Part shown: positions 1 to 64,000 of the stretch, piece by piece
Layout of the letters: every line of letters starts with the position of its first letter
Position numbering within the stretch: the stretch's first letter is position 1
Source: Sporichthya polymorpha DSM 43042
GTDB lineage: Bacteria > Actinomycetota > Actinomycetes > Sporichthyales > Sporichthyaceae
Length of the DNA stretch: 64,000 nucleotides
Direction of reading: 5' to 3'
Assembly: GCF_000384115.1 (NCBI RefSeq)
Contig: NZ_KB913029.1
Location: 3,075,057 to 3,139,056, forward strand
Made by a program: the position numbers and the translations under genes
The notes under the pieces: model-generated
Database searches by the model: none
What the model saw: only the letters and a program-made list of their open reading frames with translations
What the model was told of the DNA's origin: nothing

Positions 1-191
1 ATCTTGCCCTTGGCGTGCTGCTTCTCCACCGCGCGGGCGGAGGCCGCGTGAATCGCCTCCTCCTCGCGCATCGCGAGGTCGGCGAGTTTGCCCGCCGTGG
101 TGTGGATGTCGAGCGCGTTCGTGTGGTCGTCAGGGGGAGACGAGGGGAGCTCTTCCGGATTTCCGGTCTCCAGTGCGGGTTCAGCAGCCAT
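1..191 (-). CDS. Acyl-CoA carboxylase beta (carboxyltransferase) subunit, N-terminal part only
   Basis: The gene starts at an ATG at 191 and runs leftward off the window, so only about 63 residues are visible. They contain a short acidic/proline leader and then the stretch TTAGKLADLAMREEEA followed by an Ala/Lys-rich helix ending HAKGK, which is how actinobacterial propionyl-CoA/acetyl-CoA carboxylase beta subunits (AccD5/PccB type) begin before the crotonase-fold domains. The family transfers carboxyl from biotinylated AccA to acyl-CoA to make methylmalonyl- or malonyl-CoA. The divergent neighbour is the biotin ligase that would biotinylate its partner, the same arrangement as accD5-birA in M. 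tuberculosis. The assignment rests on N-terminal similarity plus context; no catalytic residues are in view. Confidence 0.8.
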   Translation of the reverse strand, partial: MAAEPALETGNPEELPSSPPDDHTNALDIHTTAGKLADLAMREEEAIHAASARAVEKQHAKGK

Positions 192-224
192 GCGCGGCAC
201 TCTATTTGGCGGCCTCTCCAGCCC

Positions 225-230
225 TAATGT
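225..230 (+). promoter_or_regulatory. Candidate -10 hexamer of a leaderless birA transcript
   Basis: TAATGT fits TAnnnT and ends 7 nt before the GTG at 238. No Shine-Dalgarno sequence is seen, so a leaderless message starting at or next to the GTG is plausible. No clear -35 is visible. Confidence 0.35.
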
Positions 231-237
231 GGAGGTC

Positions 238-1047
238 GTGACCGAGCCCCTGGGACAACCACTCGACGCTGACCTGCTGCGCGCCGCCCTGCCCGCGGGG
301 CCCTGGGAGGTCGTGGTCGTGCCCGAGACCGGCTCGACGAACGCGGACGTGCGCGTCGCGGCCGTCGAGGGGCGGGCCCGGCCCGGCTACGTCTGTGTCG
401 CAGAACACCAGACGACCGGGCGCGGCCGGTTGGACCGCACCTGGACCGCGGCCCCGGGGGAGGCGCTGACCTTCTCCGTGCTCGTGCACCCCGAGGGGGT
501 GCCGGCCGAGCGCTGGGCCTGGCTGCCGCTGCTGGCCGGCGTGGCCGTGACCGACGCCATCCACGGCCTGCGGCTGAAGTGGCCGAACGACGTCCTCGAC
601 GCGGCCGGCGGGAAGCTCGCCGGCATCCTCGTCGAGCGCGTCGAGACCCCGGACGGGGCGATGGCCGTGATCGGCATCGGGCTCAACGTCACCGGGGCCC
701 CGGACATCCCGAACGCCTCCTCGCTCGCCCGCGCCGGCGGCGACGACCTGGACCGGACCACGCTGCTCGCGGTCGTGCTCCGGGCGCTCGGCGCTCGCTT
801 CGAGGCCTGGCACGCGGCCGCCGGCGACGCGACCGCCGGCGGCCTCGCCGCCGACTACCGCGCGGTGTGCGCGACCCTTGGCGCGGAGGTCCGGGCGGAG
901 CTGCCGGGCGGGGACGTCCTGATCGGCCGTGGCGAGGACGTCGACCCCGACGGCTCGCTGGTGATCACCACCGAGAACGGACCGGTCCGGGTCGCGGCCG
1001 GCGACGTCACCCATGTCCGGGCGGCGGGCGCCCGGGACCCCGGCTGA
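238..1047 (+). CDS. birA: Biotin--[acetyl-CoA-carboxylase] ligase BirA
   Basis: A 269-residue monofunctional biotin protein ligase: it makes biotinyl-AMP and attaches biotin to the carrier lysine of acyl-CoA carboxylase alpha subunits in the cytoplasm. Visible motifs are ETGSTN near the start, the GRGR biotinyl-AMP loop (from about residue 61, followed by LDRTW), KWPND at about 114 and GGKLAGILVE. A small C-terminal SH3-like domain follows. There is no N-terminal DNA-binding domain, as usual in actinobacteria. The open frame extends upstream to 88, but that would overlap the divergent carboxylase gene. GTG 238 gives an MTEPL start resembling mycobacterial BirA; GTG 229 is the alternative. The stop overlaps the next start. 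Confidence 0.93.
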   Translation: MTEPLGQPLDADLLRAALPAGPWEVVVVPETGSTNADVRVAAVEGRARPGYVCVAEHQTTGRGRLDRTWTAAPGEALTFSVLVHPEGVPAERWAWLPLLAGVAVTDAIHGLRLKWPNDVLDAAGGKLAGILVERVETPDGAMAVIGIGLNVTGAPDIPNASSLARAGGDDLDRTTLLAVVLRALGARFEAWHAAAGDATAGGLAADYRAVCATLGAEVRAELPGGDVLIGRGEDVDPDGSLVITTENGPVRVAAGDVTHVRAAGARDPG

Positions 1048-1646
1048 TGCTGCGCCGCCGGGAGCGGATCCCGCTGCTCGAGGGCGAGGACCTGGTCTTC
1101 GAGCTCCGCGAGCACTGCTTCACCCTGATCTGGCCCGCGATCATCCTGGTCGTCACGACGGGGATCTCCGCGTTCCTCGCCGGCACCGTCCCGGACACCG
1201 GCGCCCAGACCACCCTGCGGCTGATCATCGGCGCCACGGCCGGCGCGATCGTCCTGCGCTGGTCGGTCTGGCCGTTCCTGAGCTGGTACGCCCACAGCTG
1301 GGTGCTGACCTCCCGGCGCCTGCTCGTCCGGCACGGCGTGTTCTCGCGCCGGGGCCTGGACGTCCCGCTGGACCGGGTGATCGGGTCCTCGGCCAGCCGG
1401 ACCCTCCTGCAGCGGATGTTCCGCAGCGGCCGGCTCACGATCTCGACCGCGAGCCCGGCCGGTGACCTCGTCATCGAGAACACCCCGATGCTGGCCGAGG
1501 TCCAGAAGGTCGTCGCGGCCGCCGTGGCCAACTCCGGGCCGACCGCGATTCGCCCGTCCGGGTTGACCTCGCCCGCGTTTCCGCCCGCACCCCCGGCTTC
1601 GCCACACCAGCCATTCCCGCCCCAGCAGTTCCCCGCGAGCTCCTGA
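1047..1646 (+). CDS. PH (bPH2/DUF304)-domain membrane protein
   Basis: A 199-residue protein, translationally coupled to birA (TGATG overlap). After a charged N-terminus there are two hydrophobic segments at about residues 26-46 and 57-78. A bacterial PH-like domain follows with the pattern WVLTSRRLLVRHGVFSRRG, typical of YdbS/DUF304 proteins, and ends near ENTPMLAEVQ. A proline-rich tail completes it. The molecular role of these proteins is not established; they are small membrane-anchored beta-barrel domains. The same birA-PH pair occurs as Rv3279c-Rv3278c in M. tuberculosis. The family call is strong; the function is unknown. Confidence 0.85.
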   Translation: MLRRRERIPLLEGEDLVFELREHCFTLIWPAIILVVTTGISAFLAGTVPDTGAQTTLRLIIGATAGAIVLRWSVWPFLSWYAHSWVLTSRRLLVRHGVFSRRGLDVPLDRVIGSSASRTLLQRMFRSGRLTISTASPAGDLVIENTPMLAEVQKVVAAAVANSGPTAIRPSGLTSPAFPPAPPASPHQPFPPQQFPASS

Positions 1647-1757
1647 GGGCTCCGCGGGTCGGGGGCGAACCGGGCACTCCGACCAAGATCGCCCCCTTGA
1701 CCGACGCCCGACCGCTCGTTGAGCCGGCGGGCGGCGTCCTCCGGACCACCCAAGGAC

Positions 1758-1816
1758 AAAGCGCCACGAAAACCCCTGGTCGTGGTGTTGCCGGTTTCCG
1801 AGGGCCTTTGCGCTTT
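1758..1816. other. Nested inverted repeats upstream of the response regulator
   Basis: AAAGCGC (1758-1764) is repeated as GCGCTTT (1810-1816), and inside it CCACGA (1764-1769) pairs with TCGTGG (1780-1785). The structure lies between the PH gene and the regulator and its right end touches the candidate -10 at 1816-1821. It could end the upstream transcript or act as an operator; the sequence does not decide between these. Confidence 0.35.
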
Positions 1817-1821
1817 ACCAT
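1816..1821 (+). promoter_or_regulatory. Candidate -10 hexamer of a leaderless response-regulator transcript
   Basis: TACCAT matches TAnnnT and is separated from the ATG at 1828 by 6 nt. No ribosome binding site precedes the ATG. A matching -35 is not evident. Confidence 0.35.
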
Positions 1822-1827
1822 TCGGTC

Positions 1828-2499
1828 ATGACTCGTCTGTTGCTCGCCGAGGATGACGTCGCGATCTCCGAGCCGCTGGCCCGGGCGTTGCGGCGCGAGG
1901 GCTATGCGGTCGAGGTCCGCGCCGACGGGGTGCAGGCCCTCGAACGTGCCCGCCAGGGCGGGATCGACCTCGTCGTCCTGGACATCGGGCTGCCCGGTCT
2001 GGACGGCCTCGAGGTCTGCCGCCGGCTGCGCGGCGACGGCCAGGTGATCCCGGTGCTCGTCCTCACCGCCCGCGCGGACGAGGTCGACACCGTCGTCGGC
2101 CTGGACGCGGGCGCGGACGACTACGTCACCAAGCCTTTCCGCCTGGCCGAGCTGCTGGCCCGGGTGCGGGCGCTCCTGCGCCGGGGCGCCCCGGAGGTCG
2201 GGCACGGCATCCGCGGCGTCCGCATCGACATCGAGTCCCACCGCGCCTGGATGGGCGACACCGAGCTCCAGCTCACCGCGAAGGAGTTCGACCTCCTCCG
2301 CGTGCTGATCCGCGACGCCGGTCGCGTCGTCACCCGCGACCAGCTGATGCGCGAGGTCTGGGACACCACCTGGTGGACCTCGACCAAGACGCTCGACATG
2401 CACATCTCCTGGCTCCGCAAGAAGCTCGGGGACGACGCCACGAACCCGCGGTACATCACCACCGTGCGTGGGGTCGGGTTCCGCTTCGAGCGCGAGTAA
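1828..2499 (+). CDS. OmpR/PhoB-family response regulator
   Basis: A 223-residue two-component transcription factor. The receiver domain (about 1-115) has the acidic pocket EDD at 8-10, the phosphoacceptor Asp52 in LVVLDIGLPG, the switch Thr80 and Lys102 in YVTKPF. The C-terminal winged-helix domain (about 130-223) has the typical ELQLTAKEFDLL and RGVGFRFE signatures. It binds DNA after phosphorylation by its cognate kinase, which is encoded 132 bp downstream in the same direction. The signal and regulon cannot be inferred from sequence. The close kinase spacing makes the pair assignment safe. Confidence 0.93.
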   Translation: MTRLLLAEDDVAISEPLARALRREGYAVEVRADGVQALERARQGGIDLVVLDIGLPGLDGLEVCRRLRGDGQVIPVLVLTARADEVDTVVGLDAGADDYVTKPFRLAELLARVRALLRRGAPEVGHGIRGVRIDIESHRAWMGDTELQLTAKEFDLLRVLIRDAGRVVTRDQLMREVWDTTWWTSTKTLDMHISWLRKKLGDDATNPRYITTVRGVGFRFERE

Positions 2500-2551
2500 C
2501 CGCGGTGGCCGCAGGCCGCCGCGGTGGTTCCCGTCCCCGGGTGCGCCTTGA

Positions 2552-2628
2552 GGGGGTGATGGGGGGCGGAGCCCCCCGTCGCGGTGGAGCGCTTTTCGGG
2601 GGGGTGATGGGGGGCGGAGCCCCCCGTC
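2552..2628. repeat. Two identical 29-bp GC hairpin units between regulator and kinase genes
   Basis: The same 29-base unit occurs at 2552-2580 and 2600-2628, 48 bp apart start to start. Each unit contains G6C-GGA-GC6, a 7-bp perfect stem with a 3-nt loop. The second copy ends 3 nt before the kinase GTG. Its loop and lower arm contain the only purine-rich sequence (GCGGAG) that could serve as ribosome binding site, so the hairpin may occlude it. Similar GC-rich palindromes are scattered in other actinobacterial genomes; whether this is a mobile palindrome or a regulator is unknown. Confidence 0.75.
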
Positions 2629-2631
2629 GGT

Positions 2632-3894
2632 GTGGGTAGGCGCCTGGTCCTGTCGACCCTGTCGGTCGTCATCGTCGTGGTGTTCCTGCTCGGGGTGCCG
2701 CTCGGTGTCGCGATGCGGAACGGCATCGAGAGCAGCGCCAACGACAGCCTCCGGGCCGAGGCGCAGCGGCTGCTGAACACCGTCGAGGTCCGGATCGAAC
2801 TCGGCGAGAAGGTCGACGCCTCCGCGCTCGCGCGGCTGGTGTCGCGCGACCGCAGCGCGACGGTGCGGCTCCCCGGCGGCGAGAACTTCCCGCTCGGCGG
2901 CCCGGCGCCGGACGAGGGCAACCCGCTGCGCGTCGAGATGATGGGGCAGCACGGCGAGCAGGTCACGGTCACCGAGTCCCGGGCTCGCGTCACCCGCCAG
3001 ATCCGCAAGGCGTGGCTGCTGATCCTCGTCGAGGCGTTCTTCGCCGTGGCGACCGCCGGCGCCCTCGCCGCCCTGCAGGCCCGCTCGCTGGCGCGCCCCC
3101 TGGTCGACCTGGCCGAGGCGGCCGAGCGGTTCGGCTCCGGCGACCCGCGGCGTCGCCGGCACCGCCGCAGCTACGGCCTGCCCGAGGTCGACCGCGTCGC
3201 CGACGTCCTCGAACGGCGCGCCGAACGCATCTCGCGGATCCTCGCCGCCGAACGGCAGTTCGCCGCAAACGCATCCCACCAGCTCCGGACGCCGCTGACC
3301 GCGCTGTCCATGCGGCTGGAGGAGATCACCATGTCCGACGACATGGACGCGATGCGCGACGAGGCCACGGTGGCGCTCTCGCAGGTCGAACGTCTCACCG
3401 AGGTCGTCGAGCAGCTCCTCGCGCAGAACCGGACCCCGACCGCGGTCGCGGCCGACGTCATCGACATCGACAAGATCGTGTCCCAGCAGCTCGACGAGTG
3501 GAGCGTCGCGTTCAGCAAGGCCGGACGCGGCCTGCAGCTGGTCGGGGTGCCGAACCTGACGGCCCGTGCGACCGCGGCGAACGTCTCGCAGATCCTCGCG
3601 ACGCTCGTCGAGAACGCGCTGCACCACGGCGGTGGCACGGTGACGATCCGGACCCGCACCGTCGGCGGCTCGGTCGTCATCGAGGTCACCGACGAGGGCG
3701 GCGGGGTCTCCGACGCCCTCGGTCACCGCATCTTCGAAGCCGGCGTCTCCGGCGGCGAGAGCACCGGCCGCGGCCTCGCCCTCGCCCGCGACCTCGCCCG
3801 CGCCGACGGCGCCCGCCTCGAGCTCGTCCAGCAGCGTCCCGCGGTGTTCGCGCTCTTCCTCGCCGCCCCCGACTACCCCGACGTCATCGGCTGA
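2632..3894 (+). CDS. Membrane sensor histidine kinase
   Basis: A 420-residue kinase starting with GTG. There is one N-terminal membrane segment (about 5-27), a short extracytoplasmic sensor of about 100 residues, and a second membrane segment (about 127-146). A HAMP-like linker is followed by the dimerisation/phosphoacceptor H-box ASHQLRTPL with His216. The ATPase domain contains the N-box LVENALHHGGG, G1 DEGGGVSD and G2 STGRGLALAR. It would autophosphorylate on His216 and pass phosphate to Asp52 of the regulator encoded upstream. The stimulus is unknown. Translation may be limited by the hairpin immediately before the start codon. Confidence 0.92.
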   Translation: MGRRLVLSTLSVVIVVVFLLGVPLGVAMRNGIESSANDSLRAEAQRLLNTVEVRIELGEKVDASALARLVSRDRSATVRLPGGENFPLGGPAPDEGNPLRVEMMGQHGEQVTVTESRARVTRQIRKAWLLILVEAFFAVATAGALAALQARSLARPLVDLAEAAERFGSGDPRRRRHRRSYGLPEVDRVADVLERRAERISRILAAERQFAANASHQLRTPLTALSMRLEEITMSDDMDAMRDEATVALSQVERLTEVVEQLLAQNRTPTAVAADVIDIDKIVSQQLDEWSVAFSKAGRGLQLVGVPNLTARATAANVSQILATLVENALHHGGGTVTIRTRTVGGSVVIEVTDEGGGVSDALGHRIFEAGVSGGESTGRGLALARDLARADGARLELVQQRPAVFALFLAAPDYPDVIG

Positions 3895-3949
3895 CGGCGC
3901 CGTCCGCCGCGCAGTCGCAGCCTCCGGCCCGTGTGGTGCAATCGGGCGC

Positions 3950-5650
3950 ATGGTTTTGACGCGTCGGCATGCCGCAGTCGGTCTTGCACTGCTGCTCGTC
4001 GCCGGGACCGGCAGCACGCTGACCCCTGCGTCCGCCGACCCCCTTCCCGGCGTGGAGGCCCATGCCGGGCCGGGCTGGGAGGAGCCGCTGGAGACGGAGC
4101 CGCAGCCGGCCGTCTTCGACGACCTCGGCCCGGCGCCCGAGACCCCGGCGTCGCGAACCTCTGCGACCGCGCCCGGCGGGTCGGCGAGCGGGCTGAAGAT
4201 CACGCCGCTGCTGCGCAGCTCGGCGTGGTCCTGGTACCTGGACCCGCGCGTGATCGAGGACCGCGGCCGCACGACTTTCGGGGCCCTGGCCAACAACGGC
4301 CATCTGCAGGTCGTGCAGGTCGTCAACGCCAGCGGGCGGCTCAGTCGGTTCACCATCGCCCGGGACGTGAAGGTCGACGACCACAACTCGGCGGCGCTGT
4401 TGCGGACGGCGGGCGGCCGGTACGCGGCGCTCTGGTCAGGACACGGGAAGACCCCCGCATTCCTGCGCGTCTCGCGTCAGCCCAACAGCATCGACGACTG
4501 GTCGCCCCGGCGCGTGCTCACCGGCTCCGGGCTGGAGAAGGTCGGCGCGAGCTACGCCGTTCTGTTCCGGGTGCCGCAGCAGACCGACCAGTACGTCGCG
4601 ATCGTGCGCCGAAAGACCGACGCACTGTGGGTCATGACCACGAGCCGCGACCTGCAGCACTGGAGCAAAGCCTTCCCGCTGGTGCGCACGATCTACCCGA
4701 TCGAGAAGCGGGAGCAGCCGTACCTGAAGTTCGCCTTCGACGGGACGACGTTGCACGTCCTCGGCTCGGACCGGCAGCCCGGCGTCTCCGGCCCGAACAA
4801 GCTCTACCACTTCAGCATCGGCGGCGGTGTGGTCCGCCGGACCGACGGCAGCGTCGTCGACACCCTGGCCAACGTTCAGGCCGGTCGTCCGGTCGATCTG
4901 CGCAGCACGACGCTGCTCTACGACGGTGCGGGCGCCGACGGTCAGGTCCGGGTCTACGACATCGCCGTCCGCAACTCCGAACCGATCGTGGCGGTGACGT
5001 CGCTCGGCGGCTCGGGGACCTCGCCCGCGTACAAGTGGGCCCGGTTCCGGAACGGGCGGTGGCAGTTGCGGACGCTCGTCCGCCAGTCCGTCCGCCCGGA
5101 GGGTATGACGCTGGACACCGCGGACCCGCGCAACGTGTACCTGTCCTACGCCGCCCCCGGGGAGGCGGGGCGGATCGTCCACCTGCGCACGCGGGACGAC
5201 GGTGAGACCTGGAGCGTTCACGAGATCGGGGACACCCCGGGGTCCCGGACCCCGACGACCCCGGTGGGCTCCGGCGGGCCGTTCCTCGCGATGTGGCTGC
5301 ACGGCCGGTACACGAAGTGGAACAACTACGACACCACGGTGACCGGCCTGACCACCGGGCGTCGGCCCGTGTATCTGACGGTCACGTGGCGGCGGGGGCG
5401 CGACGGCTCGCTCCGCGCGGTGGTCCTGGCGCGGCAGGGGTACACCACGGTCCCGGCGGAGGGCGTGCCCGTGCTGGTGCGGGTCACGAACGGCAAGCGG
5501 ACGACGGTTCGCGCGGTGGGTTCGACGAACCGGTCGGGCCGCCTGGTCGCGCGGGTGACCGGTGTGCGGCCCGGCTCGACGGTTCGGTTCGTGGTGCGAC
5601 CGACCGCGACCTGGGGCGCGGCGTCCACGAAGGTCGAGCGGGTGCAGTGA
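3950..5650 (+). CDS. Large secreted protein of unknown function (sialidase/BNR-like propeller fold suspected)
   Basis: A 566-residue protein with a clear signal peptide: two arginines, a hydrophobic stretch (about 11-25) and an Ala-x-Ala site (PASADP). No lipobox, membrane anchor or sortase motif is present. The body has recurring elements typical of beta-propellers that resemble sialidase/BNR repeats, for example SRDLQHWSKAFPL and RDDGETWSVHEIG, and FRNGRWQLRTL. The C-terminal 120 residues look like a separate beta-sandwich (VPVLVRVTNGKRTTVRAVG). I recognise no catalytic set. It is probably an exported carbohydrate-binding or glycosidase-like protein, but this is inference. It begins 55 nt after the kinase and may be read from the same transcript. 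Confidence 0.7.
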   Translation: MVLTRRHAAVGLALLLVAGTGSTLTPASADPLPGVEAHAGPGWEEPLETEPQPAVFDDLGPAPETPASRTSATAPGGSASGLKITPLLRSSAWSWYLDPRVIEDRGRTTFGALANNGHLQVVQVVNASGRLSRFTIARDVKVDDHNSAALLRTAGGRYAALWSGHGKTPAFLRVSRQPNSIDDWSPRRVLTGSGLEKVGASYAVLFRVPQQTDQYVAIVRRKTDALWVMTTSRDLQHWSKAFPLVRTIYPIEKREQPYLKFAFDGTTLHVLGSDRQPGVSGPNKLYHFSIGGGVVRRTDGSVVDTLANVQAGRPVDLRSTTLLYDGAGADGQVRVYDIAVRNSEPIVAVTSLGGSGTSPAYKWARFRNGRWQLRTLVRQSVRPEGMTLDTADPRNVYLSYAAPGEAGRIVHLRTRDDGETWSVHEIGDTPGSRTPTTPVGSGGPFLAMWLHGRYTKWNNYDTTVTGLTTGRRPVYLTVTWRRGRDGSLRAVVLARQGYTTVPAEGVPVLVRVTNGKRTTVRAVGSTNRSGRLVARVTGVRPGSTVRFVVRPTATWGAASTKVERVQ

Positions 5651-5684
5651 TCGGGCACGACGCCCGTGGGGTGGGGAGGCGGCG

Positions 5685-5996
5685 GTGTCCGAGGTCGTGG
5701 TGCGGGGTGTCCGGCTGCCGGTGCGGACGCCGGTGGCCGCGGCGCTCCACCGGCGTGTGGTGGAACTGACGCAGAACCCGGCGGATGCGGCCCTGCTGGC
5801 CCACCCCGGGGCGCTGATGTCGCTGTCGTTCGACGAGCTCGAACCCGAGCAGGCGGCCCGGATCGGGCGGGCGATGGTCGTCGCCGCCGAGGAGGTCCGG
5901 CGCCCCTACAGCGTCCCGGGCGCTCCGCCCGCGGACGTCGAGGTCGCGGCCCAGCTCGCCGCGGTCGGCATGATCCTGCAGCGCACGTTCGGCTGA
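5685..5996 (+). CDS. Small hypothetical protein, 103 aa
   Basis: The start is GTG 5685, five bases after a strong GGGGAGG ribosome binding site (5673-5679). The protein is soluble, acidic and mostly helical, with no cysteines, signal peptide or recognised motif. A central segment (SFDELEPEQAARIGRAMVVA) looks like a short helix-turn-helix or packing helix, but no DNA-binding signature is convincing. It lies 34 nt after the secreted protein gene and converges on folP2. Coding preference and the ribosome binding site support a real gene; the function is unknown. Confidence 0.65.
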   Translation: MSEVVVRGVRLPVRTPVAAALHRRVVELTQNPADAALLAHPGALMSLSFDELEPEQAARIGRAMVVAAEEVRRPYSVPGAPPADVEVAAQLAAVGMILQRTFG

Positions 5997-6021
5997 ACCG
6001 CTCGACGGTGGGTGGCCGGAC

Positions 6022-6888
6022 TCAGGCCAGCCCGCGGCGGGCGACGGCCGGGGGTCGGGTGCCGAGGAGCGCGGCGGTCATGTCGAGCACCTGCCGGGTG
6101 GCGGCGGCGTCGTGGGCGCGAAAGACCTGCGCGCCGAGCCAGGCGCTGATCGCGGTCGTCGCGAGGGTGCCGGTCAGGCGATCGTCGGGCGGGAGGTTCA
6201 GCGTCTCGCCGACGAAGTCCTTGCGGGAGAGGGAGACGAGCACCGGCCACCCGGTCGCGACCATCTCCGGCAGACGGCGCGTGACCTCGAGCGAGTGCCG
6301 GGTGTTCTTGCCGAAGTCGTGGCCGGGGTCGATCAGCACCGACTCGCGCGCGACCCCGAGGGACACGGCCCGCTCGGCGAGGCCGATCGTGCGTTCGAGG
6401 ACGTCGGCCATCACGTCGGGGTAGGCGACGCGGTGCGGGCGGGTGCGCGGCTCGGCGCCGCCCGCGTGCGTGCAGACGAGCCCGACGTCGTACTGCGCCG
6501 CCACCCCGGCGAGATCCGGGTCCACCCCGCCCCAGGCGTCGTTGAGGACGTCGGCGCCGGCCTCGCAGACCGCGGCGCCGACCTCGGCCCGCCAGGTGTC
6601 GACGCTGATCGCGACCTGCGGCCAGCGCTCGCGGACGGCCGTCACGAAGGGGACCACCCGCCGCAGCTCCTCGGCGGTGTCGACCTCGTCGCCCGGCCCG
6701 GCCTTCACCCCGCCGATGTCGAGAATTCGCGCCCCGGCCTCGACGGCCCGTTCGACGGCCGCGAGGGCGGGCTCGTCGTCGAAGGTCGCGCCCTTGTCGT
6801 AGAAGGAGTCCGGGGTCCGGTTCACGATCGCCATGACGGCGAGCTCGTCCGCGCCGAACGAGTGGCGGCCGAGTCGGAAGGCGGTCAT
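6022..6888 (-). CDS. folP2: Dihydropteroate synthase paralogue of the FolP2 type
   Basis: A 288-residue TIM-barrel protein of the pterin-binding family. It starts at ATG 6888 with GGGAG upstream. MAIVNRTPDSFYDKGATF, DIGGVKAGPG, NDAWGGVD and LIDPGHDFGKN match the mycobacterial FolP2 (Rv1207) sequence pattern more closely than canonical FolP, which has NVTxDSF. FolP2 did not replace authentic dihydropteroate synthase in mycobacterial studies, so folate synthesis should not be assumed here. In M. tuberculosis folP2 is followed by gpgS and a DivIVA-like gene; here gpgS is missing and the DivIVA-like gene is divergent at 6990. Confidence 0.88.
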   Translation of the reverse strand: MTAFRLGRHSFGADELAVMAIVNRTPDSFYDKGATFDDEPALAAVERAVEAGARILDIGGVKAGPGDEVDTAEELRRVVPFVTAVRERWPQVAISVDTWRAEVGAAVCEAGADVLNDAWGGVDPDLAGVAAQYDVGLVCTHAGGAEPRTRPHRVAYPDVMADVLERTIGLAERAVSLGVARESVLIDPGHDFGKNTRHSLEVTRRLPEMVATGWPVLVSLSRKDFVGETLNLPPDDRLTGTLATTAISAWLGAQVFRAHDAAATRQVLDMTAALLGTRPPAVARRGLA

Positions 6889-6989
6889 GGGCGGCTCCCG
6901 TTGTTGCGGGGTCGGGTGGTGCAGAGTGAGTGCTCTCGGCGGGTCTGTCGGAGCGCCGTGACACGATCGCCGCGGCAGAGGGAGGCGCC

Positions 6990-7283
6990 GTGTTCTGGCT
7001 GATGGTCGTCGTGGTGGCGGTGGTCGTGTTCGGCACGGCCGCGGTCGCCGCCGGCGTGGGCGGGACGCTCGGCAGCGTCGCCCCGGCCCCGCAGCCCCTG
7101 GCCGACGTCGAGGGCCCGGTCACGTCCGCCGACCTGGCGGAGATCCGGTTCCCGGTCGTTGTCCGCGGCTACCGCATGGACGCCGTCGACGCCGTCCTCG
7201 ACCGGCTCACCGACGAGATCGCGACCCGGGACGCCCGGATCCGCGAGCTCGAACAACCGTCCGAGAACCGTGCGGAGTCCTGA
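6990..7283 (+). CDS. DivIVA-domain small membrane protein
   Basis: The start GTG 6990 has GGGAGG five bases upstream. The 97-residue product has one N-terminal transmembrane helix (about 3-23) and then a short DivIVA-like motif, IRFPVVVRGYRMDAVDAVLD, followed by a coiled-coil-prone stretch (RLTDEIATRDARIRELE). DivIVA/Wag31-type motifs target proteins to curved membrane or cell-wall growth zones. It corresponds in position and type to Rv1209. It abuts the next gene with no gap (stop at 7281-7283), so the SRPBCC and tag genes downstream are probably co-transcribed. Confidence 0.8.
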   Translation: MFWLMVVVVAVVVFGTAAVAAGVGGTLGSVAPAPQPLADVEGPVTSADLAEIRFPVVVRGYRMDAVDAVLDRLTDEIATRDARIRELEQPSENRAES

Positions 7284-7739
7284 GTGCGTCCGATCGAACT
7301 GAGCGTCGACATCGACCTCCCCGCCGAGCGGGTGTGGGCCGGGCTGGTCGACTGGCCGAGCCACGCGAAGTGGATGCCGCTGACCCACGTCGAGGTCGTG
7401 GGTGGCGGCGCCGGCCACGGCGAGGGCGAGAAATTCATCGGCTGGACCGGCTTCCGGCCGCTGGCCATCGCCGACCGCATGACGATCACGCGCTGGGACC
7501 CACCCCGCCGGCTCGACGTCGTCAAGACCGGCCGGCTGCTGAAGGGCAGCGCCTGGTTCGAGGTGCAGCCCCTGGGGGAGCACCGCAGCCGCGTGGTCTG
7601 GTGCGAGGATCTCGTCCCGCCGTTCGGTGCGCCCGGCCGGCTGCTCACGCCGTTCCTGTCGATCGGGACGCGGGCGGTGATCGGCCTGGCGCTGAAGCGG
7701 TTCGCGCGCTTCGCCGTCCGCAGCGAGGCCGGCGCGTGA
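7284..7739 (+). CDS. SRPBCC-family (START/polyketide-cyclase-like) protein
   Basis: A 151-residue protein beginning with GTG directly after the previous stop. It shows the SRPBCC fold pattern: an initial beta strand (IELSVDIDLPAERVWAGLVD), the tryptophan-containing helix-turn LVDWPSHAKWMPL, central strands (DPPRRLDVVKTG) and a long C-terminal helix. Members bind hydrophobic ligands in a deep cavity and include cyclases, dehydratases and coenzyme-Q-binding proteins. The ligand cannot be predicted. It overlaps tag by 4 nt (GTGA), so the two are translationally coupled. Confidence 0.85.
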   Translation: MRPIELSVDIDLPAERVWAGLVDWPSHAKWMPLTHVEVVGGGAGHGEGEKFIGWTGFRPLAIADRMTITRWDPPRRLDVVKTGRLLKGSAWFEVQPLGEHRSRVVWCEDLVPPFGAPGRLLTPFLSIGTRAVIGLALKRFARFAVRSEAGA

Positions 7740-8308
7740 GCGGTGTGGTCGCGGGGCCGGACGGCCGTAAGCGGTGCCCGTGGGGGCTGTCGGCGCCGGA
7801 CTACGTCTCCTACCACGACACCGAGTGGGGCCGGACCGTCCACGGGGACGACCGGCTCTACGAACGGCTGACACTCGAGGCCTTCCAGTCCGGTCTGTCG
7901 TGGCTGACGATCCTGCGCAAGCGTGAGAACTTCCGGGCGGCGTTCGCGAACTTCTCGATCCCCGCCGTCGCCGGGTTCTCCGAGGCCGACGTCGACCGCC
8001 TGCTCGCGGACCCGGGCATCGTACGCAACCGCGCGAAGGTGCTCGCCGCGCTGCAGAACGCCCGCGCCGCGGCCGCGCTCGGGCCGGACGGTCTGGACGA
8101 GCTGCTGTGGTCCTTCGCCCCGCCGCCCCGCACGCGTCGCGTCGCCTCGCTCGCCGAGATCCCGGCCGTGACGCCGGAGTCGACCGCGATGGCCAAGGCA
8201 CTGAAGAAGCGCGGGTTCGCGTTCGTCGGCCCGACCACGGCGTACGCGCTCATGCAGGCCACGGGCATGGTCGACGACCACCTGGCGGGGTGTCAGACCG
8301 CCCCCTGA
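7736..8308 (+). CDS. tag: DNA-3-methyladenine glycosylase I
   Basis: A 190-residue helix-hairpin-helix base-excision enzyme that removes 3-methyladenine from alkylated DNA. The zinc-ligand set of the Tag family is intact: Cys in RCPWG, His in SYHDTEWG, and His and Cys in DDHLAGC at the C-terminus. The glutamate of DTEWG and FQSGLSW of the substrate pocket are also present, as are NRAKV and RGFAFVGPTTAYALMQA. The start GTG 7736 overlaps the SRPBCC stop. It is the counterpart of Rv1210 (tagA) and sits in the same neighbourhood with the DUF3117 gene. Confidence 0.95.
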   Translation: MSGVVAGPDGRKRCPWGLSAPDYVSYHDTEWGRTVHGDDRLYERLTLEAFQSGLSWLTILRKRENFRAAFANFSIPAVAGFSEADVDRLLADPGIVRNRAKVLAALQNARAAAALGPDGLDELLWSFAPPPRTRRVASLAEIPAVTPESTAMAKALKKRGFAFVGPTTAYALMQATGMVDDHLAGCQTAP

Positions 8309-8323
8309 TCGGGGCTCGGCAAC

Positions 8324-9106
8324 TCAGCGCCCGGAGAACTCCGGCTTGCGCTTGTTCAGGAAGGCATCGACGGCGCCGAGGTGGTCCTCGGTGGCGCCGG
8401 CCTCCTCGATCAGCTCGTGTTCCTTGGCCAGGACCTCGGCGAGCTCGTGGTCGTGGGCGTACCGCAGCGCGCGGCGCGTCAGGCCGTAGGCGCGCGTGGG
8501 GCCGGCGGCCAGCCGGGCGGCGAGCGCGTTCGCGGTCGGCATCAGGTCCTCGGGGGCGACCACCTGGGTGACCAGCCCGATCTCGAGGGCCTCGGGCGCC
8601 TTCAGCGTCGGGTTGAGCAGGAGCAGCTCGGTCGCCTTGTTCACCCCGACCAGGCGCGGGAGGTACCAGGACATCCCGGTGTCGGGGCTGAGCGCGATGC
8701 CAGTGAAGGCCGTCGTGAAGCTCGCCTTCTCCGAGGCGATCCGGAAGTCCGCGGCCAGCGCGAGGGAGAGCCCGGCGCCCGCCGCGGGGCCGTTGATCGC
8801 GGCGAGCACGGGCTTGTCCATGTCGGCGAGCAGCTGCGCGATCGGCGCGTAGTGCTCGGGGACGACGGAGAACCGTTCCTTCGCCGTCTTCGCGGGGTCG
8901 ATCTCGGCGAGGTCCTGCCCGACGCAGAAGCCCCGACCGGCGCCGGTCAGCACGACGGCGCGTACGGCGGGGTCCTCCGCGATCGACTTCAACGCGTCGA
9001 GCAGCAGGAGCCGGGCCAGCAGGTTCAGTGAGTTGAAGCTCTCCGGCCGGTTCAGGGTGACGGTGGCGACACCGCCGTCGAGGGAGACCAGAACGGGATC
9101 GGACAT
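8324..9106 (-). CDS. Enoyl-CoA hydratase/isomerase (PaaG-like)
   Basis: A 260-residue crotonase-fold protein. The oxyanion-hole motifs are visible: TGAGRGFCVGQDLAE in the N-terminal half and NGPAAGAGLSLALAADFRIA in the middle, then SFTTAFTGIALSPDTGMSWYL. The tryptophan/leucine context resembles PaaG-type 1,2-epoxyphenylacetyl-CoA isomerases and general enoyl-CoA hydratases, so the exact substrate is open. ATG 9106 is preferred (AGGGG about 8 nt upstream); an in-frame GTG at 9115 is possible. It converges on tag with only 15 bp between them and has no partner beta-oxidation gene beside it. Confidence 0.88.
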   Translation of the reverse strand: MSDPVLVSLDGGVATVTLNRPESFNSLNLLARLLLLDALKSIAEDPAVRAVVLTGAGRGFCVGQDLAEIDPAKTAKERFSVVPEHYAPIAQLLADMDKPVLAAINGPAAGAGLSLALAADFRIASEKASFTTAFTGIALSPDTGMSWYLPRLVGVNKATELLLLNPTLKAPEALEIGLVTQVVAPEDLMPTANALAARLAAGPTRAYGLTRRALRYAHDHELAEVLAKEHELIEEAGATEDHLGAVDAFLNKRKPEFSGR

Positions 9107-9337
9107 CGAGCGCACCCCTGACAGACGTCGGCGTCGGACGGCGGAACGGCCCGAGCCTAATGGGGCCGCGGGGGCGGGGATCGGGGTCGCGAAGGGCCCG
9201 GGGGGCGCGCCGAGGGGGGTGAGCGCACCGGACCGGTGACCGCATCAGAGATAATGGAGATCAACGACGCGGCGTTTCGTCGCCCGCGGGCTCGCCCCGC
9301 CGGGCGGTCGACATCGACGAACACCTGAGGAGCGAGC

Positions 9338-9505
9338 ATGGCGGCCATGAAGCCACGGACCGGCGACGGCCCGTTGGAGGTCACCAAGGAGGGTCGCGGC
9401 ATCGTCATGCGTGTCCCGCTGGAGGGTGGCGGCCGTCTGGTCGTCGAGCTGTCGGCCGACGAGGCCGGTGCCCTCGGTGAGGCCCTGAAGGGCGTCGTTT
9501 CCTAA
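9338..9505 (+). CDS. DUF3117 small protein
   Basis: A 55-residue protein starting MAAMKPRTGDGPLE, with the characteristic beta-rich core VTKEGRGIVMRVP, GGGRLVVELS and the ending ADEAGALGEAL. It is preceded by a GAGGAGCGAGC ribosome binding site. DUF3117 proteins are nearly universal in actinobacteria and have no known function; the M. tuberculosis homologue Rv1211 also follows tagA. It lies 40 bp upstream of pepA in the same direction and is probably co-transcribed with it. Confidence 0.92.
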   Translation: MAAMKPRTGDGPLEVTKEGRGIVMRVPLEGGGRLVVELSADEAGALGEALKGVVS

Positions 9506-9544
9506 TCCGCTCGTCGCACCCGTCCGCGCGGCCGAAGGAGAACC

Positions 9545-11101
9545 ATGGCCCGTCCGGCCGTGCACGTCGTCGTCGGTAAGCCCCTGCTCAGCGGGTCGGC
9601 CGACGTTCTTGCCGTCCCGATCTCGAAGGGTCCGGACGGTCCGGTCGCCGGCCCCGGCCTGGCGGCCGCCGGCTCCGCCCTCGGGCTCGACCTGCTGGCG
9701 CTCGCGCGCCGCGAGAAGGCCCGGGGCGACGCGGCGGAGATCGTCGCGCTCCCGCTGACCGACCCCGCGGGCCCGGCCGAGCAGATCCTGCTCGTCGGCA
9801 CCGGGGACGGCAGCCCGACCGCGCTGCGGCGGGCCGGCGCGGCCCTCGCGCGCCGGGTCCGGTCGCGGGAGCGGCTCGCAACCTCGGTCGCGGCCGGCGC
9901 GGGTCCCGACGGTGTCCGTGCCTTCACCGAGGGCCTGGTCCTCGGGTCGTACTCGTTCACCCTGCGGGGCCAGACGCCGACCTCAGCCGCGAACGAGCCG
10001 AGTGCCAAGCGCGAGCACGTCGGCGCGGTCGACCTGCACGTCGACGGGCGTCGGGCCGAGGCCGCGGGTCCGGCCGTCGAGCGTGGCCTGCGCACCGCGG
10101 ACGCCGTCTGCCTCGCGCGCGACCTGGCCAACACCCCGTCGGCCGAGAAGACCCCGGCATGGCTCGCCGCGCAGGCCAGGAAGATGGCCGGCCGCGCGGG
10201 TCTCGACGTCGAGATCTGGGAGCCGGCCGACCTCGAGGCCGGCGGGTTCGGTGGCATCCTCGCGGTCGGGGCGGGCTCGTCCCGCGGGCCGCGCCTGATC
10301 CGCCTGGAGTACACCCCCGCGGACGCGCCGGCCGGTGCCGCGCTGCCGCACGTCGTCCTCGTCGGCAAGGGCATCACGTTCGACTCCGGCGGCCTGTCCC
10401 TCAAGCCCACCGACGGCATGGTCGCGATGAAGGCCGACATGGCCGGCGGCGCGGCGGTGATCGGCGCGATGTCGGCGCTGCGTGCGCTCGGCGTCGGCGT
10501 CCGGGTCACGGGCCTGGTCGCGGCGGCGGAGAACCTCCCGTCGGGCTCGGCCTTCCGCCCCGGCGACGTCATCACCCACTACGGGGGCACGACCGTCGAG
10601 GTGCTGAACACCGACGCCGAGGGCCGTCTCGTCCTCGCCGACGCCCTCGCCTACGCCGACGCGAACCTCGACCCGGACGTGATCGTCGACCTCGCGACGC
10701 TCACCGGCGCCGCGACGCTCGCGCTGAGCCGCCGCATGGCCGCGCTGTTCACCCCGGACGACCGCCTGGCCAAGGCCCTGCTCGCCGCCTCCGACGCCGG
10801 GGGTGACCGCCTGTGGCGGATGCCGCTGGTCGACGAGTACCGGCCCGCGCTGGACTCCCCGGTCGCCGACCTCGCGCACGTCCCCCACCAGCGGCACCGC
10901 AAGGTGCAGGGCGGCGCGATCACCGCGGCGCTGTTCCTCCGCGAGTTCGTCGGCCGCCGCTCCTGGGCCCACGTCGACATGGCCGGCCCCGGCAAGATCG
11001 ACGGCGACGAGCACGAGAACACCAAGGGCGGCACCGGCTACGGCGTCCGGCTCCTCCTCCGCTGGCTCGAGGCGTACCCCGCGAAGGCTCGCGCTCGCTA
11101 G
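9545..11101 (+). CDS. pepA: Leucyl aminopeptidase (M17 family)
   Basis: A 518-residue cytosolic di-metal aminopeptidase that removes N-terminal residues during peptide turnover. The N-terminal macro-like domain (about 1-180) is less conserved. The catalytic domain has Lys275 in VGKGITFDSGG, KADMAGGAA and the M17 signature NTDAEGRLVLADAL (from residue 355) with its metal-binding Asp/Glu and catalytic Arg. The length is normal for the family. The ATG has GGAG upstream (GAAGGAGAACC). The gene is closed by a strong hairpin shared with the convergent methyltransferase gene. Confidence 0.94.
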   Translation: MARPAVHVVVGKPLLSGSADVLAVPISKGPDGPVAGPGLAAAGSALGLDLLALARREKARGDAAEIVALPLTDPAGPAEQILLVGTGDGSPTALRRAGAALARRVRSRERLATSVAAGAGPDGVRAFTEGLVLGSYSFTLRGQTPTSAANEPSAKREHVGAVDLHVDGRRAEAAGPAVERGLRTADAVCLARDLANTPSAEKTPAWLAAQARKMAGRAGLDVEIWEPADLEAGGFGGILAVGAGSSRGPRLIRLEYTPADAPAGAALPHVVLVGKGITFDSGGLSLKPTDGMVAMKADMAGGAAVIGAMSALRALGVGVRVTGLVAAAENLPSGSAFRPGDVITHYGGTTVEVLNTDAEGRLVLADALAYADANLDPDVIVDLATLTGAATLALSRRMAALFTPDDRLAKALLAASDAGGDRLWRMPLVDEYRPALDSPVADLAHVPHQRHRKVQGGAITAALFLREFVGRRSWAHVDMAGPGKIDGDEHENTKGGTGYGVRLLLRWLEAYPAKARAR

Positions 11102-11113
11102 GTGCTGTTCATT

Positions 11114-11174
11114 CCCGAAAGCGCACTACGGCACGTCTGAAAGCAAAATTCGCGTGCCGTACTGCGCTTTCGGG
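11114..11174. terminator. Bidirectional hairpin between convergent genes
   Basis: A 22-nt arm (11114-11135) is repeated inverted at 11153-11174 with a single mismatch, leaving a 17-nt loop. It lies 13 nt after the pepA stop and 28 nt before the methyltransferase stop. There is no long T-tract, as is common in high-GC genomes. The loop repeats part of the arm (GAAAGC). Confidence 0.75.
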
Positions 11175-11202
11175 GGCCCCGGACACCGGGTGAGGCGCGG
11201 GC

Positions 11203-11829
11203 TCAGCGGGCGGGGCGCTTGGTGGCGGCGAGGAGACCGGTCCCGACGGGGAGCAGGACGGCGGCGAAGTCCTCGCTCTCGAGGAGGGTCTGGCCGAGTT
11301 CGCGCATGGCGGGGGCGCCGCGGCCGGTCGGGTCGGCGAAGACGACGACACCGCCGTCGCGGAGCAGGCGAGGGGCCTCGCGGAGGAAGTCGGCGTAGGC
11401 GAGCGGGTCGGCGCAGACGGACATCAGGTCGTAGCCGCCGTCGGTGAGGCGGGGGAGGACCTCGATCGGGCGGCCGGCGATCAGCCGGGCGCGGTTGGCG
11501 GGGACGCCGGCCTCGGTGTAGGCGGTGCGGGCCGTGCGCTGGTAGTCGGGGTCCGGGTCGACCGAGGTCAGCACCCCGTCGGGGCGCATGCCGCGCAGCA
11601 GCCAGATGCCGGTGACACCGGTGCCGGTGCCGACCTCGACCACCGAGCGGGCGTCCAGCAGCGCGGCGAGGAACCGCAGCGTCGCCCCGGCGGCCGGCGG
11701 GAGCACCGGGAGACCGTTCTCGGCGGCGCGGGCGCGCGCGGCGCGCAGGACGTCGTCCTCGGCGAGGTAGGCATCCGCCAGGGCCGCCGTCGCCGAGGCG
11801 TCGAGGTGCTCGGTGCCGATGCCCGCCAT
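11203..11829 (-). CDS. SAM-dependent O-methyltransferase (class I, catechol-OMT-like)
   Basis: A 208-residue protein starting at ATG 11829 with GAGGAAG upstream. The SAM-binding motif I is [16 protein letters not shown], the acidic loop is SVDPD and a later motif is [17 protein letters not shown], the arrangement of Leu/catechol O-methyltransferase-type enzymes. The expected metal-binding Asp is replaced by a cysteine-containing SVCAD context, as far as the eye alignment goes, so activity is uncertain. The position divergent to sigE is the same as Rv1220c in M. tuberculosis. The substrate is unknown. Confidence 0.87.
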
Positions 11830-11998
11830 GAAACTTCCTCGCGCTTGTGGGCCGTTCGTGTTCTGCAGCCTACTGACCTGGGCAGGAACGATCTGCAGGG
11901 CGCGCGCGTTGAGTCCGCAACGGGCCGACTCCGCGCTCACAGGCCGCACACAGTGCGGCACGTCAGAGTGGAACTCCGCGTCCGTAGAAGGAGATCAC

Positions 11999-12589
11999 GT
12001 GGATACAGCGCGGCCAGCTCCCGACGGTGGAGCCGCGCAGGGGGACTGGGTGCCGCCCAGCTGGGAGGAGATCGTCCGGACGCACTCCGCGAGGGTGTAC
12101 CGGCTCGCCTACCGCCTGGCGGGGAACCAGCACGACGCCGAGGACCTGACCCAGGAGGTTTTCGTTCGAGTGTTCCGTTCGCTGTCGACCTACCAGCCGG
12201 GGACGTTCGAGGGGTGGCTGCACCGCATCACCACGAACCTGTTCCTCGACATGGTCCGGCGCCGGCAGCGGATCCGCTTCGAGGGCTTCCCGGAGGACGC
12301 GCACGAGCGTCTGCCCGGCCGTGAGCCCTCGCCGCAGCAGCTGATCGACGACCAGGGTTTCGACGCCGACATCCAGTACGCGCTCGACCAGCTGCCGCCG
12401 GAGTTCCGCGCCGCCGTCGTCCTCTGTGACATCGAGGGTCTGTCGTACGAGGAGATCGCGGCCACGCTCGGCATCAAGCTGGGTACGGTCCGGAGCCGGA
12501 TCCACCGGGGGCGGGCGCAGCTGCGCGCCGCCCTCGAGCACCGTTCGGCCGCCACCGGGCGGCCCGCGGCCCTGGAGGTCGCGACGTGA
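11999..12589 (+). CDS. sigE: ECF sigma factor SigE (envelope stress)
   Basis: A 196-residue group-4 sigma factor. Region 2 contains [27 protein letters not shown], here read in parts, with the DxxD/E polymerase-binding and -10 recognition helices. Region 4 contains the helix-turn-helix [23 protein letters not shown] 11999 is chosen because AAGGAG lies five bases upstream. It is coupled by a GTGA overlap to an RseA-type anti-sigma gene and flanked by methyltransferase and tatB as in Rv1220c-Rv1224. In mycobacteria SigE responds to surface stress, heat and detergent; the same role is inferred here. Confidence 0.93.
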
Positions 12590-13209
12590 ACCACCTCGGG
12601 GACCGGCTCGCCGCCTACGTGGACGGCGAGCTGCCGCGCGTGACGCGGGAGCTGATCTCCGCGCATCTGCTGATGTGCAGCAGCTGCCGGGCGGCCGTCG
12701 AGGCCGAGTCCCGCACGAAGTCCGGTCTGACGCACCTGTCGACGCCGGACCCGTCACCGAACCTGATGGGCGCACTGCTCGACCTCGCGGCCCCCGGGGA
12801 GCCGTTGCCGCCGCGCCGCCGCCCGCTCGGCGCGGAACCGGCTCCCCGGCCGGTCCCGGTCGGCAAGCCCGTCCGCGTCGCGTTCCTCGGCGTGGCCGAG
12901 CCGGCGATCCCGTACGCGACCCGGGGCTCGCGGGTCCGGCGCTCCCTGCTCGCGGCCGGGGCGATGGGCGTCGCCGCGGTGAGCCTCGCGTCGGCGCACG
13001 CCCAGAACGCGGGCGACGCGGCCCCGCCCGGCGGGAGCTCGTTCGCCCAGGTCGTGGGCCCGCAGTCCGCGGGGTCGGGCTCGGAGTCGCCGGACGCGCC
13101 GGGCACGGTGTCCTCGCCGCACCTCTTCCCGGCCCCGAGCGTGGTGCCCCAGGTGGAGGGCCCACCCGGCGTCGACGTGTTCTACGGGCACACCCACACC
13201 GCCCGCTGA
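12586..13209 (+). CDS. rseA: Anti-sigma factor RseA-like (zinc-binding ZAS domain)
   Basis: A 207-residue protein whose N-terminus is a classic zinc anti-sigma domain: His27-x3-Cys31-x2-Cys34 (HLLMCSSC). A basic stretch precedes one putative membrane segment (about 118-138, [19 protein letters not shown]), followed by a Gly/Ser/Pro-rich outer part. Binding to SigE through the ZAS domain would keep the sigma factor inactive until proteolysis or oxidation releases it. Mycobacterial RseA is shorter and soluble, so the membrane segment here suggests direct envelope sensing. The start overlaps the sigE stop. Confidence 0.88.
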
Positions 13210-13252
13210 TCGTCCGAACGGGTGCGTTGGGCGACCGAGCGTGACCGGACCG

Positions 13253-13281
13253 CTGACGGGCGCAGTTTCCCGGTCTACCCT
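13253..13281 (+). promoter_or_regulatory. Candidate housekeeping-type promoter for tatB
   Basis: CTGACG (13253-13258) and TACCCT (13276-13281) are separated by 17 bp, close to the TTGAC-N17-TAnnnT pattern of the actinobacterial principal sigma factor. It would give a leader of about 43 nt before the tatB GTG. It suggests tatB is not wholly dependent on the sigE transcript. Confidence 0.4.
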
Positions 13282-13328
13282 GTGGGCGACTCCCGGTCTG
13301 CCCGGCGGGAGCGGGTAGGAGAGATCAC

Positions 13329-13895
13329 GTGTTGGACATCAGTGGCTGGGAGTTCCTGACTCTCGGCATCATCGCCGTGATCGTTTTCGGCCCGGACAAG
13401 CTGCCCAAGTTCGCGGCGGACGCCGGTCGGCTGATGAAGCAGGTCCGGCACTACGTGAACGGCGCCAAGGACGAGCTCACGCGTGAGCTCGGGCCGGAGT
13501 TCGCCGACGTGAAGGTCTCCGACCTGACCCCCCGCGGAATGATGAAGAAGGCGCTGGGCCCGGACGACCCGTTCGAGGAGCTGCGCCAGAGCATCGACAT
13601 CCGTAAGGACGTCGACCAGTTCCGCGACCTCCGCAACCCGATGCAGTTCGGGGCACCGAAGCAGGAGGAGGAGTCGCGGACGCAGAGCAAGGCCGACGAC
13701 GCGTCCAGCACGTCCGCGATCGGCAAGCGGCAGGCCGAGGCCGCCCGTGCGGCCAACGTCGCCGCGACCTCCAACGGCTCGGCGACCCGCGCCGCCGCAC
13801 CGGCGGCGAACGGGGCCGCGAACGGCGCGGCCCCGCGTGCGTCGCGGGCGCTCGCGGACAACGAGATCCCGCCGATCGACCTCGACGCGACCTGA
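13329..13895 (+). CDS. tatB: Sec-independent protein translocase subunit TatB
   Basis: A 188-residue protein with the TatA/B architecture: a short N-terminal transmembrane helix (about 6-21), the FGPDKLP hinge, and an amphipathic helix (KFAADAGRLMKQVRHYVNG). A long charged helical region and a low-complexity Ala/Asn/Gly-rich tail follow. Its length and the glutamate-bearing amphipathic helix favour TatB over TatA. It works with TatC in recognising twin-arginine precursors at the membrane. GTG 13329 is preceded by GTAGGAGAGATCAC. In mycobacteria htrA lies between rseA and tatB; here it is absent. Confidence 0.92.
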   Translation: MLDISGWEFLTLGIIAVIVFGPDKLPKFAADAGRLMKQVRHYVNGAKDELTRELGPEFADVKVSDLTPRGMMKKALGPDDPFEELRQSIDIRKDVDQFRDLRNPMQFGAPKQEEESRTQSKADDASSTSAIGKRQAEAARAANVAATSNGSATRAAAPAANGAANGAAPRASRALADNEIPPIDLDAT

Positions 13896-13905
13896 GTCCG
13901 ACGGT

Positions 13906-15060
13906 CTAGCGACCGACCGGGGTGAGCCCGAGCGACCGGCCGGCGAGACCGCGGGAGCGGTGACCGAGACGGGACGCGATCGAGCGCAGGACCTGCGAGG
14001 CGGGGGCATCGGGCTCGGCGACGACCAGCGGCTTGCCCTCGTCGCCACCCTCGCGCAGGCGCGGGTCGAGCGGGATCTCGCCGAGGACGGGGATCTCGTG
14101 CCCGAGCAGACGGCCCAGGCCCTCGGCGACGCGGCGGCCACCGCCGCTGCCGAAGATCTCCAGGCGGTGCTCCTTGCCCTCGGCCGTGCAGTGGGGGCAC
14201 GGCAGGTAGGACATGTTCTCGACCACGCCGGCGATCTGCTGGTGGGTCTGGGTCGCGATCGAGCCGGCGCGCTCGGCCACCTCGGCGGCGGCCTGCTGCG
14301 GCGTCGTCACGACGAGGATCTCGGCGGTCGGCACGAGCTGCGCGATCGAGATCGCGATGTCGCCGGTGCCCGGGGGCAGGTCCATGAGCAGGACGTCGAG
14401 GTCGCCCCAGAACACGTCGGCGAGGAACTGCTGCAGCGCCCGGTGGAGCATCGGGCCACGCCACACGACGGGGGTGTTGCCCTCGACGAACATACCGATC
14501 GAGATGACCTTCACGCCGTTCGCGGACGGCGGCATGATCATGTTCTGGACCTGCGTGGGGCGGCCGTCGGCGCCGAGCATGCGGGGGATCGAGTGGCCGT
14601 AGATGTCGGCGTCGAGGACGCCCACGTTCAGGCCGTCGGCGGCCATCGCAGCGGCGAGGTTGACCGTCACCGACGACTTGCCGACGCCGCCCTTGCCGGA
14701 GGCCACCGCGTAGACGCGCGTCATCGATCCGGGCCGGGAGAACGGGATCTCCTTGGCGGGGACGCCGCCGCGCAGCTTGGTCTGGAGCTCCTCACGCTGT
14801 TCGGCGGTCATGACGTCGAGCGTCAGGCGGACGTCGGTGACGCCGGGCACCTTGGCGAGCGCCGCGTTGACGTCGCGCGTGATGGTGTCGCGCAGCGGAC
14901 AGCCCGCCACGGTGAGCAGAACCGTGACCGAGACCACACCGTCGGCGGCGACGTCGACGGTCGCCACCATGCCCAACTCCGTGATCGGCTTGTGGATCTC
15001 GGGGTCGTTGACGGTGGCCAGTGCGGCGCGGACGGCCTCGACCGACGGTGCAGAAGACAT
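13906..15060 (-). CDS. mrp: Mrp/ApbC-type Fe-S cluster carrier ATPase
   Basis: A 384-residue protein. An N-terminal MIP18/DUF59 domain (about 5-85) is followed by a P-loop ATPase with the deviant Walker A SGKGGVGKSS at 121-130 and the Switch motif DLPPGTGD. The CPHC motif in the C-terminal part would hold a bridging 4Fe-4S cluster in a homodimer. Such proteins assemble and deliver Fe-S clusters in the cytoplasm. ATG 15060 is chosen; the frame is open further upstream but would run into the DUF1003 gene. It corresponds to Rv1229c. Confidence 0.94.
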   Translation of the reverse strand: MSSAPSVEAVRAALATVNDPEIHKPITELGMVATVDVAADGVVSVTVLLTVAGCPLRDTITRDVNAALAKVPGVTDVRLTLDVMTAEQREELQTKLRGGVPAKEIPFSRPGSMTRVYAVASGKGGVGKSSVTVNLAAAMAADGLNVGVLDADIYGHSIPRMLGADGRPTQVQNMIMPPSANGVKVISIGMFVEGNTPVVWRGPMLHRALQQFLADVFWGDLDVLLMDLPPGTGDIAISIAQLVPTAEILVVTTPQQAAAEVAERAGSIATQTHQQIAGVVENMSYLPCPHCTAEGKEHRLEIFGSGGGRRVAEGLGRLLGHEIPVLGEIPLDPRLREGGDEGKPLVVAEPDAPASQVLRSIASRLGHRSRGLAGRSLGLTPVGR

Positions 15061-15079
15061 GTCCGCATCGTATGTCGCG

Positions 15080-15598
15080 CTACTCGGTGGCGCGTTCGGC
15101 GCGGGCCCTCCGCTCGCGTTCGTCCAGTTCGTCGAGCATGCGACCGAGCTCGGAGCGCAGGAAGTCACGCGTCGCGACCTCGCCCAGTGAGTTGCGCATC
15201 GCGGCGATCTCGCGCGTCAGGTACTCGGTGTCGGCGATGTTCCGTTCGGTCCGCGTGCGGTCCTGCTCGTAGGTGACGCGGTCGCGGTCGGCCTGCCGGT
15301 TCTGGGCGAGCAGGATCAGCGGCGCCGCGTACGAGGCCTGCAGCGAGAGCATCAGCGTCAGGAAGATGAACGGGTAGTCGTCGAACCGCCAGTCGCTCGG
15401 CAGCACCGTGTTCCACAGGAACCAGGTCAGGACGAACACCGTCATGTAGCCGATGAACTTCCACGTGCCGAGGAAGCGGGCGAAGCGCTCGGCGAACGCG
15501 GCGAAGGTCTCGGCGTCCCACTGCGGGCGCTTCGGCAGCCGCCCCGGCTGACGGGGCAGGTCGAGGCGGTCGCGCGGCTCGCGCCAGTCAGGAGCCAT
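15080..15598 (-). CDS. DUF1003 membrane protein
   Basis: A 172-residue protein with the DUF1003 signature: an N-terminal soluble part (ETFAAFAERFARFLGTWKF), two transmembrane helices (about residues 49-68 and 80-100) around WNTVLPSDWRFDDYPFIFL, and a conserved segment ILLAQNRQADRDR followed by a long coiled-coil tail. The function of the family is not established. It overlaps the upstream MgtE-like gene by 11 nt and sits 20 nt from mrp, as in Rv1231c-Rv1232c, where the partner gene encodes an MgtE-N/CBS protein; a joint role in ion homeostasis is inferred. Confidence 0.9.
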   Translation of the reverse strand: MAPDWREPRDRLDLPRQPGRLPKRPQWDAETFAAFAERFARFLGTWKFIGYMTVFVLTWFLWNTVLPSDWRFDDYPFIFLTLMLSLQASYAAPLILLAQNRQADRDRVTYEQDRTRTERNIADTEYLTREIAAMRNSLGEVATRDFLRSELGRMLDELDERERRARAERATE

Positions 15599-16931
15599 GG
15601 CGCTTCCTCGGCCGGTAGACGCGGATCTCGCCCGTGGTGTCCGGGCTGAAGGCCCGGCCGCCGGCCCCGGTGTCGTCGTCGTCGGGCTCCTCGGCCGCCT
15701 CGGCGTTGCGCCAGTCCTCGGGCAGCAGGTGGTCGAGCACGTCGTCGACGCTGATGACGCCGACCAGGCGCCGCTGCGCGTCGACGACCGGGGCCGCCAC
15801 GGCGTTGTAGGTCGCGAGGTAGCTGGCGACGTCGGAGAGCATCGTCTCCGGGCGCAGCGTCTTGAGCTCCTTGTCGAGCACCGAGGAGACGAGGTCACCG
15901 GGCGGGGTGCGCAGCAGCCGCTGGAAGTGGACCGCGCCGAGGAACTTGCCGGTCGGGGTCTCGAGCGGCGCGCGGCAGACGTAGACCAGCGCGGCCATCG
16001 CCGGGGTCAGTTCCGGGTTGCGGATCGCCGCGAGGGCCTCGGCGACGGTGGCGGTCGGCGGCAGGATCACGGCCTCGGTCGTCATCAGGCCGCCGGCGCT
16101 GTGGTCGGCGTAGCTGAGCAGCTGCCGGACCGGGGCGGCCTCCTCCGGTGCCATCAGGTCGAGCAGCTTCTCGGCCTCGTGGGTGGGCAGGTCGCCGAGC
16201 AGGTCCGCGGCGTCGTCGGGCTGCATCGCCTCGAGGACGTCGACCGCGCGCTGCTCGTCGAGGAGGCCGACGATCTCGACCTGGTCCTCCTCCGGGAGTT
16301 CTTCGAGGACGTCGGCGAGCTTGTCCACGTCGAGCGCGGAGGCGACCTGGGCCCGGCGCTCGGGCTTGAGGTCGTGCAGGACATTTGCCAGGTCGGCCGG
16401 GCGCAGGTTCTCGAACGCGGCGAGCATGTTCGTCGCGGCCTGGGTCGACTGCCCGGCCGTCAGGCCCTCGACGCCGTCCCACGCGACGGTGAGCGTCTCG
16501 CCGCGGCGGCGCAGCTTCCCGCCGCCCTTGCGGACGTGCACCTTCGACAGGACCCAGTCGAGGTTGCGCGTCATCTCCATGCCGATGTCGATGACGGTGA
16601 CCTCGTCGTCGGTCCCGAGCAGCCGAACCTTGCGGTCCAGCAGTTCGGCGATCACCAGCGTCTCGTCGTTGCGCTGCTCGAAGCGGCGCAGGTTGACCAC
16701 GCCGGTCGTGATGACCTGGCCGCGGTCCATCGAGGTGACCCGGCCCATCGGGACGAAGATCGGGCGGCGCATGCCCACCTCGACGACGAGGCCCACCACG
16801 CGTGTGACCTCGCCGGCGGGCCGCAGCGCCGCGACGGCGTCGCGGACGCGACCCACCTGGTCGCCGCGCGGGTCGAAGACGGCCAGCCCGGCGAGCCGGG
16901 AGACGAAGACCCGTGTGGCGGCACCGGACAT
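15588..16931 (-). CDS. Cytosolic MgtE-N/CBS-domain protein with PRC-barrel
   Basis: A 447-residue protein with three recognisable parts. A PRC-barrel-like N-terminus (about 8-110, with FDPRGDQVGRVRD) is followed by an MgtE intracellular N domain of repeated helices (about 165-280: LHDLKPERRAQ, LEELPEEDQVEIV, MQPDDAADLLGDLP). A pair of CBS domains follows (about 285-410, ending RRLVGVISVDDVLDHLL). Unlike MgtE magnesium channels it has no transmembrane domain, so it cannot transport by itself. It may sense Mg2+ or nucleotides and act on a partner such as the overlapping DUF1003 membrane protein. It is the counterpart of Rv1232c. Confidence 0.9.
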   Translation of the reverse strand: MSGAATRVFVSRLAGLAVFDPRGDQVGRVRDAVAALRPAGEVTRVVGLVVEVGMRRPIFVPMGRVTSMDRGQVITTGVVNLRRFEQRNDETLVIAELLDRKVRLLGTDDEVTVIDIGMEMTRNLDWVLSKVHVRKGGGKLRRRGETLTVAWDGVEGLTAGQSTQAATNMLAAFENLRPADLANVLHDLKPERRAQVASALDVDKLADVLEELPEEDQVEIVGLLDEQRAVDVLEAMQPDDAADLLGDLPTHEAEKLLDLMAPEEAAPVRQLLSYADHSAGGLMTTEAVILPPTATVAEALAAIRNPELTPAMAALVYVCRAPLETPTGKFLGAVHFQRLLRTPPGDLVSSVLDKELKTLRPETMLSDVASYLATYNAVAAPVVDAQRRLVGVISVDDVLDHLLPEDWRNAEAAEEPDDDDTGAGGRAFSPDTTGEIRVYRPRKRHGS

Positions 16932-17078
16932 GCGTGCCTCCCCGCGGGTTGGGCGCGCCGCCGCCGCGCATGGACGCAGCGCCTGGACCTGCGCATACGG
17001 AACGTTCGGCTCAGGTTATCGGCCCGCACGCGGGACGCGGCGCAGCGTGGGGCGCGTCCGGGACGAATAATCGGCCGG

Positions 17079-17992
17079 ATGGACTCCCGCCACGCCCGCG
17101 GCGACCTCGTGGTCCTGGGCGTCGCGGTGGCGGCGGTCTCGACCTCCGGCCCGATGATCGCGGCGATCACGGCCCCCGCGCTGGCGATCGCGTTCTGGCG
17201 CAACGCGATGGGGTCGGCCGTGATCGGGGCCGCGGCGGTGGTCCGCCCCGCCGTCCGGGCGCAGTACCGCGCGCTGACGCGGCGTGAGATCCGCCTGATC
17301 ACGGTGTCCGGGCTGCTGCTCGGGGCGCACTTCCTCTGCTGGACGCCGAGCCTGACCTACACGACGGTGGCGTCGGCGACGGCGCTCGTGTGCGCGCAGC
17401 CGGTCTGGGCCGCGCTCGGGTCCCGGCTGCTCGGACGGCCGGTCTCGCGGCAGACCTGGTGCGGCATCGGGCTCGCCCTGGCCGGGGTGCTGCTCCTGAC
17501 CGGCGCCGACCTCGCGGTCTCCGGTCGGGCTGTCTGGGGTGACGTGCTCGCGATCGCCGGCGGGATGCTCGCCGCCGCCTACACGACCGCGGGGGAGGAG
17601 GTCCGGCGCACGGTCTCCACGCCCGTCTACACCTCGCTCTGTTACGGCGTGGCCGCGGTCTCGACGCTGCTCGTCTGCGTGGCGGCGGGTGTCGACCTCG
17701 GCGGGTACGACGGCGAGACCTGGCTGCGGATCGCCGCCCTGACGCTGACGGCGCAGCTGCTCGGCCACACGATGTTCAACCGGGTCGTGGGCCGCGTCGG
17801 CGCGACCGTCGTGTCGACGGCGATCCTGCTCGAAGTCCCGCTGGCCGCGATCCTCGCCGCGGTCTTCCTCGACCAGGCCCCGCCCGGGACCGCCGTCCCG
17901 CCGGGCTGCTGCTGCTCGCGGGCGTCTACGTCGTCGTCCGGGCCGAGGGGCAGGCGCGGGCGGAGCAGCAGCCGAACCTCCCTGTGGACTGA
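17079..17992 (+). pseudogene. EamA/DMT-family transporter with a one-base frameshift near the 3' end
   Basis: From ATG 17079 the frame encodes a drug/metabolite-transporter-type protein with about ten hydrophobic helices and EamA features such as AFWRNAMGSAVIG and VASATALVCAQPVWAAL. At about 17890-17900 the frame turns into implausible Cys/Ser/Arg-rich sequence, while the -1 frame (from 17897) continues naturally as PAGLLLLAGVYVVVRAEG and ends at TGA 17992. A missing C in the CCC run at 17897-17899 explains it. As read, the original frame has no stop and runs in frame into the next gene. It is either a real recent mutation or a homopolymer sequencing error. Confidence 0.8.
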
Positions 17993-18062
17993 GTGCCGAG
18001 GCCCGGCAGTTAGGCTGCGCCGCAGTCGCCCCCGGTCCAGATTTCGAGAAGGTGCAGCGTCC

Positions 18063-19028
18063 ATGGCTGAAACTGCGAACCTCCGCCCGCGCCGGTCCTG
18101 CCTGGCGGTCCCGGGCAGCAGCCCGAAGATGCTCGGCAAGGCGCAGGGCCTGCCGGCCGACATGGTCTTCCTCGACATCGAGGACTCGGTGGCGCCACTC
18201 GCGAAGCCCGAGGCGCGCAAGAACATCGTCGCCGCGCTGAACGAGGGCGACTGGGGCAACAAGGTCCGCACCGTCCGCGTCAACGACCTGACCACCTCGT
18301 GGACCTACCGCGACGTCATCGAGGTCGTCGAGGGCGCGGGCCAGAACCTCGACTGCATCATGCTGCCGAAGGTCCAGACCGCCGAGCAGATCGTCACGCT
18401 CGACACCCTGCTCACGCAGATCGAGAAGACGATGGGCTTCGAGGTCGGGCGCATCGGCATCGAGGCGCAGATCGAGAACGCGCTCGGCCTGTGCAACGTC
18501 GACGCGATCGCGGCGGCCTCCCCCCGCGTCGAGACGATCATCTTCGGCCCGGCCGACTTCATGGCCTCGATCAACATGAAGTCGCTCGTCGTCGGTGAGC
18601 AGCCGCCCGGCTACGACGTGGGCGACGCGTACCACTACATCCTCATGCGGATCCTCATGGCGGCTCGCGCGCACGACAAGCAGGCCATCGACGGTCCGTA
18701 CCTGCAGATCCACGACGTCGACGGCTACCGCCGCGTCGCCGGCCGCTCGGCCGCCCTCGGCTTCGACGGCAAGTGGGTCCTGCACCCCGGCCAGGTCGAG
18801 GCCGCGAACGAGGTCTTCTCGCCCTCGCAGGAGGACTACGACCACGCCGAGCTGATCCTCGACGCGTACGAGTACTACACCTCCGAGGCCGGCGGTAAGC
18901 GCGGCGCGGTCATGCTCGGCGACGAGATGATCGACGAGGCCTCCCGCAAGATGGCGCTCGTCGTCGCCGGCAAGGGCCGCGCGGCCGGGTTCTCGCGGAC
19001 CTCGAAGTTCGAGCCGCCCGCGGAGTGA
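18063..19028 (+). CDS. HpcH/HpaI (CitE-like) aldolase/lyase, probable malyl-CoA or beta-methylmalyl-CoA lyase
   Basis: A 321-residue TIM-barrel enzyme of the CitE/malyl-CoA lyase group. RSCLAVPGSSPKMLGKA at the start, DIEDSVAPLAK, the metal-binding region IEAQIENALGL and IIFGPADFMASI are characteristic; the glutamate and aspartate there coordinate Mg2+. It would cleave or form malyl-CoA or methylmalyl-CoA from acetyl/propionyl-CoA and glyoxylate. ATG 18063 follows GAGAAGGTG. It is in frame with the disrupted transporter upstream, but a fusion protein is unlikely. A MaoC-type hydratase encoded at 20223 supports an ethylmalonyl-CoA-pathway role. A candidate -10 (TAGGCT) lies near 18012. Confidence 0.87.
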   Translation: MAETANLRPRRSCLAVPGSSPKMLGKAQGLPADMVFLDIEDSVAPLAKPEARKNIVAALNEGDWGNKVRTVRVNDLTTSWTYRDVIEVVEGAGQNLDCIMLPKVQTAEQIVTLDTLLTQIEKTMGFEVGRIGIEAQIENALGLCNVDAIAAASPRVETIIFGPADFMASINMKSLVVGEQPPGYDVGDAYHYILMRILMAARAHDKQAIDGPYLQIHDVDGYRRVAGRSAALGFDGKWVLHPGQVEAANEVFSPSQEDYDHAELILDAYEYYTSEAGGKRGAVMLGDEMIDEASRKMALVVAGKGRAAGFSRTSKFEPPAE

Positions 19029-20116
19029 CGCGCGACGTCGCGATCGAGGCGCACCTGCGCTCCCAGGCCGAGGCCTGCGGGGACATCGGGTCGCCGATGT
19101 ACGAGGCGTTGCTGACCTTCGCCGCGGACGACCTCGCGGCCGGGGGACCGGTCGCGGCGGTGTGCGCGGACTGGGCGGGTGACCCCGGCCCCGCCGTGCT
19201 CGCGCTGCGGTTGCTGGGTACGGTGCACCGCTTCGCGCTCGCGGGCGAGGCGCCGGAGCTGGCGCGGTTCTACCCGAGCGTCGCCGGGGCGGACGTGGTG
19301 CCGTTCGAGCCCGACGCGGCCTGGGCGGCGTTCCGGGACGTCCTGGCGGCCCGACCCGACGACGTCCGCGCCGGCCTGGTCTCGCCGCCGCAGACGAACG
19401 AGGTCGGCCGCTCGGCCCTGCTGATCGGCGGGCTGCTCACGCTGCGTTCGCTGGTCGACCTCCCGGTGCGGCTGGTCGAGATCGGTGCCTCGGCCGGGCT
19501 GAACCTGCGCCCGGACCTGATCCGCATCGACCTCGGCGACGGCCGCGGGATCGGGCCCGTCGACTCACCCGTGACGCTCCGTCAGCCCTGGGAGGGCGAG
19601 CTCCCGCCGCTCGATCGGCCGGTGGAGGTCGTGGAGCGGATCGGCACCGACCTCGACCCCGTCGACGTCACCTCCGGCGACGGCCGGTTGCGTCTGCTCT
19701 CCTACGTCTGGCCCGACCAGGTCGAGCGGTTCGAGCGCCTGCGGGGCGCCTTCGCCCTTGCGGACGCCGTGCCCGTGCCGGTGGGCCGCGAGAGCGCGTC
19801 GGTCACCGTCGCGGGGCTCGACCCCGTCCCCGGCGTCGTCACGGTCGTCTGGCACTCGGTGATGACGCAGTACCTCCCGGCCGACGTGCGCGCCGACCTG
19901 GAGGACGCGTTCTCCGCCCTCGGGTCCCGCGCGACCGCGGACGCTCCCGTGGCCCGGCTCTCCTTCGAGCCGACGCCCCGCACCACCCCGCCGGGGGTGG
20001 AGTTCGCCCTCACCCTCCGCCGCTGGCCCGCCGGCCTCGGCGGCGACGAGGACGCGCCGCTCCACCTCGCCTCCGGCCACCCCCACGGCGACTGGGTCAC
20101 CTGGCACGCCCGTTGA
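19025..20116 (+). CDS. DUF2332 protein
   Basis: A 363-residue soluble protein starting with GTG and overlapping the lyase stop by 4 nt. It matches the DUF2332 family pattern: EAHLRSQAEACGDIGSPMYEALL at the N-terminus (here read in parts), a central PPQTNEVGRSALLIGG, then LVEIGASAGLNLRPDLI, which resembles a Rossmann methyltransferase motif I, and a C-terminal VVWHSVMTQYL. DUF2332 function is not known; the motif suggests a SAM-binding or similar Rossmann protein. Translational coupling to the lyase and the MaoC gene just downstream make a link to the same acyl-CoA pathway possible. Confidence 0.85.
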   Translation: MTRDVAIEAHLRSQAEACGDIGSPMYEALLTFAADDLAAGGPVAAVCADWAGDPGPAVLALRLLGTVHRFALAGEAPELARFYPSVAGADVVPFEPDAAWAAFRDVLAARPDDVRAGLVSPPQTNEVGRSALLIGGLLTLRSLVDLPVRLVEIGASAGLNLRPDLIRIDLGDGRGIGPVDSPVTLRQPWEGELPPLDRPVEVVERIGTDLDPVDVTSGDGRLRLLSYVWPDQVERFERLRGAFALADAVPVPVGRESASVTVAGLDPVPGVVTVVWHSVMTQYLPADVRADLEDAFSALGSRATADAPVARLSFEPTPRTTPPGVEFALTLRRWPAGLGGDEDAPLHLASGHPHGDWVTWHAR

Positions 20117-20222
20117 CCCGTAGCGTCAGCGGGATCGTGCGCTATGGCGACCGCTTTCGCTGACGTTGCGGGCGCTGGGGCAGGATGGCCCGCGACATCG
20201 ACGCAGCAGGAGGACGCGGGAC

Positions 20223-20732
20223 ATGCAGTTCGGGCGGACGTACGAGGAGTTCGAGGTCGGCGCGGTCTACAAGCACTGGCCAGGCAAGACCGTCACGGAG
20301 TACGACGACCACCTGTTCTGTCTGCTGACGATGAACCACCACCCGCTCCACATGGACATCAACTACGCCGAGAACACGACGGACTTCGGCAAGAACGTGG
20401 TGGTCGGGAACTACATCTACTCCCTCCTGCTCGGGATGTCCGTCGAGGACGTCTCCGGCAAGGCGATCGCGAACCTGGAGATCTCGTCCCTGCGGCACGT
20501 CGCGCCGACGTTCCACGGCGACACGATCTACGGCGAGACGACCGTGCTCGGGAAGAACATGACCTCGAAGCCGGACCGCGGGGTCGTCGAGGTCGAGACC
20601 ATCGGCTACAAGCAGGACGGCACGATCGTCTGCATCTTCCGCCGCAAGGTCATGGTGCCGACGCAGGAGTACCTCGACGCGCGCGGTGGGGACCAGCCCG
20701 GGCGGCCGACCCCGATCCCGCGGGAGAAGTGA
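20223..20732 (+). CDS. MaoC-family hot-dog dehydratase, probable mesaconyl-CoA hydratase
   Basis: A 169-residue single hot-dog protein. ATG 20223 is supported by AGGAGG nine bases upstream. Conserved elements include the YDDHLFCLLTMNHHPLHMD segment, with the Asp/His pair used for hydration of enoyl-CoA, GNYIYSLLLGMS, and APTFHGDTIYGETTV. Short MaoC proteins of this type are neighbours of HpcH/CitE and crotonyl-CoA carboxylase genes in Streptomyces, where they are linked to the ethylmalonyl-CoA pathway; the specific mesaconyl-CoA role here is inferred. An 8-bp inverted repeat (20124-20131 with 20158-20165) separates it from DUF2332. Confidence 0.85.
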   Translation: MQFGRTYEEFEVGAVYKHWPGKTVTEYDDHLFCLLTMNHHPLHMDINYAENTTDFGKNVVVGNYIYSLLLGMSVEDVSGKAIANLEISSLRHVAPTFHGDTIYGETTVLGKNMTSKPDRGVVEVETIGYKQDGTIVCIFRRKVMVPTQEYLDARGGDQPGRPTPIPREK

Positions 20733-20833
20733 GCCGTTTCGCCTGACTCGCGCGACAAGCGGTAGCAACGCGGTCACACTGGGAGGGTCCGTCCCGAAGC
20801 GAACGTCCGGAGCTTCCCCTGCGTCCTCGCTGC

Positions 20834-22093
20834 ATGCGCCCGGTTGCGGGGACCGCTGTGCTCTCCGGTGCACTCGCCGCCGTGCTCGCGCTGGCGGCGT
20901 GCAGCTCCGACGACCCGGCGGCGGACGCGACCCGGGCCGGGGCGACGGGCGCCGCGCCGGGTGAGGTGACGGCCGCGCCGTCCGCGCACCCCGCGCTCCG
21001 CTGGGAGAAGCTGCCGGCGTCGCCCCTCACGCCGCGGACGGCGGTTCTCGCCGTCGCCGTCGGCGACCGTCTGCTGGTGGTCGGCGGCGACGACGGGCCG
21101 CCGTGCCCGCCGAACGCCGACTGTGCGGCAACCCCGGCCCCGCTGCGCGACGGAGCCGTGCACGACGCCGCGACCGGCGAGTGGACGAAGCTCCCGGAGG
21201 CCCCGCTCGGCCTGCTGAACCAGTTCCCGGCGACCGTGGCCGGGGACGTGCTCTACGTCCTCACCGACACCGCGCTGGTCTCGTTCGACGCGGCGGCGAG
21301 TGCCTGGGACACCCACCCGCTGCCGGCGACCGACCACCGGGACGTCCGGCTCGCCACGCTCGGCGAACGCGTCGCCGCGGTCGCCGGGGAGCGCGTCGGC
21401 GACCCCGGCGGGGATGACGGCGAGGCGGCCGGCACCGACGAGGCCGGCACCGAGGAGGCCGGGGACGAGGTCTTCGATCCGGCGACCGAGACGTGGTCCC
21501 GCCTGCCGGTCGACCCGCTCGGCCCGGGCTTCGACCGGGTCCTCACCGACACCCCGGCCGGCGCGGTGCTCACCGCGAAGGAGAGCGTGGAGGCCCCGGG
21601 GTCGATCGCCCCGCCGATCGTGCGCGCGGCGCAGCTCGACCCGGAGCTCAAGACCTGGACGCGGCTCCCGGACAGCGAGCTCATCGGCGGCTACCGCTGG
21701 GCGTGGACGGGGGAGCGGATGGTCGACCCGACCCTGGGGGAGGCCGACGGCGGCACCGTGAACAACTGGGGCCGGAGCCTGCCCTACGGCGGCACGTTCG
21801 ACCCGGCGACGAAGGAGTGGGGCCGGTTCGTCGAGGCGCCCGACGCCTACTCCGGTGGCTGGGCGGTCGAGGCGCTCGGTGGGCCGGTGTCGGCGTCCGG
21901 CGGTTGGCTCTACGACGACCGGACCGCGGAGTGGTCCGTCCTCACCGCGCCCGCCGATGCCCCGGGGCTGCCCGGTGCCGCGGTGTGGGTGGGCGACACC
22001 CTCTACGTGGTCGGGGGTCAGTTCACCGACCGTTCGGGCCAGGCCGCCCTCACCGGGGACACCTGGGCGCTCACCGTCGACGGCACTGACTGA
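20834..22093 (+). CDS. Secreted lipoprotein with kelch-type repeats
   Basis: A 419-residue protein with a signal peptide ending in the lipobox LAAC, so the mature Cys (about residue 23) would be lipidated and the protein anchored to the outer face of the membrane. The remainder shows kelch/galactose-oxidase-like propeller blades: DRLLVVGGDDG, AVHDAATGEWTKLPEAPLG, VFDPATETWSRLPVDPLG, TFDPATKEWGRFVEAP and GDTLYVVGGQFTD. No copper-oxidase residues are evident. The function is unknown, probably binding rather than catalysis. It ends 3 nt before the convergent trmB stop. Confidence 0.85.
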   Translation: MRPVAGTAVLSGALAAVLALAACSSDDPAADATRAGATGAAPGEVTAAPSAHPALRWEKLPASPLTPRTAVLAVAVGDRLLVVGGDDGPPCPPNADCAATPAPLRDGAVHDAATGEWTKLPEAPLGLLNQFPATVAGDVLYVLTDTALVSFDAAASAWDTHPLPATDHRDVRLATLGERVAAVAGERVGDPGGDDGEAAGTDEAGTEEAGDEVFDPATETWSRLPVDPLGPGFDRVLTDTPAGAVLTAKESVEAPGSIAPPIVRAAQLDPELKTWTRLPDSELIGGYRWAWTGERMVDPTLGEADGGTVNNWGRSLPYGGTFDPATKEWGRFVEAPDAYSGGWAVEALGGPVSASGGWLYDDRTAEWSVLTAPADAPGLPGAAVWVGDTLYVVGGQFTDRSGQAALTGDTWALTVDGTD

Positions 22094-22096
22094 TCG

Positions 22097-22765
22097 TCAG
22101 TTCCGTTTGCTCCAGGCCATCGAGTGGATCGTCCGCCCCGCGGCGCGGGCACGGCGGCCGTACTTGGTCTCGGGCACGTCAGGGGCCGGGATCTCCCGCA
22201 GGGCGGGGATCTCCGCCGCCGCCTCGCGTACCGAGCCGGCGTAGATGTCGTTGTCGATGACGACGTGCAGCACCCCACCCGGGCGCAGCAGCTCGGTGAT
22301 CCGGGTCAGCACGGCGGGCCGCAGCAGCCGCCGGGCGGCGTGCCGCCGCTTGGGCCACGGGTCGGGGTGGAACGCCTGCACGAGTTCCAGCGACCCCGGT
22401 GTCAGGGCCGGCAGCAGCGTCGTCACGTCGGCCGGGAGGACGCGCACGGTCCCGTCGTCGAGCCCCGCGTCGACGAGGGCGTCCATCGCCCGCAGCTGAC
22501 CGGGGGAGTGGACGTCGACGCCCAGCACGCGGGCATCGGGCCGGGCCTGCGCCAGCGCGAGGAGCGACTCCCCGTACCCGAAGCCGATGTCGAGCACCGC
22601 CGGCGCCCAGGCCGCAGCGGCCGCGGGGCCGGACAGCGCGAGCGCGGCGGCGCGCTCGGCGAGCCGGGCGCGGTGCTCGTCGGACATCCGGCCGCGGTTG
22701 CGCCAGCTGCGCGGCTGGAACGGCCCCGGGGGCGGCGGGCCCGGGGTCGAGACGCTCGGGCTCAC
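22097..22765 (-). CDS. trmB: tRNA (guanine-N7-)-methyltransferase
   Basis: A 222-residue SAM enzyme that makes m7G46 in tRNA. Motif I is VLDIGFGYGESLLALA; the diagnostic FHPDPWPKRRHAARRL, the DIYAGSVREA region and the final segment ETKYGRRARAAGRTIHSMAW are those of TrmB. GTG 22765 is chosen because it overlaps the NUDIX stop by 4 nt and gives the usual N-terminal FQPRSWRNRGRM leader seen in the family; ATG further downstream would lose it. Coupled to the NUDIX gene upstream. Confidence 0.93.
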   Translation of the reverse strand: MSPSVSTPGPPPPGPFQPRSWRNRGRMSDEHRARLAERAAALALSGPAAAAAWAPAVLDIGFGYGESLLALAQARPDARVLGVDVHSPGQLRAMDALVDAGLDDGTVRVLPADVTTLLPALTPGSLELVQAFHPDPWPKRRHAARRLLRPAVLTRITELLRPGGVLHVVIDNDIYAGSVREAAAEIPALREIPAPDVPETKYGRRARAAGRTIHSMAWSKRN

Positions 22766-23166
22766 GCGGGCAGCACTCCCCAGGAGCTCAGGGTGTCGAT
22801 CAGGCCGGGGACGACGTCGAGCTGCAGCAGCTCGGCGCGGGACACCCACCGGACGTCGTCGGCGTCGTCGCCCGCGAGGAGGTCTCCGCCCAGCGGGGCG
22901 CACGCGTAGTCGCGGACGTCGTAGACGACGTCGCCGGCCGGGATCTCGACCGTCCCGACGCGGACGCCGACCGCCACGATCAGGCCGGTCTCCTCCAGCA
23001 CCTCGCGGCGGACGGCCTCGAGGTCGCTCTCCGCGCCCTCGACCCGCCCGCCGGGCAGGGACCAGCGCCCGGCCGCCGGCGGGTTTCCCCGGCGCACCAT
23101 CAGTAGCCGGTGGTCGTCGTCGTGGACGACGGCCCCGACACAGGGCACGCGGACGGTTCGCAGCAC
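22762..23166 (-). CDS. NUDIX hydrolase
   Basis: A 134-residue protein with a perfect Nudix box, G-x5-E-x7-REVLEETGL, around residues 45-67 (GGRVEGAESDLEAVRREV...). The family hydrolyses nucleoside diphosphates linked to another group, using Mg2+ bound by the box glutamates. The preceding strands (CVGAVVHDDDHRLLMVRRG) and WSLPGG are typical of MutT-like enzymes that sanitise or recycle nucleotides; the substrate cannot be told. GTG 23166 avoids overlap with upstream sequence; the frame is open to 23358. Transcribed with trmB. Confidence 0.9.
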   Translation of the reverse strand: MLRTVRVPCVGAVVHDDDHRLLMVRRGNPPAAGRWSLPGGRVEGAESDLEAVRREVLEETGLIVAVGVRVGTVEIPAGDVVYDVRDYACAPLGGDLLAGDDADDVRWVSRAELLQLDVVPGLIDTLSSWGVLPA

Positions 23167-23249
23167 GAGGTCACTGTAGGCGGCGGTGCGGGCGGGTCCC
23201 GGGGGTGCGCGAACGCGGACGGTTGACGACGCAGCGTTGCGGGGAGGAG

Positions 23250-23266
23250 CGTGGAGTAATTCCACG
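23250..23266. promoter_or_regulatory. Palindrome CGTGGA-N5-TCCACG, possible operator
   Basis: A 6-bp perfect dyad with a 5-nt AT-rich centre sits between the divergent NUDIX and DUF6758 genes, 37 nt before the DUF6758 GTG. It has the look of a transcription factor site; no regulator can be assigned. Confidence 0.3.
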
Positions 23267-23302
23267 TCGTGCCCGGCCGGGCGGAACTGGGGGTGCTCAG
23301 CG

Positions 23303-23965
23303 GTGAGCGGCCACCCCTCGTGCGCGCGGTGCGGCCGCCCCGTGCGGGCCCCGGGCATCTGGTCGAACGCGTGGCGGTGCGAGGTTCACGGCGACGTCGA
23401 GCCGCTCGCCCCGGTCGGTCTGCCCACCCGGGAGCGGCTCGAGCGCGAACTGCACGCGGGTCCGTCCCCGGACGTGCCGTTCTGGCTGCCCTGGCCCCTT
23501 CCGACCGGCTGGCTGGCCACCGGGATCACGCACGCCGGCGACGACCGCCACGGCGTGCGCGCGACGGCGGTCGCGTTCACCGGACCCAACCCGGTCGGCG
23601 GTCCGGCCGATCTCGTGATCGTCGCCGAGGAGCCGGGGGTCGGTCTGGGCGCCCGTTGCGCGGGTCTGCCCGGTCGCGACCCCGGCACCGAGATCGCGAC
23701 CCAGGTGCCGCACGCCAAGATCTCCGCCGCCGGCCACCCGACGGCCTTGTGGTGCGTCCGCGGCCCCCACGACCGCGCGGTCTACGTCGGCGAGGCGCTC
23801 GGACGGTGGCTCTGGCTGATCCTGACCCCGGCGTCCGCCGGCGCGCTGGTGGCTGACCACATCACGCTGATCGACCTGCGCGACAGTCCGTGCGACCTCG
23901 ATCTGCCCCTGGGCTCGGCGCTGACGACGTTGCCGAACGGCCCGGACGGACCCGAGTCGGCCTGA
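23303..23965 (+). CDS. DUF6758-family protein with N-terminal zinc ribbon-like motif
   Basis: A 220-residue soluble protein. It begins SGHPSCARCGRPVRAPG and has a second Cys/His pair in WRCEVHGDVEPL, forming a probable Cys2-CysHis zinc ribbon. The rest is conserved in streptomycete homologues: PFWLPWPLPTGWLATGI, AGDDRHGVRATAVA and VIVAEEPGVGLGARCAG, then WLWLILTPASAGALV. I recall this as the DUF6758 family found next to NUDIX or ATPase genes; its function is unknown. GTG 23303 gives the start usual for homologues; the frame is open upstream to 23186. Confidence 0.8.
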   Translation: MSGHPSCARCGRPVRAPGIWSNAWRCEVHGDVEPLAPVGLPTRERLERELHAGPSPDVPFWLPWPLPTGWLATGITHAGDDRHGVRATAVAFTGPNPVGGPADLVIVAEEPGVGLGARCAGLPGRDPGTEIATQVPHAKISAAGHPTALWCVRGPHDRAVYVGEALGRWLWLILTPASAGALVADHITLIDLRDSPCDLDLPLGSALTTLPNGPDGPESA

Positions 23966-23972
23966 CGAACCG

Positions 23973-24431
23973 TCAGGCCGCGACGACCTCGTCCGAGTTG
24001 TCGACCGCGGCAGCGTTCTCCTCGACCACATCCGCGGCGGAGTCGACCGCGGGGGCCGCCGGCTCGAGGTCGAGCTCGAACCAGACCTGCTTCTCCCCGC
24101 CGAACTCCGACCAGCCCCACCGGGCGGCCAGCGCGTCGACGATCATCATCCCGCGGCCGTTGGTGCTGTCCGGCGCCGCGCGCCGCAGCCGCGGCGGCTC
24201 GCCACCCCGGGCGTCGTGGACCTCGACCCGCAGGGTTGCGCCCTCCTGCTTCGCGACCATCCGCATCGGCTGCGCGCCGTAGCGCAGGGCATTGGTGACG
24301 AGCTCGCTCACGAGGAGCGGGGCGACGCCGCCGTCCTCCGGCATGTCCCAGCGCTGCAGGCACGCGCTGATCAGATTCCGTGCCCGCTCGACCTCACCGG
24401 GGTCGTTGCGCAGGGCAGTGCGAAGCTCCAC
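23973..24431 (-). CDS. RsbW-like ATP-binding anti-sigma/regulatory kinase domain protein
   Basis: A 152-residue single GHKL ATPase domain. The N-box LVSELVTNALRYG, the G1 region VEVHDARGGEPP, and the NGRGMMIVDALAARWG loop are clear. These stand-alone domains act as anti-sigma factors or anti-anti-sigma kinases (RsbW/SpoIIAB type) and are very numerous in streptomycetes. No partner STAS or sigma gene is adjacent. The Ala/Glu-rich tail (about 125-152) is unusual. Start GTG 24431 follows GGAAGGAAAG. A stress-sigma-like promoter is seen at 24516-24540. Confidence 0.88.
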   Translation of the reverse strand: MELRTALRNDPGEVERARNLISACLQRWDMPEDGGVAPLLVSELVTNALRYGAQPMRMVAKQEGATLRVEVHDARGGEPPRLRRAAPDSTNGRGMMIVDALAARWGWSEFGGEKQVWFELDLEPAAPAVDSAADVVEENAAAVDNSDEVVAA

Positions 24432-24515
24432 CGCTCGTCTTTCCTTCCGCGCCGCTCAAGGAACTCGTTCATCGTGCCGGGGTGCTGAGCGCGGCGCAGG
24501 CGCTTGTCCGAATCG

Positions 24516-24540
24516 GTACCCGAACGGCCGAGACCACAAC
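24516..24540 (-). promoter_or_regulatory. Candidate SigB/SigF-type stress promoter
   Basis: Read on the minus strand, GTTG (24537-24540) is followed after 15 nt by GGGTAC (24516-24521). This approximates the actinobacterial general-stress consensus GTTT-N15-17-GGGTA. It would direct a transcript with a leader of about 75 nt for the RsbW-like gene, a sensible feedback arrangement for an anti-sigma factor. Confidence 0.4.
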
Positions 24541-24556
24541 GGACCAAAAGAGATCG

Positions 24557-25420
24557 TCACGGGAGGGTCGAGACGAAATCGATCATGAGACGGGCGAAGG
24601 TCTCGGGTGCCTGCACCGCGGGGGAGTGCGCGGCCCCGGTGATCACCTCGTGCCGGGCGCCCAATCTCGCGGCCATGTCGGCCTGCTCCGTGGGCGGCCA
24701 GATGAAGTCGTCCTCGCCGTAGGCGACCAGCAACGGGACGCCGGTGCCGGCGAGGTCGGCGGTGCGGTCCGGGGTGTCGAGCAGGATCGTCGCCATCCCG
24801 ATCAGGCTCGCCTTCGCCGAGGCGCAGAAGCGGCGGCCCAGAAAGTCGACGACGTCGCTGCCGACCCCGGTGTACTCGTCGTTGGCCTCCGCCATCGAGG
24901 AGATGAACGTCCAGATCTCCGGCAACTCCATCTCGGTGAGCAGCTCGAGGAACATCTGGCACCGCGTCGCCTCGGCGCCGGCGATCGGCCCGGGGCCCGA
25001 GCACAGCAGGGTCGCCGACCGGAACACCGCCGGGTCGTCGATCACCGCGGCGCGGACGGCGAGCCCCCCGAACGAGTGCCCGACGAGGTGCACCGGGCCG
25101 TCCCCGAGAGCCCGGGCGACCGCGACGACGTCCGCGCCGAGGGCCTCCAGCGCATAGGCCGCGGGGTCCTCGGAACCCGGCGTCTCGAACTGGCCCCGCT
25201 GGTCGACCGCGACGGCCCGGTACCCGGCGCCCGCCAGCGGCTCCAGTGCGGTGATGAAGTCCTCCTTCGACCCGGTGAACCCGGGGACGAGCAGGAGGGT
25301 GGCGGTGGCCTCGGCACCGTCGGGCGGCGTCGCGTCGTGGACGGCGAACGGGCCCCGGTCGGTGTCGAGGAGGTAGGCCTTCGCGCAGTCCGGAAGGCGC
25401 AGGTGGGGAGGTGTGCTCAC
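24557..25420 (-). CDS. Alpha/beta-hydrolase
   Basis: A 287-residue alpha/beta-hydrolase. The nucleophile elbow is GHSFGG (Ser about 118), an oxyanion segment VPGFTGSKEDF precedes it, and the catalytic acid (AYGEDDFIWPP) and histidine (GAAHSPAVQAPETFARLM) are in the expected places. A cap region lies between about residues 150 and 210. The substrate is unknown; it resembles small-molecule esterases and hydrolases rather than lipases. GTG 25420 is the start. It may be transcribed ahead of the RsbW-like gene, 125 bp apart. Confidence 0.88.
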   Translation of the reverse strand: MSTPPHLRLPDCAKAYLLDTDRGPFAVHDATPPDGAEATATLLLVPGFTGSKEDFITALEPLAGAGYRAVAVDQRGQFETPGSEDPAAYALEALGADVVAVARALGDGPVHLVGHSFGGLAVRAAVIDDPAVFRSATLLCSGPGPIAGAEATRCQMFLELLTEMELPEIWTFISSMAEANDEYTGVGSDVVDFLGRRFCASAKASLIGMATILLDTPDRTADLAGTGVPLLVAYGEDDFIWPPTEQADMAARLGARHEVITGAAHSPAVQAPETFARLMIDFVSTLP

Positions 25421-25520
25421 GGGCGGTCACGTTAGTCCGGTCACAGTGCCCGGCGTGTCGATGTGATCCACGTCGGCGGGCGGTTCGGGCGCTATCGGGC
25501 GGCAATGTCCGAGCGGCAGA

Positions 25521-26294
25521 ATGTGGCAGGTGACCCGGACCCTTGCCGTCGCCAACCAGAAGGGCGGCGTCGCGAAGACCACGACCGTGGTCTCGCTCGG
25601 GGCCGCCCTCAACGAGTTCGGCCGCCGCGTCGTCGTCGTGGACCTCGACCCGCAGGCGTGCCTGACGTTCTCGCTCGGGCTCGACCCGGACTCGCTCCAG
25701 CTCTCGGTCCACGACGTGCTGCTCGGGCGCGTCTCGGCGAAGACCGCGCTGCACCCGGTCGCGGACGGGTTCGACCTGCTGCCGGCGACGATCGACCTCG
25801 CCGGGTCCGAGGCACTGCTGATGACGCGCACGGGCCGCGAGTTCGCCCTGCGCTCCGCTCTGGCGGACCTCGCCGCCGACTACGACGTGATCCTGCTCGA
25901 CGCGCCGCCGGCGCTCGGGGTCCTGACGCTGAACGCGCTCACCGCGGCCGACTACGTGCTGATCCCGCTGCAGTGCGAGACCCTCTCGCACCGCGGGGTC
26001 GGTCAGCTGCTCGACACCGTCGGCGACGTCCAGCGGATCACCAACCGCGACCTTCAGGTGCTCGGCGTGCTGCCGACGCTCTTCGACGGCCGCACCACGC
26101 ACTCCCGGGCGGTCATCGCCGACGTCGCGCAGCGGTACGGCGTCGCGGTGCTGGAGCCGCCGATCCCGCGCTCGATCCGGTTCGCGGAGGCGCCCGCCGC
26201 CGGCAAGTCGGTGCTGTCGACGGCGAAGTCGTCCACCGGCGCCCAGGCCTATCGCGAGCTCGCGGACCGGCTGATCAAGGATGGGGTGCTATGA
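25521..26294 (+). CDS. ParA/Soj-family ATPase
   Basis: A 257-residue deviant-Walker ATPase: QKGGVAKTTTVVSLGAAL (Walker A about 14-21), DLDPQACLTFSLG and VILLDAPPALGVLTLNAL. The C-terminal segment PPIPRSIRFAEAPAAGKSVL is typical. It is the Rv3213c-type chromosomal paralogue, with no parB beside it, so a role in segregation is uncertain; such orphan ParAs may position other cargos. The ATG at 25521 is taken; GTG 25530 is an equally good start. It overlaps the next gene by 4 nt, suggesting a joint function with that small zinc-ribbon protein. Confidence 0.9.
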   Translation: MWQVTRTLAVANQKGGVAKTTTVVSLGAALNEFGRRVVVVDLDPQACLTFSLGLDPDSLQLSVHDVLLGRVSAKTALHPVADGFDLLPATIDLAGSEALLMTRTGREFALRSALADLAADYDVILLDAPPALGVLTLNALTAADYVLIPLQCETLSHRGVGQLLDTVGDVQRITNRDLQVLGVLPTLFDGRTTHSRAVIADVAQRYGVAVLEPPIPRSIRFAEAPAAGKSVLSTAKSSTGAQAYRELADRLIKDGVL

Positions 26295-26626
26295 CCGACT
26301 TCGACCGGTTGCGTCCGCGCTCGGGGAGCGCTGCCCGTCCGGCCACCCCGCGCGCCGGGGCGGTGCCCAACCCCCGGCCCGACCGGGAGGGCAAGCGCGC
26401 GCTGTTCTCCGTCGAGACCCCGCCCCCGGCCCCGCCGGTCGCCCGCGGGGCGCTGCAGCTCACCTGCTCCGGCTGCGGCTCCGTCTCCGCGCTGAGCCCC
26501 CGTCAGGCCCTGCTCGCCGCGATCCCGAGCGTCCACCTGCCGATCCTGCGCGGGAAGTTCCCGTCGTGGATGCGCTGCCCCGCCTGCCGCCGGCACCAGT
26601 GGGTCCGGGTCGACCTGCGCCGCTGA
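26291..26626 (+). CDS. Small zinc-ribbon protein coupled to ParA
   Basis: A 111-residue protein. A disordered Pro/Arg-rich N-terminus (about 1-55) leads to a putative zinc ribbon with one CxxC in LTCSGCGSVSALSP and another in MRCPACRRHQWVRVDL at the end. The segment between them (ALLAAIPSVHLPILRG) is hydrophobic but too short and polar for a clear membrane helix. No family name is known to me. The ATGA overlap with parA argues for a partner role, possibly as an adaptor of the ATPase. Confidence 0.8.
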   Translation: MTDFDRLRPRSGSAARPATPRAGAVPNPRPDREGKRALFSVETPPPAPPVARGALQLTCSGCGSVSALSPRQALLAAIPSVHLPILRGKFPSWMRCPACRRHQWVRVDLRR

Positions 26627-26987
26627 CCCGGCCGCGCCGAGACCGGGCATCAGGTCACCTGCGCCTCGCTCTCAGCCTCTTGGCAGACACAAGATCAATT
26701 AGGGCATGTCTCCCAACTCCTCTGCGGCGCGCTCGGGGCCCCGGACGCCCTCTGGCCGCGTTGTCGTCGTCGCCCGCTACTCCGTAGCGGGCTCCTCCTC
26801 CGCCTAGCCAGAGAACGTCCGAGCCGCCCATCGCATCCTCCAGGAGTTGAGAGACACGCCCTAAGCGCGATATTGCGCTCTGTGTTCTTTGAGTCGCGCT
26901 CAGTAGTATGCGCCCGGCGTCGCACCACCACGGACGCGGATCACTGCCGAACCGCCGCGCCCGTGGGGCGCGGGATTGGAGCTACGG
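26627..26987. other. 361-bp intergenic region holding a MITE-like element
   Basis: This region is less GC-rich than its surroundings. It contains the palindromic element at 26700-26863. On its right a TAGTAT hexamer (26904-26909) could be a -10 for the secreted-protein gene, although no good -35 is placed before it. The ribosome binding site GGAG (26978-26981) precedes that gene. No other gene is seen. Confidence 0.6.
26700..26863. mobile_element. MITE-like element with 22-bp terminal inverted repeats
   Basis: The ends 26700-26721 and 26842-26863 are inverted copies with two mismatches (outer sequence TAGGGC). The element is 164 bp and nearly a complete palindrome. Further matching blocks are CGGACG..CTCTGG at the same distance from each end, and a central perfect hairpin GCCCGCTAC-TCC-GTAGCGGGC. 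It is flanked by TTA on the left and TAA on the right, consistent with a TA or TTAA-type target as used by IS5-group transposases. No transposase frame fits inside, so it would be non-autonomous. Confidence 0.7.
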
Positions 26988-28790
26988 ATGCGGCGCATCA
27001 CCATGCGCACGGTTGGAATCGCGGCCCTCGCGGGCGCGCTGATCGCCGGGGGACTGGCGGCGACCCCTGCGGCGAGTGAGCCGGTGGGCCCCGCGCAGCC
27101 GCAGGGATCGGCTCGGGTGGCCGCGCCGGGCGACCCCTTCGCCTGCCCGAGCTCGCGCTTCTTCCTCAGCCAGGGCTCGCCGACGCAGATGTCCACCCTG
27201 ACGCCGGGTTCGGACGAACCGACGGAGATCGGCGCCGCCACCCGCACGTACAACGCCATCGGCTACAACGAGGCCGACGGTTTCATCTACGCCATCCTGA
27301 GCAACGGGCATCTGGGCCGGATCGACGGCGAGGGCAACGTCGAAGACCTCGGGCAGCTGACCGACGGCAACAACGCGACTTTCAATGCGGGGGCCGTGCA
27401 CTCCGGTGGCCGGTACTACTTCGTCACCACGAATGCGAACAGTGCCCTGTATCGCATCGATCTGGACGATCCGAACTACGCCGACGGCATCCACACCCTC
27501 CGGATCCCGCTCTTCGATGAGCCCGGCGGGAACCCTCGCGGGGCGCTGTCGGCGGACGTGACGTTCCTCGGGGACGACCTGTGGGGGGAGCGGAGCAACA
27601 GCGACCAGTTCGCCCGTATCACGTTGGACGACTCGCCCACGGGCTCACCCACGTTCGGGGTCGTGGACCTCTTCAACGCCGCTCCGGTCGGCGTTGTGGA
27701 TTCGGAGTCCGGTGCCGCCTGGACCTACGCGAACGGCAATCTCGGCTTCTCCGACAACGACACCGGTGACATCTACCAGGTCCGTGTCGACAACCCGACG
27801 GCGGCCACGCCCACGTTCACCCTCGTCGCGGTCAGCGAGGGGCCCGATTCGTCCGTCAACGACGGCACCGCCTGCCGCGGTGGGGACGTGGATCTGGCGA
27901 TCACCAAGACGGCCGCACCATCCCCGGTGACTCCGGGCGGCGTCATCACCTACACCCTGACCGTCGAGAACCTCAGCGGAACCAACGACAGCTCCGGCTT
28001 CGTCGTCAGCGACACCGTGCCGGCTGACCTGACCAACCTCTCCACCTCCAGCCCGGGATGCGACTTCGCCGGTCAGACCCTCACGTGCACCGGCGGTGCG
28101 CTGCCGGCCGGTGACAGCGTCGCCTTCGAATACACCGCCGACGCTCCCGGCGCGACGGGTTCAGTGGTCAATGCCGCGACGGTGACCGGGAACGAGCGCG
28201 ACCCGGATGCGGACAACAACACCTCGACGATCACGGTGCCGGTGGCCACCCCCGCCCCGACTCCCACTCCCACCCCGACGCCGACGCCGAGCCCGGCCCC
28301 TGGCCCGGGGCAGCCGTCCGCGCGGCCGGATCTGGTGGTGCGCAAGACCGCGCCGGCGCAGGCGCAGGCCGACCGGAGTGTCACCTGGCGGATCGTGGTC
28401 CGGAACCGTGGCAATGCGGCAAGTGTCGGAGCGGTCCTGACGGACACCCTGCCGAAGCAGGTCCGGTCCTCACGGGTCGCCACCCCGAAGGGTGTGCGCT
28501 GCACGGTCGCCAAGCGGAACGTCCGGTGCGAGCTCGGGACGATCGCGCCGGGGAAGAAGCTGGTCGTCAAGATCACCGGACGGCTCTCGCCGAACGCGAA
28601 GGGCCGGATGACCAACACCGCGCGGGTCACCGACGCCCAGGACAGCAACGTCCGCAACAACAGCTCGGCGGCGACGACGCGGGTGCGTCCGGTCGGCGCG
28701 GGGACCCCGTGCCGAGTCGGCGTCGCGAGCACCGCCGTCAGCCCCGTCGGGGCCCCGCAGGTGCGGACAGCCGGCCGCGCCGGCTGCTGA
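26988..28790 (+). CDS. Secreted DUF11-repeat protein with Pro-Thr linker
   Basis: ATG 26988 with GGAG six bases upstream encodes 600 residues. A signal peptide ends near AATPAASEP. Residues of about 45-310 form a propeller-like domain (GYNEADGFIYAI, GGRYYFVTTN, WTYANGNLGF) of the kind often found before DUF11 domains. Two DUF11 repeats follow: one starting DVDLAITKTAAPSPVTPGG, the second DLVVRKTAPAQAQ. They are joined by a Pro-Thr repeat linker (28255-28300). DUF11 proteins are surface-exposed beta-sandwich proteins. No sortase signal or membrane anchor is present. Its base composition is visibly lower in GC, and it adjoins the MITE, suggesting acquisition. Confidence 0.85.
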   Translation: MRRITMRTVGIAALAGALIAGGLAATPAASEPVGPAQPQGSARVAAPGDPFACPSSRFFLSQGSPTQMSTLTPGSDEPTEIGAATRTYNAIGYNEADGFIYAILSNGHLGRIDGEGNVEDLGQLTDGNNATFNAGAVHSGGRYYFVTTNANSALYRIDLDDPNYADGIHTLRIPLFDEPGGNPRGALSADVTFLGDDLWGERSNSDQFARITLDDSPTGSPTFGVVDLFNAAPVGVVDSESGAAWTYANGNLGFSDNDTGDIYQVRVDNPTAATPTFTLVAVSEGPDSSVNDGTACRGGDVDLAITKTAAPSPVTPGGVITYTLTVENLSGTNDSSGFVVSDTVPADLTNLSTSSPGCDFAGQTLTCTGGALPAGDSVAFEYTADAPGATGSVVNAATVTGNERDPDADNNTSTITVPVATPAPTPTPTPTPTPSPAPGPGQPSARPDLVVRKTAPAQAQADRSVTWRIVVRNRGNAASVGAVLTDTLPKQVRSSRVATPKGVRCTVAKRNVRCELGTIAPGKKLVVKITGRLSPNAKGRMTNTARVTDAQDSNVRNNSSAATTRVRPVGAGTPCRVGVASTAVSPVGAPQVRTAGRAGC

Positions 28791-28797
28791 CGGAGCG

Positions 28798-30489
28798 TCA
28801 GTCGGTAGCGGCGTCGCCTTCCGAGGCGGCGCCGCTCCGCGTGCGCCGCCGGCTGCGGGTGCGGGTCCGCGCCGGGGCGTCGGTGCCGTCGGTCGCAGGG
28901 CCGGCGCCGGACTCCTCGGCCGGAGCGCCGCCCTCGGCGCCGGCCTCGACCGGCTGGCCGCCGCGGGTGCGGGTCCGGGTGCGGTTGCGCTTGGGCCGCG
29001 GCTTGCGCGGGCCGGCGTCGTCGTCGCGGCTGCTGCCGCTTCGACCGCCGCCGCCACTGCTGCTTCCGCCGCGGGACTTCGAGCGCGCGCGGCCGGTCTC
29101 GCCGAGGTCCTCGACCGCTTCGGCGTCCAGGCCGGCGCGGGTCCGGGCGGCGCGGGGGAGCGTGCCCTTCGTGCCCTCCGGGATGCCGAGCTCGGAGAAC
29201 AGGTGCGGCGAGGTGGAGTAGGTCTCCGCCGGCTCGCCGAGACCCAGGCCCAGGGCCTTGTCGATCAGCTGCCAGCGCGTCATGTCCGACCAGTCGACGA
29301 ACGTGACCGCGACGCCGGTCCGGCCCGCGCGGCCGGTGCGGCCGATGCGGTGGACGTAGGTCTTCTCGTCGTCCGGGCACTCGTAGTTCACGACGTGGGT
29401 GACGTCGTCGACGTCGATGCCGCGGGCCGCGACGTCGGTCGCGACGAGGATGTCGACCTTCCCGCCGCGGAAGGCGCGCAGCGCCTGCTCACGGGCGCCC
29501 TGGCCGAGGTCGCCGTGCACGGCGGCGGAGGCGAAGCCCCGGTCAGCCAGGTCGTCGGAGACCTGCTGGGCGAGCCGCTTGGTCGGGCAGAACACCATCG
29601 CCAGCTTGCGGCCCTCGGCCTGCAGGATCCGCGCGAGGCACTCGATCTTGTCCATCTTGTGCGTGCGGTACACGTGCTGCTCGGTCAGCGGGACCGTGGT
29701 CTCGTCGCCCGAGGCCTCGGCGCGGATGTTCGTCGGCGTCCGCAGGTACCGGCGCGCCATCGCGAGGACCGGGCCGGGCATGGTCGCGGAGAACAGCATG
29801 CTCTGCCGGCTCGCCGGGGTGTCCTCGATGAGACGCTCGACGTCGGGGAGGAAGCCCAGGTCGAGCATCTCGTCGGCCTCGTCGAGGACGAGCGACTTCA
29901 CGTGCTTGAGGTCGAGGTGACGCTGCTTGCGCAGGTCGAGGAGGCGGCCGGGCGTGCCGACGACGACCTCGACGCCGGCCTGCAGCGCGGCGACCTGCGG
30001 CTCGTAGGCGCGCCCGCCGTAGATGGCGGCGACGCGGACGCCGCGACGCTTCCCGGCGACGAGCAGGTCGTTCGCGACCTGGGTGCACAGCTCACGCGTC
30101 GGGACGATCACCAGCGCCTGCGGCTTGCCGAAGTCGACGAGCTCGGACCACTCGTCGTCGAGCGGGGCGACGACCCGCTGCAGCAGCGGGATGCCGAACG
30201 CGAGGGTCTTGCCGGTGCCGGTGCGCGCCTGGCCGATGACGTCGGTGCCGGTCAGCGCGATGGGGAGGGTCAGTTCCTGGATCGGGAAGGCGTCGACGAT
30301 GCCCTCGTCGGCGAGGGCATCGACGATGGCCGGGATGACACCGAGCTCGGAAAACGTGGTCAGGAGGATTCGCCTACTTCGTTTCGGCCGTCCTTCGTGG
30401 ACGGCGACGGGGGGTGACCGCCGTGAACGAAGCGGTCCCACGCGCGACGACGCCGCGCGCTGTGCGTACGAGGGGGTGCGGCGAGCCAC
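28798..30489 (-). CDS. DEAD-box RNA helicase (RhlE-like) with Arg-rich tail
   Basis: A protein of up to 563 residues. The conserved helicase begins FSELGVIPAIVDAL at about residue 46: Q motif FPIQELTLP, Walker A ARTGTGKT, PTRELCTQ, GTPGRLLDL, the DEAD box in LVLDEADEMLDLG, SAT, ARGIDVDDVTHVVNY and HRIGRTGRAGR. The last 130 residues are a low-complexity Gly/Ser and Arg-Thr tail typical of RNA-binding extensions. It unwinds structured RNA during ribosome assembly or decay. The start is uncertain: GTG 30489 or GTG 30441; the first 45 residues have no family counterpart. It is the equivalent of Rv3211. Confidence 0.9.
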   Translation of the reverse strand: MARRTPSYAQRAASSRVGPLRSRRSPPVAVHEGRPKRSRRILLTTFSELGVIPAIVDALADEGIVDAFPIQELTLPIALTGTDVIGQARTGTGKTLAFGIPLLQRVVAPLDDEWSELVDFGKPQALVIVPTRELCTQVANDLLVAGKRRGVRVAAIYGGRAYEPQVAALQAGVEVVVGTPGRLLDLRKQRHLDLKHVKSLVLDEADEMLDLGFLPDVERLIEDTPASRQSMLFSATMPGPVLAMARRYLRTPTNIRAEASGDETTVPLTEQHVYRTHKMDKIECLARILQAEGRKLAMVFCPTKRLAQQVSDDLADRGFASAAVHGDLGQGAREQALRAFRGGKVDILVATDVAARGIDVDDVTHVVNYECPDDEKTYVHRIGRTGRAGRTGVAVTFVDWSDMTRWQLIDKALGLGLGEPAETYSTSPHLFSELGIPEGTKGTLPRAARTRAGLDAEAVEDLGETGRARSKSRGGSSSGGGGRSGSSRDDDAGPRKPRPKRNRTRTRTRGGQPVEAGAEGGAPAEESGAGPATDGTDAPARTRTRSRRRTRSGAASEGDAATD

Positions 30490-30537
30490 GGAAGCGGCCG
30501 ACGCCTGTTACACCTGTTGTCAGCATAGCGGCTCACC

Positions 30538-30543
30538 TAGGCT
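30538..30543 (+). promoter_or_regulatory. Candidate -10 hexamer for a leaderless transcript
   Basis: TAGGCT ends 6 nt before the GTG at 30550. TTGTCA lies 15 bp upstream (30517-30522), slightly short of ideal spacing. No ribosome binding site is visible before the GTG. Confidence 0.4.
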
Positions 30544-30549
30544 CGCCCC

Positions 30550-31242
30550 GTGAACGCGGCGGGGGACCGGGGTCCGCAGACGGGCCCGGACGCGGCCGTC
30601 GTGGACCTGCTGGGCGTCCTGGCGTGCGGGGAACTGCTCGCGTTCGAGCGTCTGGCGCACGACGCGGCGCTCGCGCCGACGATCGAGGACAAGGCCGAGC
30701 TCGCCCGCATGGCCGTGGCCGAATTCACCCACTTCACCACGCTGCGGGAGCACCTGGTGAAGATCGGCGTCGACCCGGCGGCGGCGATGGCGCCGTTCGT
30801 GGAGCCGCTGGGGGACTTCCACCGCCGGACCGCCGCCTCGAACTGGCTGGAAGGCCTGGTCAAGGCCTTCGTCGGGGACGGTCTCGCCGCCGACTTCTAC
30901 CGGGAGATCAGCGGATACCTCGACCCGGCGACCGCCGCGCTGGTCTCGGAGGTGCTGGCCGACACCGGACTCTCGGCGTTCGCCGTCGAGCACGTCCGGG
31001 CGGCGATCGAGGCCGACCCCCGCGTCGCGGGCCCGCTCGCGCTCTGGGGGCGGCGCCTCATGGGCGAGGCGCTGACGCAGGCCCAGCGGGTCGCCGCGGA
31101 GCGCGAGGTGCTGACGGCGTTGATCGTCGGCGGAACCGGCGACGACCGGCCGGGCATCGACCTGAACGAGCTCGGCGCCCTGCTCGGCCGCCTCACCGCC
31201 GCCCACAGCGAGCGGATGGCGGCGCTGGGGTTGGAGGCCTGA
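30550..31242 (+). CDS. Ferritin-like-fold protein (MiaE-like diiron family)
   Basis: A 230-residue all-helical protein. The helices carry possible metal ligands: ELLAFERLAHDA, AEFTHFTTLREHL, FYREISGYLD and HSERMAALGL. This arrangement resembles the ferritin-like proteins related to MiaE, which hydroxylate modified tRNA bases, and actinobacterial homologues are next to the DEAD-box helicase gene and DUF3107 (Rv3210c). Whether a complete diiron site exists is uncertain, because only some of the E and EXXH ligands can be picked by eye. GTG 30550 is 6 nt past a -10-like hexamer. Confidence 0.82.
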   Translation: MNAAGDRGPQTGPDAAVVDLLGVLACGELLAFERLAHDAALAPTIEDKAELARMAVAEFTHFTTLREHLVKIGVDPAAAMAPFVEPLGDFHRRTAASNWLEGLVKAFVGDGLAADFYREISGYLDPATAALVSEVLADTGLSAFAVEHVRAAIEADPRVAGPLALWGRRLMGEALTQAQRVAAEREVLTALIVGGTGDDRPGIDLNELGALLGRLTAAHSERMAALGLEA

Positions 31243-31246
31243 CCCC

Positions 31247-31291
31247 TGGTCGGCCGGGTCGGGCAGGTCGGGCGGGTCGGCCGGGTCGGGC
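31247..31291. repeat. Five 9-bp tandem units (GGGTCGGGC-like) between convergent genes
   Basis: Units starting at 31247, 31256, 31265, 31274 and 31283 differ at one or two positions. The array starts just after the ferritin-like stop and ends at the DUF3107 stop codon. It is probably a replication-slippage expansion; no hairpin is evident. Confidence 0.75.
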
Positions 31292-31292
31292 G

Positions 31293-31520
31293 CTAGAGCG
31301 CGCCGAAGCCCACGCGCCGGGTCTCCGGCTCGCCGATCTCGACGTAGGCGACCTTCGAGGTCGGGACGACGACCTTGCGGCCGCGCTCGTCGACCAGCGT
31401 GAGGACCCCGTCGGGGTTGGACAGCGCGGAGTGAATGACCGACTCGAGCTCGTCGGCGCCGAGCGGAGACTCCACGGTCAGCTCGCGCGGCGAGTGCTGA
31501 ACCCCGACCTTGATCTCCAC
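31293..31520 (-). CDS. DUF3107 small protein
   Basis: A 75-residue protein starting with GTG 31520, with GGAGGG ahead of it. The sequence VEIKVGVQHSPRELTVES, a helix (LESVIHSALS) and GRKVVVPTSKVAYVEIG match the DUF3107 family, which includes the M. tuberculosis TB9.4 antigen (Rv3208A). Function is unknown; the pattern suggests a small ATP-binding-like alpha/beta unit by recollection only. The gene keeps its conserved place beside a TetR regulator. Confidence 0.9.
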   Translation of the reverse strand: MEIKVGVQHSPRELTVESPLGADELESVIHSALSNPDGVLTLVDERGRKVVVPTSKVAYVEIGEPETRRVGFGAL

Positions 31521-31687
31521 GGGCCCTCCGAAACTGTTTGGCGCTGACTCTTTCGCGTTCGACGGAGCGCTCGACGGAGCGCTCGGCAAATCGCGCTGCC
31601 GAGGCTACTGGGTGGCGCGCCCCGGTGACGGCCGGTGGGGGCCACGTTCGCCCAGGGCGCAGGACGCGGGGTGCCGAGGGGGGTCGG

Positions 31688-32317
31688 TCAGTGGTCGTCG
31701 GTCCGCGGGAAGCCGCGGATGCCGCGCCAGGCGAGCGAGGCGACCAGGTCGATGGCCTGCTCGCGGGGGAGCGGCTCGCCGTTCGCGGCCCACGTCCGGG
31801 CGGTGACCTGCGCGATGCCGGCGAGGCCGGCCCCGAGCAGGCGCGCCTCGGCGTCCGGCAGGCCGGTGTCGGAGGCGATGACCTCGGCCGCGATCTCGGC
31901 GCACTGGCGTTCGACGGCCTCGAGGCGGTCCCGGACCTCGGGCTCGCCGATCAGGTCGGACTCGAAGACGAGGCGGAACGCGCCGGTCTTGTCCTCGACG
32001 AACTCGTAGTACGCCGCGACGGTGGCGCGGACGCGCTCCTTGTTGTCGTCGGTGGCGGACATCGCCGAGCGGACCGCCTCCATCAGCGCGGCCGCACTCT
32101 CGTCGAGCAGCGCGAGGTAGAGGTCCCGCTTGCCCGGGAAGTGCTGGTACAGGACGGGCTTGCTGACGCCGGCCTTGTCGGCGATGTCGTCCATCGCGGC
32201 CGCGTGGTAGCCCTGCGCGACGAAGACGGACAGCGCGGCGTCGAGCAACTGGCGGCGCCGCGCGTTGCGCGGCAGCCGGCCGGCCCGGGGCGGCTGGCTC
32301 TCCTCGATGGCGCTCAC
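31688..32317 (-). CDS. TetR-family transcriptional regulator
   Basis: A 209-residue repressor starting at GTG 32317. The DNA-binding domain (about 20-65) contains RRQLLDAALSVFVAQGYHAA, then the helix-turn-helix DIADKAGVSKPVLYQHFPGK. The ligand-binding helices follow with a hydrophobic interior. It is the positional counterpart of Rv3208 and lies 168 bp upstream of DUF3107 in the same direction. The effector and targets are unknown. The long open frame continuing upstream to 35197 is a composition artefact. Confidence 0.92.
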   Translation of the reverse strand: MSAIEESQPPRAGRLPRNARRRQLLDAALSVFVAQGYHAAAMDDIADKAGVSKPVLYQHFPGKRDLYLALLDESAAALMEAVRSAMSATDDNKERVRATVAAYYEFVEDKTGAFRLVFESDLIGEPEVRDRLEAVERQCAEIAAEVIASDTGLPDAEARLLGAGLAGIAQVTARTWAANGEPLPREQAIDLVASLAWRGIRGFPRTDDH

Positions 32318-32394
32318 CGTGGGTTCCCTTCGTTCGCTGCGGCGAACTCTACCCGCCGGTAACTCCGGGGCACCGGATTCGTCCTCCGGGACGG

Positions 32395-33318
32395 TCAGGG
32401 CAGGCGGGCGTTGGCGGTCAGCAGCGGGGCGAACAGGTCGCCGATCTCGTCGACCCGCTCCAGGACCTGCGGGGCGGTGAACGCGAGCTCGCGGCCGTCG
32501 GCCGCGGCGGCGACCTCGTCCCAGGTCACCGGGGTCGACACGGTCGGCCGGACGCGGGCGCGCAGCGAGTACGGCGCGACGGTCGTCTTGGCGGCGGCGT
32601 TCTGGCTCCAGTCGATGAGGACCTTGCCGCCGCGCAGCGCCTTCTCCATGCGGTGGACGACGAGCTTGGGGTGCGCCTCCTCCATCGCAACCGCGAGGTC
32701 CTTGGCGAAGCCGTGCGTGCGGCCGGGGTCGGTCTCGGCGAGGCCCACGTAGAGCTGCATGCCCTTCGACCCGGAGGTCTTCGCCAGAGCCTCCAGCCCG
32801 AGGTCGGCGAGCACCTCCCGCAGCATCAGCGCGACCTGAGCGCACTCCGCCAGCGCCGCGGGGGCGCCGGGATCGAGGTCGAAGACCAGGCGGTCGACGC
32901 CGTGCACGCCCCCGCGCGGCCCGACCGTCCACTGGTGCACGTGCAGTTCCAGCGCGGCGAGGTTGGCCAGCCAGATCAGCGTCGGGACGTCCTCGACGAC
33001 GACGAAGTCGATGGTCTCCCGGCCGCGCGAGCTGCCCGGCGTGGGCAGCGTGACGGTGCGGACCCAGTCCGGCGTCGCCTTCGGGGCGTTCTTCTCGAAG
33101 AAGGAGTTGCCGTCGACCCCGTCCGGGAAGCGCACCCGCGTGGCGGCCCGGCCGGCCAGGTGCGGGAGCAGCACCGGGGCGATCCGGGAGTAGTAGTCGA
33201 TGACCTCGCCCTTGGTGAACCCGGTGGCCGGATAGAGCACCTTGTCCAGATTCGACAGCTGCAACCGGCGGCCCTCGACCTCGACCGCGACCTTCTGCGA
33301 ACCCGCCATGGCGCCCAT
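32395..33318 (-). CDS. LigD-type NHEJ polymerase/primase (PolDom), stand-alone
   Basis: A 307-residue archaeo-eukaryotic primase superfamily enzyme equal to the LigD polymerase domain without ligase or 3'-phosphoesterase. NLDKVLYPATGFTKGEVIDYY at the start and LAGRAATRVRFPDGV are typical, and the catalytic DxD is in VFDLDPG. SGSKGMQLYVGL follows, and RGGKVLIDWSQNAAAKTTVAPYS closes the active site. Such polymerases fill gaps with ribonucleotides during Ku-dependent end joining. ATG 33318 is used; ATG 33309 is possible. Ku is encoded 1.75 kb away on the other strand. No ligase is in the window. Confidence 0.92.
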   Translation of the reverse strand: MGAMAGSQKVAVEVEGRRLQLSNLDKVLYPATGFTKGEVIDYYSRIAPVLLPHLAGRAATRVRFPDGVDGNSFFEKNAPKATPDWVRTVTLPTPGSSRGRETIDFVVVEDVPTLIWLANLAALELHVHQWTVGPRGGVHGVDRLVFDLDPGAPAALAECAQVALMLREVLADLGLEALAKTSGSKGMQLYVGLAETDPGRTHGFAKDLAVAMEEAHPKLVVHRMEKALRGGKVLIDWSQNAAAKTTVAPYSLRARVRPTVSTPVTWDEVAAAADGRELAFTAPQVLERVDEIGDLFAPLLTANARLP

Positions 33319-33420
33319 GCTTGCAGGCCGATCTTCGATAGCGTCCAGCGTGAATCGCGGCGGGCACCGAACGTTCTGGCCCCGTCCTGCGTCCTCGCCA
33401 TGTGATCTGGGGGGAGAACG

Positions 33421-33966
33421 GTGACCGGAAACGGTCGCGGGAAGGCGCCCGGCGGCCCGCCGCCGGGCGGCGACCCGCTCCCGACCGAGGGTGTGGGCCG
33501 TGTGCGTGCGGTCCTCGCCCTGGGTGGGGTGCCGAGGTCCGAGTTGGACGACGGCGTCCAGCAGGTACGACTGCGATTGCTCGAGCAGGCGGCCCGGCCG
33601 GGGCAGGAGCCCATCCGGGACCCGGTGGCCTGGGCGGTCGTGGTGGCCTCACGCGTGGCGATCGACTGGCACCGTGGGGTGAAGCGGGACGACGGGCTGC
33701 GCGAGCGGCTCGCGGCCCGGTGGACGTCCCCGCCGGAACCGGCGCCCGAGGACCGGGTGCTGGCGATGGCGGTCGCGGCGGGGCTCGACGCCCTGCCGGA
33801 ACAGCACAAGCAGGTCCTCGTGCTGCGGTTCTACGCGGACCTGCCGGTGAAGGACATCGCCCGGGCGCTCGACGTCCCCGAGGGCACCGTGAAGAGCCGG
33901 CTGCACGCGGCCGTGAGTGCGATGCGCGACCGACTGCGCGAGACGGAGGTGATCGACCATGAGTGA
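33421..33966 (+). CDS. ECF-type RNA polymerase sigma factor
   Basis: A 181-residue sigma-70 family protein. After a glycine/proline-rich leader, region 2 is recognisable from SELDDGVQQVRLRLLEQAA to VVASRVAIDWHRG. Region 4 is clear: LDALPEQHKQVLVLRFYADL and the helix-turn-helix LPVKDIARALDVPEGTVKSRL. The GTG start has GGGGGAG four bases upstream. The stop overlaps the next gene by 8 nt, the usual sign of a sigma/regulator pair. It is divergent from the NHEJ polymerase gene with about 100 bp between them. The target promoters are unknown. Confidence 0.88.
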   Translation: MTGNGRGKAPGGPPPGGDPLPTEGVGRVRAVLALGGVPRSELDDGVQQVRLRLLEQAARPGQEPIRDPVAWAVVVASRVAIDWHRGVKRDDGLRERLAARWTSPPEPAPEDRVLAMAVAAGLDALPEQHKQVLVLRFYADLPVKDIARALDVPEGTVKSRLHAAVSAMRDRLRETEVIDHE

Positions 33967-34951
33967 GCAGCGCCCCGGGCTGGACCGCGAGCCGGACCCG
34001 GAGGAGTACGCGGCCGCCCTGGATCGCCTCCTGGACGGGATCGAGGGCACGGCCCCGGCCGACGCCGCCGTGCGCGCCGACACCGACTCGATCGCCCGCG
34101 CCCTGGGCCTGATCGGTGGTGCGCTCGCCGCGGAGGAGGGCGGGACCCCCGCCGCGACGCCCCTGCCCCCGGCCGCGGCGGGCGGGACCGTCGTCGCGAT
34201 GAGCTCCTGGCGCTCCAAGCTCAACCCGCGCGTGCTCGCCGCGGCCGCCTCGCTGGTGGTCGTGCTGGGTGTCGGCGTGCCGCTGGCCGTGAACTCCACC
34301 GGCGGGTCGGGCTCGAACGACTCCACGACGGCGCTCGGGGTCCCCGAGTCCGCCGCCGACCGGGCCGCCGGCGCCCCGGCGGCCCCCGCCCCGGCCGACG
34401 CGTTCGCCGCGGACCCGGGCGGCGACCTGAAGGCCGAGGCCCTCAGCGACGACGCCGGCGCGGGGACGAATGCCGCGGTGCCGGGCACGACGTCGGGATC
34501 GGCGGGCGGGGTCGCGGCCGCGGAGCAGGCGCCGCCCCCGATGGCGGCCGACGCCCCACCGGCTCCGGCCGCCGCGAAGACCGCCAACGACGCCGCGCGG
34601 CAGGCCGCGACCCCGCAGTTCGCGGACGCGGTCGCCTGCGCGCGGGGCATCTTCACCGGCACGATCACCGCCGTCCAGCCCGCGCCGGACGGGGCCCACT
34701 ACGACGTCACGGTCCTGGTCGAGGAGTGGATCGCGCCGACGTCCGGCCCGGTCAGCGTCACCCACCGGGTGTTCGGCAGCACCGCGAACTCGCCCGGCGA
34801 GGACGAGACCGTCCGGGTCGGCCTGCGCCGGCTGTTCGTCGTCGCCGCCTCGGAGTCCGAGCGGATCTACTCCTTCCGGCCCAAGGACTGGGCCGCGACG
34901 AAGCAACGGATCGCGGCGATTCGGGCCGAGCGTTCCGGGCAGTCCTGCTGA
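33959..34951 (+). CDS. Membrane partner of the ECF sigma factor (putative anti-sigma factor)
   Basis: A 330-residue protein. The N-terminal 80 residues are acidic, helical and predicted cytosolic. One membrane helix lies at about 91-112 (VLAAAASLVVVLGVGVPLA). A long Ala/Pro/Asp-rich spacer (about 115-220) leads to an outer domain (225-330) with FTGTITAVQP and VTVLVEEWIAP beta strands. There is no HxxxCxxC zinc motif, so it is not a ZAS-type anti-sigma. The only cysteines are Cys227 and the last residue Cys330, both extracytoplasmic and able to form a disulfide. The anti-sigma role is inferred from the 8-nt overlap with the sigma gene and topology. Confidence 0.7.
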   Translation: MSEQRPGLDREPDPEEYAAALDRLLDGIEGTAPADAAVRADTDSIARALGLIGGALAAEEGGTPAATPLPPAAAGGTVVAMSSWRSKLNPRVLAAAASLVVVLGVGVPLAVNSTGGSGSNDSTTALGVPESAADRAAGAPAAPAPADAFAADPGGDLKAEALSDDAGAGTNAAVPGTTSGSAGGVAAAEQAPPPMAADAPPAPAAAKTANDAARQAATPQFADAVACARGIFTGTITAVQPAPDGAHYDVTVLVEEWIAPTSGPVSVTHRVFGSTANSPGEDETVRVGLRRLFVVAASESERIYSFRPKDWAATKQRIAAIRAERSGQSC

Positions 34952-35069
34952 CGACCCGGGCTCCGCGGGCGCCGGGCGTAGCCCGGGGTCGGTGCGCGCG
35001 CGTACCGTGAGTCCCCAGAGTGGTCGACGGGACTGCTGAAACAGCTGGGACGGACGAGGCGACGAGGCC

Positions 35070-36056
35070 ATGGCGCAGACGATCTGGAAGGGCGCGATCT
35101 CCTTCGGGCTGGTCTCGATCCCGGTCCGCGTGTTCTCCGCGACCGAGGAGCACGGGGTCTCGCTCCGGCAGGTCCACGCCGCCGACGGCGGACGCATCCG
35201 TTACAAGCGCTTCTGTGAGCTCGACGGCGAGGAGGTGGCCTACAGCGACATCGCCAAGGGCTACGACCTCGGGGGCGGCGAGATGGTCGTCCTGACCGAC
35301 GAGGACATGGACTCCCTCCCGCTGCCCTCCACCAAGGCCGTCGAGGTGCTGCAGTTCATCCCGGCCGACCAGTACGACCCGATCGCGACTGCGAAGAGCT
35401 ACTACCTGCAGGCCGACCACCTCGGGGAGAAGCCGTACGTCCTGCTCCGGGACGCCCTGCGGTCCACCGACAAGGTCGCGATCGTGAAGGTCGCGCTGCG
35501 CTCGCGTGAGTCGCTCGCCGCGATCCGGCCCTACGGGGACGTCCTGCTGCTGCAGCTCATGCTGTGGCCCGAGGAGATCCGCGACGCCGGGAAGCTCGCG
35601 CCCGGTGAGGACGTCTCCGTCAAGGACGCCGAGGTCAAGATGGCCGAGGCGTACATCGACACCCTGACCGCGGACTACGACCCGTCCCAGTACGCCGACG
35701 AGTACGCCGCGGCCCTGCGCGCCGTCGTCGACGCCAAGGTCGCCGGCCGCGAGGTCGTCGCCGTCGACACCGACGCCGAGCCCGCCGCCGAGGTCGTCGA
35801 CCTCATGGAGGCCCTGCGCCAGTCCGTCGCCCGCGCGAAGGAGCGCCGCGCCGCCGGCGACTCGCCCGCCACGGAGAAGTCGGCGGAGAAGTCGGCGGAG
35901 AAGAAGGCCCCGGCGAAGAAGGCCGCCAAGAAGGCGCCCGCGGCCAAGAAGGCGACGGAGAAGGCGGCCGAGCAGGCGGCGGAGAAGGCGCCCGCGAAGA
36001 AGGCGCCCGCGAAGAAGGCACCCGCGAAGAAGGCCGCCGCCAGGAAGTCCGCCTGA
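35070..36056 (+). CDS. ku: Ku DNA end-binding protein with Lys/Ala-rich tail
   Basis: A 328-residue bacterial Ku. The core (about 1-255) begins AQTIWKGAISFGLVSIPVRV and contains LRQVHAADGGRIRYKRFCELDGEEV, here cited in part, and FIPADQYDPIATAKSYYLQ, all Ku-family signatures. It forms a homodimeric ring on double-strand ends and recruits LigD activities. The last 55 residues are repeats of APAKKA/AEKSA type resembling histone H1 or HU tails; such basic tails in other bacterial Ku proteins help DNA bridging and threading. It is downstream of the sigma pair on the same strand. Confidence 0.95.
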   Translation: MAQTIWKGAISFGLVSIPVRVFSATEEHGVSLRQVHAADGGRIRYKRFCELDGEEVAYSDIAKGYDLGGGEMVVLTDEDMDSLPLPSTKAVEVLQFIPADQYDPIATAKSYYLQADHLGEKPYVLLRDALRSTDKVAIVKVALRSRESLAAIRPYGDVLLLQLMLWPEEIRDAGKLAPGEDVSVKDAEVKMAEAYIDTLTADYDPSQYADEYAAALRAVVDAKVAGREVVAVDTDAEPAAEVVDLMEALRQSVARAKERRAAGDSPATEKSAEKSAEKKAPAKKAAKKAPAAKKATEKAAEQAAEKAPAKKAPAKKAPAKKAAARKSA

Positions 36057-36082
36057 CGAGCGATCGGGGCCACCCGGATTGG

Positions 36083-36094
36083 GTGGAATTCCAC
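36083..36094. promoter_or_regulatory. Perfect 12-bp palindrome GTGGAATTCCAC
   Basis: It lies 69 bp before the moeZ start. A perfect AT-centred dyad in such GC-rich sequence is a plausible operator; it shares half-sites with the dyad at 23250-23266 but with a shorter spacer. Confidence 0.3.
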
Positions 36095-36162
36095 GGCGCG
36101 TGGGACGGTTGGGGCGATTACCAGCGCTGTTCCAGCACGTTCACACAGTTTCGGAGAACGCC

Positions 36163-37323
36163 GTGTCCCTGCCCCCGCTCGTCGAGCCCGCGGACGAACT
36201 GACCGTCGACGAGGTGCGCCGCTACAGCCGCCACCTGATCATTCCCGACGTCGGGATGGCCGGCCAGAAGCGTCTGAAGAACGCCAAGGTGCTCTGTGTG
36301 GGCGCCGGCGGCCTGGGCTCGCCCGCGCTGCTCTACCTGGCCGCGGCCGGGGTCGGCACGCTCGGGATCATCGACGACGACGTGGTCGACGAGTCGAACC
36401 TGCAGCGGCAGGTCATCCACGGCCAGTCCGACATCGGCAAGTCCAAGGCCCAGTCGGCCAAGGAGTCGGTCGCCGAGATCAACCCGTACGTCAACGTGAT
36501 CCTGCACGAGCTGCGGCTGGACTCGACCAACGCGCTCGAGGTCTTCGCCGACTACGACCTGATCCTCGACGGCACCGACAACTTCGCGACGCGCTACCTG
36601 GTCAACGACGCCTGCGTCCTGCTCGGCAAGCCGTACGTCTGGGGCTCGATCTACCGCTTCGAGGGCCAGGCCTCGGTGTTCTGGGACAAGTACGGCCCGA
36701 ACTACCGCCACCTGTACCCGGAGCCCCCGCCGCCCGGCATGGTCCCGAGCTGCGCCGAGGGTGGCGTGCTCGGCGTCTTGTGCGCCTCGATCGGCTCGAT
36801 CATGGTGAACGAGGCCATCAAGCTGATCACCGGCATCGGGGAGCCCCTCGTCGGCCGCCTGATGATCTACGACGCCCTCGAGATGGAGTACCGGACGGTC
36901 AAGGTCCGCCGCGACCCGAACGCCCCGGACATCACCGAGCTCATCGACTACGAGGCCTTCTGCGGCGCGGTTTCCGACGAGGCCGCCGACGCGGTCAAGG
37001 ACTCGACCATCTCGGTCAGGGAACTCAAGGAGTGGATGGACGCGGGCAAGGACTTCGCGCTCATCGACGTCCGGGAGCCGAACGAGTTCGAGATTGTCTC
37101 GATCCCGGGTGCCACGCTGATCCCGAAGGGTGAATTCCTCAACGGGAATGCACTCGAGAAACTCCCGCGCGACAAGCAGATCGTCCTGCACTGCAAGTCC
37201 GGCGGCCGGTCGGCCGAGGCCCTCGCCGCGGTGAAGCGCGCCGGTTTCAACGACGCCGTCCACGTCGGCGGCGGGGTCGTCGCCTGGGTCAGCCAGATCG
37301 AGCCGGACAAACCGTCCTACTGA
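36163..37323 (+). CDS. moeZ: MoeZ: ThiF/MoeB adenylyltransferase with rhodanese domain
   Basis: A 386-residue two-domain enzyme. The E1-like part (about 20-270) has the nucleotide loop GAGGLGSPALLYLAAAG, the Asp switch in DDDVVDESNLQRQ, DGTDNFATRYLVND and PSCAEGGVLG. It adenylates the C-terminal Gly-Gly of sulfur carriers such as CysO or MoaD. The rhodanese part (about 285-386) has DVREPNEFEI and the active-site LHCKSGGRSAEAL with its persulfide cysteine. So it charges sulfur carriers for cysteine, thio-cofactor or molybdopterin synthesis. GTG 36163 follows CGGAGAA. The zinc CxxC pairs of MoeB are absent, as usual for MoeZ. Confidence 0.95.
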   Translation: MSLPPLVEPADELTVDEVRRYSRHLIIPDVGMAGQKRLKNAKVLCVGAGGLGSPALLYLAAAGVGTLGIIDDDVVDESNLQRQVIHGQSDIGKSKAQSAKESVAEINPYVNVILHELRLDSTNALEVFADYDLILDGTDNFATRYLVNDACVLLGKPYVWGSIYRFEGQASVFWDKYGPNYRHLYPEPPPPGMVPSCAEGGVLGVLCASIGSIMVNEAIKLITGIGEPLVGRLMIYDALEMEYRTVKVRRDPNAPDITELIDYEAFCGAVSDEAADAVKDSTISVRELKEWMDAGKDFALIDVREPNEFEIVSIPGATLIPKGEFLNGNALEKLPRDKQIVLHCKSGGRSAEALAAVKRAGFNDAVHVGGGVVAWVSQIEPDKPSY

Positions 37324-37630
37324 CCGCCAGTTCCGGACCAACGGCCGCACCGGCGGCCAAATCCGGACAGACGGAAAGCCCACCTGAGGATCCCTCAGGT
37401 GGGCTTTTCTGTGGCGGCACAATGCGGACCCCGGATTGGGCAAAGGTGCGTGGAGCCGCGCTTGTCGATCACGACAACGAAGGCACCCTGGGAATGAGGG
37501 CGAGCCCCTAGCAGGCTCATGGCTTCCGCACAGGGAGGGTTCGTAACGTGACCGAGCCCGCAATCGGGACAAACCGTTTTCCGGGTAGCAATCACTTCAT
37601 CCCCGCCGGGTGAATCCAAGGAGAATCGCA
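37324..37630. other. 307-bp intergenic region
   Basis: It begins with the moeZ terminator (37375-37408). The rest, about 220 bp, has lower GC and precedes the secreted protease gene. On the minus strand 37395-37595 can be read as a 66-residue Cys-rich frame (CPDCGLGH, HLCPIRGPHC) starting GTG; codon use is unlike its neighbours and it runs into the terminator, so I do not call it a gene. Confidence 0.5.
37375..37408 (+). terminator. Rho-independent terminator of moeZ
   Basis: A 15-bp perfect stem (37375-37389 with 37394-37408) closes a very short loop and ends in TTTTCT. It is 51 nt past the moeZ stop, a textbook intrinsic terminator. Confidence 0.92.
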
Positions 37631-38515
37631 ATGAGCTCCAGCCCGTTCAAACGAGTAGCGATGAGCGCGCTCGCGACCGCGGTGGCCGCCACTGCCGCCG
37701 TCGCCGTGCAGTCGCCGGGCGCCAGCGCCGAATCGGTGCCGACGTGGCCGGCGGCCGACGTCTCGATGATCCATCCGGGCATCCAGACGGTCACCGACGA
37801 ATCGTCCTCCTGCACGTCCAACTTCGTCTTCACGGACAAGGTCGGCAACGCCTATCTCGGCCAGGCTGCGCACTGCTCCGGCACCGGCACGCCGGACGAG
37901 ACCGACGGCTGCCAGTCCGAGAGCCTTCCGCTCGGCACGCCCGTGAAGCTCGGCGAGTCGGGCGTCAGCGGAAAGATGGTCTACAACTCCTGGCTCGCGA
38001 TGCAGAAGGCCAAGGAGACCGACGCGAACGCCTGCGCCTTCAACGACTTCGCACTGATCCAGATCCCCAAGAGCGCGATCGGTCAGGTCAACCCGTCGAT
38101 CCCGGTCTTCGGTGGTCCGGTGGGCGTGCGGACCGAGCCGATGGGCTCGGGGGAGGCCGTGTTCAGCTACGGCAACTCCCCGCTGCGCGGCGGTCTGACG
38201 CAGCTCTCGCCGAAACAGGGCTTCATCCTCGGCGAGGAGGGTGGCGGCTGGACGCACACCATCTTCACCGCGACCCCGGGCGTCCCCGGTGACTCGGGCA
38301 GTGGCTTCCTCGACTCCGAGGGCCGCGCGTTCGGGATCCTCTCGACGCTCGCGCTCCTGCCGTTCCCGGCGAGCAACGGCGTCACGGACCTCGCGAAGGC
38401 CCTGGCCTACGCCGAGCAGCACTCGAACATTCGAGGCCTGCGCCTCGCCACCGGGACGGAGGGCTTCGCCCCCGGTGCCCTCCCGGCGCTCGCCGGCATC
38501 ACGGGCAAGCTCTGA
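37631..38515 (+). CDS. Secreted trypsin-like serine protease
   Basis: A 294-residue protein. ATG 37631 has AAGGAG six bases upstream. A signal peptide ends near PGASAES. The catalytic triad can be assigned: His81 in GQAAHCSG, Asp139 in AFNDFALIQIP and Ser222 in PGDSGSGF. Several cysteines (CTSNF, AHC, GCQSE, NACAF) could form disulfides. This is the S1 chymotrypsin fold without obvious PDZ or anchor, so it should be released outside. Substrates are unknown. The gene is absent from the mycobacterial version of this neighbourhood, between moeZ and the ATL gene. Confidence 0.87.
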   Translation: MSSSPFKRVAMSALATAVAATAAVAVQSPGASAESVPTWPAADVSMIHPGIQTVTDESSSCTSNFVFTDKVGNAYLGQAAHCSGTGTPDETDGCQSESLPLGTPVKLGESGVSGKMVYNSWLAMQKAKETDANACAFNDFALIQIPKSAIGQVNPSIPVFGGPVGVRTEPMGSGEAVFSYGNSPLRGGLTQLSPKQGFILGEEGGGWTHTIFTATPGVPGDSGSGFLDSEGRAFGILSTLALLPFPASNGVTDLAKALAYAEQHSNIRGLRLATGTEGFAPGALPALAGITGKL

Positions 38516-38575
38516 CGCCACCGCCTGAACCCGAGCCCTGGGAGACGGCCCAGCCGCTGGTGACATGCTCCTGAC

Positions 38576-38932
38576 ATGACGCCGACCGCCCCGCGAGAGC
38601 ACGACGCGCGGGGCGGTCGGCTGTTCACGGAGGACTACGTCGAGGCGGTGCTCGCGGCGATCGAGTCGATCCCACCGGGCCAGGTGCTGCCCTACGGCGA
38701 GGTCGCGGAGCTGGTCGGCCGGGGCGGCCCGCGCTCGGTGGGGCGGGTGTTGTCGAACTCCGGCGGCGGGGTCCCGTGGTGGCGCGTGCCGCGCGCCGAC
38801 GGGTCGCCCCCGATCGGCAAGGAGGCCGCCGCGCGCCGCGCCTGGCGCGCGGAGGGGACGCCGGTCCTGCCCAACGGCAAGGTCGACATGCGGCGCGCGC
38901 GCTGGGACGGACGGACCGTCGGCGGTCGGTGA
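38576..38932 (+). CDS. Alkyltransferase-like protein (ATL), catalytically Cys-less MGMT homologue
   Basis: A 118-residue protein of the O6-alkylguanine-DNA alkyltransferase C-terminal domain. The helix-turn-helix with its Arg finger (LPYGEVAELVGRGGPRSVGRVLS) is conserved, but the active-site PCHRV is PWWRV here, with Trp68 in place of Cys. Such ATLs bind O6-alkylguanine without repairing it and hand the lesion to nucleotide excision repair. The C-terminal wing (GKEAAARRAWRAEGTPV) is normal. It corresponds to Rv3204 and precedes the AdnAB genes by 12 bp, probably in one operon. Confidence 0.9.
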   Translation: MTPTAPREHDARGGRLFTEDYVEAVLAAIESIPPGQVLPYGEVAELVGRGGPRSVGRVLSNSGGGVPWWRVPRADGSPPIGKEAAARRAWRAEGTPVLPNGKVDMRRARWDGRTVGGR

Positions 38933-38944
38933 TGTGATGGGTCC

Positions 38945-41900
38945 GTGAGAGCGGGGCGGACCAAGGGGTCGGGACGGACGCCGCGCGTCGAGTACCGGCT
39001 CGTACGCCGGCCGTCGCCGCCGGTGGTTGTGCCCCGACTGGACGAGGCGCAGCGCGCGGTCGTCGAGCACAGCGGAGGGCCGCTGCTCGTGCTCGCCGGG
39101 CCCGGGACGGGCAAGACGACGACGCTGGTCGAGGCGGTCGCGCGCCGGGTCGAGGCGGGGACGGACCTCGAGCGCATCGCCGTCCTGACGTTCAGCCGCA
39201 AGGCCGCGGGGGAGCTGCGGGACCGGATCGCCCGCCGCATCGGGCGCACGACCGCGACCCCGGCGGCGGTCACGTTCCACGCGTTCTGCCACACGCTGGT
39301 CGCCGCGCACCGGCCGCCGGAGGACGCCGGCGTCCCGTTGCGGCTGCTGTCCGCGACCGAGCAGGACGTCGCCGTGCGCGAGCTGCTTCGCGGCACGGTC
39401 GCGGACGGACGCCCGTGGCCGGCGACGATCGCGCGCTGCCTCGACACCCGCGGCCTCGCCGAGGAGGTCCGGGACGTCCTGGCCCGCGTCGGGGAACGGG
39501 GGATCGATCTGCGCCGCGTCGCCGAGCTCGTCGACGCTTCCCCGTCGCCGGCCGGTGAGGACGCCGCGGTCTGGCGAGCCCTCGCCGCGTTCGCGGACGA
39601 GTACGCCGACGTCCTCGACGCCCGCGGCGTGCTCGACTACACCGAACTCGTGCGCCGGGCAGTGGCGCTGGCGGAGTCCCCGTCGGTGCGCGCCGAGCTG
39701 CGCGACCGCTTCGACGCGGTGTTCGTCGACGAGTACCAGGACAGCGACCCGGCCCAGGTGCGCCTGCTGCAGGCGATGGCCGGGGACGGCCGCGACCTCG
39801 TCGTGTTCGGCGACCCGGACCAGTCGATCTACGCGTTCCGCGGCGCGGACGTCCGCGGGATCCTCGACTTCCCGCAGGCCTTCTGCGACCGCACCGGCGC
39901 CCCCGCCCGCACGCTGGTCCTGCGGACCTCCCGCCGCGCGGTGCCGGAACTGTTGGCCGCCAGCCGCGAGGTCGCGCGCCGGCTCCCGCTCGCCGGCCTG
40001 CCCGCCGCGGCGGCCCGCGCGCACCGCGATCTTCGCCCGTCGCTCGACCCCGGCCCCGCCCCGGCCCTCGACGTCCTGACGTTCCCGAGCGTGGGGGCGG
40101 AGCTCGAGCACGTCGCCGACGTCCTGCGCCGTGCGCACCTCGCCGACGGCGTGCCCTGGTCCGACATGGCCGTGCTGGTCCGCTCGGGAACGCGCACGAT
40201 CCCGGTCGTGCGCCGGGTGCTCGGTGCCGCGGGCGTGCCGCTGGAGGTCGCGGGCGACGAGATCGCGCTGCGGGCCGAGCCCGCGGTCGCGCTGTTGCTG
40301 ACGGCGCTGAAAGTCGCGTCAGCGCTGGCGGCTGACCCTCCGTCAGACGAAACCGCCGCGCTGCCCGGCCCGCTCCGGGAGGTCCTCACCCCGGAGGTCG
40401 CACGCACACTGCTGCTCTCGCCGCTCGGCGGGATCGACCCCGCGGACCTGCGCCGGCTCGGGCGCGCCCTGCGCGCCGAGGCCCGCGCCGGCGGACTCAC
40501 CGGCGAGGAGCTCGCCCCGTCGGCCGAGCTGATCCGCGACGCGCTGGCCGTGCCGCGCCTGCTGGTCGGCCCCGACGCCGCGGCGGCCGGTGCCGCCCGC
40601 CGGCTGGGGGAACTGCTGGCGAAGGTCGCGGCCGATCTCGCGGCCAGGGGCTCGGCGGAGGAGGCGCTCTGGCGGCTGTGGGACGGCACCTCGTGGCCGG
40701 ACGACCTGGCCCGCTCCGCGGCCGGGACCGGCGCCGCCGCCCGCCGCGCCGACCGTGACCTCGACGCGGTCTGCGCCCTGTTCGACCTCGCCGCGCGGGC
40801 GGAGGAGAAGGCGGGCCGCCGCGGCGTCGCGAACTTCCTCGCCGAGATCGAGGCGCAGGAGATCCCGAGCGAGGCGCCGCGCTCGCCCGACGGCACGACC
40901 GACGCCGTCCGCGTCCTCACCGCGCACCGGTCCAAGGGGCTGGAGTGGCCGCTGGTCGCCGTCGTCGGGGTCCAGGAGGGGCTCTGGCCCGACCTGCGCC
41001 GCCGCGGCTCGCTGCTGGCGGCCGACCGCCTCGAACCCGACGGCCTGGCGCCGGTGCCGAGCATCTCGAGCGTGGTGGCCGAGGAGCGCCGGCTGTTCTA
41101 CGTCGCGGTGACGCGCGCCAAGCAGCGCCTGCTCGTCACCGCCGTCGACGCCCCCGACGAGGACGGCGACCGACCCTCCCGCTTCCTGCGGGAGCTCGGT
41201 GTCGAGGTCCGCGAGGTGCGCACCCGCCCGGCGCGGACCCTCGCCCCGGCCGCGCTGGTCGCCTCGCTCCGCGCGGTGCTCGAGGACCCCTCGACGTCCG
41301 ACGCGATGCGGGCGGTCGCCGCCGGGAGGCTGGCCACCCTCGCCGACGCCCGCGACGGCGCGGGCCGCCCGCTCGTCCCGTCCGCCGCCCCGGAACGCTG
41401 GTGGGGCACGGTCGATCCCAGCGACGCCGAGGTTCCGGTGCGCCCGCTCGACGAGCCGCTCAAGCTCTCCGCCAGCGCGGTGCAGGGGCTGACCTCCTGC
41501 CCGCTGCGGTGGTTCCTGCAGCGCGAGGTCTCCGCCGACAGCGCGCCGACGATCCGCATGACGTTCGGCAACGTCCTGCACGCCCTCGCCGAGGAGGTCG
41601 CGCGGACCGGCGTCGACGACCTCGACGCGCTGATGAAGCGGCTCGACACCGTGTGGTCCGAGCTGACGTTCGACGCGTCCTGGCAGTCCGCGGTCCAGCG
41701 CGAGGCCGCGCGGGAGGCGCTGCGCGCGTTCCTCGCCTGGCACTCGGGGCGGCCGGACCGGGAGCTGGTCGGCGCCGAGGTGCCGTTCGACATCCACCTC
41801 GACGCCGGTGGCGAGACCGTGCACCTGCGCGGGTCGCTCGACCGCATCGAGCGCGACGCCGACGGGCGCACGCGGGTCGTGGACTTCAAGACCTCCAAGA

Positions 41901-42241
41901 GCTCGCCGACCAAGGAGGAGATCGCCGCGCACCCGCAGCTCGCCACCTACCAGGCGGCGGTCGCCGTCGGCGCCCTCGACGAGCTCGGCGTCTCGCAGGA
42001 GTGCGGGGGCGCCGAGCTGGTGATGCTCCGTCAGGTCAACGCCAAGGGCCTGCCGAAGGTTCACGCGCAGGACGCGTGCGCCGACGCGGAGAACCCGAAC
42101 TGGGCGTTGGAGCTGCTGGGCGAGGCGGCTCAGCGGCTGCGGGAGGAGCAGTTCACGCCCCGGCCGTCGGACGACTGCGACATGTGCGAGTACCGCCGCT
42201 GCTGCTCCGGGCGGGCCGAGGGCCGGCAGGTGATTCCGTGA
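38945..42241 (+). CDS. adnA: AdnA-type UvrD-family helicase-nuclease with Fe-S cluster motif
   Basis: A 1098-residue subunit of the actinobacterial AdnAB end-resection motor-nuclease (Rv3202c equivalent). The helicase has Walker A GPGTGKTT at 52-59, motif II in VFVDEYQDSDPAQ, GDPDQSIYAFRGA and TAHRSKGLEWPLV. The C-terminal PD-(D/E)XK nuclease has VVDFKTSKSSP. Cysteines 852, 1078, 1081 and 1087 form the C-(n)-C-x2-C-x5-C pattern of AddB-type 4Fe-4S nucleases. With AdnB it unwinds and trims double-strand ends for recombination. It starts at GTG 38945 and overlaps adnB by 4 nt. Confidence 0.93.
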   Translation: MRAGRTKGSGRTPRVEYRLVRRPSPPVVVPRLDEAQRAVVEHSGGPLLVLAGPGTGKTTTLVEAVARRVEAGTDLERIAVLTFSRKAAGELRDRIARRIGRTTATPAAVTFHAFCHTLVAAHRPPEDAGVPLRLLSATEQDVAVRELLRGTVADGRPWPATIARCLDTRGLAEEVRDVLARVGERGIDLRRVAELVDASPSPAGEDAAVWRALAAFADEYADVLDARGVLDYTELVRRAVALAESPSVRAELRDRFDAVFVDEYQDSDPAQVRLLQAMAGDGRDLVVFGDPDQSIYAFRGADVRGILDFPQAFCDRTGAPARTLVLRTSRRAVPELLAASREVARRLPLAGLPAAAARAHRDLRPSLDPGPAPALDVLTFPSVGAELEHVADVLRRAHLADGVPWSDMAVLVRSGTRTIPVVRRVLGAAGVPLEVAGDEIALRAEPAVALLLTALKVASALAADPPSDETAALPGPLREVLTPEVARTLLLSPLGGIDPADLRRLGRALRAEARAGGLTGEELAPSAELIRDALAVPRLLVGPDAAAAGAARRLGELLAKVAADLAARGSAEEALWRLWDGTSWPDDLARSAAGTGAAARRADRDLDAVCALFDLAARAEEKAGRRGVANFLAEIEAQEIPSEAPRSPDGTTDAVRVLTAHRSKGLEWPLVAVVGVQEGLWPDLRRRGSLLAADRLEPDGLAPVPSISSVVAEERRLFYVAVTRAKQRLLVTAVDAPDEDGDRPSRFLRELGVEVREVRTRPARTLAPAALVASLRAVLEDPSTSDAMRAVAAGRLATLADARDGAGRPLVPSAAPERWWGTVDPSDAEVPVRPLDEPLKLSASAVQGLTSCPLRWFLQREVSADSAPTIRMTFGNVLHALAEEVARTGVDDLDALMKRLDTVWSELTFDASWQSAVQREAAREALRAFLAWHSGRPDRELVGAEVPFDIHLDAGGETVHLRGSLDRIERDADGRTRVVDFKTSKSSPTKEEIAAHPQLATYQAAVAVGALDELGVSQECGGAELVMLRQVNAKGLPKVHAQDACADAENPNWALELLGEAAQRLREEQFTPRPSDDCDMCEYRRCCSGRAEGRQVIP

Positions 42242-45200
42242 ACGCGCCGATCCGCGACATCGACGACCTGATCCGGCTGCTGGGCGTCCCGTACAACGCC
42301 GAGCAGCGGGCGGCGATCGTCGCCCCGCTCGAGCCGGGCGTCATCGTCGCCGGGGCCGGGTCGGGCAAGACCACCGTCATGGCCGCGCGGGTCGTGTGGC
42401 TGGTCGGTACCGGGCAGGTCGCGCCGGACGCCGTGCTCGGCCTGACGTTCACGACCAAGGCCGCGGGCGAGCTGAACGTCCGCATCCGGTCGGCGCTCAC
42501 GAAGGCCGGCATCTCCGCCCCCGTCGGCGGGCCGGAGCCCCAGGGTGAGGACGCCGGCGAGCCGACCGTCTCCACGTACCACTCCTTCGCCGCCCAGCTG
42601 ATCGAGGAGCACGGGCTGCGCCTCGGCGTCGAGCCGCACGCGAAGTTGCTCGCCGACGCCTCGCGCTACCAGCTCGCCGCGCGGGTGATCTGCCGCGCCC
42701 GCGGGCCGTTCCCGGCGCTGGAGAAGTCGGTGCCGGACCTCGTCGTCGACCTCCTTGCGCTCGAGGGGGAGTGCTCCGAGCACCTCGTCGACCTCGACGA
42801 GCTCCGCGCGCACGACCGTGAGCTGATCGAGCGGCTGCGGACCGTCAAGGGCGCCGACACCCCGTCCAACGCGGTCGCGAAGGCGATCGTCGCCGCCCGC
42901 CGCCGGCTGGAGTTCGCCGACCTGGTCGAGGCGTACCGCGCCGAGAAGGCCGAGCGCGACCTCGTCGACTTCGGCGACCAGATGGCGCTGGCCGCGCGGC
43001 TGGCCGAGCAGTGCCCGCCGGTGGGTGCAGCGCTGCGGGAGCGCTACCGCGTCGTGCTGCTCGACGAGTACCAGGACACCTCCGTCGCCCAGCGGCGGAT
43101 GCTGGTCGGGCTGTTCGGCGGTGGCCACCCGGTCACCGCCGTCGGCGACCCCTGTCAGGCGATCTACGGCTGGCGCGGGGCCTCGGTGGCGAACCTGGAG
43201 GACTTCCCTCGGCACTTCCCGGCGTTCGGGCCTGATGGACCGTCAGTCGAGGCCGGCCGTTACTCGCTGCGGGAGAACCGGCGCAGCGGGCAGGTCGTCC
43301 TCGACCTCGCGAACACCCTCGCGGAGCCGTTGCGCAGGCTGCACGCCGGCGTCGAGGCGCTGACCCCGTGCGACGACAACCTCGGACGCGGCGAGATCCG
43401 CACCGGGCTGTTCGACACGTACCCGGAGGAGATCCGCTGGGTGGGCGACCAGGTCGCCGCGGCGATCGCCGAAGGCACCGAGCCCGGCGAGATCGCGGTC
43501 CTGGTGCGGGCGACCCGCGACATCGGGCCGGTCCACGGCGAGCTGGTCGCGCGCGACATCCCCGTCGAGGTCGTCGGTCTCGGCGGTCTGGTGCACCTGC
43601 CCGAGGTGGCCGACGTCGTCGCCGTCCTTGAGGTGCTCGACGAGGCGACGGCGAACGCGGCCCTCGTCCGGTTGCTCACCGGTCCGCGCTGGCGCATCGG
43701 CCCCCGCGACCTCGCGCTGCTCGGCCGGCGGGCCCGCGACCTGGTCGCGGTGCCACGTGACTCCACGCTCACCCCGCTCGAAGCGGCCGTACCGATCACC
43801 GACCCGGCCGAACTGGTCTCGCTCTCCGACGCGATGGCCTGGCCCGGCGACCTCGGCTACTCCGACGCCGCGCTGGCCCGGTTCGCGGCGCTCGACGCCG
43901 AGATCGGTGAGCTCCGCCGCCACGTCGGCGAGCCGCTGGTCGACCTGCTGCACCGCGTGCTCGCCGTGACCGGCCTCGACGTCGAGATCGCCGCCGGACC
44001 GCACGCGGTGGCGACCCGGCGGCGCGAGTCGCTCGCCGCCTTCCTCGACGTCGCCGCGGCGTTCAGCGACCTCGACGGCGACTCCTCGGTCTCGGCGTTC
44101 CTCGCCTACCTGCGCGCGGCGGAGGAGCACGAGCGCGGGCTGGACTCCGCGACGCCGGGCTCGGCGAACTCGGTCAAGCTGATGACCGCCCACAAGTCCA
44201 AGGGCCTGGAGTGGGACGTCGTCGTCCTGCCCGACCTGACCCGCACGGTCTTCCCGTCGAACCAGGGCCGGGCGAAGTGGACCAGCCGCGGCGACTCGCT
44301 GCCCTACGCCCTGCGCGGCGACCGCGACTCCCTGCCCTCGCCGCCCGAGCTGACCAGCAAGGGCATCGACACGTTCGAGAAGGCCGTCCGCGAGCAGGCG
44401 CAGCTCGAAGAACGCCGCCTCGGCTACGTCGCCTTCACCCGCCCGCGGCGGCGGCTCGTCGCCTCCGCGCACTGGTGGGGGCCGACGCAGAAGAAGCCGC
44501 GCGGCCCGTCGGAGTACCTGCTCGCCGCGCGGGCCTTCGCCGCCGAGCGCGGGCTGGACCCCGGCGGCCCGTGGGCCGACGAGCCCGAGCCGGGGGCGGA
44601 GAACCCGCAGCGCGGCATCGTCGTCGAGTACCCGTGGCCGGCGCCGCTGAACGAGGACGCGCTGGCCCGGCGTCGCGCCGGCGCGAAGCTGGTCCGCGCC
44701 GCGTTGCGCGACCCGGACCGCCGCACCGTGGTGCCCGACGGGCTGTCCCCGGCGGAGGCCGAGCTGGCCGCGGGTTGGGACCGCGATCTCGACCTGCTGC
44801 TGACCGAGCTCGCCCGGACGCGGTCGACCGTGCGCGAGGTGGAGCTGCCGGCGTCGCTGTCCGCGTCGCAGGTCCTCACGCTCGCGACCGACCCCGACGC
44901 CCTGGCCCGCGAGCTCGCCCGGCCGATGCCGCGCCGGCCCGCGCCCGCCGCGCGCCGGGGGACGCGCTTCCACGGCTGGGTCGAGGCCCTGTTCGGCCAG
45001 CAGCCGCTGCTGGAACCCGACGACCTCCCCGGCGCCGCGGACGCCGCGCTCGACGACGCCGACCTGGCCGCCCTGCAGAAGGCGTTCCTGCGCGGCCCGT
45101 ATGCCGATCAGCGCCCGTACCGGATCGAGGCCCCGTTCGCGCTCGCGATCGCCGGGCGCGTGGTCCGGGGGCGGATCGACGCGGTCTACGAGATGCTCGA

Positions 45201-45426
45201 CGGCTACGAGGTCGTCGACTGGAAGACCTCGAAGTCGGCCACGGCCGACCCGCTCCAGCTCGCGATCTACCGCCTCGCCTGGGCCGAGATCGCCGGGGTC
45301 GAGCCGGAGGAGGTGTCGGCGGCGTTCCTGTACGTCCGCTCGGGCAAGGTCGTCCGGCCGGAGCTGCCCGGGCGCGTCGAGCTCGAGGAGATCCTCGCCG
45401 GTCCGGCGTGGGCGGCCGTTCCCTGA
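42238..45426 (+). CDS. adnB: AdnB-type UvrD-family helicase-nuclease
   Basis: A 1062-residue partner of AdnA (Rv3201c equivalent). Walker A is GAGSGKTT (about 39-46), followed by LTFTTKAAGEL, motif II VVLLDEYQDTSVAQ, GDPCQAIYGWRGA, RRSGQVVLDLAN and MTAHKSKGLEWDVVV. The C-terminal nuclease has IEAPFALAIAGRVVRGRID and VVDWKTSKS near residue 993. No Fe-S cysteine pattern is seen in this subunit. In the mycobacterial complex AdnB is the main motor and both subunits have nuclease activity. GTG 42238 overlaps the adnA stop, giving a coupled 1:1 synthesis. Confidence 0.94.
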   Translation: MNAPIRDIDDLIRLLGVPYNAEQRAAIVAPLEPGVIVAGAGSGKTTVMAARVVWLVGTGQVAPDAVLGLTFTTKAAGELNVRIRSALTKAGISAPVGGPEPQGEDAGEPTVSTYHSFAAQLIEEHGLRLGVEPHAKLLADASRYQLAARVICRARGPFPALEKSVPDLVVDLLALEGECSEHLVDLDELRAHDRELIERLRTVKGADTPSNAVAKAIVAARRRLEFADLVEAYRAEKAERDLVDFGDQMALAARLAEQCPPVGAALRERYRVVLLDEYQDTSVAQRRMLVGLFGGGHPVTAVGDPCQAIYGWRGASVANLEDFPRHFPAFGPDGPSVEAGRYSLRENRRSGQVVLDLANTLAEPLRRLHAGVEALTPCDDNLGRGEIRTGLFDTYPEEIRWVGDQVAAAIAEGTEPGEIAVLVRATRDIGPVHGELVARDIPVEVVGLGGLVHLPEVADVVAVLEVLDEATANAALVRLLTGPRWRIGPRDLALLGRRARDLVAVPRDSTLTPLEAAVPITDPAELVSLSDAMAWPGDLGYSDAALARFAALDAEIGELRRHVGEPLVDLLHRVLAVTGLDVEIAAGPHAVATRRRESLAAFLDVAAAFSDLDGDSSVSAFLAYLRAAEEHERGLDSATPGSANSVKLMTAHKSKGLEWDVVVLPDLTRTVFPSNQGRAKWTSRGDSLPYALRGDRDSLPSPPELTSKGIDTFEKAVREQAQLEERRLGYVAFTRPRRRLVASAHWWGPTQKKPRGPSEYLLAARAFAAERGLDPGGPWADEPEPGAENPQRGIVVEYPWPAPLNEDALARRRAGAKLVRAALRDPDRRTVVPDGLSPAEAELAAGWDRDLDLLLTELARTRSTVREVELPASLSASQVLTLATDPDALARELARPMPRRPAPAARRGTRFHGWVEALFGQQPLLEPDDLPGAADAALDDADLAALQKAFLRGPYADQRPYRIEAPFALAIAGRVVRGRIDAVYEMLDGYEVVDWKTSKSATADPLQLAIYRLAWAEIAGVEPEEVSAAFLYVRSGKVVRPELPGRVELEEILAGPAWAAVP

Positions 45427-45440
45427 CGCGCGCGGATCCG

Positions 45441-45446
45441 TAGGGT
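45441..45446 (+). promoter_or_regulatory. Candidate -10 hexamer of a leaderless nudC transcript
   Basis: TAGGGT ends 6 nt before ATG 45453. There is no Shine-Dalgarno sequence in the 6-nt gap, and the hexamer lies 14 nt after the adnB stop. Confidence 0.4.
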
Positions 45447-45452
45447 CGGATT

Positions 45453-46370
45453 ATGAACGAGCTGCGGCTGTCCCGGGCCACCCACGACCGGTCGGCGCAC
45501 CTGCGGCTGGATCCGAAGGCCCTCGACGCGGCATGGTCCGACCCGCGGGCGCGCGTCCTGGTGGTCCGCGACTCCGCCAGCCTGCTTCTCGCCGACGGCA
45601 GCGACCTCGTCTACCTGACGTCGAGTCAGCTCGAGGACGTGGCCCCGGACGGGCGGTTCTTTCTCGGCTTCGACGACGCCGGGGTTCCGTACTTCGCGGT
45701 CGACCGCGAGCTGGTCGCGAACGGCGAGGAGCAGCGGGTCACGCATCTGCGCGAGATCTCCTCCCGGCTGTCCGCCGCGGCGTCCGGGTTGTTCGTGCAC
45801 GCCGTCGGGCTCGCGAACTGGCACGCCCGGCACCAGTTCTGCCCGAACTGCGGGGCGCGGACGGAGTCGACGGCGGCCGGCCACGTCCGCCGGTGCCCGG
45901 ACTGCGGGATGCAGCAGTTCCCGCGTAGCGACCCGGCGGTGATCATGCTCGTCGTCGACGACGACGACCGTGCGCTCCTCGGGCGCGCACCCGTGTGGCC
46001 GGAGGGCCGCTTCTCCACCCTCGCCGGCTTCGTCGAGCCGGGGGAGTCCCTCGAGCAGGCCGTCCGGCGCGAGGTGCTGGAGGAGGTCGGCGTCGTCGTC
46101 GACGAGGTGACCTACCAGGCCTCGCAGCCCTGGCCGTTCCCGAGCTCGCTGATGCTCGGCTTCCACGCCCGCGCCTCGTCGACGGACATCACTCTCGACC
46201 CGGAGGAGATCGCCGAGGCCCGTTGGCTCTCCCGCGGCGAACTGCTGGAAGCCGGCCGCCGGGGCGAGATCCTCATGCCCGGCTCGATCTCCATCGCCCG
46301 CTGGCTCATCGAGCGCTGGTACGGCGAGCCCCTGCCGAAGTCCAACTCCTGGGGCGGCTCGCGCACCTGA
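45453..46370 (+). CDS. nudC: NADH pyrophosphatase NudC
   Basis: A 305-residue NUDIX enzyme hydrolysing NADH to NMNH and AMP and able to de-cap NAD-RNA in other bacteria. The zinc ribbon is complete: Cys130, Cys133, Cys148 and Cys151 (FCPNCGA, RCPDCGM). The Nudix box is in GFVEPGESLEQAVRREVLEE and the NADH-specific SQPWPFPSS motif follows it. The N-terminal domain (about 1-125) is the poorly conserved dimerisation part. It is the counterpart of Rv3199c, keeps its place after adnB and ends at a strong bidirectional terminator. Confidence 0.95.
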   Translation: MNELRLSRATHDRSAHLRLDPKALDAAWSDPRARVLVVRDSASLLLADGSDLVYLTSSQLEDVAPDGRFFLGFDDAGVPYFAVDRELVANGEEQRVTHLREISSRLSAAASGLFVHAVGLANWHARHQFCPNCGARTESTAAGHVRRCPDCGMQQFPRSDPAVIMLVVDDDDRALLGRAPVWPEGRFSTLAGFVEPGESLEQAVRREVLEEVGVVVDEVTYQASQPWPFPSSLMLGFHARASSTDITLDPEEIAEARWLSRGELLEAGRRGEILMPGSISIARWLIERWYGEPLPKSNSWGGSRT

Positions 46371-46378
46371 CCCGTGTG

Positions 46379-46428
46379 AAGAAAGGGTGACACCCCTTAC
46401 TCCGCAGTAAGGGGTGTCACCCTTTCTT
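46379..46428. terminator. Bidirectional terminator with a 23-bp perfect stem
   Basis: The arms 46379-46401 and 46406-46428 are perfect reverse complements around a CCGC tetraloop. The stem starts AAGAAAGGG and ends CCCTTTCTT, so short U-tracts form in both directions. It lies 8 nt after nudC and serves the convergent mycoredoxin gene too. Confidence 0.93.
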
Positions 46429-46432
46429 GACG

Positions 46433-46501
46433 GCGCGGCGGGTCAGGCGGTCTGGGCGCGGCGGGTCAGGCGGTCTGGGCGCGGCGGGTCAGGCGCTCTG
46501 G
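46433..46501. repeat. Three 23-bp tandem repeats spanning the mrx1 stop codon
   Basis: Units 46433-46455, 46456-46478 and 46479-46501 are identical except one base in the third (46496). The third unit contains the last codons and TGA of the minus-strand mrx1 gene. The two other units are copies of that 3' end, each with a TGA, placed downstream of the gene. Confidence 0.9.
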
Positions 46502-46764
46502 GCGAGGCGGTCCTTCACCTGGGCGAAGGTGGGGTTGACCGCGGTGGAGCCGTCGGGGAAGCGGAGGGTCGGGACGGTGGTGGTGCCGTCGCCGTTGGCC
46601 TCGACCACGAACTTCTCGGCGGCCGGGTCGGCCTCGATGTTGACCTCGACGAACGGGATGCCGTCGGAGTCCAGCAGCAGCTTGAGGCGCTTGCAGTAGC
46701 CGCACCACGGCGTCGAGAACATCACAAGAACGTCGGGGTCGAGCTGGCTGGCGTAGTCGGCCAT
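46489..46764 (-). CDS. mrx1: Mycoredoxin Mrx1-like glutaredoxin
   Basis: A 91-residue thioredoxin-fold protein. It begins ADYASQLDPDVLVMFSTPWCGYC; the CGYC redox pair (about residues 20-23), the TVPTLRF cis-proline motif and DGSTAVNPT are typical of actinobacterial mycoredoxins, which reduce mycothiol mixed disulfides. It corresponds to Rv3198A, between nudC and uvrD2. ATG 46764 has a GAGGTAG-like site upstream. Its 3' end has been tandemly copied (46433-46501). Confidence 0.93.
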   Translation of the reverse strand: MADYASQLDPDVLVMFSTPWCGYCKRLKLLLDSDGIPFVEVNIEADPAAEKFVVEANGDGTTTVPTLRFPDGSTAVNPTFAQVKDRLAQSA

Positions 46765-46920
46765 GGCGGGCGTGGCTACCTCTCGTCGGGGCTGTCGGTC
46801 CGGGGTTCCGGGCCGCTGTCGCTGAAACAGCGCAGGGGCGTCGCTTCTTCCGCCCCATCTCACTACGGTGCCCGGCAGGGCTTCGAAGGGGCTCCGAAGG
46901 GGCGTCGGAAGGGGAGACTC

Positions 46921-47364
46921 ATGCGCGCACGGGTGGGGATGTCCGCGATGGCGTTGGGACTGTCGCTGCTCGGCGGGGCGGTGGTGGAGTTCCCGGCCGC
47001 GACGGCGGCCCCGGCGGCTCCGGCGCACACCAAGAGCGGGAAGCAGTGCCCGGCCAAGCAGGTCAAGAAGGTCTGGCGGGGCGGGACCAGCAAGCAGTGC
47101 CCGAACCTGCCCGACGAGCTCGACCACCTGTTCTACCAGGGCCCGCAGTACACGACCGCGCTGCGGCGCAAGTACCGCGAGCGCACGCTGTTCATCCAGC
47201 TCCGCCTGCACGACCTCGGGTACGGGCCGATCGTCCGGGACGGGTACTACGGCACCCAGACGAAGGACGTCGTGAAGCGGTACCAGCGCCGCAAGGGCCT
47301 CGTCGTCGACGGCAAGGTCGGGCTGCAGACCTGGAAGAGCCTGTTCGGGCTCGGCCGGGCCTGA
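46921..47364 (+). CDS. Secreted peptidoglycan-binding domain protein
   Basis: A 147-residue protein with ATG 46921 and AAGGGGAG upstream. A signal peptide ends near ATAAPAAPAH. A basic segment with two cysteines (QCPAKQ, QCPNLP) precedes a PG_binding_1 domain from about residue 85: FIQLRLHDLGYGPIVRDGYY, GTQTKDVVKRYQRRKGL and VDGKVGLQTWKSLFG. Such domains attach enzymes to cell-wall glycan; here there is no catalytic domain, so it may be a wall-associated binding or competition factor. It is not part of the mycobacterial gene order. Confidence 0.85.
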   Translation: MRARVGMSAMALGLSLLGGAVVEFPAATAAPAAPAHTKSGKQCPAKQVKKVWRGGTSKQCPNLPDELDHLFYQGPQYTTALRRKYRERTLFIQLRLHDLGYGPIVRDGYYGTQTKDVVKRYQRRKGLVVDGKVGLQTWKSLFGLGRA

Positions 47365-47388
47365 GTCGGGCCTGAGTCGCGGCTGAGC
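47356..47388. repeat. Three 11-bp tandem units across the stop codon of the wall-binding protein gene
   Basis: CGGGCCTGAGT occurs at 47356-47366, which holds the TGA at 47362-47364, and again at 47367-47377; a degenerate third unit is at 47378-47388. This is a second case of local duplication of a gene's stop-codon segment, 0.9 kb from the one at mrx1. Confidence 0.75.
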
Positions 47389-47449
47389 ACACCCCGACCG
47401 CTGTCAGCGGCGGCTGCGAGGATGTCGGTATGACAGCTCGGGGCCGCTC

Positions 47450-49570
47450 GTGACGATGTCGGACAGGCAGATCCTGGACGCGCTCGACCCGGAACAGCGT
47501 GAGGTCGCCGAGGCCCTCGAAGGCCCGGTCTGCGTCCTCGCCGGCGCCGGAACCGGCAAGACCCGCGCGATCACGCACCGCATCGCGCACGGCGTCCGGA
47601 CCGGGGTGTACCCGCCGCAGTGCGTGCTCGCCGTCACCTTCACCACGCGCGCCGCGGGGGAGATGCGGACGCGCCTGCGCGCGCTCGGCGCCGCCGGCGT
47701 CCAGGCCCGGACGTTCCACTCCGCCGCGCTGCGCCAGCTCCAGTACTTCTGGCCGATGGTCGTGGGCGGCGAGCTGCCGACGATCGAGGCCAAGAAGGCC
47801 CCGCTGGTCGCGGCGGCCGCGTCCCGGGTCGGGGTGCGCCCCGGCCAGGCCGAGGTGCGCGACCTCGCGGCCGAGATCGAGTGGGCCAAGGTGAGCCAGA
47901 TCGCCCCGGCCGAGTACGCCCGGGCCGCGGCGGCGGCCGGCCGGACGCCGCCGGCGGGCCTGGACCCGGCCGGGATGGCCGAGCTCTACGGCGCCTACGA
48001 GGACACCAAGCGGTCCCGCGGGATCATCGACATGGAGGACATCCTCCTGCTGACCGTCGGCGTGCTCGCCGACAGCGCGGATGCCGCCGAGCAGGTCCGC
48101 CGCCAGTACCGGCACTTCGTCGTCGACGAGTACCAGGACGTCAGCCCGCTGCAGCAGCGCCTGCTCGACCTCTGGCTCGGCGACCGCCACGAGGTCTGCG
48201 TCGTCGGCGACCCGGCGCAGACGATCTACTCCTTCGCCGGGGCGACCCCGGACCACCTGCTGCAGTTCTCGCGGCAGCACCCCGGCGCGCGGGTCGTCCG
48301 CCTGACCCGGAACTACCGCTCGACGCCCGAGGTGATCGCCCTCGCGAACCGGGTCCTGGTCGGGGCCACCCCGGCCGACGGGCCGCGGACCGGCGACCTG
48401 CGCGCCCAGCGCCCGGCCGGGGTCGCGCCGACGTTGGCGGAGTACCCGGACGAGGAGGCCGAGGCGGCCGCCGTCGCCGACCGGATCGCCGCCTTGCGGG
48501 AGGAGGGCGTCCCGGCCAGCCAGATCGCGGTGCTGTTCCGCACCAACGGCCAGTCCCTGGCCTACGAGCAGGCGCTGGCCGACCGCGGGGTCCCGTACCT
48601 GCTGCGCGGCGGGGAGAAGTTCTTCGAGCGGCCCGAGGTTCGCGAGGCGCGCGTCCGCCTGCGCGGGGCGGCCCGCTCGATCGCGGCCGGGACCGACACC
48701 GAGCTGGAGGGCGGCCGCGGGCTCGTCGACACCGTCCGGGACGTCCTCGCCAGCGCGGGCCTCTCCACCACGTCCGACGGCGCCCGTGGTGCTGCGGCCG
48801 AGCGGGCCGAGTCGCTGGCGGCGCTGGTCCGCATCGCCGAGGAGCTGGCCGTCGCGGACCCGGGCGCGACGCTCGCGACGCTGGTGACCGAGCTCGACAC
48901 CCGCGCCGCCGACGCCCACGTGCCGGTCGTCGAGGGGGTCACGCTGGCCTCCCTGCACGCCGCGAAGGGCCTGGAGTGGGACGCCGTCTTCCTGGTCGGG
49001 CTCGTCGAGGGGATGCTGCCGATCACCTACGCCGACACCGACGAGGCCGTCGCCGAGGAGCGCCGGCTGTTCTACGTCGGGCTGACCCGGGCCCGCGACC
49101 GGCTGTTCCTGTCCTGGGCCACCGCCCGCACACCGGGCGGGCGGGGCAACCGGCGCCCGTCGCGGTTCCTCGACGGCCTGGTCGCGGTCGAGGCCGGCCC
49201 GCGGCGGCCGGCCAAGCCCAAGCGGGACCGCGGCAAGGCCGTGACCTCGTGCCGGGTCTGCGGGAAGACGCTGGTCGACGCCGTCGCGCGCAAGCTCGGG
49301 CGCTGCACGGACTGCCCCTCGGACTACGACGAGGAGCTGCTGGAACGCCTCAAGGCCTGGCGGCTGGCCCGGGCGCGGGAGGCGTCGCTGCCCGCGTACT
49401 GCGTGTTCACCGACGCGACGTTGCAGGCGATCGCGGAGGCCGAACCGGGCGACCTGCGGGCACTCGGCCGCATTGCCGGGATCGGCGCCTCCAAGCTCGA
49501 TCGCTACGGCACGGACGTGCTCGCCATCTGTGCCGGCGAACCCGTCGGTGCAAGTTCTGCGGCGGAATGA
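47450..49570 (+). CDS. uvrD2: UvrD2-type ATP-dependent DNA helicase with tetracysteine and HRDC domains
   Basis: A 706-residue superfamily 1 helicase. Walker A is in LAGAGTGKTRAITHR, motif II VVDEYQDVSPLQQ, GDPAQTIYSFAGA, NYRSTPEV and LHAAKGLEWDAVF. A tetracysteine module follows (SCRVCGK and RCTDC), and the C-terminus is an HRDC domain (DATLQAIAEAEPGDLRALG). This layout is diagnostic of mycobacterial UvrD2 (Rv3198c), which is essential there and unwinds 3'-tailed DNA in repair. Start GTG 47450; ATG 47456 is possible. A short ATG frame at 47430 ends 3 bases past 47450 and is probably not translated. Confidence 0.94.
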   Translation: MTMSDRQILDALDPEQREVAEALEGPVCVLAGAGTGKTRAITHRIAHGVRTGVYPPQCVLAVTFTTRAAGEMRTRLRALGAAGVQARTFHSAALRQLQYFWPMVVGGELPTIEAKKAPLVAAAASRVGVRPGQAEVRDLAAEIEWAKVSQIAPAEYARAAAAAGRTPPAGLDPAGMAELYGAYEDTKRSRGIIDMEDILLLTVGVLADSADAAEQVRRQYRHFVVDEYQDVSPLQQRLLDLWLGDRHEVCVVGDPAQTIYSFAGATPDHLLQFSRQHPGARVVRLTRNYRSTPEVIALANRVLVGATPADGPRTGDLRAQRPAGVAPTLAEYPDEEAEAAAVADRIAALREEGVPASQIAVLFRTNGQSLAYEQALADRGVPYLLRGGEKFFERPEVREARVRLRGAARSIAAGTDTELEGGRGLVDTVRDVLASAGLSTTSDGARGAAAERAESLAALVRIAEELAVADPGATLATLVTELDTRAADAHVPVVEGVTLASLHAAKGLEWDAVFLVGLVEGMLPITYADTDEAVAEERRLFYVGLTRARDRLFLSWATARTPGGRGNRRPSRFLDGLVAVEAGPRRPAKPKRDRGKAVTSCRVCGKTLVDAVARKLGRCTDCPSDYDEELLERLKAWRLARAREASLPAYCVFTDATLQAIAEAEPGDLRALGRIAGIGASKLDRYGTDVLAICAGEPVGASSAAE

Positions 49571-49614
49571 ACCCTTGTCGGTAGGAACTGTTGCGCGCGC
49601 CGCAGAAGAACGCC

Positions 49615-49655
49615 GAATAAATCGCTTGCGGCCGGAAGTACGCGACCTCTAGCCT
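49615..49655 (+). promoter_or_regulatory. WhiB7-type autoregulated promoter
   Basis: An AT-rich block GAATAAAT (49615-49622) lies three bases upstream of the -35 TTGCGG (49626-49631), then 18 bp to the -10 TAGCCT (49650-49655). An AT-rich element directly upstream of the -35 is what WhiB7, bound to the sigma factor, contacts through its AT-hook at its own and regulon promoters. Confidence 0.7.
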
Positions 49656-49717
49656 TCCACCATCTGCTACGCCGCGGATCGACTGCGGCTGCCCGAGCCA
49701 GGACGGAGGTGACCCCC

Positions 49718-49975
49718 GTGGAGAACATGACGAACACCGTCGGAACGACCCAGCTGGGTGTCATCGGCGTACCGGCGACGGGCACTGTCGCGCGTCCTTG
49801 GTCGGCCTATGAGCACGGCTGCGTGCAGGGCGTCCACATCGCGCCGATGGCCTCCGTTCCGCAGGAGAAGTCTGTCCTCCTGACGGCTCTCCCGACGACG
49901 GTTGGCGTCGCCGCTGCCCTGCGTAAGGACGTTTTCGCCCGTTCGGGCTTCCGCACCCTTGGACCACCGGTCTAG
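49718..49975 (+). CDS. Upstream open reading frame in the whiB7 leader
   Basis: An 85-codon frame from GTG 49718, with GGAGG eight bases upstream, to TAG 49975; GTG 49709 and ATG 49727 are other possible starts. The product has no recognisable domain and is hydrophobic/Thr-rich (TVGTTQLGVIGVPATG). It ends 22 nt before the terminator hairpin. In mycobacteria and Streptomyces the whiB7/wblC leader contains such a uORF: slow or stalled translation by ribosome-targeting antibiotics prevents termination and lets whiB7 be read. The peptide itself is probably unimportant. Confidence 0.7.
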   Translation: MENMTNTVGTTQLGVIGVPATGTVARPWSAYEHGCVQGVHIAPMASVPQEKSVLLTALPTTVGVAAALRKDVFARSGFRTLGPPV

Positions 49976-49997
49976 GCACCATCGACCGGCACTCTCC

Positions 49998-50036
49998 AGG
50001 CCGCGGAACCCGAAACCCGGGATCCGCGGCCTTTTT
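49998..50036 (+). terminator. Intrinsic terminator/attenuator in the whiB7 leader
   Basis: AGGCCGCGGA (49998-50007) pairs with TCCGCGGCCT (50023-50032), with an inner CCCG/CGGG stem, followed by TTTTTGTTT. It lies between the uORF and whiB7, 70 nt ahead of the whiB7 ATG, so transcription must pass it to express whiB7. Confidence 0.88.
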
Positions 50037-50106
50037 GTTTCGCCGCCACCCGTCCACCACCGAGCCACCAGCCCGAGCAAGTTCCCTCACAAGGGGTGAG
50101 ACCCGA

Positions 50107-50406
50107 ATGTTGTGCACCACCGCGCAGAGCCCGACCGAAGCGCTGAACTCGGCGCCGGCCGAGCTGCTCGAGAAGATCCCGTGCCGCGCGTTCGACGCGG
50201 AGCTGTTCTTCGCCGAGTCGCCCGACGACGTCGAGTACGCGAAGTCGCTGTGCCAGAACTGCCCGATCCGTTCGGCGTGCCTCGCCGGAGCGCTGGAGCG
50301 CGCCGAGCCGTGGGGCGTCTGGGGCGGCGAGCTGTTCGTGCAGGGCGTCGTCGTGCCGCGCAAGCGGCCCCGGGGTCGTCCGCGCAAGAACCCGATCGCT
50401 GCGTGA
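50107..50406 (+). CDS. whiB7: WhiB7 transcriptional regulator (Fe-S, AT-hook)
   Basis: A 99-residue Wbl protein. Cys26, Cys49, Cys52 and Cys58 hold the 4Fe-4S cluster (C-xn-C-x2-C-x5-C). GVWGG follows, and the C-terminal AT-hook RGRPRKN is specific for WhiB7/WblC. It binds the principal sigma factor region 4 and activates intrinsic antibiotic-resistance genes. AAGGGG (50091-50096) in the loop of a small CTCAC/GTGAG hairpin is the likely ribosome binding site. Between uvrD2 and the ABC1 kinase, as Rv3197A. It is controlled by the promoter, uORF and attenuator upstream. Confidence 0.96.
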   Translation: MLCTTAQSPTEALNSAPAELLEKIPCRAFDAELFFAESPDDVEYAKSLCQNCPIRSACLAGALERAEPWGVWGGELFVQGVVVPRKRPRGRPRKNPIAA

Positions 50407-50563
50407 CCGAAATGGCCTGCCGATGGCCTGCGAGTGGCCTGACGTTTGGTTCGAAGTTCCGCAGCAGCCTGATCCGTGGGAGTAACCCTCACGCGGCGTC
50501 AGTTCTTATGGAGACATGGACTTTCCCCCACAAGGGGATCCGTTGGAAGTGGAGTGCCTGGTC

Positions 50564-50740
50564 ATGTTCAGCAATGAGGACCTGGCTCGTGAGCACATGC
50601 GGGTACGCCTGTGCGAGGCCGAGCACGAGCGCCTGCTCGCCACGGTCCGGCGTCAGCGCCGGGCGGAGCGGCTGCAGCGGCGCGCGGCCCGCGCACAGCG
50701 TCGCGCCGAACTGGCGGTCGCCCGCGTGGCCGGCGCCTAG
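50564..50740 (+). CDS. Small basic coiled-coil protein, 58 aa
   Basis: ATG 50564 has GGAG nine bases upstream; ATG 50516 is in frame and would add 16 residues. The product is Arg/Glu-rich and helical throughout (MFSNEDLAREHMRVRLCEAE then a run of RRQRRAERLQRRAARAQRRA). It has no membrane segment. It could bind nucleic acid. The gene ends 28 nt before a bidirectional terminator that separates it from the ABC1 kinase, which supports a genuine transcription unit after whiB7. No family recognised. Confidence 0.6.
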   Translation: MFSNEDLAREHMRVRLCEAEHERLLATVRRQRRAERLQRRAARAQRRAELAVARVAGA

Positions 50741-50767
50741 GCCGGCCCGAACTCACGGAGCCAACAC

Positions 50768-50814
50768 GATGGCCCGTCACCCGATCGCATCCTGCGACCG
50801 AGTGACGGGCCATC
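50768..50814. terminator. Bidirectional terminator between the small basic protein and the ABC1 kinase
   Basis: A 13-bp perfect stem (50768-50780 with 50802-50814) has an inner TCGCA/TGCGA helix. It lies 27-28 nt from the stop codons of both convergent genes. Confidence 0.88.
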
Positions 50815-50841
50815 ACCGTTTGGGGGGACGGGGCGTGTCGG

Positions 50842-52218
50842 CTACTCGCCGACGATCTCCTCGGGTGTGCGGTACGGGATGTCGGTGAGCCCGTCGGCTC
50901 CGGGGAGCCACGCGGCGAGCTCCTCGCGCCACGGGCCGGAGGCCTCGAGCTGGCACAGGACACCGATCGAGCCGAGCCAGACCCGGTGGAGCAGCAGGTA
51001 CCGCGGCGGCAGGTTGAACTGCAGGCCGGTGGAGTAGTTGGGGGAGCGGGGGTCGCCGATGCGCTGGCCCTGAGCGCGCAGCCAGGCCCGGCTGAACTGG
51101 AACTCCGGCACGGTCACCGGCTCCAGGAACGGCAGCAGGTAGGCCAGGGCCCGGTCGGGGTCGAGGTCGATCGTCGGCTTGAGGAAGCCCTCGGCGCGGA
51201 GACCGTCCACGACCGCCTTCGCCTCGCCGCGCAGGGCCTGCTGCAGCAGTACGCCGATCACCGGCGGGACGCCCTCGGGCAGGTGGTTGACGGCGCCGAA
51301 GTCGAGGACGCCGAGTCGCCCGTCGGGCAGGATCCGGAAGTTGCCCGGGTGCGGGTCCGCGTGCAGCTTGCCGACGCGCGTCGGGCTCGACAGGTGGAAG
51401 CGGTGGTAGAGCACGCCGGCCCGGTTGCGGGTCTCCTGGTCGCCCTCGGCGATCACCTTCGACAGCGGCGTGCCGTCGATCCACTCGGTGACGATCACGT
51501 TCCCGGCCTGGTGGACGACCTGCGGGACGCAGAAGTCCGGGTCGTCGGCGAAGGCGGCGGCGAAGGCGCGCTGGGAGTCGGCCTCGAGGGCGTAGTCGAG
51601 TTCCTCGGCGACGCGCTCCTTGAGCTCGACCATGAGGGCCTTGATGTCCAGGCCGGGCACCATCGAGCCGAACAGACGGGCGAGGCGGCTGATCTGGTTC
51701 AGGTCGCCGAGCAGGGCCTCCCCGGCGCCGGGGTACTGGATCTTGACCGCGACGTCCCGGCCGTCCGACCAGGTCGCGCGGTGCACCTGCCCGACGCTCG
51801 CCGCGGCGACGGCCCTGGCGTCGAACTCGGTGAACAGGTCCTGCCAGTCCGGGCCCAGGTTGGTCCGGAGGACGTCGTGGACGACGCGGGCGGGCAGCGG
51901 CGGGGCCGCCTCCTGCAGCTTGACCAGCGTGGCGCGGTAGGGGGCGATCACCGGTTCGGGCAGCGCGGCCTCGAACACCGACAGGGCCTGGCCGAACTTC
52001 ATGGCCCCGCCCTTGAGCTCGCCGAGCGTCTTGAAGATCTGCTCGGCGGTGCGCTGCTGAATCTCCGCGGTGACGATCTCGGCGGGCTTGCCGCCGATCC
52101 GTTTGCCGATCCCGAGGGTCGCCCGGCCGGCCATGCCCAGGGGCAACGCGGCCAGTTTGGCGCCCCGGGTCACGGCCCGGATCGGGATGTCGGCAGGTCC
52201 TCGGGGCGCGTCACTCAC
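50842..52218 (-). CDS. ABC1/UbiB-family atypical kinase
   Basis: A 458-residue protein of the AarF/ABC1/UbiB group. The N-terminal KxGQ motif is visible as KFGQALSVFEAALPE, the Ala-rich nucleotide loop as AAASVGQVHRA, the conserved lysine in VAVKIQYPG, the catalytic loop HADPHPGNF and the metal-binding DFG in GVLDFGAVNHLPEG. In other organisms these kinases/ATPases support quinone and lipid biosynthesis. Start GTG 52218 is chosen; the frame extends into the repeats upstream. It is the counterpart of Rv3197, divergent from the whiB7 unit. Confidence 0.92.
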   Translation of the reverse strand: MSDAPRGPADIPIRAVTRGAKLAALPLGMAGRATLGIGKRIGGKPAEIVTAEIQQRTAEQIFKTLGELKGGAMKFGQALSVFEAALPEPVIAPYRATLVKLQEAAPPLPARVVHDVLRTNLGPDWQDLFTEFDARAVAAASVGQVHRATWSDGRDVAVKIQYPGAGEALLGDLNQISRLARLFGSMVPGLDIKALMVELKERVAEELDYALEADSQRAFAAAFADDPDFCVPQVVHQAGNVIVTEWIDGTPLSKVIAEGDQETRNRAGVLYHRFHLSSPTRVGKLHADPHPGNFRILPDGRLGVLDFGAVNHLPEGVPPVIGVLLQQALRGEAKAVVDGLRAEGFLKPTIDLDPDRALAYLLPFLEPVTVPEFQFSRAWLRAQGQRIGDPRSPNYSTGLQFNLPPRYLLLHRVWLGSIGVLCQLEASGPWREELAAWLPGADGLTDIPYRTPEEIVGE

Positions 52219-52275
52219 CCCGCCATTGTCGCGAATCTCGGCCGCGCGCGGAGCCATCTGGGCTGCGGCGCCCGT

Positions 52276-52334
52276 CTCAACCCACCGCTCGACCCACCGC
52301 TCAACCATCGCTCAACCCACCGCTCAACCCGCCG
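52276..52334. repeat. Five 11-12-bp tandem units at the 3' end of the ThiF-like gene
   Basis: CTCAACCCACCG-type units start at 52276, 52288, 52300 (11 bp), 52311 and 52323. The last carries the TGA of the minus-strand ThiF-like gene (52324-52326). The others are near-copies placed between it and the ABC1 kinase start. Third example of a stop-codon-spanning expansion in this region. Confidence 0.85.
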
Positions 52335-53382
52335 TCCGCTCGGCCCAGGCGCAGCCGCAGGCGGGGTGGCGGCGCCAGCTGCGGCGACGCCGGGACCCGC
52401 CCGGCAGGCGTAGATGCAGCGTGCCGTCGACGGTGTCGGCGGAGCCGGTGTCGAGGTAGGACAGGGCCTCCAGGGCCGCCTGCGCGGCCACCAGCGTGGC
52501 GAGGACCACGTCGGCCGGGCGTGGGCCGGCCGTGGGCTCGGCCGCAGCGACCTGGGCCGCGAGATGGGGCCAGGCCCGGTCCCGGTCGCTGCGGATCAGG
52601 TGGTGGCAGTGCAGGCACGAGCTGCGGAACGGGACGACCAGGGGGCCCACGACCCCCTCGGCCTCGCGCAGTGCGGCCACCAGGTGCGGCGTCCCGGCCC
52701 GGACGAGGTCGTCGGCGTCCCCGAGCCCCGGGAGCCGGTCGGCCAGGATCACCAGGGTCGGGGGAGCGGCGTTGGCCCAGGGCCGGGCCGCGAACTCGCC
52801 GGCGACGGCCGTGGCGGCCGGGCCGCGGCACTGCCCGAGCTCGGCGCGCCGGAGCCCGCCGGGCGCGAGGTCGGCCGGGGTCGTGACGGTCTCGTCGACG
52901 ACGTGGACGTGGCCGACCCCGGCCGCCGCGAGCAGGGCGGCGGTCGTCGCGCCGACCCGCCCGCCGCCGCGGACCTCGACGGCGGCGGCCAGGCGGCGGG
53001 ACAGCGCGCGTTTGCCGGCGTCGGGGCCGGGGTGGGCGAGGGCCGCCGCGGCCAGGTCCGGCGTGAGGCGGTCCCGGGACGTCAGGGGGAGGCGGTACCA
53101 GCCGTCGGCGGTGACCGCCGCGTCCTCCAGCAGGTCCGCGGCCGCGAGTTCGGCCAGCAGACGCCGGACGCGGGCGGCGGGAATGTCCAGGCACCGCGCG
53201 AGCTCGGCGGGGTGGACCGTGCCGTCGAGCCGGTCCAGGAAGTCGTCCAGCGGAGCGTCGATGCCGCTGACGAGCACCGCGCGATCCGGGTCCAGGCCGA
53301 ACTGGACGGTCGCGGGGCCGCGGCGGAGCCGGCTCAGACCGGCTTTCAGCTTGGGGCGACGCATCGGCGGTGGCGTGGGCAC
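52324..53382 (-). CDS. ThiF/HesA-like protein related to TOMM cyclodehydratase partners
   Basis: A 352-residue protein. After a winged-helix-like N-terminal domain (about 30-125: LDRLDGTVHPAELARCLD and VRRLLAELAAADLLED) comes a degenerate E1/ThiF Rossmann domain (VEVRGGGRVGATTAALLAAAG, VHVVDETVTTPADL). CLHCHHLIRSDRDRAWPHLA and the C-terminal ACGCAW give four cysteines for a structural zinc. This layout resembles leader-binding ThiF-like proteins of azole-peptide systems and Rv3196. No YcaO or precursor gene is nearby. GTG 53382 is chosen (GGAGGGG immediately upstream). The adenylation residues appear lost, so it is probably non-catalytic. Confidence 0.8.
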   Translation of the reverse strand: MPTPPPMRRPKLKAGLSRLRRGPATVQFGLDPDRAVLVSGIDAPLDDFLDRLDGTVHPAELARCLDIPAARVRRLLAELAAADLLEDAAVTADGWYRLPLTSRDRLTPDLAAAALAHPGPDAGKRALSRRLAAAVEVRGGGRVGATTAALLAAAGVGHVHVVDETVTTPADLAPGGLRRAELGQCRGPAATAVAGEFAARPWANAAPPTLVILADRLPGLGDADDLVRAGTPHLVAALREAEGVVGPLVVPFRSSCLHCHHLIRSDRDRAWPHLAAQVAAAEPTAGPRPADVVLATLVAAQAALEALSYLDTGSADTVDGTLHLRLPGGSRRRRSWRRHPACGCAWAERTAG

Positions 53383-53463
53383 GGCCCCTCCCTCCCGGAC
53401 CTGACGGGTCCGGAGGGAAGCCTGCCGCAGCCTCGGCCTCCGCGCCGGAGCGCGGGGCCAGGC

Positions 53464-53472
53464 TGTGGACAA
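53464..53472 (-). other. Perfect DnaA-box sequence
   Basis: TGTGGACAA on the plus strand is TTGTCCACA on the minus strand, the consensus DnaA box of high-GC actinobacteria. It lies between the ThiF-like and DUF5679 genes. A second copy is at 53919-53927. Confidence 0.45.
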
Positions 53473-53525
53473 CCGGCCGGGTTCGCGACCCGGGCCGGGG
53501 GTGGAACGGTGGATCCGGGCGGGAC

Positions 53526-53684
53526 TCAGGCCTTGCCGAGAATGCGGTTCAGCTTGGTGCCGCACACCTTGCAGATGCCCTGCGCCATGCGGCGGCCCGA
53601 GTCGCTGACCTTCACCTCGCCGGTGAAGTCGCGCTTCTCCTTGCACTTCACGCAGTACGCCTCGCCGGTGTAGGTCTCGGCCAT
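53526..53684 (-). CDS. DUF5679 small zinc-ribbon protein
   Basis: A 52-residue protein from ATG 53684 with GGGAGAAG upstream. It is AETYTGEAYCVKCKEK, a short beta stretch, then ICKVCGTKLNRILGKA, with two CxxC knuckles for one zinc. This is the DUF5679 family, widespread in actinobacteria and of unknown function, resembling small ribosome- or RNA-associated zinc ribbons. It lies between the ThiF-like gene and the YgjP-type metallopeptidase gene. It is flanked by two DnaA-box sequences. Confidence 0.9.
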   Translation of the reverse strand: MAETYTGEAYCVKCKEKRDFTGEVKVSDSGRRMAQGICKVCGTKLNRILGKA

Positions 53685-54084
53685 CTCTTCTCCCTCGGGT
53701 TTGGTCGACCGGCACCAGCCGGTCGCGTCGGGCGGTTGTCGGCGTGCTGCCCCGCGCGACGACGGCACACACTAGTGCCCGTCGGAGCCTGCGGACGCCA
53801 GTTGGGGCCGTGGCGACACACGGCGGGTCCCGTAAAAACGCCCAAATCGTGACAAACCGGGGCATCCCGCGCGAGATTCGCCACGCTCAGCCGGGCCTGG
53901 AGCTGCGCCCGACCGGGTTGTGGACAACTTTGTGGGAAACCCTCCCAGGTTCGAGGGCGCGCGCCGCTGAGCAGGGCGGTTCCGGGTCATGAGGGTGTGG
54001 ATTTCTGGTCACGAGCGTGTCGTCCTCCCGCGGACCGGTGGGCGGGGCCGGTAGCGTCCTGAGTGTGACTCGTGGGGTTCGGGC
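53685..54084. other. 400-bp intergenic region
   Basis: It separates the divergent DUF5679 (minus) and metallopeptidase (plus) genes. It includes an AT-richer tract with GTAAAAACG around 53831-53840, which may belong to the DUF5679 promoter, and a DnaA-box sequence at 53919-53927. No frame with convincing coding features was seen. Confidence 0.55.
53919..53927 (-). other. Perfect DnaA-box sequence
   Basis: A second TGTGGACAA, 455 bp from the first and in the same orientation. Immediately to the right TTTGTGGGA is a near match. No AT-rich unwinding region or dnaA/dnaN genes are near, so this is not an origin. Confidence 0.45.
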
Positions 54085-54654
54085 ATGACCTCGCGTCGGC
54101 GCGCCGGGGCGTCGGACGAGGTCGCCTTCGACCAGGTCGAAGTCCGTCGCAGCACGCGCCGGCGCAGCACCGTCTCCGCCTACCGCGAGGACGGCCGGAC
54201 GGTGGTGCTGATCCCCGCCCGCATGAGCCGCGCCGACGAGCGCTACTGGGTCGAGACGATGCTGGCCCGCCTGCAGGCCCAGGAGGCCCGGGGACGCCCC
54301 AGCGACGCCGAGCTGATGACCCGGGCCCGCGAGCTCTCCAACCGCTACCTGGGCGGTGCGGCCGTGCCGACCTCGGTGCGCTGGGCCGACAACCAGGTCA
54401 ACCGCTGGGGCTCGTGCACCCCGATCGACGCGACGATCCGCCTCTCCACCCGGCTGCAGGGAATGCCCCGGTACGTCGTCGACTACGTGCTGCTGCACGA
54501 GCTCGCGCACCTGCTCGTACCCGACCACAGCGCCGCGTTCTGGAAGCTGCTGGAGCCCTACCCGCGCACCGAGCGGGCCCGGGGCTACCTGGACGGCGTC
54601 TCCTCCGCCGCCGGGCTGGACCTGTCCGAGTCCTCCGACGCCCCCGAGGCGTGA
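54085..54654 (+). CDS. YgjP-like metallopeptidase domain protein (DUF45)
   Basis: A 189-residue protein with the zinc-binding HELAHL motif (about residue 140) followed by DHSAAFW, which supplies a third His ligand, as in the YgjP/WLM group. The preceding VRWADNQVNRWGSCTP is the conserved RWGSC signature of DUF45. The N-terminal part is basic and carries a predicted beta strand (VVLIPARMS). It is probably a soluble zinc protease or a non-proteolytic homologue. The substrate is unknown. ATG 54085 has no strong ribosome binding site (GGGGTTCGGGC). Confidence 0.87.
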   Translation: MTSRRRAGASDEVAFDQVEVRRSTRRRSTVSAYREDGRTVVLIPARMSRADERYWVETMLARLQAQEARGRPSDAELMTRARELSNRYLGGAAVPTSVRWADNQVNRWGSCTPIDATIRLSTRLQGMPRYVVDYVLLHELAHLLVPDHSAAFWKLLEPYPRTERARGYLDGVSSAAGLDLSESSDAPEA

Positions 54655-54675
54655 CCCCAGGGTCTCCGCGGCCGC

Positions 54676-55365
54676 TCAGGCCAGCGCCGCGGCGACGGCA
54701 CAGGCCGCCGTCCAGAGCACCAGGTAGGTGACCGCCTCCGGCACCCCGTAGCTCGGGCGCGGGTGGATGACCGGGTCGGGGACCGGTCGGTCCTCGGCGT
54801 CGGCGGCGAGGTCGGAGACCAGCGGGGTCGCGGCGTAGTCCTCGGGGAGCGGGTCGCGGCCGTTGCGGCGCGCGGCCTCGGCCCGGATCAGGGCGACCAA
54901 CGCGGCGGGCCGTTCCTCGCGGGTCAGAGGCCCGGCGAAGGTGGGGCCGTAGAGCAGCGCGCGGGCGCAGTCGCCGTCGGTGCCGACGACCTCGACGAAG
55001 CCGCGGCCCCGGGCGTCGGCGACGTCCTCCCACGGCAGCGCGACCGAGGAGAACGCGTTGTCGAACCGGACGCCGGCGGCGTCGACGACGATCCGGGGGC
55101 GGAACAGGTAGCGGCGGATGCCGTAGGCCGCGGGTACGACGATCGCGCCGAACACCCAGCGGTCGGTGAACGCGTTGTCGGTGCCGCCGGACTCGCCGGG
55201 GTCGGCGAGCACCGTGACCGCCAGGGCGCCGATGACGAGCGTCAGGAACACCCCGACGCCGAGCACGGCGTGCTGGCGGACCGTCACCGGCGCGTCGTCC
55301 TCGAGGACGGCCGGGATCCGACCCAGCCCCAGCCCGCCCGAGCCGGAGGAGGAGGCGCCGCTCAC
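54676..55365 (-). CDS. Membrane PH-domain protein
   Basis: A 229-residue protein. A Gly/Ser-rich start is followed by two transmembrane segments (about 35-55 and 72-92, VFGAIVVPAAYGIRRYLF). A PH-like beta domain follows (PRIVVDAAGVRFDNAF, LPWEDVADARGRGFVEVVG, typical of PH_6/bPH domains in actinobacteria), and a final hydrophobic helix (EAVTYLVLWTAACAVAAAL). The function is unknown. It overlaps the NUDIX gene by 4 nt (GTGA), forming a three-gene coupled set with the zincin gene. Confidence 0.82.
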   Translation of the reverse strand: MSGASSSGSGGLGLGRIPAVLEDDAPVTVRQHAVLGVGVFLTLVIGALAVTVLADPGESGGTDNAFTDRWVFGAIVVPAAYGIRRYLFRPRIVVDAAGVRFDNAFSSVALPWEDVADARGRGFVEVVGTDGDCARALLYGPTFAGPLTREERPAALVALIRAEAARRNGRDPLPEDYAATPLVSDLAADAEDRPVPDPVIHPRPSYGVPEAVTYLVLWTAACAVAAALA

Positions 55366-55919
55366 CGGCCGGCGAGCTCGGCGCGGACGCGGGCGGTCCC
55401 GGCCCGGGCGAGGCGGCGTACCGCGTCGTCGGTGGGTTCGGGGATCTCGTCCGGGGCGAACCAGCCCAGCCGGATGGACTCCGGGCTGACCTGCTCGACG
55501 GCGTCGGGCGGCGCGATCGCGACGTACATGACGTCGAGGTGGTGCTCGACGTACGGCGAGCAGGGCGCCGCGTGCCGGTCGAGCAGGACGGGGTCGGGGA
55601 GGAGCGTCAGGGTCGCGATGCCCGACTCCTCGCGGGCCTCCCGCAGCGCGACGTCGGCGAGCGCGCGGTCGCCGGGCTCGCAGTGCCCGCCCATCTGCAG
55701 CCACATGTGGGCTTTCCCGTGAAAGGCGAGCAGCACCCGCTCGCCGGCCGCGTCGACGATGATCGCGCTGCCGGTCAGGTGCGCCGGCCGGCACTCGCGG
55801 GTCATCGCGTCGGCGTTCGCGCCGAGGAACGTCAGGAACGACGCACGGAGCTCCTGCTGGTGCTCGTCCGCGGGCTGATACGCCGTCAGAACCCTGACGG
55901 CGTCGGCATGCAGGCTCAC
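55362..55919 (-). CDS. NUDIX hydrolase
   Basis: A 185-residue NUDIX protein. The box is in GGHCEPGDRALADVALREAREESGI: the first Glu is replaced by Asp (G-x5-D-x7-REAREESGI), but the metal-binding REAREE part is intact. The N-terminal extension (about 1-50) is helical. ARPAHLTGSAIIVDAAGERVLL and KAHMWLQMGGH precede the box. Substrate unknown. It is translationally coupled at both ends: GTG 55919 overlaps the zincin stop and its stop overlaps the PH gene start. Confidence 0.87.
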   Translation of the reverse strand: MSLHADAVRVLTAYQPADEHQQELRASFLTFLGANADAMTRECRPAHLTGSAIIVDAAGERVLLAFHGKAHMWLQMGGHCEPGDRALADVALREAREESGIATLTLLPDPVLLDRHAAPCSPYVEHHLDVMYVAIAPPDAVEQVSPESIRLGWFAPDEIPEPTDDAVRRLARAGTARVRAELAGR

Positions 55920-57280
55920 TTCTCGGGGTTGTCGTCGCCCTCGGCGTCCCTCGGCCCGGAACCCGGCGGGGGCTGCTCCGGCGGGGCTTCGCCGAGGCTG
56001 CCGTCGAGCAGGCTCGAGATGTCGAGGTCGCTGCCACCGGCGATCTGCCCGGCCTCCACGAACGCCGCGGGATGGTCGAGGTCGTCGGCGGTGGGCAGCA
56101 GGTCCGGGTGCACCCAGAGCGCGTCGCGGCCGTCGACGCCGCGCGCCTCGGTCAGGCGCCGCCAGAGCTCGGCGGCCTCGCGGAACCGGCGTGGGCGGAG
56201 CTCGAGGCCGATCAGCGTGCCGAAGGTCTGCTCCGCCGGGCCGCCGGTCGCGCGGCGGCGGCGGACGGCCTCGCGCAGCTGCGGTGCGGCGGCGAGGTGC
56301 TCGGCCGCGGCGGCGCCGGCGACCTCGTCGACCCAGCCCTCCACGAGCGCGAGAATCGTCTCCAGGCGCGTGAGCGCGGCTCGCTGCGCGGGGGTGTTCT
56401 CCGGGGTGAACATGCCCTCGTTGAACGCCTGGCCGATGGCTTCGGGGTTCGTCGGGTCGAGACCGGAGACGATCTCCTCGAGCTTGTCCATCTGCACCGA
56501 GATGCCGCGGGCGTAGGACTCGACGGCGTCGAGGACGTGCGCGCGCAGCCACGGCACGTGGGCGAACAGGCGCTGGTGGGCCGCCTCGCGCAGGGAGAGG
56601 AACAGGCGGACCTGGTCGCCCGGGACGCCGAGGCCCTGCCCGAAGGCGGCCACGTTCACCGGGACGAGCGCGGCCCGCGCGGGCGGGCCGAGGGGCAGGC
56701 CGACGTCGGTCGCGCCGAACACCTCGCCGGCGAGCGTCCCGAGCGCCTGGCCGACCTGGGCACCGAACATCGCGCCGCCCATCTGCTTCATCATCCCCAT
56801 CAGCGGGGCGGCGGCGTCACGCATCTCCTCGGGCAGCTGGCCCGGCAGCGCGCCGCCCATCGCCTCGACCACCCGGGCGGCGACCGGCTCGACGAGCTGC
56901 TTCCACACGGGGAGCGTGTGCTCGATCCACTCCGCGCGGCTCCAGGCCAGGGACGCGTTCGCGCCGGCCGGCATGACGGTCAGCGGGTCCAGCCAGAGCT
57001 CGGCCAGGCGGATCGCCTCGTCGACCTCGGCGCGCTCACCGGCGCCCATCGAGCGGTCGCCGCCGGCGGCCGCCACGGTCTTGCGGGCGACGTCCTTGGC
57101 GAGGTCCCAGTTCACCGGGCCGCCGCTGTAGGACAGCATCTGGCCGAGCTGGGTGAACATCGCGCCGAGCGCGTTGGGGTCGCCGCTGAACAGGGCGGCG
57201 AAGGGGTTGTCGGGGCCCAGGTTCTTGCCGGGGTCGTCGTCCCCGCCGCCCGGCATTCCGAATCCGAAGGGCACGCTCAT
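55916..57280 (-). CDS. Zinc-dependent metalloprotease-like protein (DUF2342/TIGR03624)
   Basis: A 454-residue protein with the family features: a Gly-rich N-terminus (MPGGGDDDPGKN), VNWDLAKDVARK, a WSRAEWIEHTLP segment, a methionine-rich part and FLSLREAAHQRLFAHVPWLR, the E-A-A-H motif of this zincin-related family, then ESYARGISVQMDKLEEIVSGLDP. It is linked by name to F420-associated hydrolases, but enzymatic activity has not been shown to my knowledge. Counterpart of Rv3195, next to the ABC1 kinase block. Head of the coupled zincin-NUDIX-PH unit. Confidence 0.9.
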   Translation of the reverse strand: MSVPFGFGMPGGGDDDPGKNLGPDNPFAALFSGDPNALGAMFTQLGQMLSYSGGPVNWDLAKDVARKTVAAAGGDRSMGAGERAEVDEAIRLAELWLDPLTVMPAGANASLAWSRAEWIEHTLPVWKQLVEPVAARVVEAMGGALPGQLPEEMRDAAAPLMGMMKQMGGAMFGAQVGQALGTLAGEVFGATDVGLPLGPPARAALVPVNVAAFGQGLGVPGDQVRLFLSLREAAHQRLFAHVPWLRAHVLDAVESYARGISVQMDKLEEIVSGLDPTNPEAIGQAFNEGMFTPENTPAQRAALTRLETILALVEGWVDEVAGAAAAEHLAAAPQLREAVRRRRATGGPAEQTFGTLIGLELRPRRFREAAELWRRLTEARGVDGRDALWVHPDLLPTADDLDHPAAFVEAGQIAGGSDLDISSLLDGSLGEAPPEQPPPGSGPRDAEGDDNPEK

Positions 57281-57378
57281 CGCGGAAATCCGTCCCGGTC
57301 GGCGACAATTGCGGCGACACCCGAAGTCCTGGAGCGTGCGCTGCTCATGTTCTCCAACCTAGCCGGGCCCCGGCGGCG

Positions 57379-58497
57379 ATGACTCCGCCGCAGCGGCAGG
57401 TTCGCTCTGAGCGCACGGGGACGCGCCCGGCGGGCCGGGCCACGGGCAACTCAGGCAAGTCGACCGGCAAGGCGCCGAAGCGGTGGAGCGCGGCGCGCGC
57501 GACCGCGGGGCGGGGAACCGGCCGCGGGCTGGTCGTCGCGATCACCGGCGCCGACAGCGGACTGGGGCTGCGGCTGGCGGAGCGGCTGACCGGCCACCCC
57601 GAGGTCGCGGAGCTGCGCCCGATCGCCACCGGCGAGCCGCTGGTCGCGGACCGGCTGGCGGGGGCGTCGGTGCTGGTGCACCTGGAGATCTCCTTCGCCG
57701 CGGAGCCGACCGTGGCGAACGTGCCGGTCGCGGCCGCGGCGCTCGATGCGGCCGGGCGCGCGAACGTGCCCCGCGTCGTGCTGTGCACCTCGGCGATGGT
57801 CTACGGCGCGGACGAGGCCAACCCGCTGCCGCTGGACGAGGACGCCCCGCTGCGCGCGGCCCCGGAGCGGGGACTGGTCGCCGAGCTGATGGAGATCGAG
57901 GACCTGGCCCGCTCCGCGCGGCCGGCGGACGGCTCCGGCGCCCCGGCGCTGACCGTCCTGCGCCCGGCGATGCTCGTCGGCGGCGGGACGGACACCGTGC
58001 TGACCCGGCACTTCTCCTCGACGCGACTGCTGCACCTGCAGGGCGTCCGGCCGGCCTGGCAGTTCTGTCACGTCGACGACCTGGTCTCGGCGCTGGAGTA
58101 CGCCGCGCTCGGGAAGGTGACCGGCGCGGTCACCGTCGGGTGCGAAGGGTGGCTGGATCAGGAGGACGTCGAGCTGGTCGCGGGGCTGCGCCGGATCACG
58201 CTGCCGTCCTCGCTGGCGTTCGGGGCGGCGGAGCGGCTCGCGCGCCTCGGCGTCGGCGCCCCGGCCTCCGAACTGCGGTACGTCGCCTACCCGTGGGTGG
58301 TCTCCAGCGACCGGCTGCGCACCGCCGGGTGGCGCGCGCGGTACGACAACGTCGCCGCGCTGGAGGCGATGCTGACCGATCTCGGCGCGCGTCCGGCGAA
58401 CGCTCACCGGGCATCCCTTGGCGCGGCCGGGGCAGCGGTCGCCATGATGGGGACGGCGGCGATCCTGCGGCAGGCCCGCCGCCGGCGGCGCGCATGA
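57379..58497 (+). CDS. Extended SDR / NAD-dependent epimerase-like protein
   Basis: A 372-residue protein. A basic disordered N-terminus (about 1-48) precedes a Rossmann fold: VVAITGADSGLGLRLAERL (GxxGxxG), VLCTSAMVYGADEANPL with the Tyr of the atypical active site, and RPAMLVGGG. The Tyr-x3-Lys catalytic pair is not intact, because Lys is missing at YGADEAN. So it may be a non-catalytic or atypical SDR, as in actinobacterial NAD-dependent epimerase/dehydratase homologues next to Rv3195. A hydrophobic tail (AGAAVAMMGTAAILR) could anchor it in the membrane. It is divergent from the zincin gene. Confidence 0.83.
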   Translation: MTPPQRQVRSERTGTRPAGRATGNSGKSTGKAPKRWSAARATAGRGTGRGLVVAITGADSGLGLRLAERLTGHPEVAELRPIATGEPLVADRLAGASVLVHLEISFAAEPTVANVPVAAAALDAAGRANVPRVVLCTSAMVYGADEANPLPLDEDAPLRAAPERGLVAELMEIEDLARSARPADGSGAPALTVLRPAMLVGGGTDTVLTRHFSSTRLLHLQGVRPAWQFCHVDDLVSALEYAALGKVTGAVTVGCEGWLDQEDVELVAGLRRITLPSSLAFGAAERLARLGVGAPASELRYVAYPWVVSSDRLRTAGWRARYDNVAALEAMLTDLGARPANAHRASLGAAGAAVAMMGTAAILRQARRRRRA

Positions 58498-58573
58498 CCC
58501 CCCATGGTCCGAAACCGCCCGGGAACTGCTCGGGAACTGGCCGAGGCGCAGCCCTGACGAGAAGAGGCGAGGA

Positions 58574-58999
58574 ATGAGCGACGCGGTACGGCTGGTCGAG
58601 ATCCGGGACGTCCCCCTGGACCCGGCGGAGATCCTCGCCCTGGTCGAGGACCCGGCCGCGGGCGGCATCTCGATGTTCGTCGGCACGGTCCGGGACAACG
58701 ACCAGGACAAGAACGTGACCGGCCTGCAGTACTCGGCGCACCCGACCGCCGCGGACAAGATGCGGGAGATCTGCGAGCGCATCGCCGCGACGCACGACGT
58801 CATCAAGGTGGCGGCCGTGCACCGGGTCGGGGACCTTGACATCGGCGGGCTCGCGGTCGTCGTCGCCGTCTCGACCGGGCACCGGGGCGAGGCGTTCGCG
58901 GCGTGCAAGGAGCTCATCGACACCATCAAGGCCGAGACGCCGATCTGGAAGCACCAGCTCTTCACCGACGGTTCGACCGAGTGGGTCGGTACCCCGTAG
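58574..58999 (+). CDS. moaE: Molybdopterin synthase catalytic subunit MoaE
   Basis: A 141-residue protein; ATG 58574 has AGGCGAGGA upstream. GISMFVGTVRDNDQ, YSAHPTAADKMREI, AVHRVGDLDIGGLAVVVAVS and the catalytic lysines in IKAETPIWKHQ are MoaE signatures. With a thiocarboxylated MoaD it converts cPMP to molybdopterin. Sulfur would be supplied via a MoeZ-type activator, encoded at 36163. No moaD or other moa gene is present, so the pathway is scattered. It lies 77 nt after the SDR gene. Confidence 0.95.
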   Translation: MSDAVRLVEIRDVPLDPAEILALVEDPAAGGISMFVGTVRDNDQDKNVTGLQYSAHPTAADKMREICERIAATHDVIKVAAVHRVGDLDIGGLAVVVAVSTGHRGEAFAACKELIDTIKAETPIWKHQLFTDGSTEWVGTP

Positions 59000-59017
59000 G
59001 GGCCAAGCACGCTCACG

Positions 59018-59023
59018 TAAGGT
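59018..59023 (+). promoter_or_regulatory. Candidate -10 hexamer of a leaderless transcript
   Basis: TAAGGT ends exactly 6 nt before GTG 59030, with TCCTCC between, which is an anti-Shine-Dalgarno-like sequence and cannot bind 16S RNA. Confidence 0.4.
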
Positions 59024-59029
59024 TCCTCC

Positions 59030-60091
59030 GTGCTGAACCGACTGGGCGCGCGTCAGGCGCGGAACGTCACGCTGTCGGTGACGGGCGTGCTCCTGGCGGT
59101 CATGGTGGCGTGCCTGCTCCTGCTGCCCGTCCCGTACGCGCGGCTCTCGCCCGGCCCGGCCACCGACACCCTCGGTGAGGCCAACGGCAAGCCGCTGATC
59201 GTGATCTCCGGGCGGCAGACCTTCCCGACCACCGGCAAGCTCGACCTGACGACGGTCGCGATCAGCAACCCGAGCCACCGGATGAGCCTGTTCGAGGCGA
59301 TGCAGGGCTGGCTGCAGTCCGGCGTCGCGGTCGTGCCGCGGAACACCGTCTACCCGGACAACCTGTCGGCCGAGGACATCGAGGCCCGCAACGTCCAGGA
59401 GATGGCGCTGTCGCAGACGCACGCGACCGCGGCGGCGCTCAAGCAGCTCAAGATCCCGTTGGTCGGGAACACCGTGGTCGCGGCCCTGACCGAGGGCACC
59501 CCGGCCTGGGGCAAGCTCCAGGTCGCGGACCGGATCCTGCGGATCGACGGGGTGAAGGTCACCGGCCCGGCGCAGGTCGTGGAGCTCGTCCGCAAGCACA
59601 AGCCGGGGGAGCAGGTCGCGTTCGTCCTCGAGCGCGACGGCAAGCGGGTCAACCAGACCCTGACCGCGGCGGCGAACCCGGACGACCCGTCGATCCCGTT
59701 CGTCGGGATCACCCCGGACGTCGACTACGAGTTCCCGTTCTCGGTGACGATCTCTCTGGACGACGTCGGCGGCCCGAGCGCCGGGCTGATGTTCGCGCTC
59801 GGCATCGTCGAGCGCCTGACGCCGGAGGACATCACCGGCGGCCGGCACATCGCGGGGACCGGCTCGATCTCCGACGACGGCGTCGTCGGCAAGATCGGCG
59901 GCATCCAGATGAAGATCCTCGGCGCCCGCAAGGCCGGGGCGACGGTCTTCATGGTTCCGGCCGGCAACTGCCGCGAGGCCGCGGCGAACCGGCCCGACGG
60001 GATTCAGCTGGTCCGCGTCGACACCCTCGACACCGCGGTGAAGGCGCTGACCGCCATCCGCACCGGGCAGGGCACCGTCCCGACCTGCTGA
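59030..60091 (+). CDS. PDZ-domain Lon-like membrane protease (YlbL family)
   Basis: A 353-residue protein with one N-terminal membrane segment (about 14-36). An outward-facing domain follows, then a PDZ domain (about 140-220: GTPAWGKLQVADRILRIDGV and QVVELVRKHKPGEQ). A C-terminal Lon-type serine protease domain has Ser250 in GGPSAGLMFAL and the aligned Lys295 in IGGIQMK as the Ser-Lys dyad. It lacks the AAA+ motor, so it works on unfolded or loosely folded extracytoplasmic substrates. The homologue is Rv3194c, adjacent to UPF0182 as here. Confidence 0.93.
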   Translation: MLNRLGARQARNVTLSVTGVLLAVMVACLLLLPVPYARLSPGPATDTLGEANGKPLIVISGRQTFPTTGKLDLTTVAISNPSHRMSLFEAMQGWLQSGVAVVPRNTVYPDNLSAEDIEARNVQEMALSQTHATAAALKQLKIPLVGNTVVAALTEGTPAWGKLQVADRILRIDGVKVTGPAQVVELVRKHKPGEQVAFVLERDGKRVNQTLTAAANPDDPSIPFVGITPDVDYEFPFSVTISLDDVGGPSAGLMFALGIVERLTPEDITGGRHIAGTGSISDDGVVGKIGGIQMKILGARKAGATVFMVPAGNCREAAANRPDGIQLVRVDTLDTAVKALTAIRTGQGTVPTC

Positions 60092-60134
60092 CGCCGGGAC
60101 GGCGGGGGTTCAGGCCCCGAGCGGAGCCCCGACC

Positions 60135-60818
60135 TCAGTGCCCGTGGCCATGCCCGTGCCCGTGGCCGTGCTCGTCCTCGTCGTGGCTGCAGCCGGGACC
60201 GTGCTCGTGGCCGTTGGCCGCCGCCGCGCGCTCCTGGGCGAGCAGTTCGCGCTCCTCGTCGGTGAGGTCCTCCTCGTTCACCTGCTCGTACTCGTACTCG
60301 CTGAAGGTGCCGAGCAGGGCCTCGAGCAGGCCGGGGGCGAGGTCCTCGCCGAAGAGGACCTCCTCGTCCTTGTCGTTGGAGCGCATGCGCAGGGCGCAGT
60401 CGCGGTGGCCGTTGCGCAGGACCACGGCGACGAGCCGGATCTCCTCGCGCAGCGGGTGGGCGGCGACGTAGGCCGGCATCTCGGGGGAGTCGTGGGGGAT
60501 CGTGACCTCGACCTCGGCCGGGAGCACGAGTCGCTCAACGGCGATCGCGCAGCCCGTGACCTGCTCGCCCCAGGTGATCTGGGCGAGGATCTCGTCCAGG
60601 GGCATGTCGGGCAGGTCCTCCTGCTCGACCGGCGTGAAGGCCGGGGGCCGGTCGATGCCCATCCGCTGGAACTCCTCCATCAGGGAGGGTTCCTCGCGGA
60701 GGAGCGTGGCGGTCTCGACCAGGGCGTACAGCCGGGTCGGCTGGTCCCAGCCGCCCTGCGCGACGTGCTGCTCGATGTCGACCAGCGCGGAGTGGAGGAA
60801 GGGGTTCACGGCGCTCAC
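60135..60818 (-). CDS. PPA1309-family protein with His-rich C-terminus
   Basis: A 227-residue cytosolic protein starting at GTG 60818 (GTG 60809 is possible). NPFLHSALVDIEQHVAQGGW, RLYALVETATLL and the block ITWGEQVTGCAIAVERLVLP are characteristic of the actinobacterial PPA1309 family, whose function is unknown. The tail after about residue 205 is HEHGPGCSHDEDEHGHGHG, ending in repeated His-Gly, a likely Zn/Ni-binding extension. Divergent from UPF0182, with about 156 bp between them. Confidence 0.87.
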   Translation of the reverse strand: MSAVNPFLHSALVDIEQHVAQGGWDQPTRLYALVETATLLREEPSLMEEFQRMGIDRPPAFTPVEQEDLPDMPLDEILAQITWGEQVTGCAIAVERLVLPAEVEVTIPHDSPEMPAYVAAHPLREEIRLVAVVLRNGHRDCALRMRSNDKDEEVLFGEDLAPGLLEALLGTFSEYEYEQVNEEDLTDEERELLAQERAAAANGHEHGPGCSHDEDEHGHGHGHGHGH

Positions 60819-60974
60819 CCTAGGCGAGCCCGGGCGGTGCGTCTTCGACCTCCTGAACGAAAGGACGAGGTGATTCCCGGTGTGACGCGCCGGGGCCGAC
60901 CGTCGGGAACCCTCGGGACGCTCGGTAAGTTGCCCTGGCACGGCCAGATGATCTAGCGAGACAGGACGGCTGGC

Positions 60975-63900
60975 GTGACCTTCAATCCCCCCGACGCAGG
61001 GTCGAGCGGTCGGCGACCCTTCAGCACCGGGCGTAAGCGACCCAAGGCGCTCATTCCGACGCTGGTCATCCTCGTGATGCTGCTGTTCGGATTCGGCGTC
61101 TTCACGTCGTTCATGACCGATCTGCTGTGGTTCCGCTCGATCCAGTACACGGACGTCTTCACGACGCGCCTGACGACGCGGATCGGCCTGTTCCTCGTCT
61201 TCGGCCTGCTCATGGCCGTGCTGGTCGTGGCCAACATCGTGATCGCGTACCGGCTCCGGCCGGCGTTCCGCGGCATGTCCGCCGAGCAGCAGAACCTCGA
61301 CCGCTACCGCGTCAGCATCGACCCGTACCGGGTGTGGCTGGTCGTCGGCGTCGGTGCCGTGCTCGGCATCCTCGGCGGCACCTCCGCCGCCGGTGAGTGG
61401 CGCACCTGGCTGCAGTGGCGCCACGGCACGAGCTTCGGGGTGAAGGACCCGCAGTTCAACAAGGACGTCTCCTTCTACGTCTTCGACTACCCGTGGTGGC
61501 GTTTCATCCTCGGGTTCTTCTTCGCGATCGTCCTGGTCTCGCTGCTCGCCACGGCCGTGACGCACTACCTCTACGGCGGACTGCGGCTGCAGACGCCGGG
61601 GGAGAAGTCGACCCCGGCCGCGCAGGCGCACATCTCGGTGCTGCTCGGTCTGTTCGTCCTGCTCAAGGCCGTCGCGTACTGGCTGGACCGCTACGGCCTG
61701 GCGGTCCACGGCGGCGGGTTCGAGCGCGTCACCGGGTGGACCGGTCTGCGCTACCGCGACGTCAACGCGTTGCTGCCGGCCAAGACGATCCTCGTCGGCA
61801 TCGCGCTGATCTGCGCCGTCCTGTTCTTCGCCAACGTGTGGCGGCGGACGTGGATCCTGCCGGGCCTCGGGCTCGGTCTGCTGGTCCTGTCCGCGGTCCT
61901 CATCGGTGGCGTGTACCCGGCGATCGTCCAGCAGTTCCAGGTGCGCCCGAGTGAGGTCACCCGCGAGGCGCCGTACATCGACCGCAACATCCAGGCGACC
62001 CGGACGGCGTACGGGATCGCGGACGCCGAGGTCACCGAGTACGACGCCAAGACCACGGCGGAGGCCGGGGCACTGCGGGCGAACGCGAACACGACGGCGA
62101 GCATCCGTCTGCTCGACCCCAACATCGTCTCGCCGACGTTCCAGCAGCAGCAGCAGATCCGTGGCTTCTACTCGTTCCCGGACACACTGAAGATCGACCG
62201 GTACAACGTCAACGGGCGGACCGAGGACGTTGTCGCCGCGGTGCGTGAGCTCAACCTCGGCGACATCCCGCCGGAGCAGCGCAACTGGGTGTCCGACCAC
62301 CTGATCTTCACCCACGGCTACGGATTCGTGGCCGCGCGCGGCAACACCGTCAACTCCGACGGCGGTCCGAACTACCTCTCGGGCGGGATCTCCGCAACCA
62401 ATGAGTTGGTCGGCGAGTACGAGCCGCGCATCTACTTCGGTGAGGAGTCGCCGGAGTACTCGATCGTCGGCCGTTCCGACGGCGCGAACCGCGAGTTCGA
62501 CTATCCGGACGACACCAAGCCCAACGGCCAGTCGAACAACACGTACGCCGGCAAGGGCGGGGTGCCGATCGGCAGCTTCTGGAAGCAGATGCTGTACGCG
62601 GTGAAGTTCCGCGAGCAGAAGATTCTGCTCTCCTCCGACGTCGACACGGCCTCGAAGATCCTCTACATCCGTGACCCGCGGGCGCGGATCGGGAAGGTTG
62701 CGCCCTGGCTCACGCTGGACGGCAACCCGTACCCGGCGATCATCGACGGCCGGGTGCAGTGGATCGTCGACGGCTACACGACCAGCGGTAACTACCCGTA
62801 CGCCAGTCGCACGACGCTGGGGACGGCGACCGAGACCACGCTGACGACGGCGGACCGTCGGGTCATCGCCCCGCGTGACGAGGTCAACTACATCCGCAAC
62901 TCGGTGAAGGCGACGGTCGACGCCTACGACGGCACGGTCAGCCTCTACACGTGGGACGAGGAAGACCCCGTCCTGAAGACGTGGAAGAAGGCGTTCCCGG
63001 ACTCCGTCAAGGAGAAGAGCGAGATCCCCGACGCGCTGATGTCGCACCTGCGCTACCCGGAGGACCTGTTCAAGGTTCAGCGGGAAATGATGGCCCGTTA
63101 CCACGTCACGGACGCGGAGACCTTCTACGGCCGGGCGGACTTCTGGCAGGTGCCGCGGGACCCGGGCACCGGTGACAGTCAGACCGCGCTCGGCGTCGCC
63201 TCCGACACCGAGGCCCAGCCGCCGTACTACCTGACGCTGCAGATGCCGGGTCAGAAGGAGCCGGCCTTCTCGCTCTCGACGGCGTTCGAGCCGGCGGGGC
63301 GTCAGCAGCTCTCGGCGTTCATGGCGGTCAACGCGACGCCGGGGGCGGAGTACGGCAAGATCCGCGTGCTCCAGCTGCCCCGAAATACCACCGTGCCCGG
63401 CCCGAGACAGGTGCAGAACGAGATCAAGGCCGATCCGGGCGTCAACGCCGAGCTGCTGGCGCTGCGCGTCGGCAACAAGGTGACGTTCGGGAACCTGCTG
63501 ACGCTCCCCGTCGGCGGTGGCCTGCTCTACGTCGAGCCGCTGTACGTCCAGGCCGCGACCGGTACCTCGTTCCCGCTGCTGCAGCAGGTGATCGTCGCCT
63601 TCGGCGACAACATCGCCATCGGCCGCAGTCTCGGGGACGCCCTCGACAAGGTCTTCGAGGGCGACTCGGGGGTCACCACGCCGGACGAGACGCCCAGCGG
63701 TGGTGGCAACAACAACGGCAGCTCGGGCGGCGGACAGAACGTCAACGCCCAGATCGCGTCCGCGATCGCCGACGCCCAGAAGGCCTACTCCGACGGCCAG
63801 GAGGCTCTCGCCAAGGGTGACTTCGCGGCCTACGGCAAGGCCCAGGACCGGCTGGAGGCGGCGCTGAACAAGGCCGCGAACCTCCAGAACCGGCGCGGCG

Positions 63901-64000
63901 GCGGAGGCGGCGGGGGCAACAACGCCCCGGTCGCGACCCCGACCCGGCCCGCACCACCGGACCCGACTCCGGCACCACCGAATCCGACCCCGCCGGCCGA
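60975..64000 (+). CDS. UPF0182 membrane protein (3' end beyond the window)
   Basis: The frame from GTG 60975 is open to the last base, giving 1008 visible codons. There are seven predicted transmembrane helices in the first 330 residues (for example LIPTLVILVMLLFGFGVF and ILVGIALICAVLFFANVW). A large outer domain follows with UPF0182 signatures: LTIYFGEESP-like EPRIYFGEESPEYSI, SDVDTASKILYIRDPR, WLTLDGNPYPAIIDG and YIRNSVKATVDAYDGTV. A coiled helix and Gly/Asn/Pro-rich linkers are at the C-terminus. Function unknown; the homologue Rv3193c is adjacent to Rv3194c in the same way. The stop codon is not in view. Confidence 0.94.
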   Translation, partial: MTFNPPDAGSSGRRPFSTGRKRPKALIPTLVILVMLLFGFGVFTSFMTDLLWFRSIQYTDVFTTRLTTRIGLFLVFGLLMAVLVVANIVIAYRLRPAFRGMSAEQQNLDRYRVSIDPYRVWLVVGVGAVLGILGGTSAAGEWRTWLQWRHGTSFGVKDPQFNKDVSFYVFDYPWWRFILGFFFAIVLVSLLATAVTHYLYGGLRLQTPGEKSTPAAQAHISVLLGLFVLLKAVAYWLDRYGLAVHGGGFERVTGWTGLRYRDVNALLPAKTILVGIALICAVLFFANVWRRTWILPGLGLGLLVLSAVLIGGVYPAIVQQFQVRPSEVTREAPYIDRNIQATRTAYGIADAEVTEYDAKTTAEAGALRANANTTASIRLLDPNIVSPTFQQQQQIRGFYSFPDTLKIDRYNVNGRTEDVVAAVRELNLGDIPPEQRNWVSDHLIFTHGYGFVAARGNTVNSDGGPNYLSGGISATNELVGEYEPRIYFGEESPEYSIVGRSDGANREFDYPDDTKPNGQSNNTYAGKGGVPIGSFWKQMLYAVKFREQKILLSSDVDTASKILYIRDPRARIGKVAPWLTLDGNPYPAIIDGRVQWIVDGYTTSGNYPYASRTTLGTATETTLTTADRRVIAPRDEVNYIRNSVKATVDAYDGTVSLYTWDEEDPVLKTWKKAFPDSVKEKSEIPDALMSHLRYPEDLFKVQREMMARYHVTDAETFYGRADFWQVPRDPGTGDSQTALGVASDTEAQPPYYLTLQMPGQKEPAFSLSTAFEPAGRQQLSAFMAVNATPGAEYGKIRVLQLPRNTTVPGPRQVQNEIKADPGVNAELLALRVGNKVTFGNLLTLPVGGGLLYVEPLYVQAATGTSFPLLQQVIVAFGDNIAIGRSLGDALDKVFEGDSGVTTPDETPSGGGNNNGSSGGGQNVNAQIASAIADAQKAYSDGQEALAKGDFAAYGKAQDRLEAALNKAANLQNRRGGGGGGGNNAPVATPTRPAPPDPTPAPPNPTPPA

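Follow-up and report, generated by a model that had tools for sequence, protein, structure and literature searches.

A gene-less 160-bp palindrome in Sporichthya polymorpha: probable member of an actinomycete-wide, IS5-moved MITE lineage with a persistent core and changing ends

What is a 160-bp imperfect palindrome without a gene, lying between two TA dinucleotides of an actinomycete genome: a piece of mobile DNA, or a structure fixed in its place? The element in question occupies positions 26702-26861 of the window (the whole stretch of 64,000 nucleotides that was analysed) in Sporichthya polymorpha, the genome of which is a single 5.5-Mb contig. It has TA on each side, its site being TTAA, and was originally predicted to be a MITE. 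That reading has held, and the family turns out to be wider than had been supposed: a core found across the class, ends that change and a placement at stop codons had all been missed.

26700..26701, no strand: left TA of the target duplication (TTAA site; in a relative, comparison with an empty site shows that TA is duplicated)
26702..26861, plus strand: the MITE, 160 bp, its orientation set by the conserved core
26702..26720, plus strand: left terminal inverted repeat, GGGCATGTCTCCCAACTCC
26758..26772, plus strand: left conserved core block, GCGTTGTCGTCGTCG, kept in relatives
26773..26791, plus strand: central hairpin, CCCGCTA-CTCCG-TAGCGGG, its stem varying on both sides across relatives
26792..26808, plus strand: right conserved core block, CTCCTCCTCCGCCTAGC (consensus ...CCTTGC), kept in relatives
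26843..26861, minus strand: right terminal inverted repeat, read on the minus strand as GGGCGTGTCTCTCAACTCC
26862..26863, no strand: right TA of the target duplication, read from the window sequence

The boundaries of the element read T TA/GGGCATGTCTCCCAACTCC ... GGAGTTGAGAGACACGCCC/TA A. The terminal inverted repeats have 2 mismatches in 19 bases, and a search of the window for the end pattern returns just two sites, the element's own ends (0.00 expected). The palindrome is real: in addition to its TA flanks, the element folds at -47.7 kcal/mol, as against -31.4 +/- 3.3 for shuffled sequences (z = -4.98; 0 of 200 shuffles as good), around a central hairpin with a 7-bp stem (CCCGCTA/TAGCGGG) and a 5-base loop. 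"Near-perfect", the term first applied to it, is too strong: on either side of the hairpin the arms (GTCGTCGTCG and CTCCTCCTCCGCC) pair poorly, and relatives keep this asymmetry. The 160 bp have no coding capacity for a gene.

Is this copy one of several, as a MITE should be? Its own genome also holds a second full copy (3930117-3930280; 96% identity, the window copy being 100%) and a fragment of the core, and relatives hold many more. The fragment (G000:C1:2327758-2327855, L046) is a diverged, core-only remnant directly past a TAG stop. BLAST finds matches in 16 of 60 genomes, the own genome counted. With 16 copies as the basis of a covariance model, a search of the class gives matches in 42 of 148 genomes and 21 of 81 genera (per-genome counts near 19 probably stand for at least 19, the number of candidates scored in each genome), and in a phylum-wide draw of genomes the matches were confined to the same class, with none seen outside it. 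Named hosts of the exact core include Nocardia, Rhodococcus, Aldersonia, Microbispora, Sphaerimonospora, Propionibacteriaceae, Actinopolymorpha, Pseudonocardia and Sporichthya. Most of the 113 copies that were extracted are 157-163 bp long. Several copies in one genome (G043, L144-L148) have an identical model score, which suggests a recent burst. A search for a vehicle of transfer yielded only one weak Streptomyces match among plasmids and nothing among phages or viral contigs, so that none was found.

What of the target site? TA stands on both sides of 61 of the 113 extracted copies (the majority of full copies, as the predicted TA-type duplication implies) and on one side of another 45. For a Microbispora copy, the empty site of a relative (G158), CACTCGC-TA-ACCGCGG, can be set against the filled site, CACTCGC-TA/element/TA-GCCGCGG: the comparison shows a clean insertion at one TA, with duplication of that TA. 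A second site (L013/L210) is likewise unoccupied, with its TA altered; at a third (L054) the element is again missing and there is a small deletion.

An element without a gene would have to be moved by an enzyme made elsewhere, and a full transposase between the same ends had been predicted. It exists in the own genome (G000:C1:1634124-1635069, located by the end-like sequences at 1634124 and 1635069) as a 946-bp IS with the ends TAGGGCACGTCTCCTAAC / TAGGGCGTGTCTCCCAAC and two ORFs in different frames: both match NF033580 (IS5 family transposase), DUF4096 and DDE_Tnp_1 are hit as well, and the matches exceed the cut-off. The partner IS accordingly carries an IS5-type transposase; its site is CTAG, its two ORFs lie in different frames, and the IS427-type subgroup (defined by frameshifted ORFs and a YTAR target) is one candidate for its place in the family. 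With the TA included, 16 to 18 of 19 positions are identical between its ends and those of the MITE (18 of 19 bases for the left end of the MITE against the right end of the IS). This IS and the second genomic copy support the reading of the window element as a gene-less MITE. Another genome (G060) has three identical 1013-bp copies of a second two-ORF IS of similar look (its ORFs read by eye), with the ends TAGGGCGTGTCTGGCGGATCTTG / TAGGGCGTGTCTAGTGGATCTTG, which resemble the MITE ends TAGGGGGTGTCTGATGGATCTTCGG of the same genus. Beyond these two, none of the genomes checked yielded a transposase whose ends match precisely: other IS5-type ISs there share just the general GGGCNTGTYT end type, and a 1651-bp end pair in Nocardia encloses no transposase recognisable by eye.

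If the ends belong to resident ISs, to what does the interior belong? Its core is laid out as GCGTTGTCGTCGTCG / covarying hairpin / CTCCTCCTCCGCCTTGC and is nearly invariant, with about 1.5-1.6 bits of information per column as against 0.4-0.8 bits for the ends. In the hairpin, it is the pairing that is kept: covariation is 0.754, compared with 0.251 after shuffling (reached in 0 of 500 shuffles), 90% of cells are paired, and slid versions fall far below. The ends vary from copy to copy and match within each copy: in 66 copies that all differ in their first 12 bases, left and right ends agree at 0.93 inside one copy and at 0.40 when taken from different copies (truly distinct types are fewer than 66, as some of these versions are nearly alike or owe their difference to a called end that has moved by one base). 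Two copies may share 0.86-0.92 identity over their inner 120 bp and yet clearly differ at their ends, a difference that unaligned figures exaggerate. Two other readings of core sequence were tried and rejected: 1) a Val/Ser-rich coding sequence, because the spacing of the core blocks varies by one base; and 2) a G-quadruplex formed by GGCGGAGGAGGAG, because this sequence is not strictly kept and several copies read GGCGAAGG.

Most of these copies were collected with the core or the whole element as query. Might the likeness of the core then be an artefact of core-based searching, and the copies be internal-deletion MITEs that arose independently from different ISs? A search with the ends only serves as the control. 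Tallied against the core-search loci in ten genomes (G000, G001, G011, G019, G054, G112, G123, G133, G060 and one Nocardia), 45 of 46 end-only pairs of 150-190 bp contain the core, the exception being a 184-bp pair in G060; the ISs examined do not contain it (their best matches are 11-12 of 15 and 11-13 of 17 bases). Independent origin from ISs is thus a very improbable account of the family.

Elements without the core also exist. There are short versions of 44-125 bp, including some in G054 and Nocardia, and others of 359-374 bp with IS-type ends. Three derivatives of 62-125 bp (L048, at G054:C24:26025-26101, L250 and L252) have kept their ends but no longer the core, which a deletion across the palindrome seems to have removed. 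Three elements of 184-374 bp in G060 (L244, L245 and L246) have IS5-like ends and long internal palindromes without the core, and two of them share internal sequence; these three are a second MITE family. Because core-less elements with IS-like ends exist, and because the core is absent from the ISs examined, neither the transposase nor transposition is likely to need it. One might still imagine that the core is recognised by some other mobility enzyme, such as a single-strand transposase of RAYT-like type that acts on the hairpin, the variable ends being secondary, and a hairpin and flanking motifs that are conserved while the ends vary would suit such an enzyme. It is nonetheless highly unlikely, since insertion is precise at the ends and duplicates TA, the ends are matched from left to right, and IS5-type partners with such ends are at hand.

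Where do these elements land? CTAG is the site of 42 of the 59 copies scored with TA on both sides, and since the usual element has G as its first base and C as its last, a TAG is rebuilt at either end when read inward. At 39 of 89 left ends this TAG falls in the frame of a coding stretch (shifted frames: 5 and 3); for right ends the count is 31 of 71 (shifted frames: 4 and 2). A stop is restored on at least one side by 30 of 39 CTAG copies, compared with 22 of 103 background CTAG sites (P = 2e-9), and on both sides by 8 of 39, compared with 0 of 103 (P = 2e-5); flanks are convergent in 24 of 61 cases versus 4 of 33. (A technical note: in these counts a stretch was taken as coding from its open frame and third-position GC rather than from annotation, and the statistics ignore the kinship of copies.) The enrichment may just reflect where CTAG insertions are tolerated. 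The window copy, about 75 bp beyond a TGA stop, is an exception to this placement.

A position at gene ends, a strong fold and a covarying hairpin are equally what one would look for in a structured non-coding RNA or a terminator that is fixed at its site and does not move, but such an object has very little claim on the evidence: Rfam models give 0 matches in the window; copies are dispersed and flanked by TA, and the empty site contradicts this account as a full explanation; both orientations are used about equally at stops, which argues against a strand-specific RNA role; and paired changes in the end repeats are to be expected from inverted repeats in DNA alone.

The surroundings of the window copy bear on the same question. 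The protein of the upstream gene is 95% identical in the closest relative (G002) and 79% identical in a genome of the same genus (G001), and in neither is the element adjacent: a single copy at one conserved site everywhere is not what is found. In G002 the intergenic DNA fails to align with the surroundings of the window copy and so offers no exact empty site for it. In G001 and G004 the small upstream gene is followed directly by an apparent DEAD-box helicase gene, and in G002 by a different protein. In the window the element is adjoined by 26976-28790, which encodes a secreted-looking protein of 604 aa with DUF6923 and two DUF11 stretches; since the upstream gene of G001 and G004 runs straight to the putative helicase gene, this gene and the element mark a variable spot.

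Very probably, then, the window element is a non-autonomous, IS5-moved MITE belonging to a lineage spread across the actinomycetes, with a persistent body and changing ends, and tolerated at stop codons. How might such a lineage work? 1) Both inverted ends would be recognised by an IS5-family transposase whose gene lies at another place in the genome; movement is deduced here from anatomy, copies, empty site and partner IS. 2) Insertion at a TA, usually within CTAG, would duplicate that TA. 3) One lineage would run through the actinomycetes, in which the 120-bp body persists, above all the core around its structure-conserved hairpin. 4) The ends, about 20 bp each, would change to match whichever IS5-type transposase is present. 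This is seen as a pattern, and exchange or gradual tracking might generate it: most likely, the lineage is long-lived and non-autonomous, and its ends either follow IS5-type transposases or are swapped among them. 5) An element that enters a TAG stop leaves a TAG on each side and would consequently cost little at gene ends, even between convergent genes; restoration is a matter of observation, and selection would be the cause of the placement. 6) The core would aid persistence rather than transposition, for example as a hairpin that ends transcription in both directions. Bidirectional termination, or some other persistence function, is our best guess for the core, and a tentative one. More doubtful is the composite proposal that a single old lineage switches ends among IS5-type transposases, and that a hairpin core with a function of its own (such as bidirectional termination at stops) is what makes its insertions tolerable.

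A MITE commonly derives from one IS by deletion, and bacterial MITEs are usually regarded as short-lived. The element resembles IS5-derived MITEs with a TA or YTAR target in having the ends and target of a resident IS5-family IS, and differs from them in a body that resembles no IS examined and outlives the changes of its ends. Closest in plan are the Correia repeat enclosed elements (CREE/nemis) of Neisseria, 153-157 bp long and described by PMC2649163 in Neisseria only: these, too, lack genes and have no transposase of their own, insert at TA, come in shorter length classes as well, and carry inverted ends around a conserved core. Their end sequences are different, however, and their hosts belong to another phylum; here the core is class-wide and the ends vary widely. 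MITEAba12, as summarised in PMC6382973, is one highly conserved element across the Moraxellaceae, with ISAba12 as its proposed parent. It shares the spread over a bacterial group (in its case one family) and the connection to an IS partner or parent; the element described here, in contrast to MITEAba12 as summarised there, is one body with many end types. REP/BIME sequences of the GTAG and CGTC families are 20-40 bp long with a tetranucleotide tag (PMC3733652). They are likewise palindromic, extragenic and multi-copy, but the unit here is 160 bp with TA-flanked inverted ends and does not belong to them. The main text of that REP survey does not mention Actinobacteria or Streptomyces, and a term search of the review PMC10969869 brought up no named actinobacterial MITE. 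Reviews and literature searches yielded no actinobacterial family of this kind; an earlier description elsewhere is possible.

If this account is true, a body has been kept across many actinomycete families while its ends changed, and a gene-less parasite can outlive its transposases. The family is a natural set for probing what the conserved core does, and CTAG insertion with restoration of the stop suggests a route by which such elements spread in dense, GC-rich genomes.
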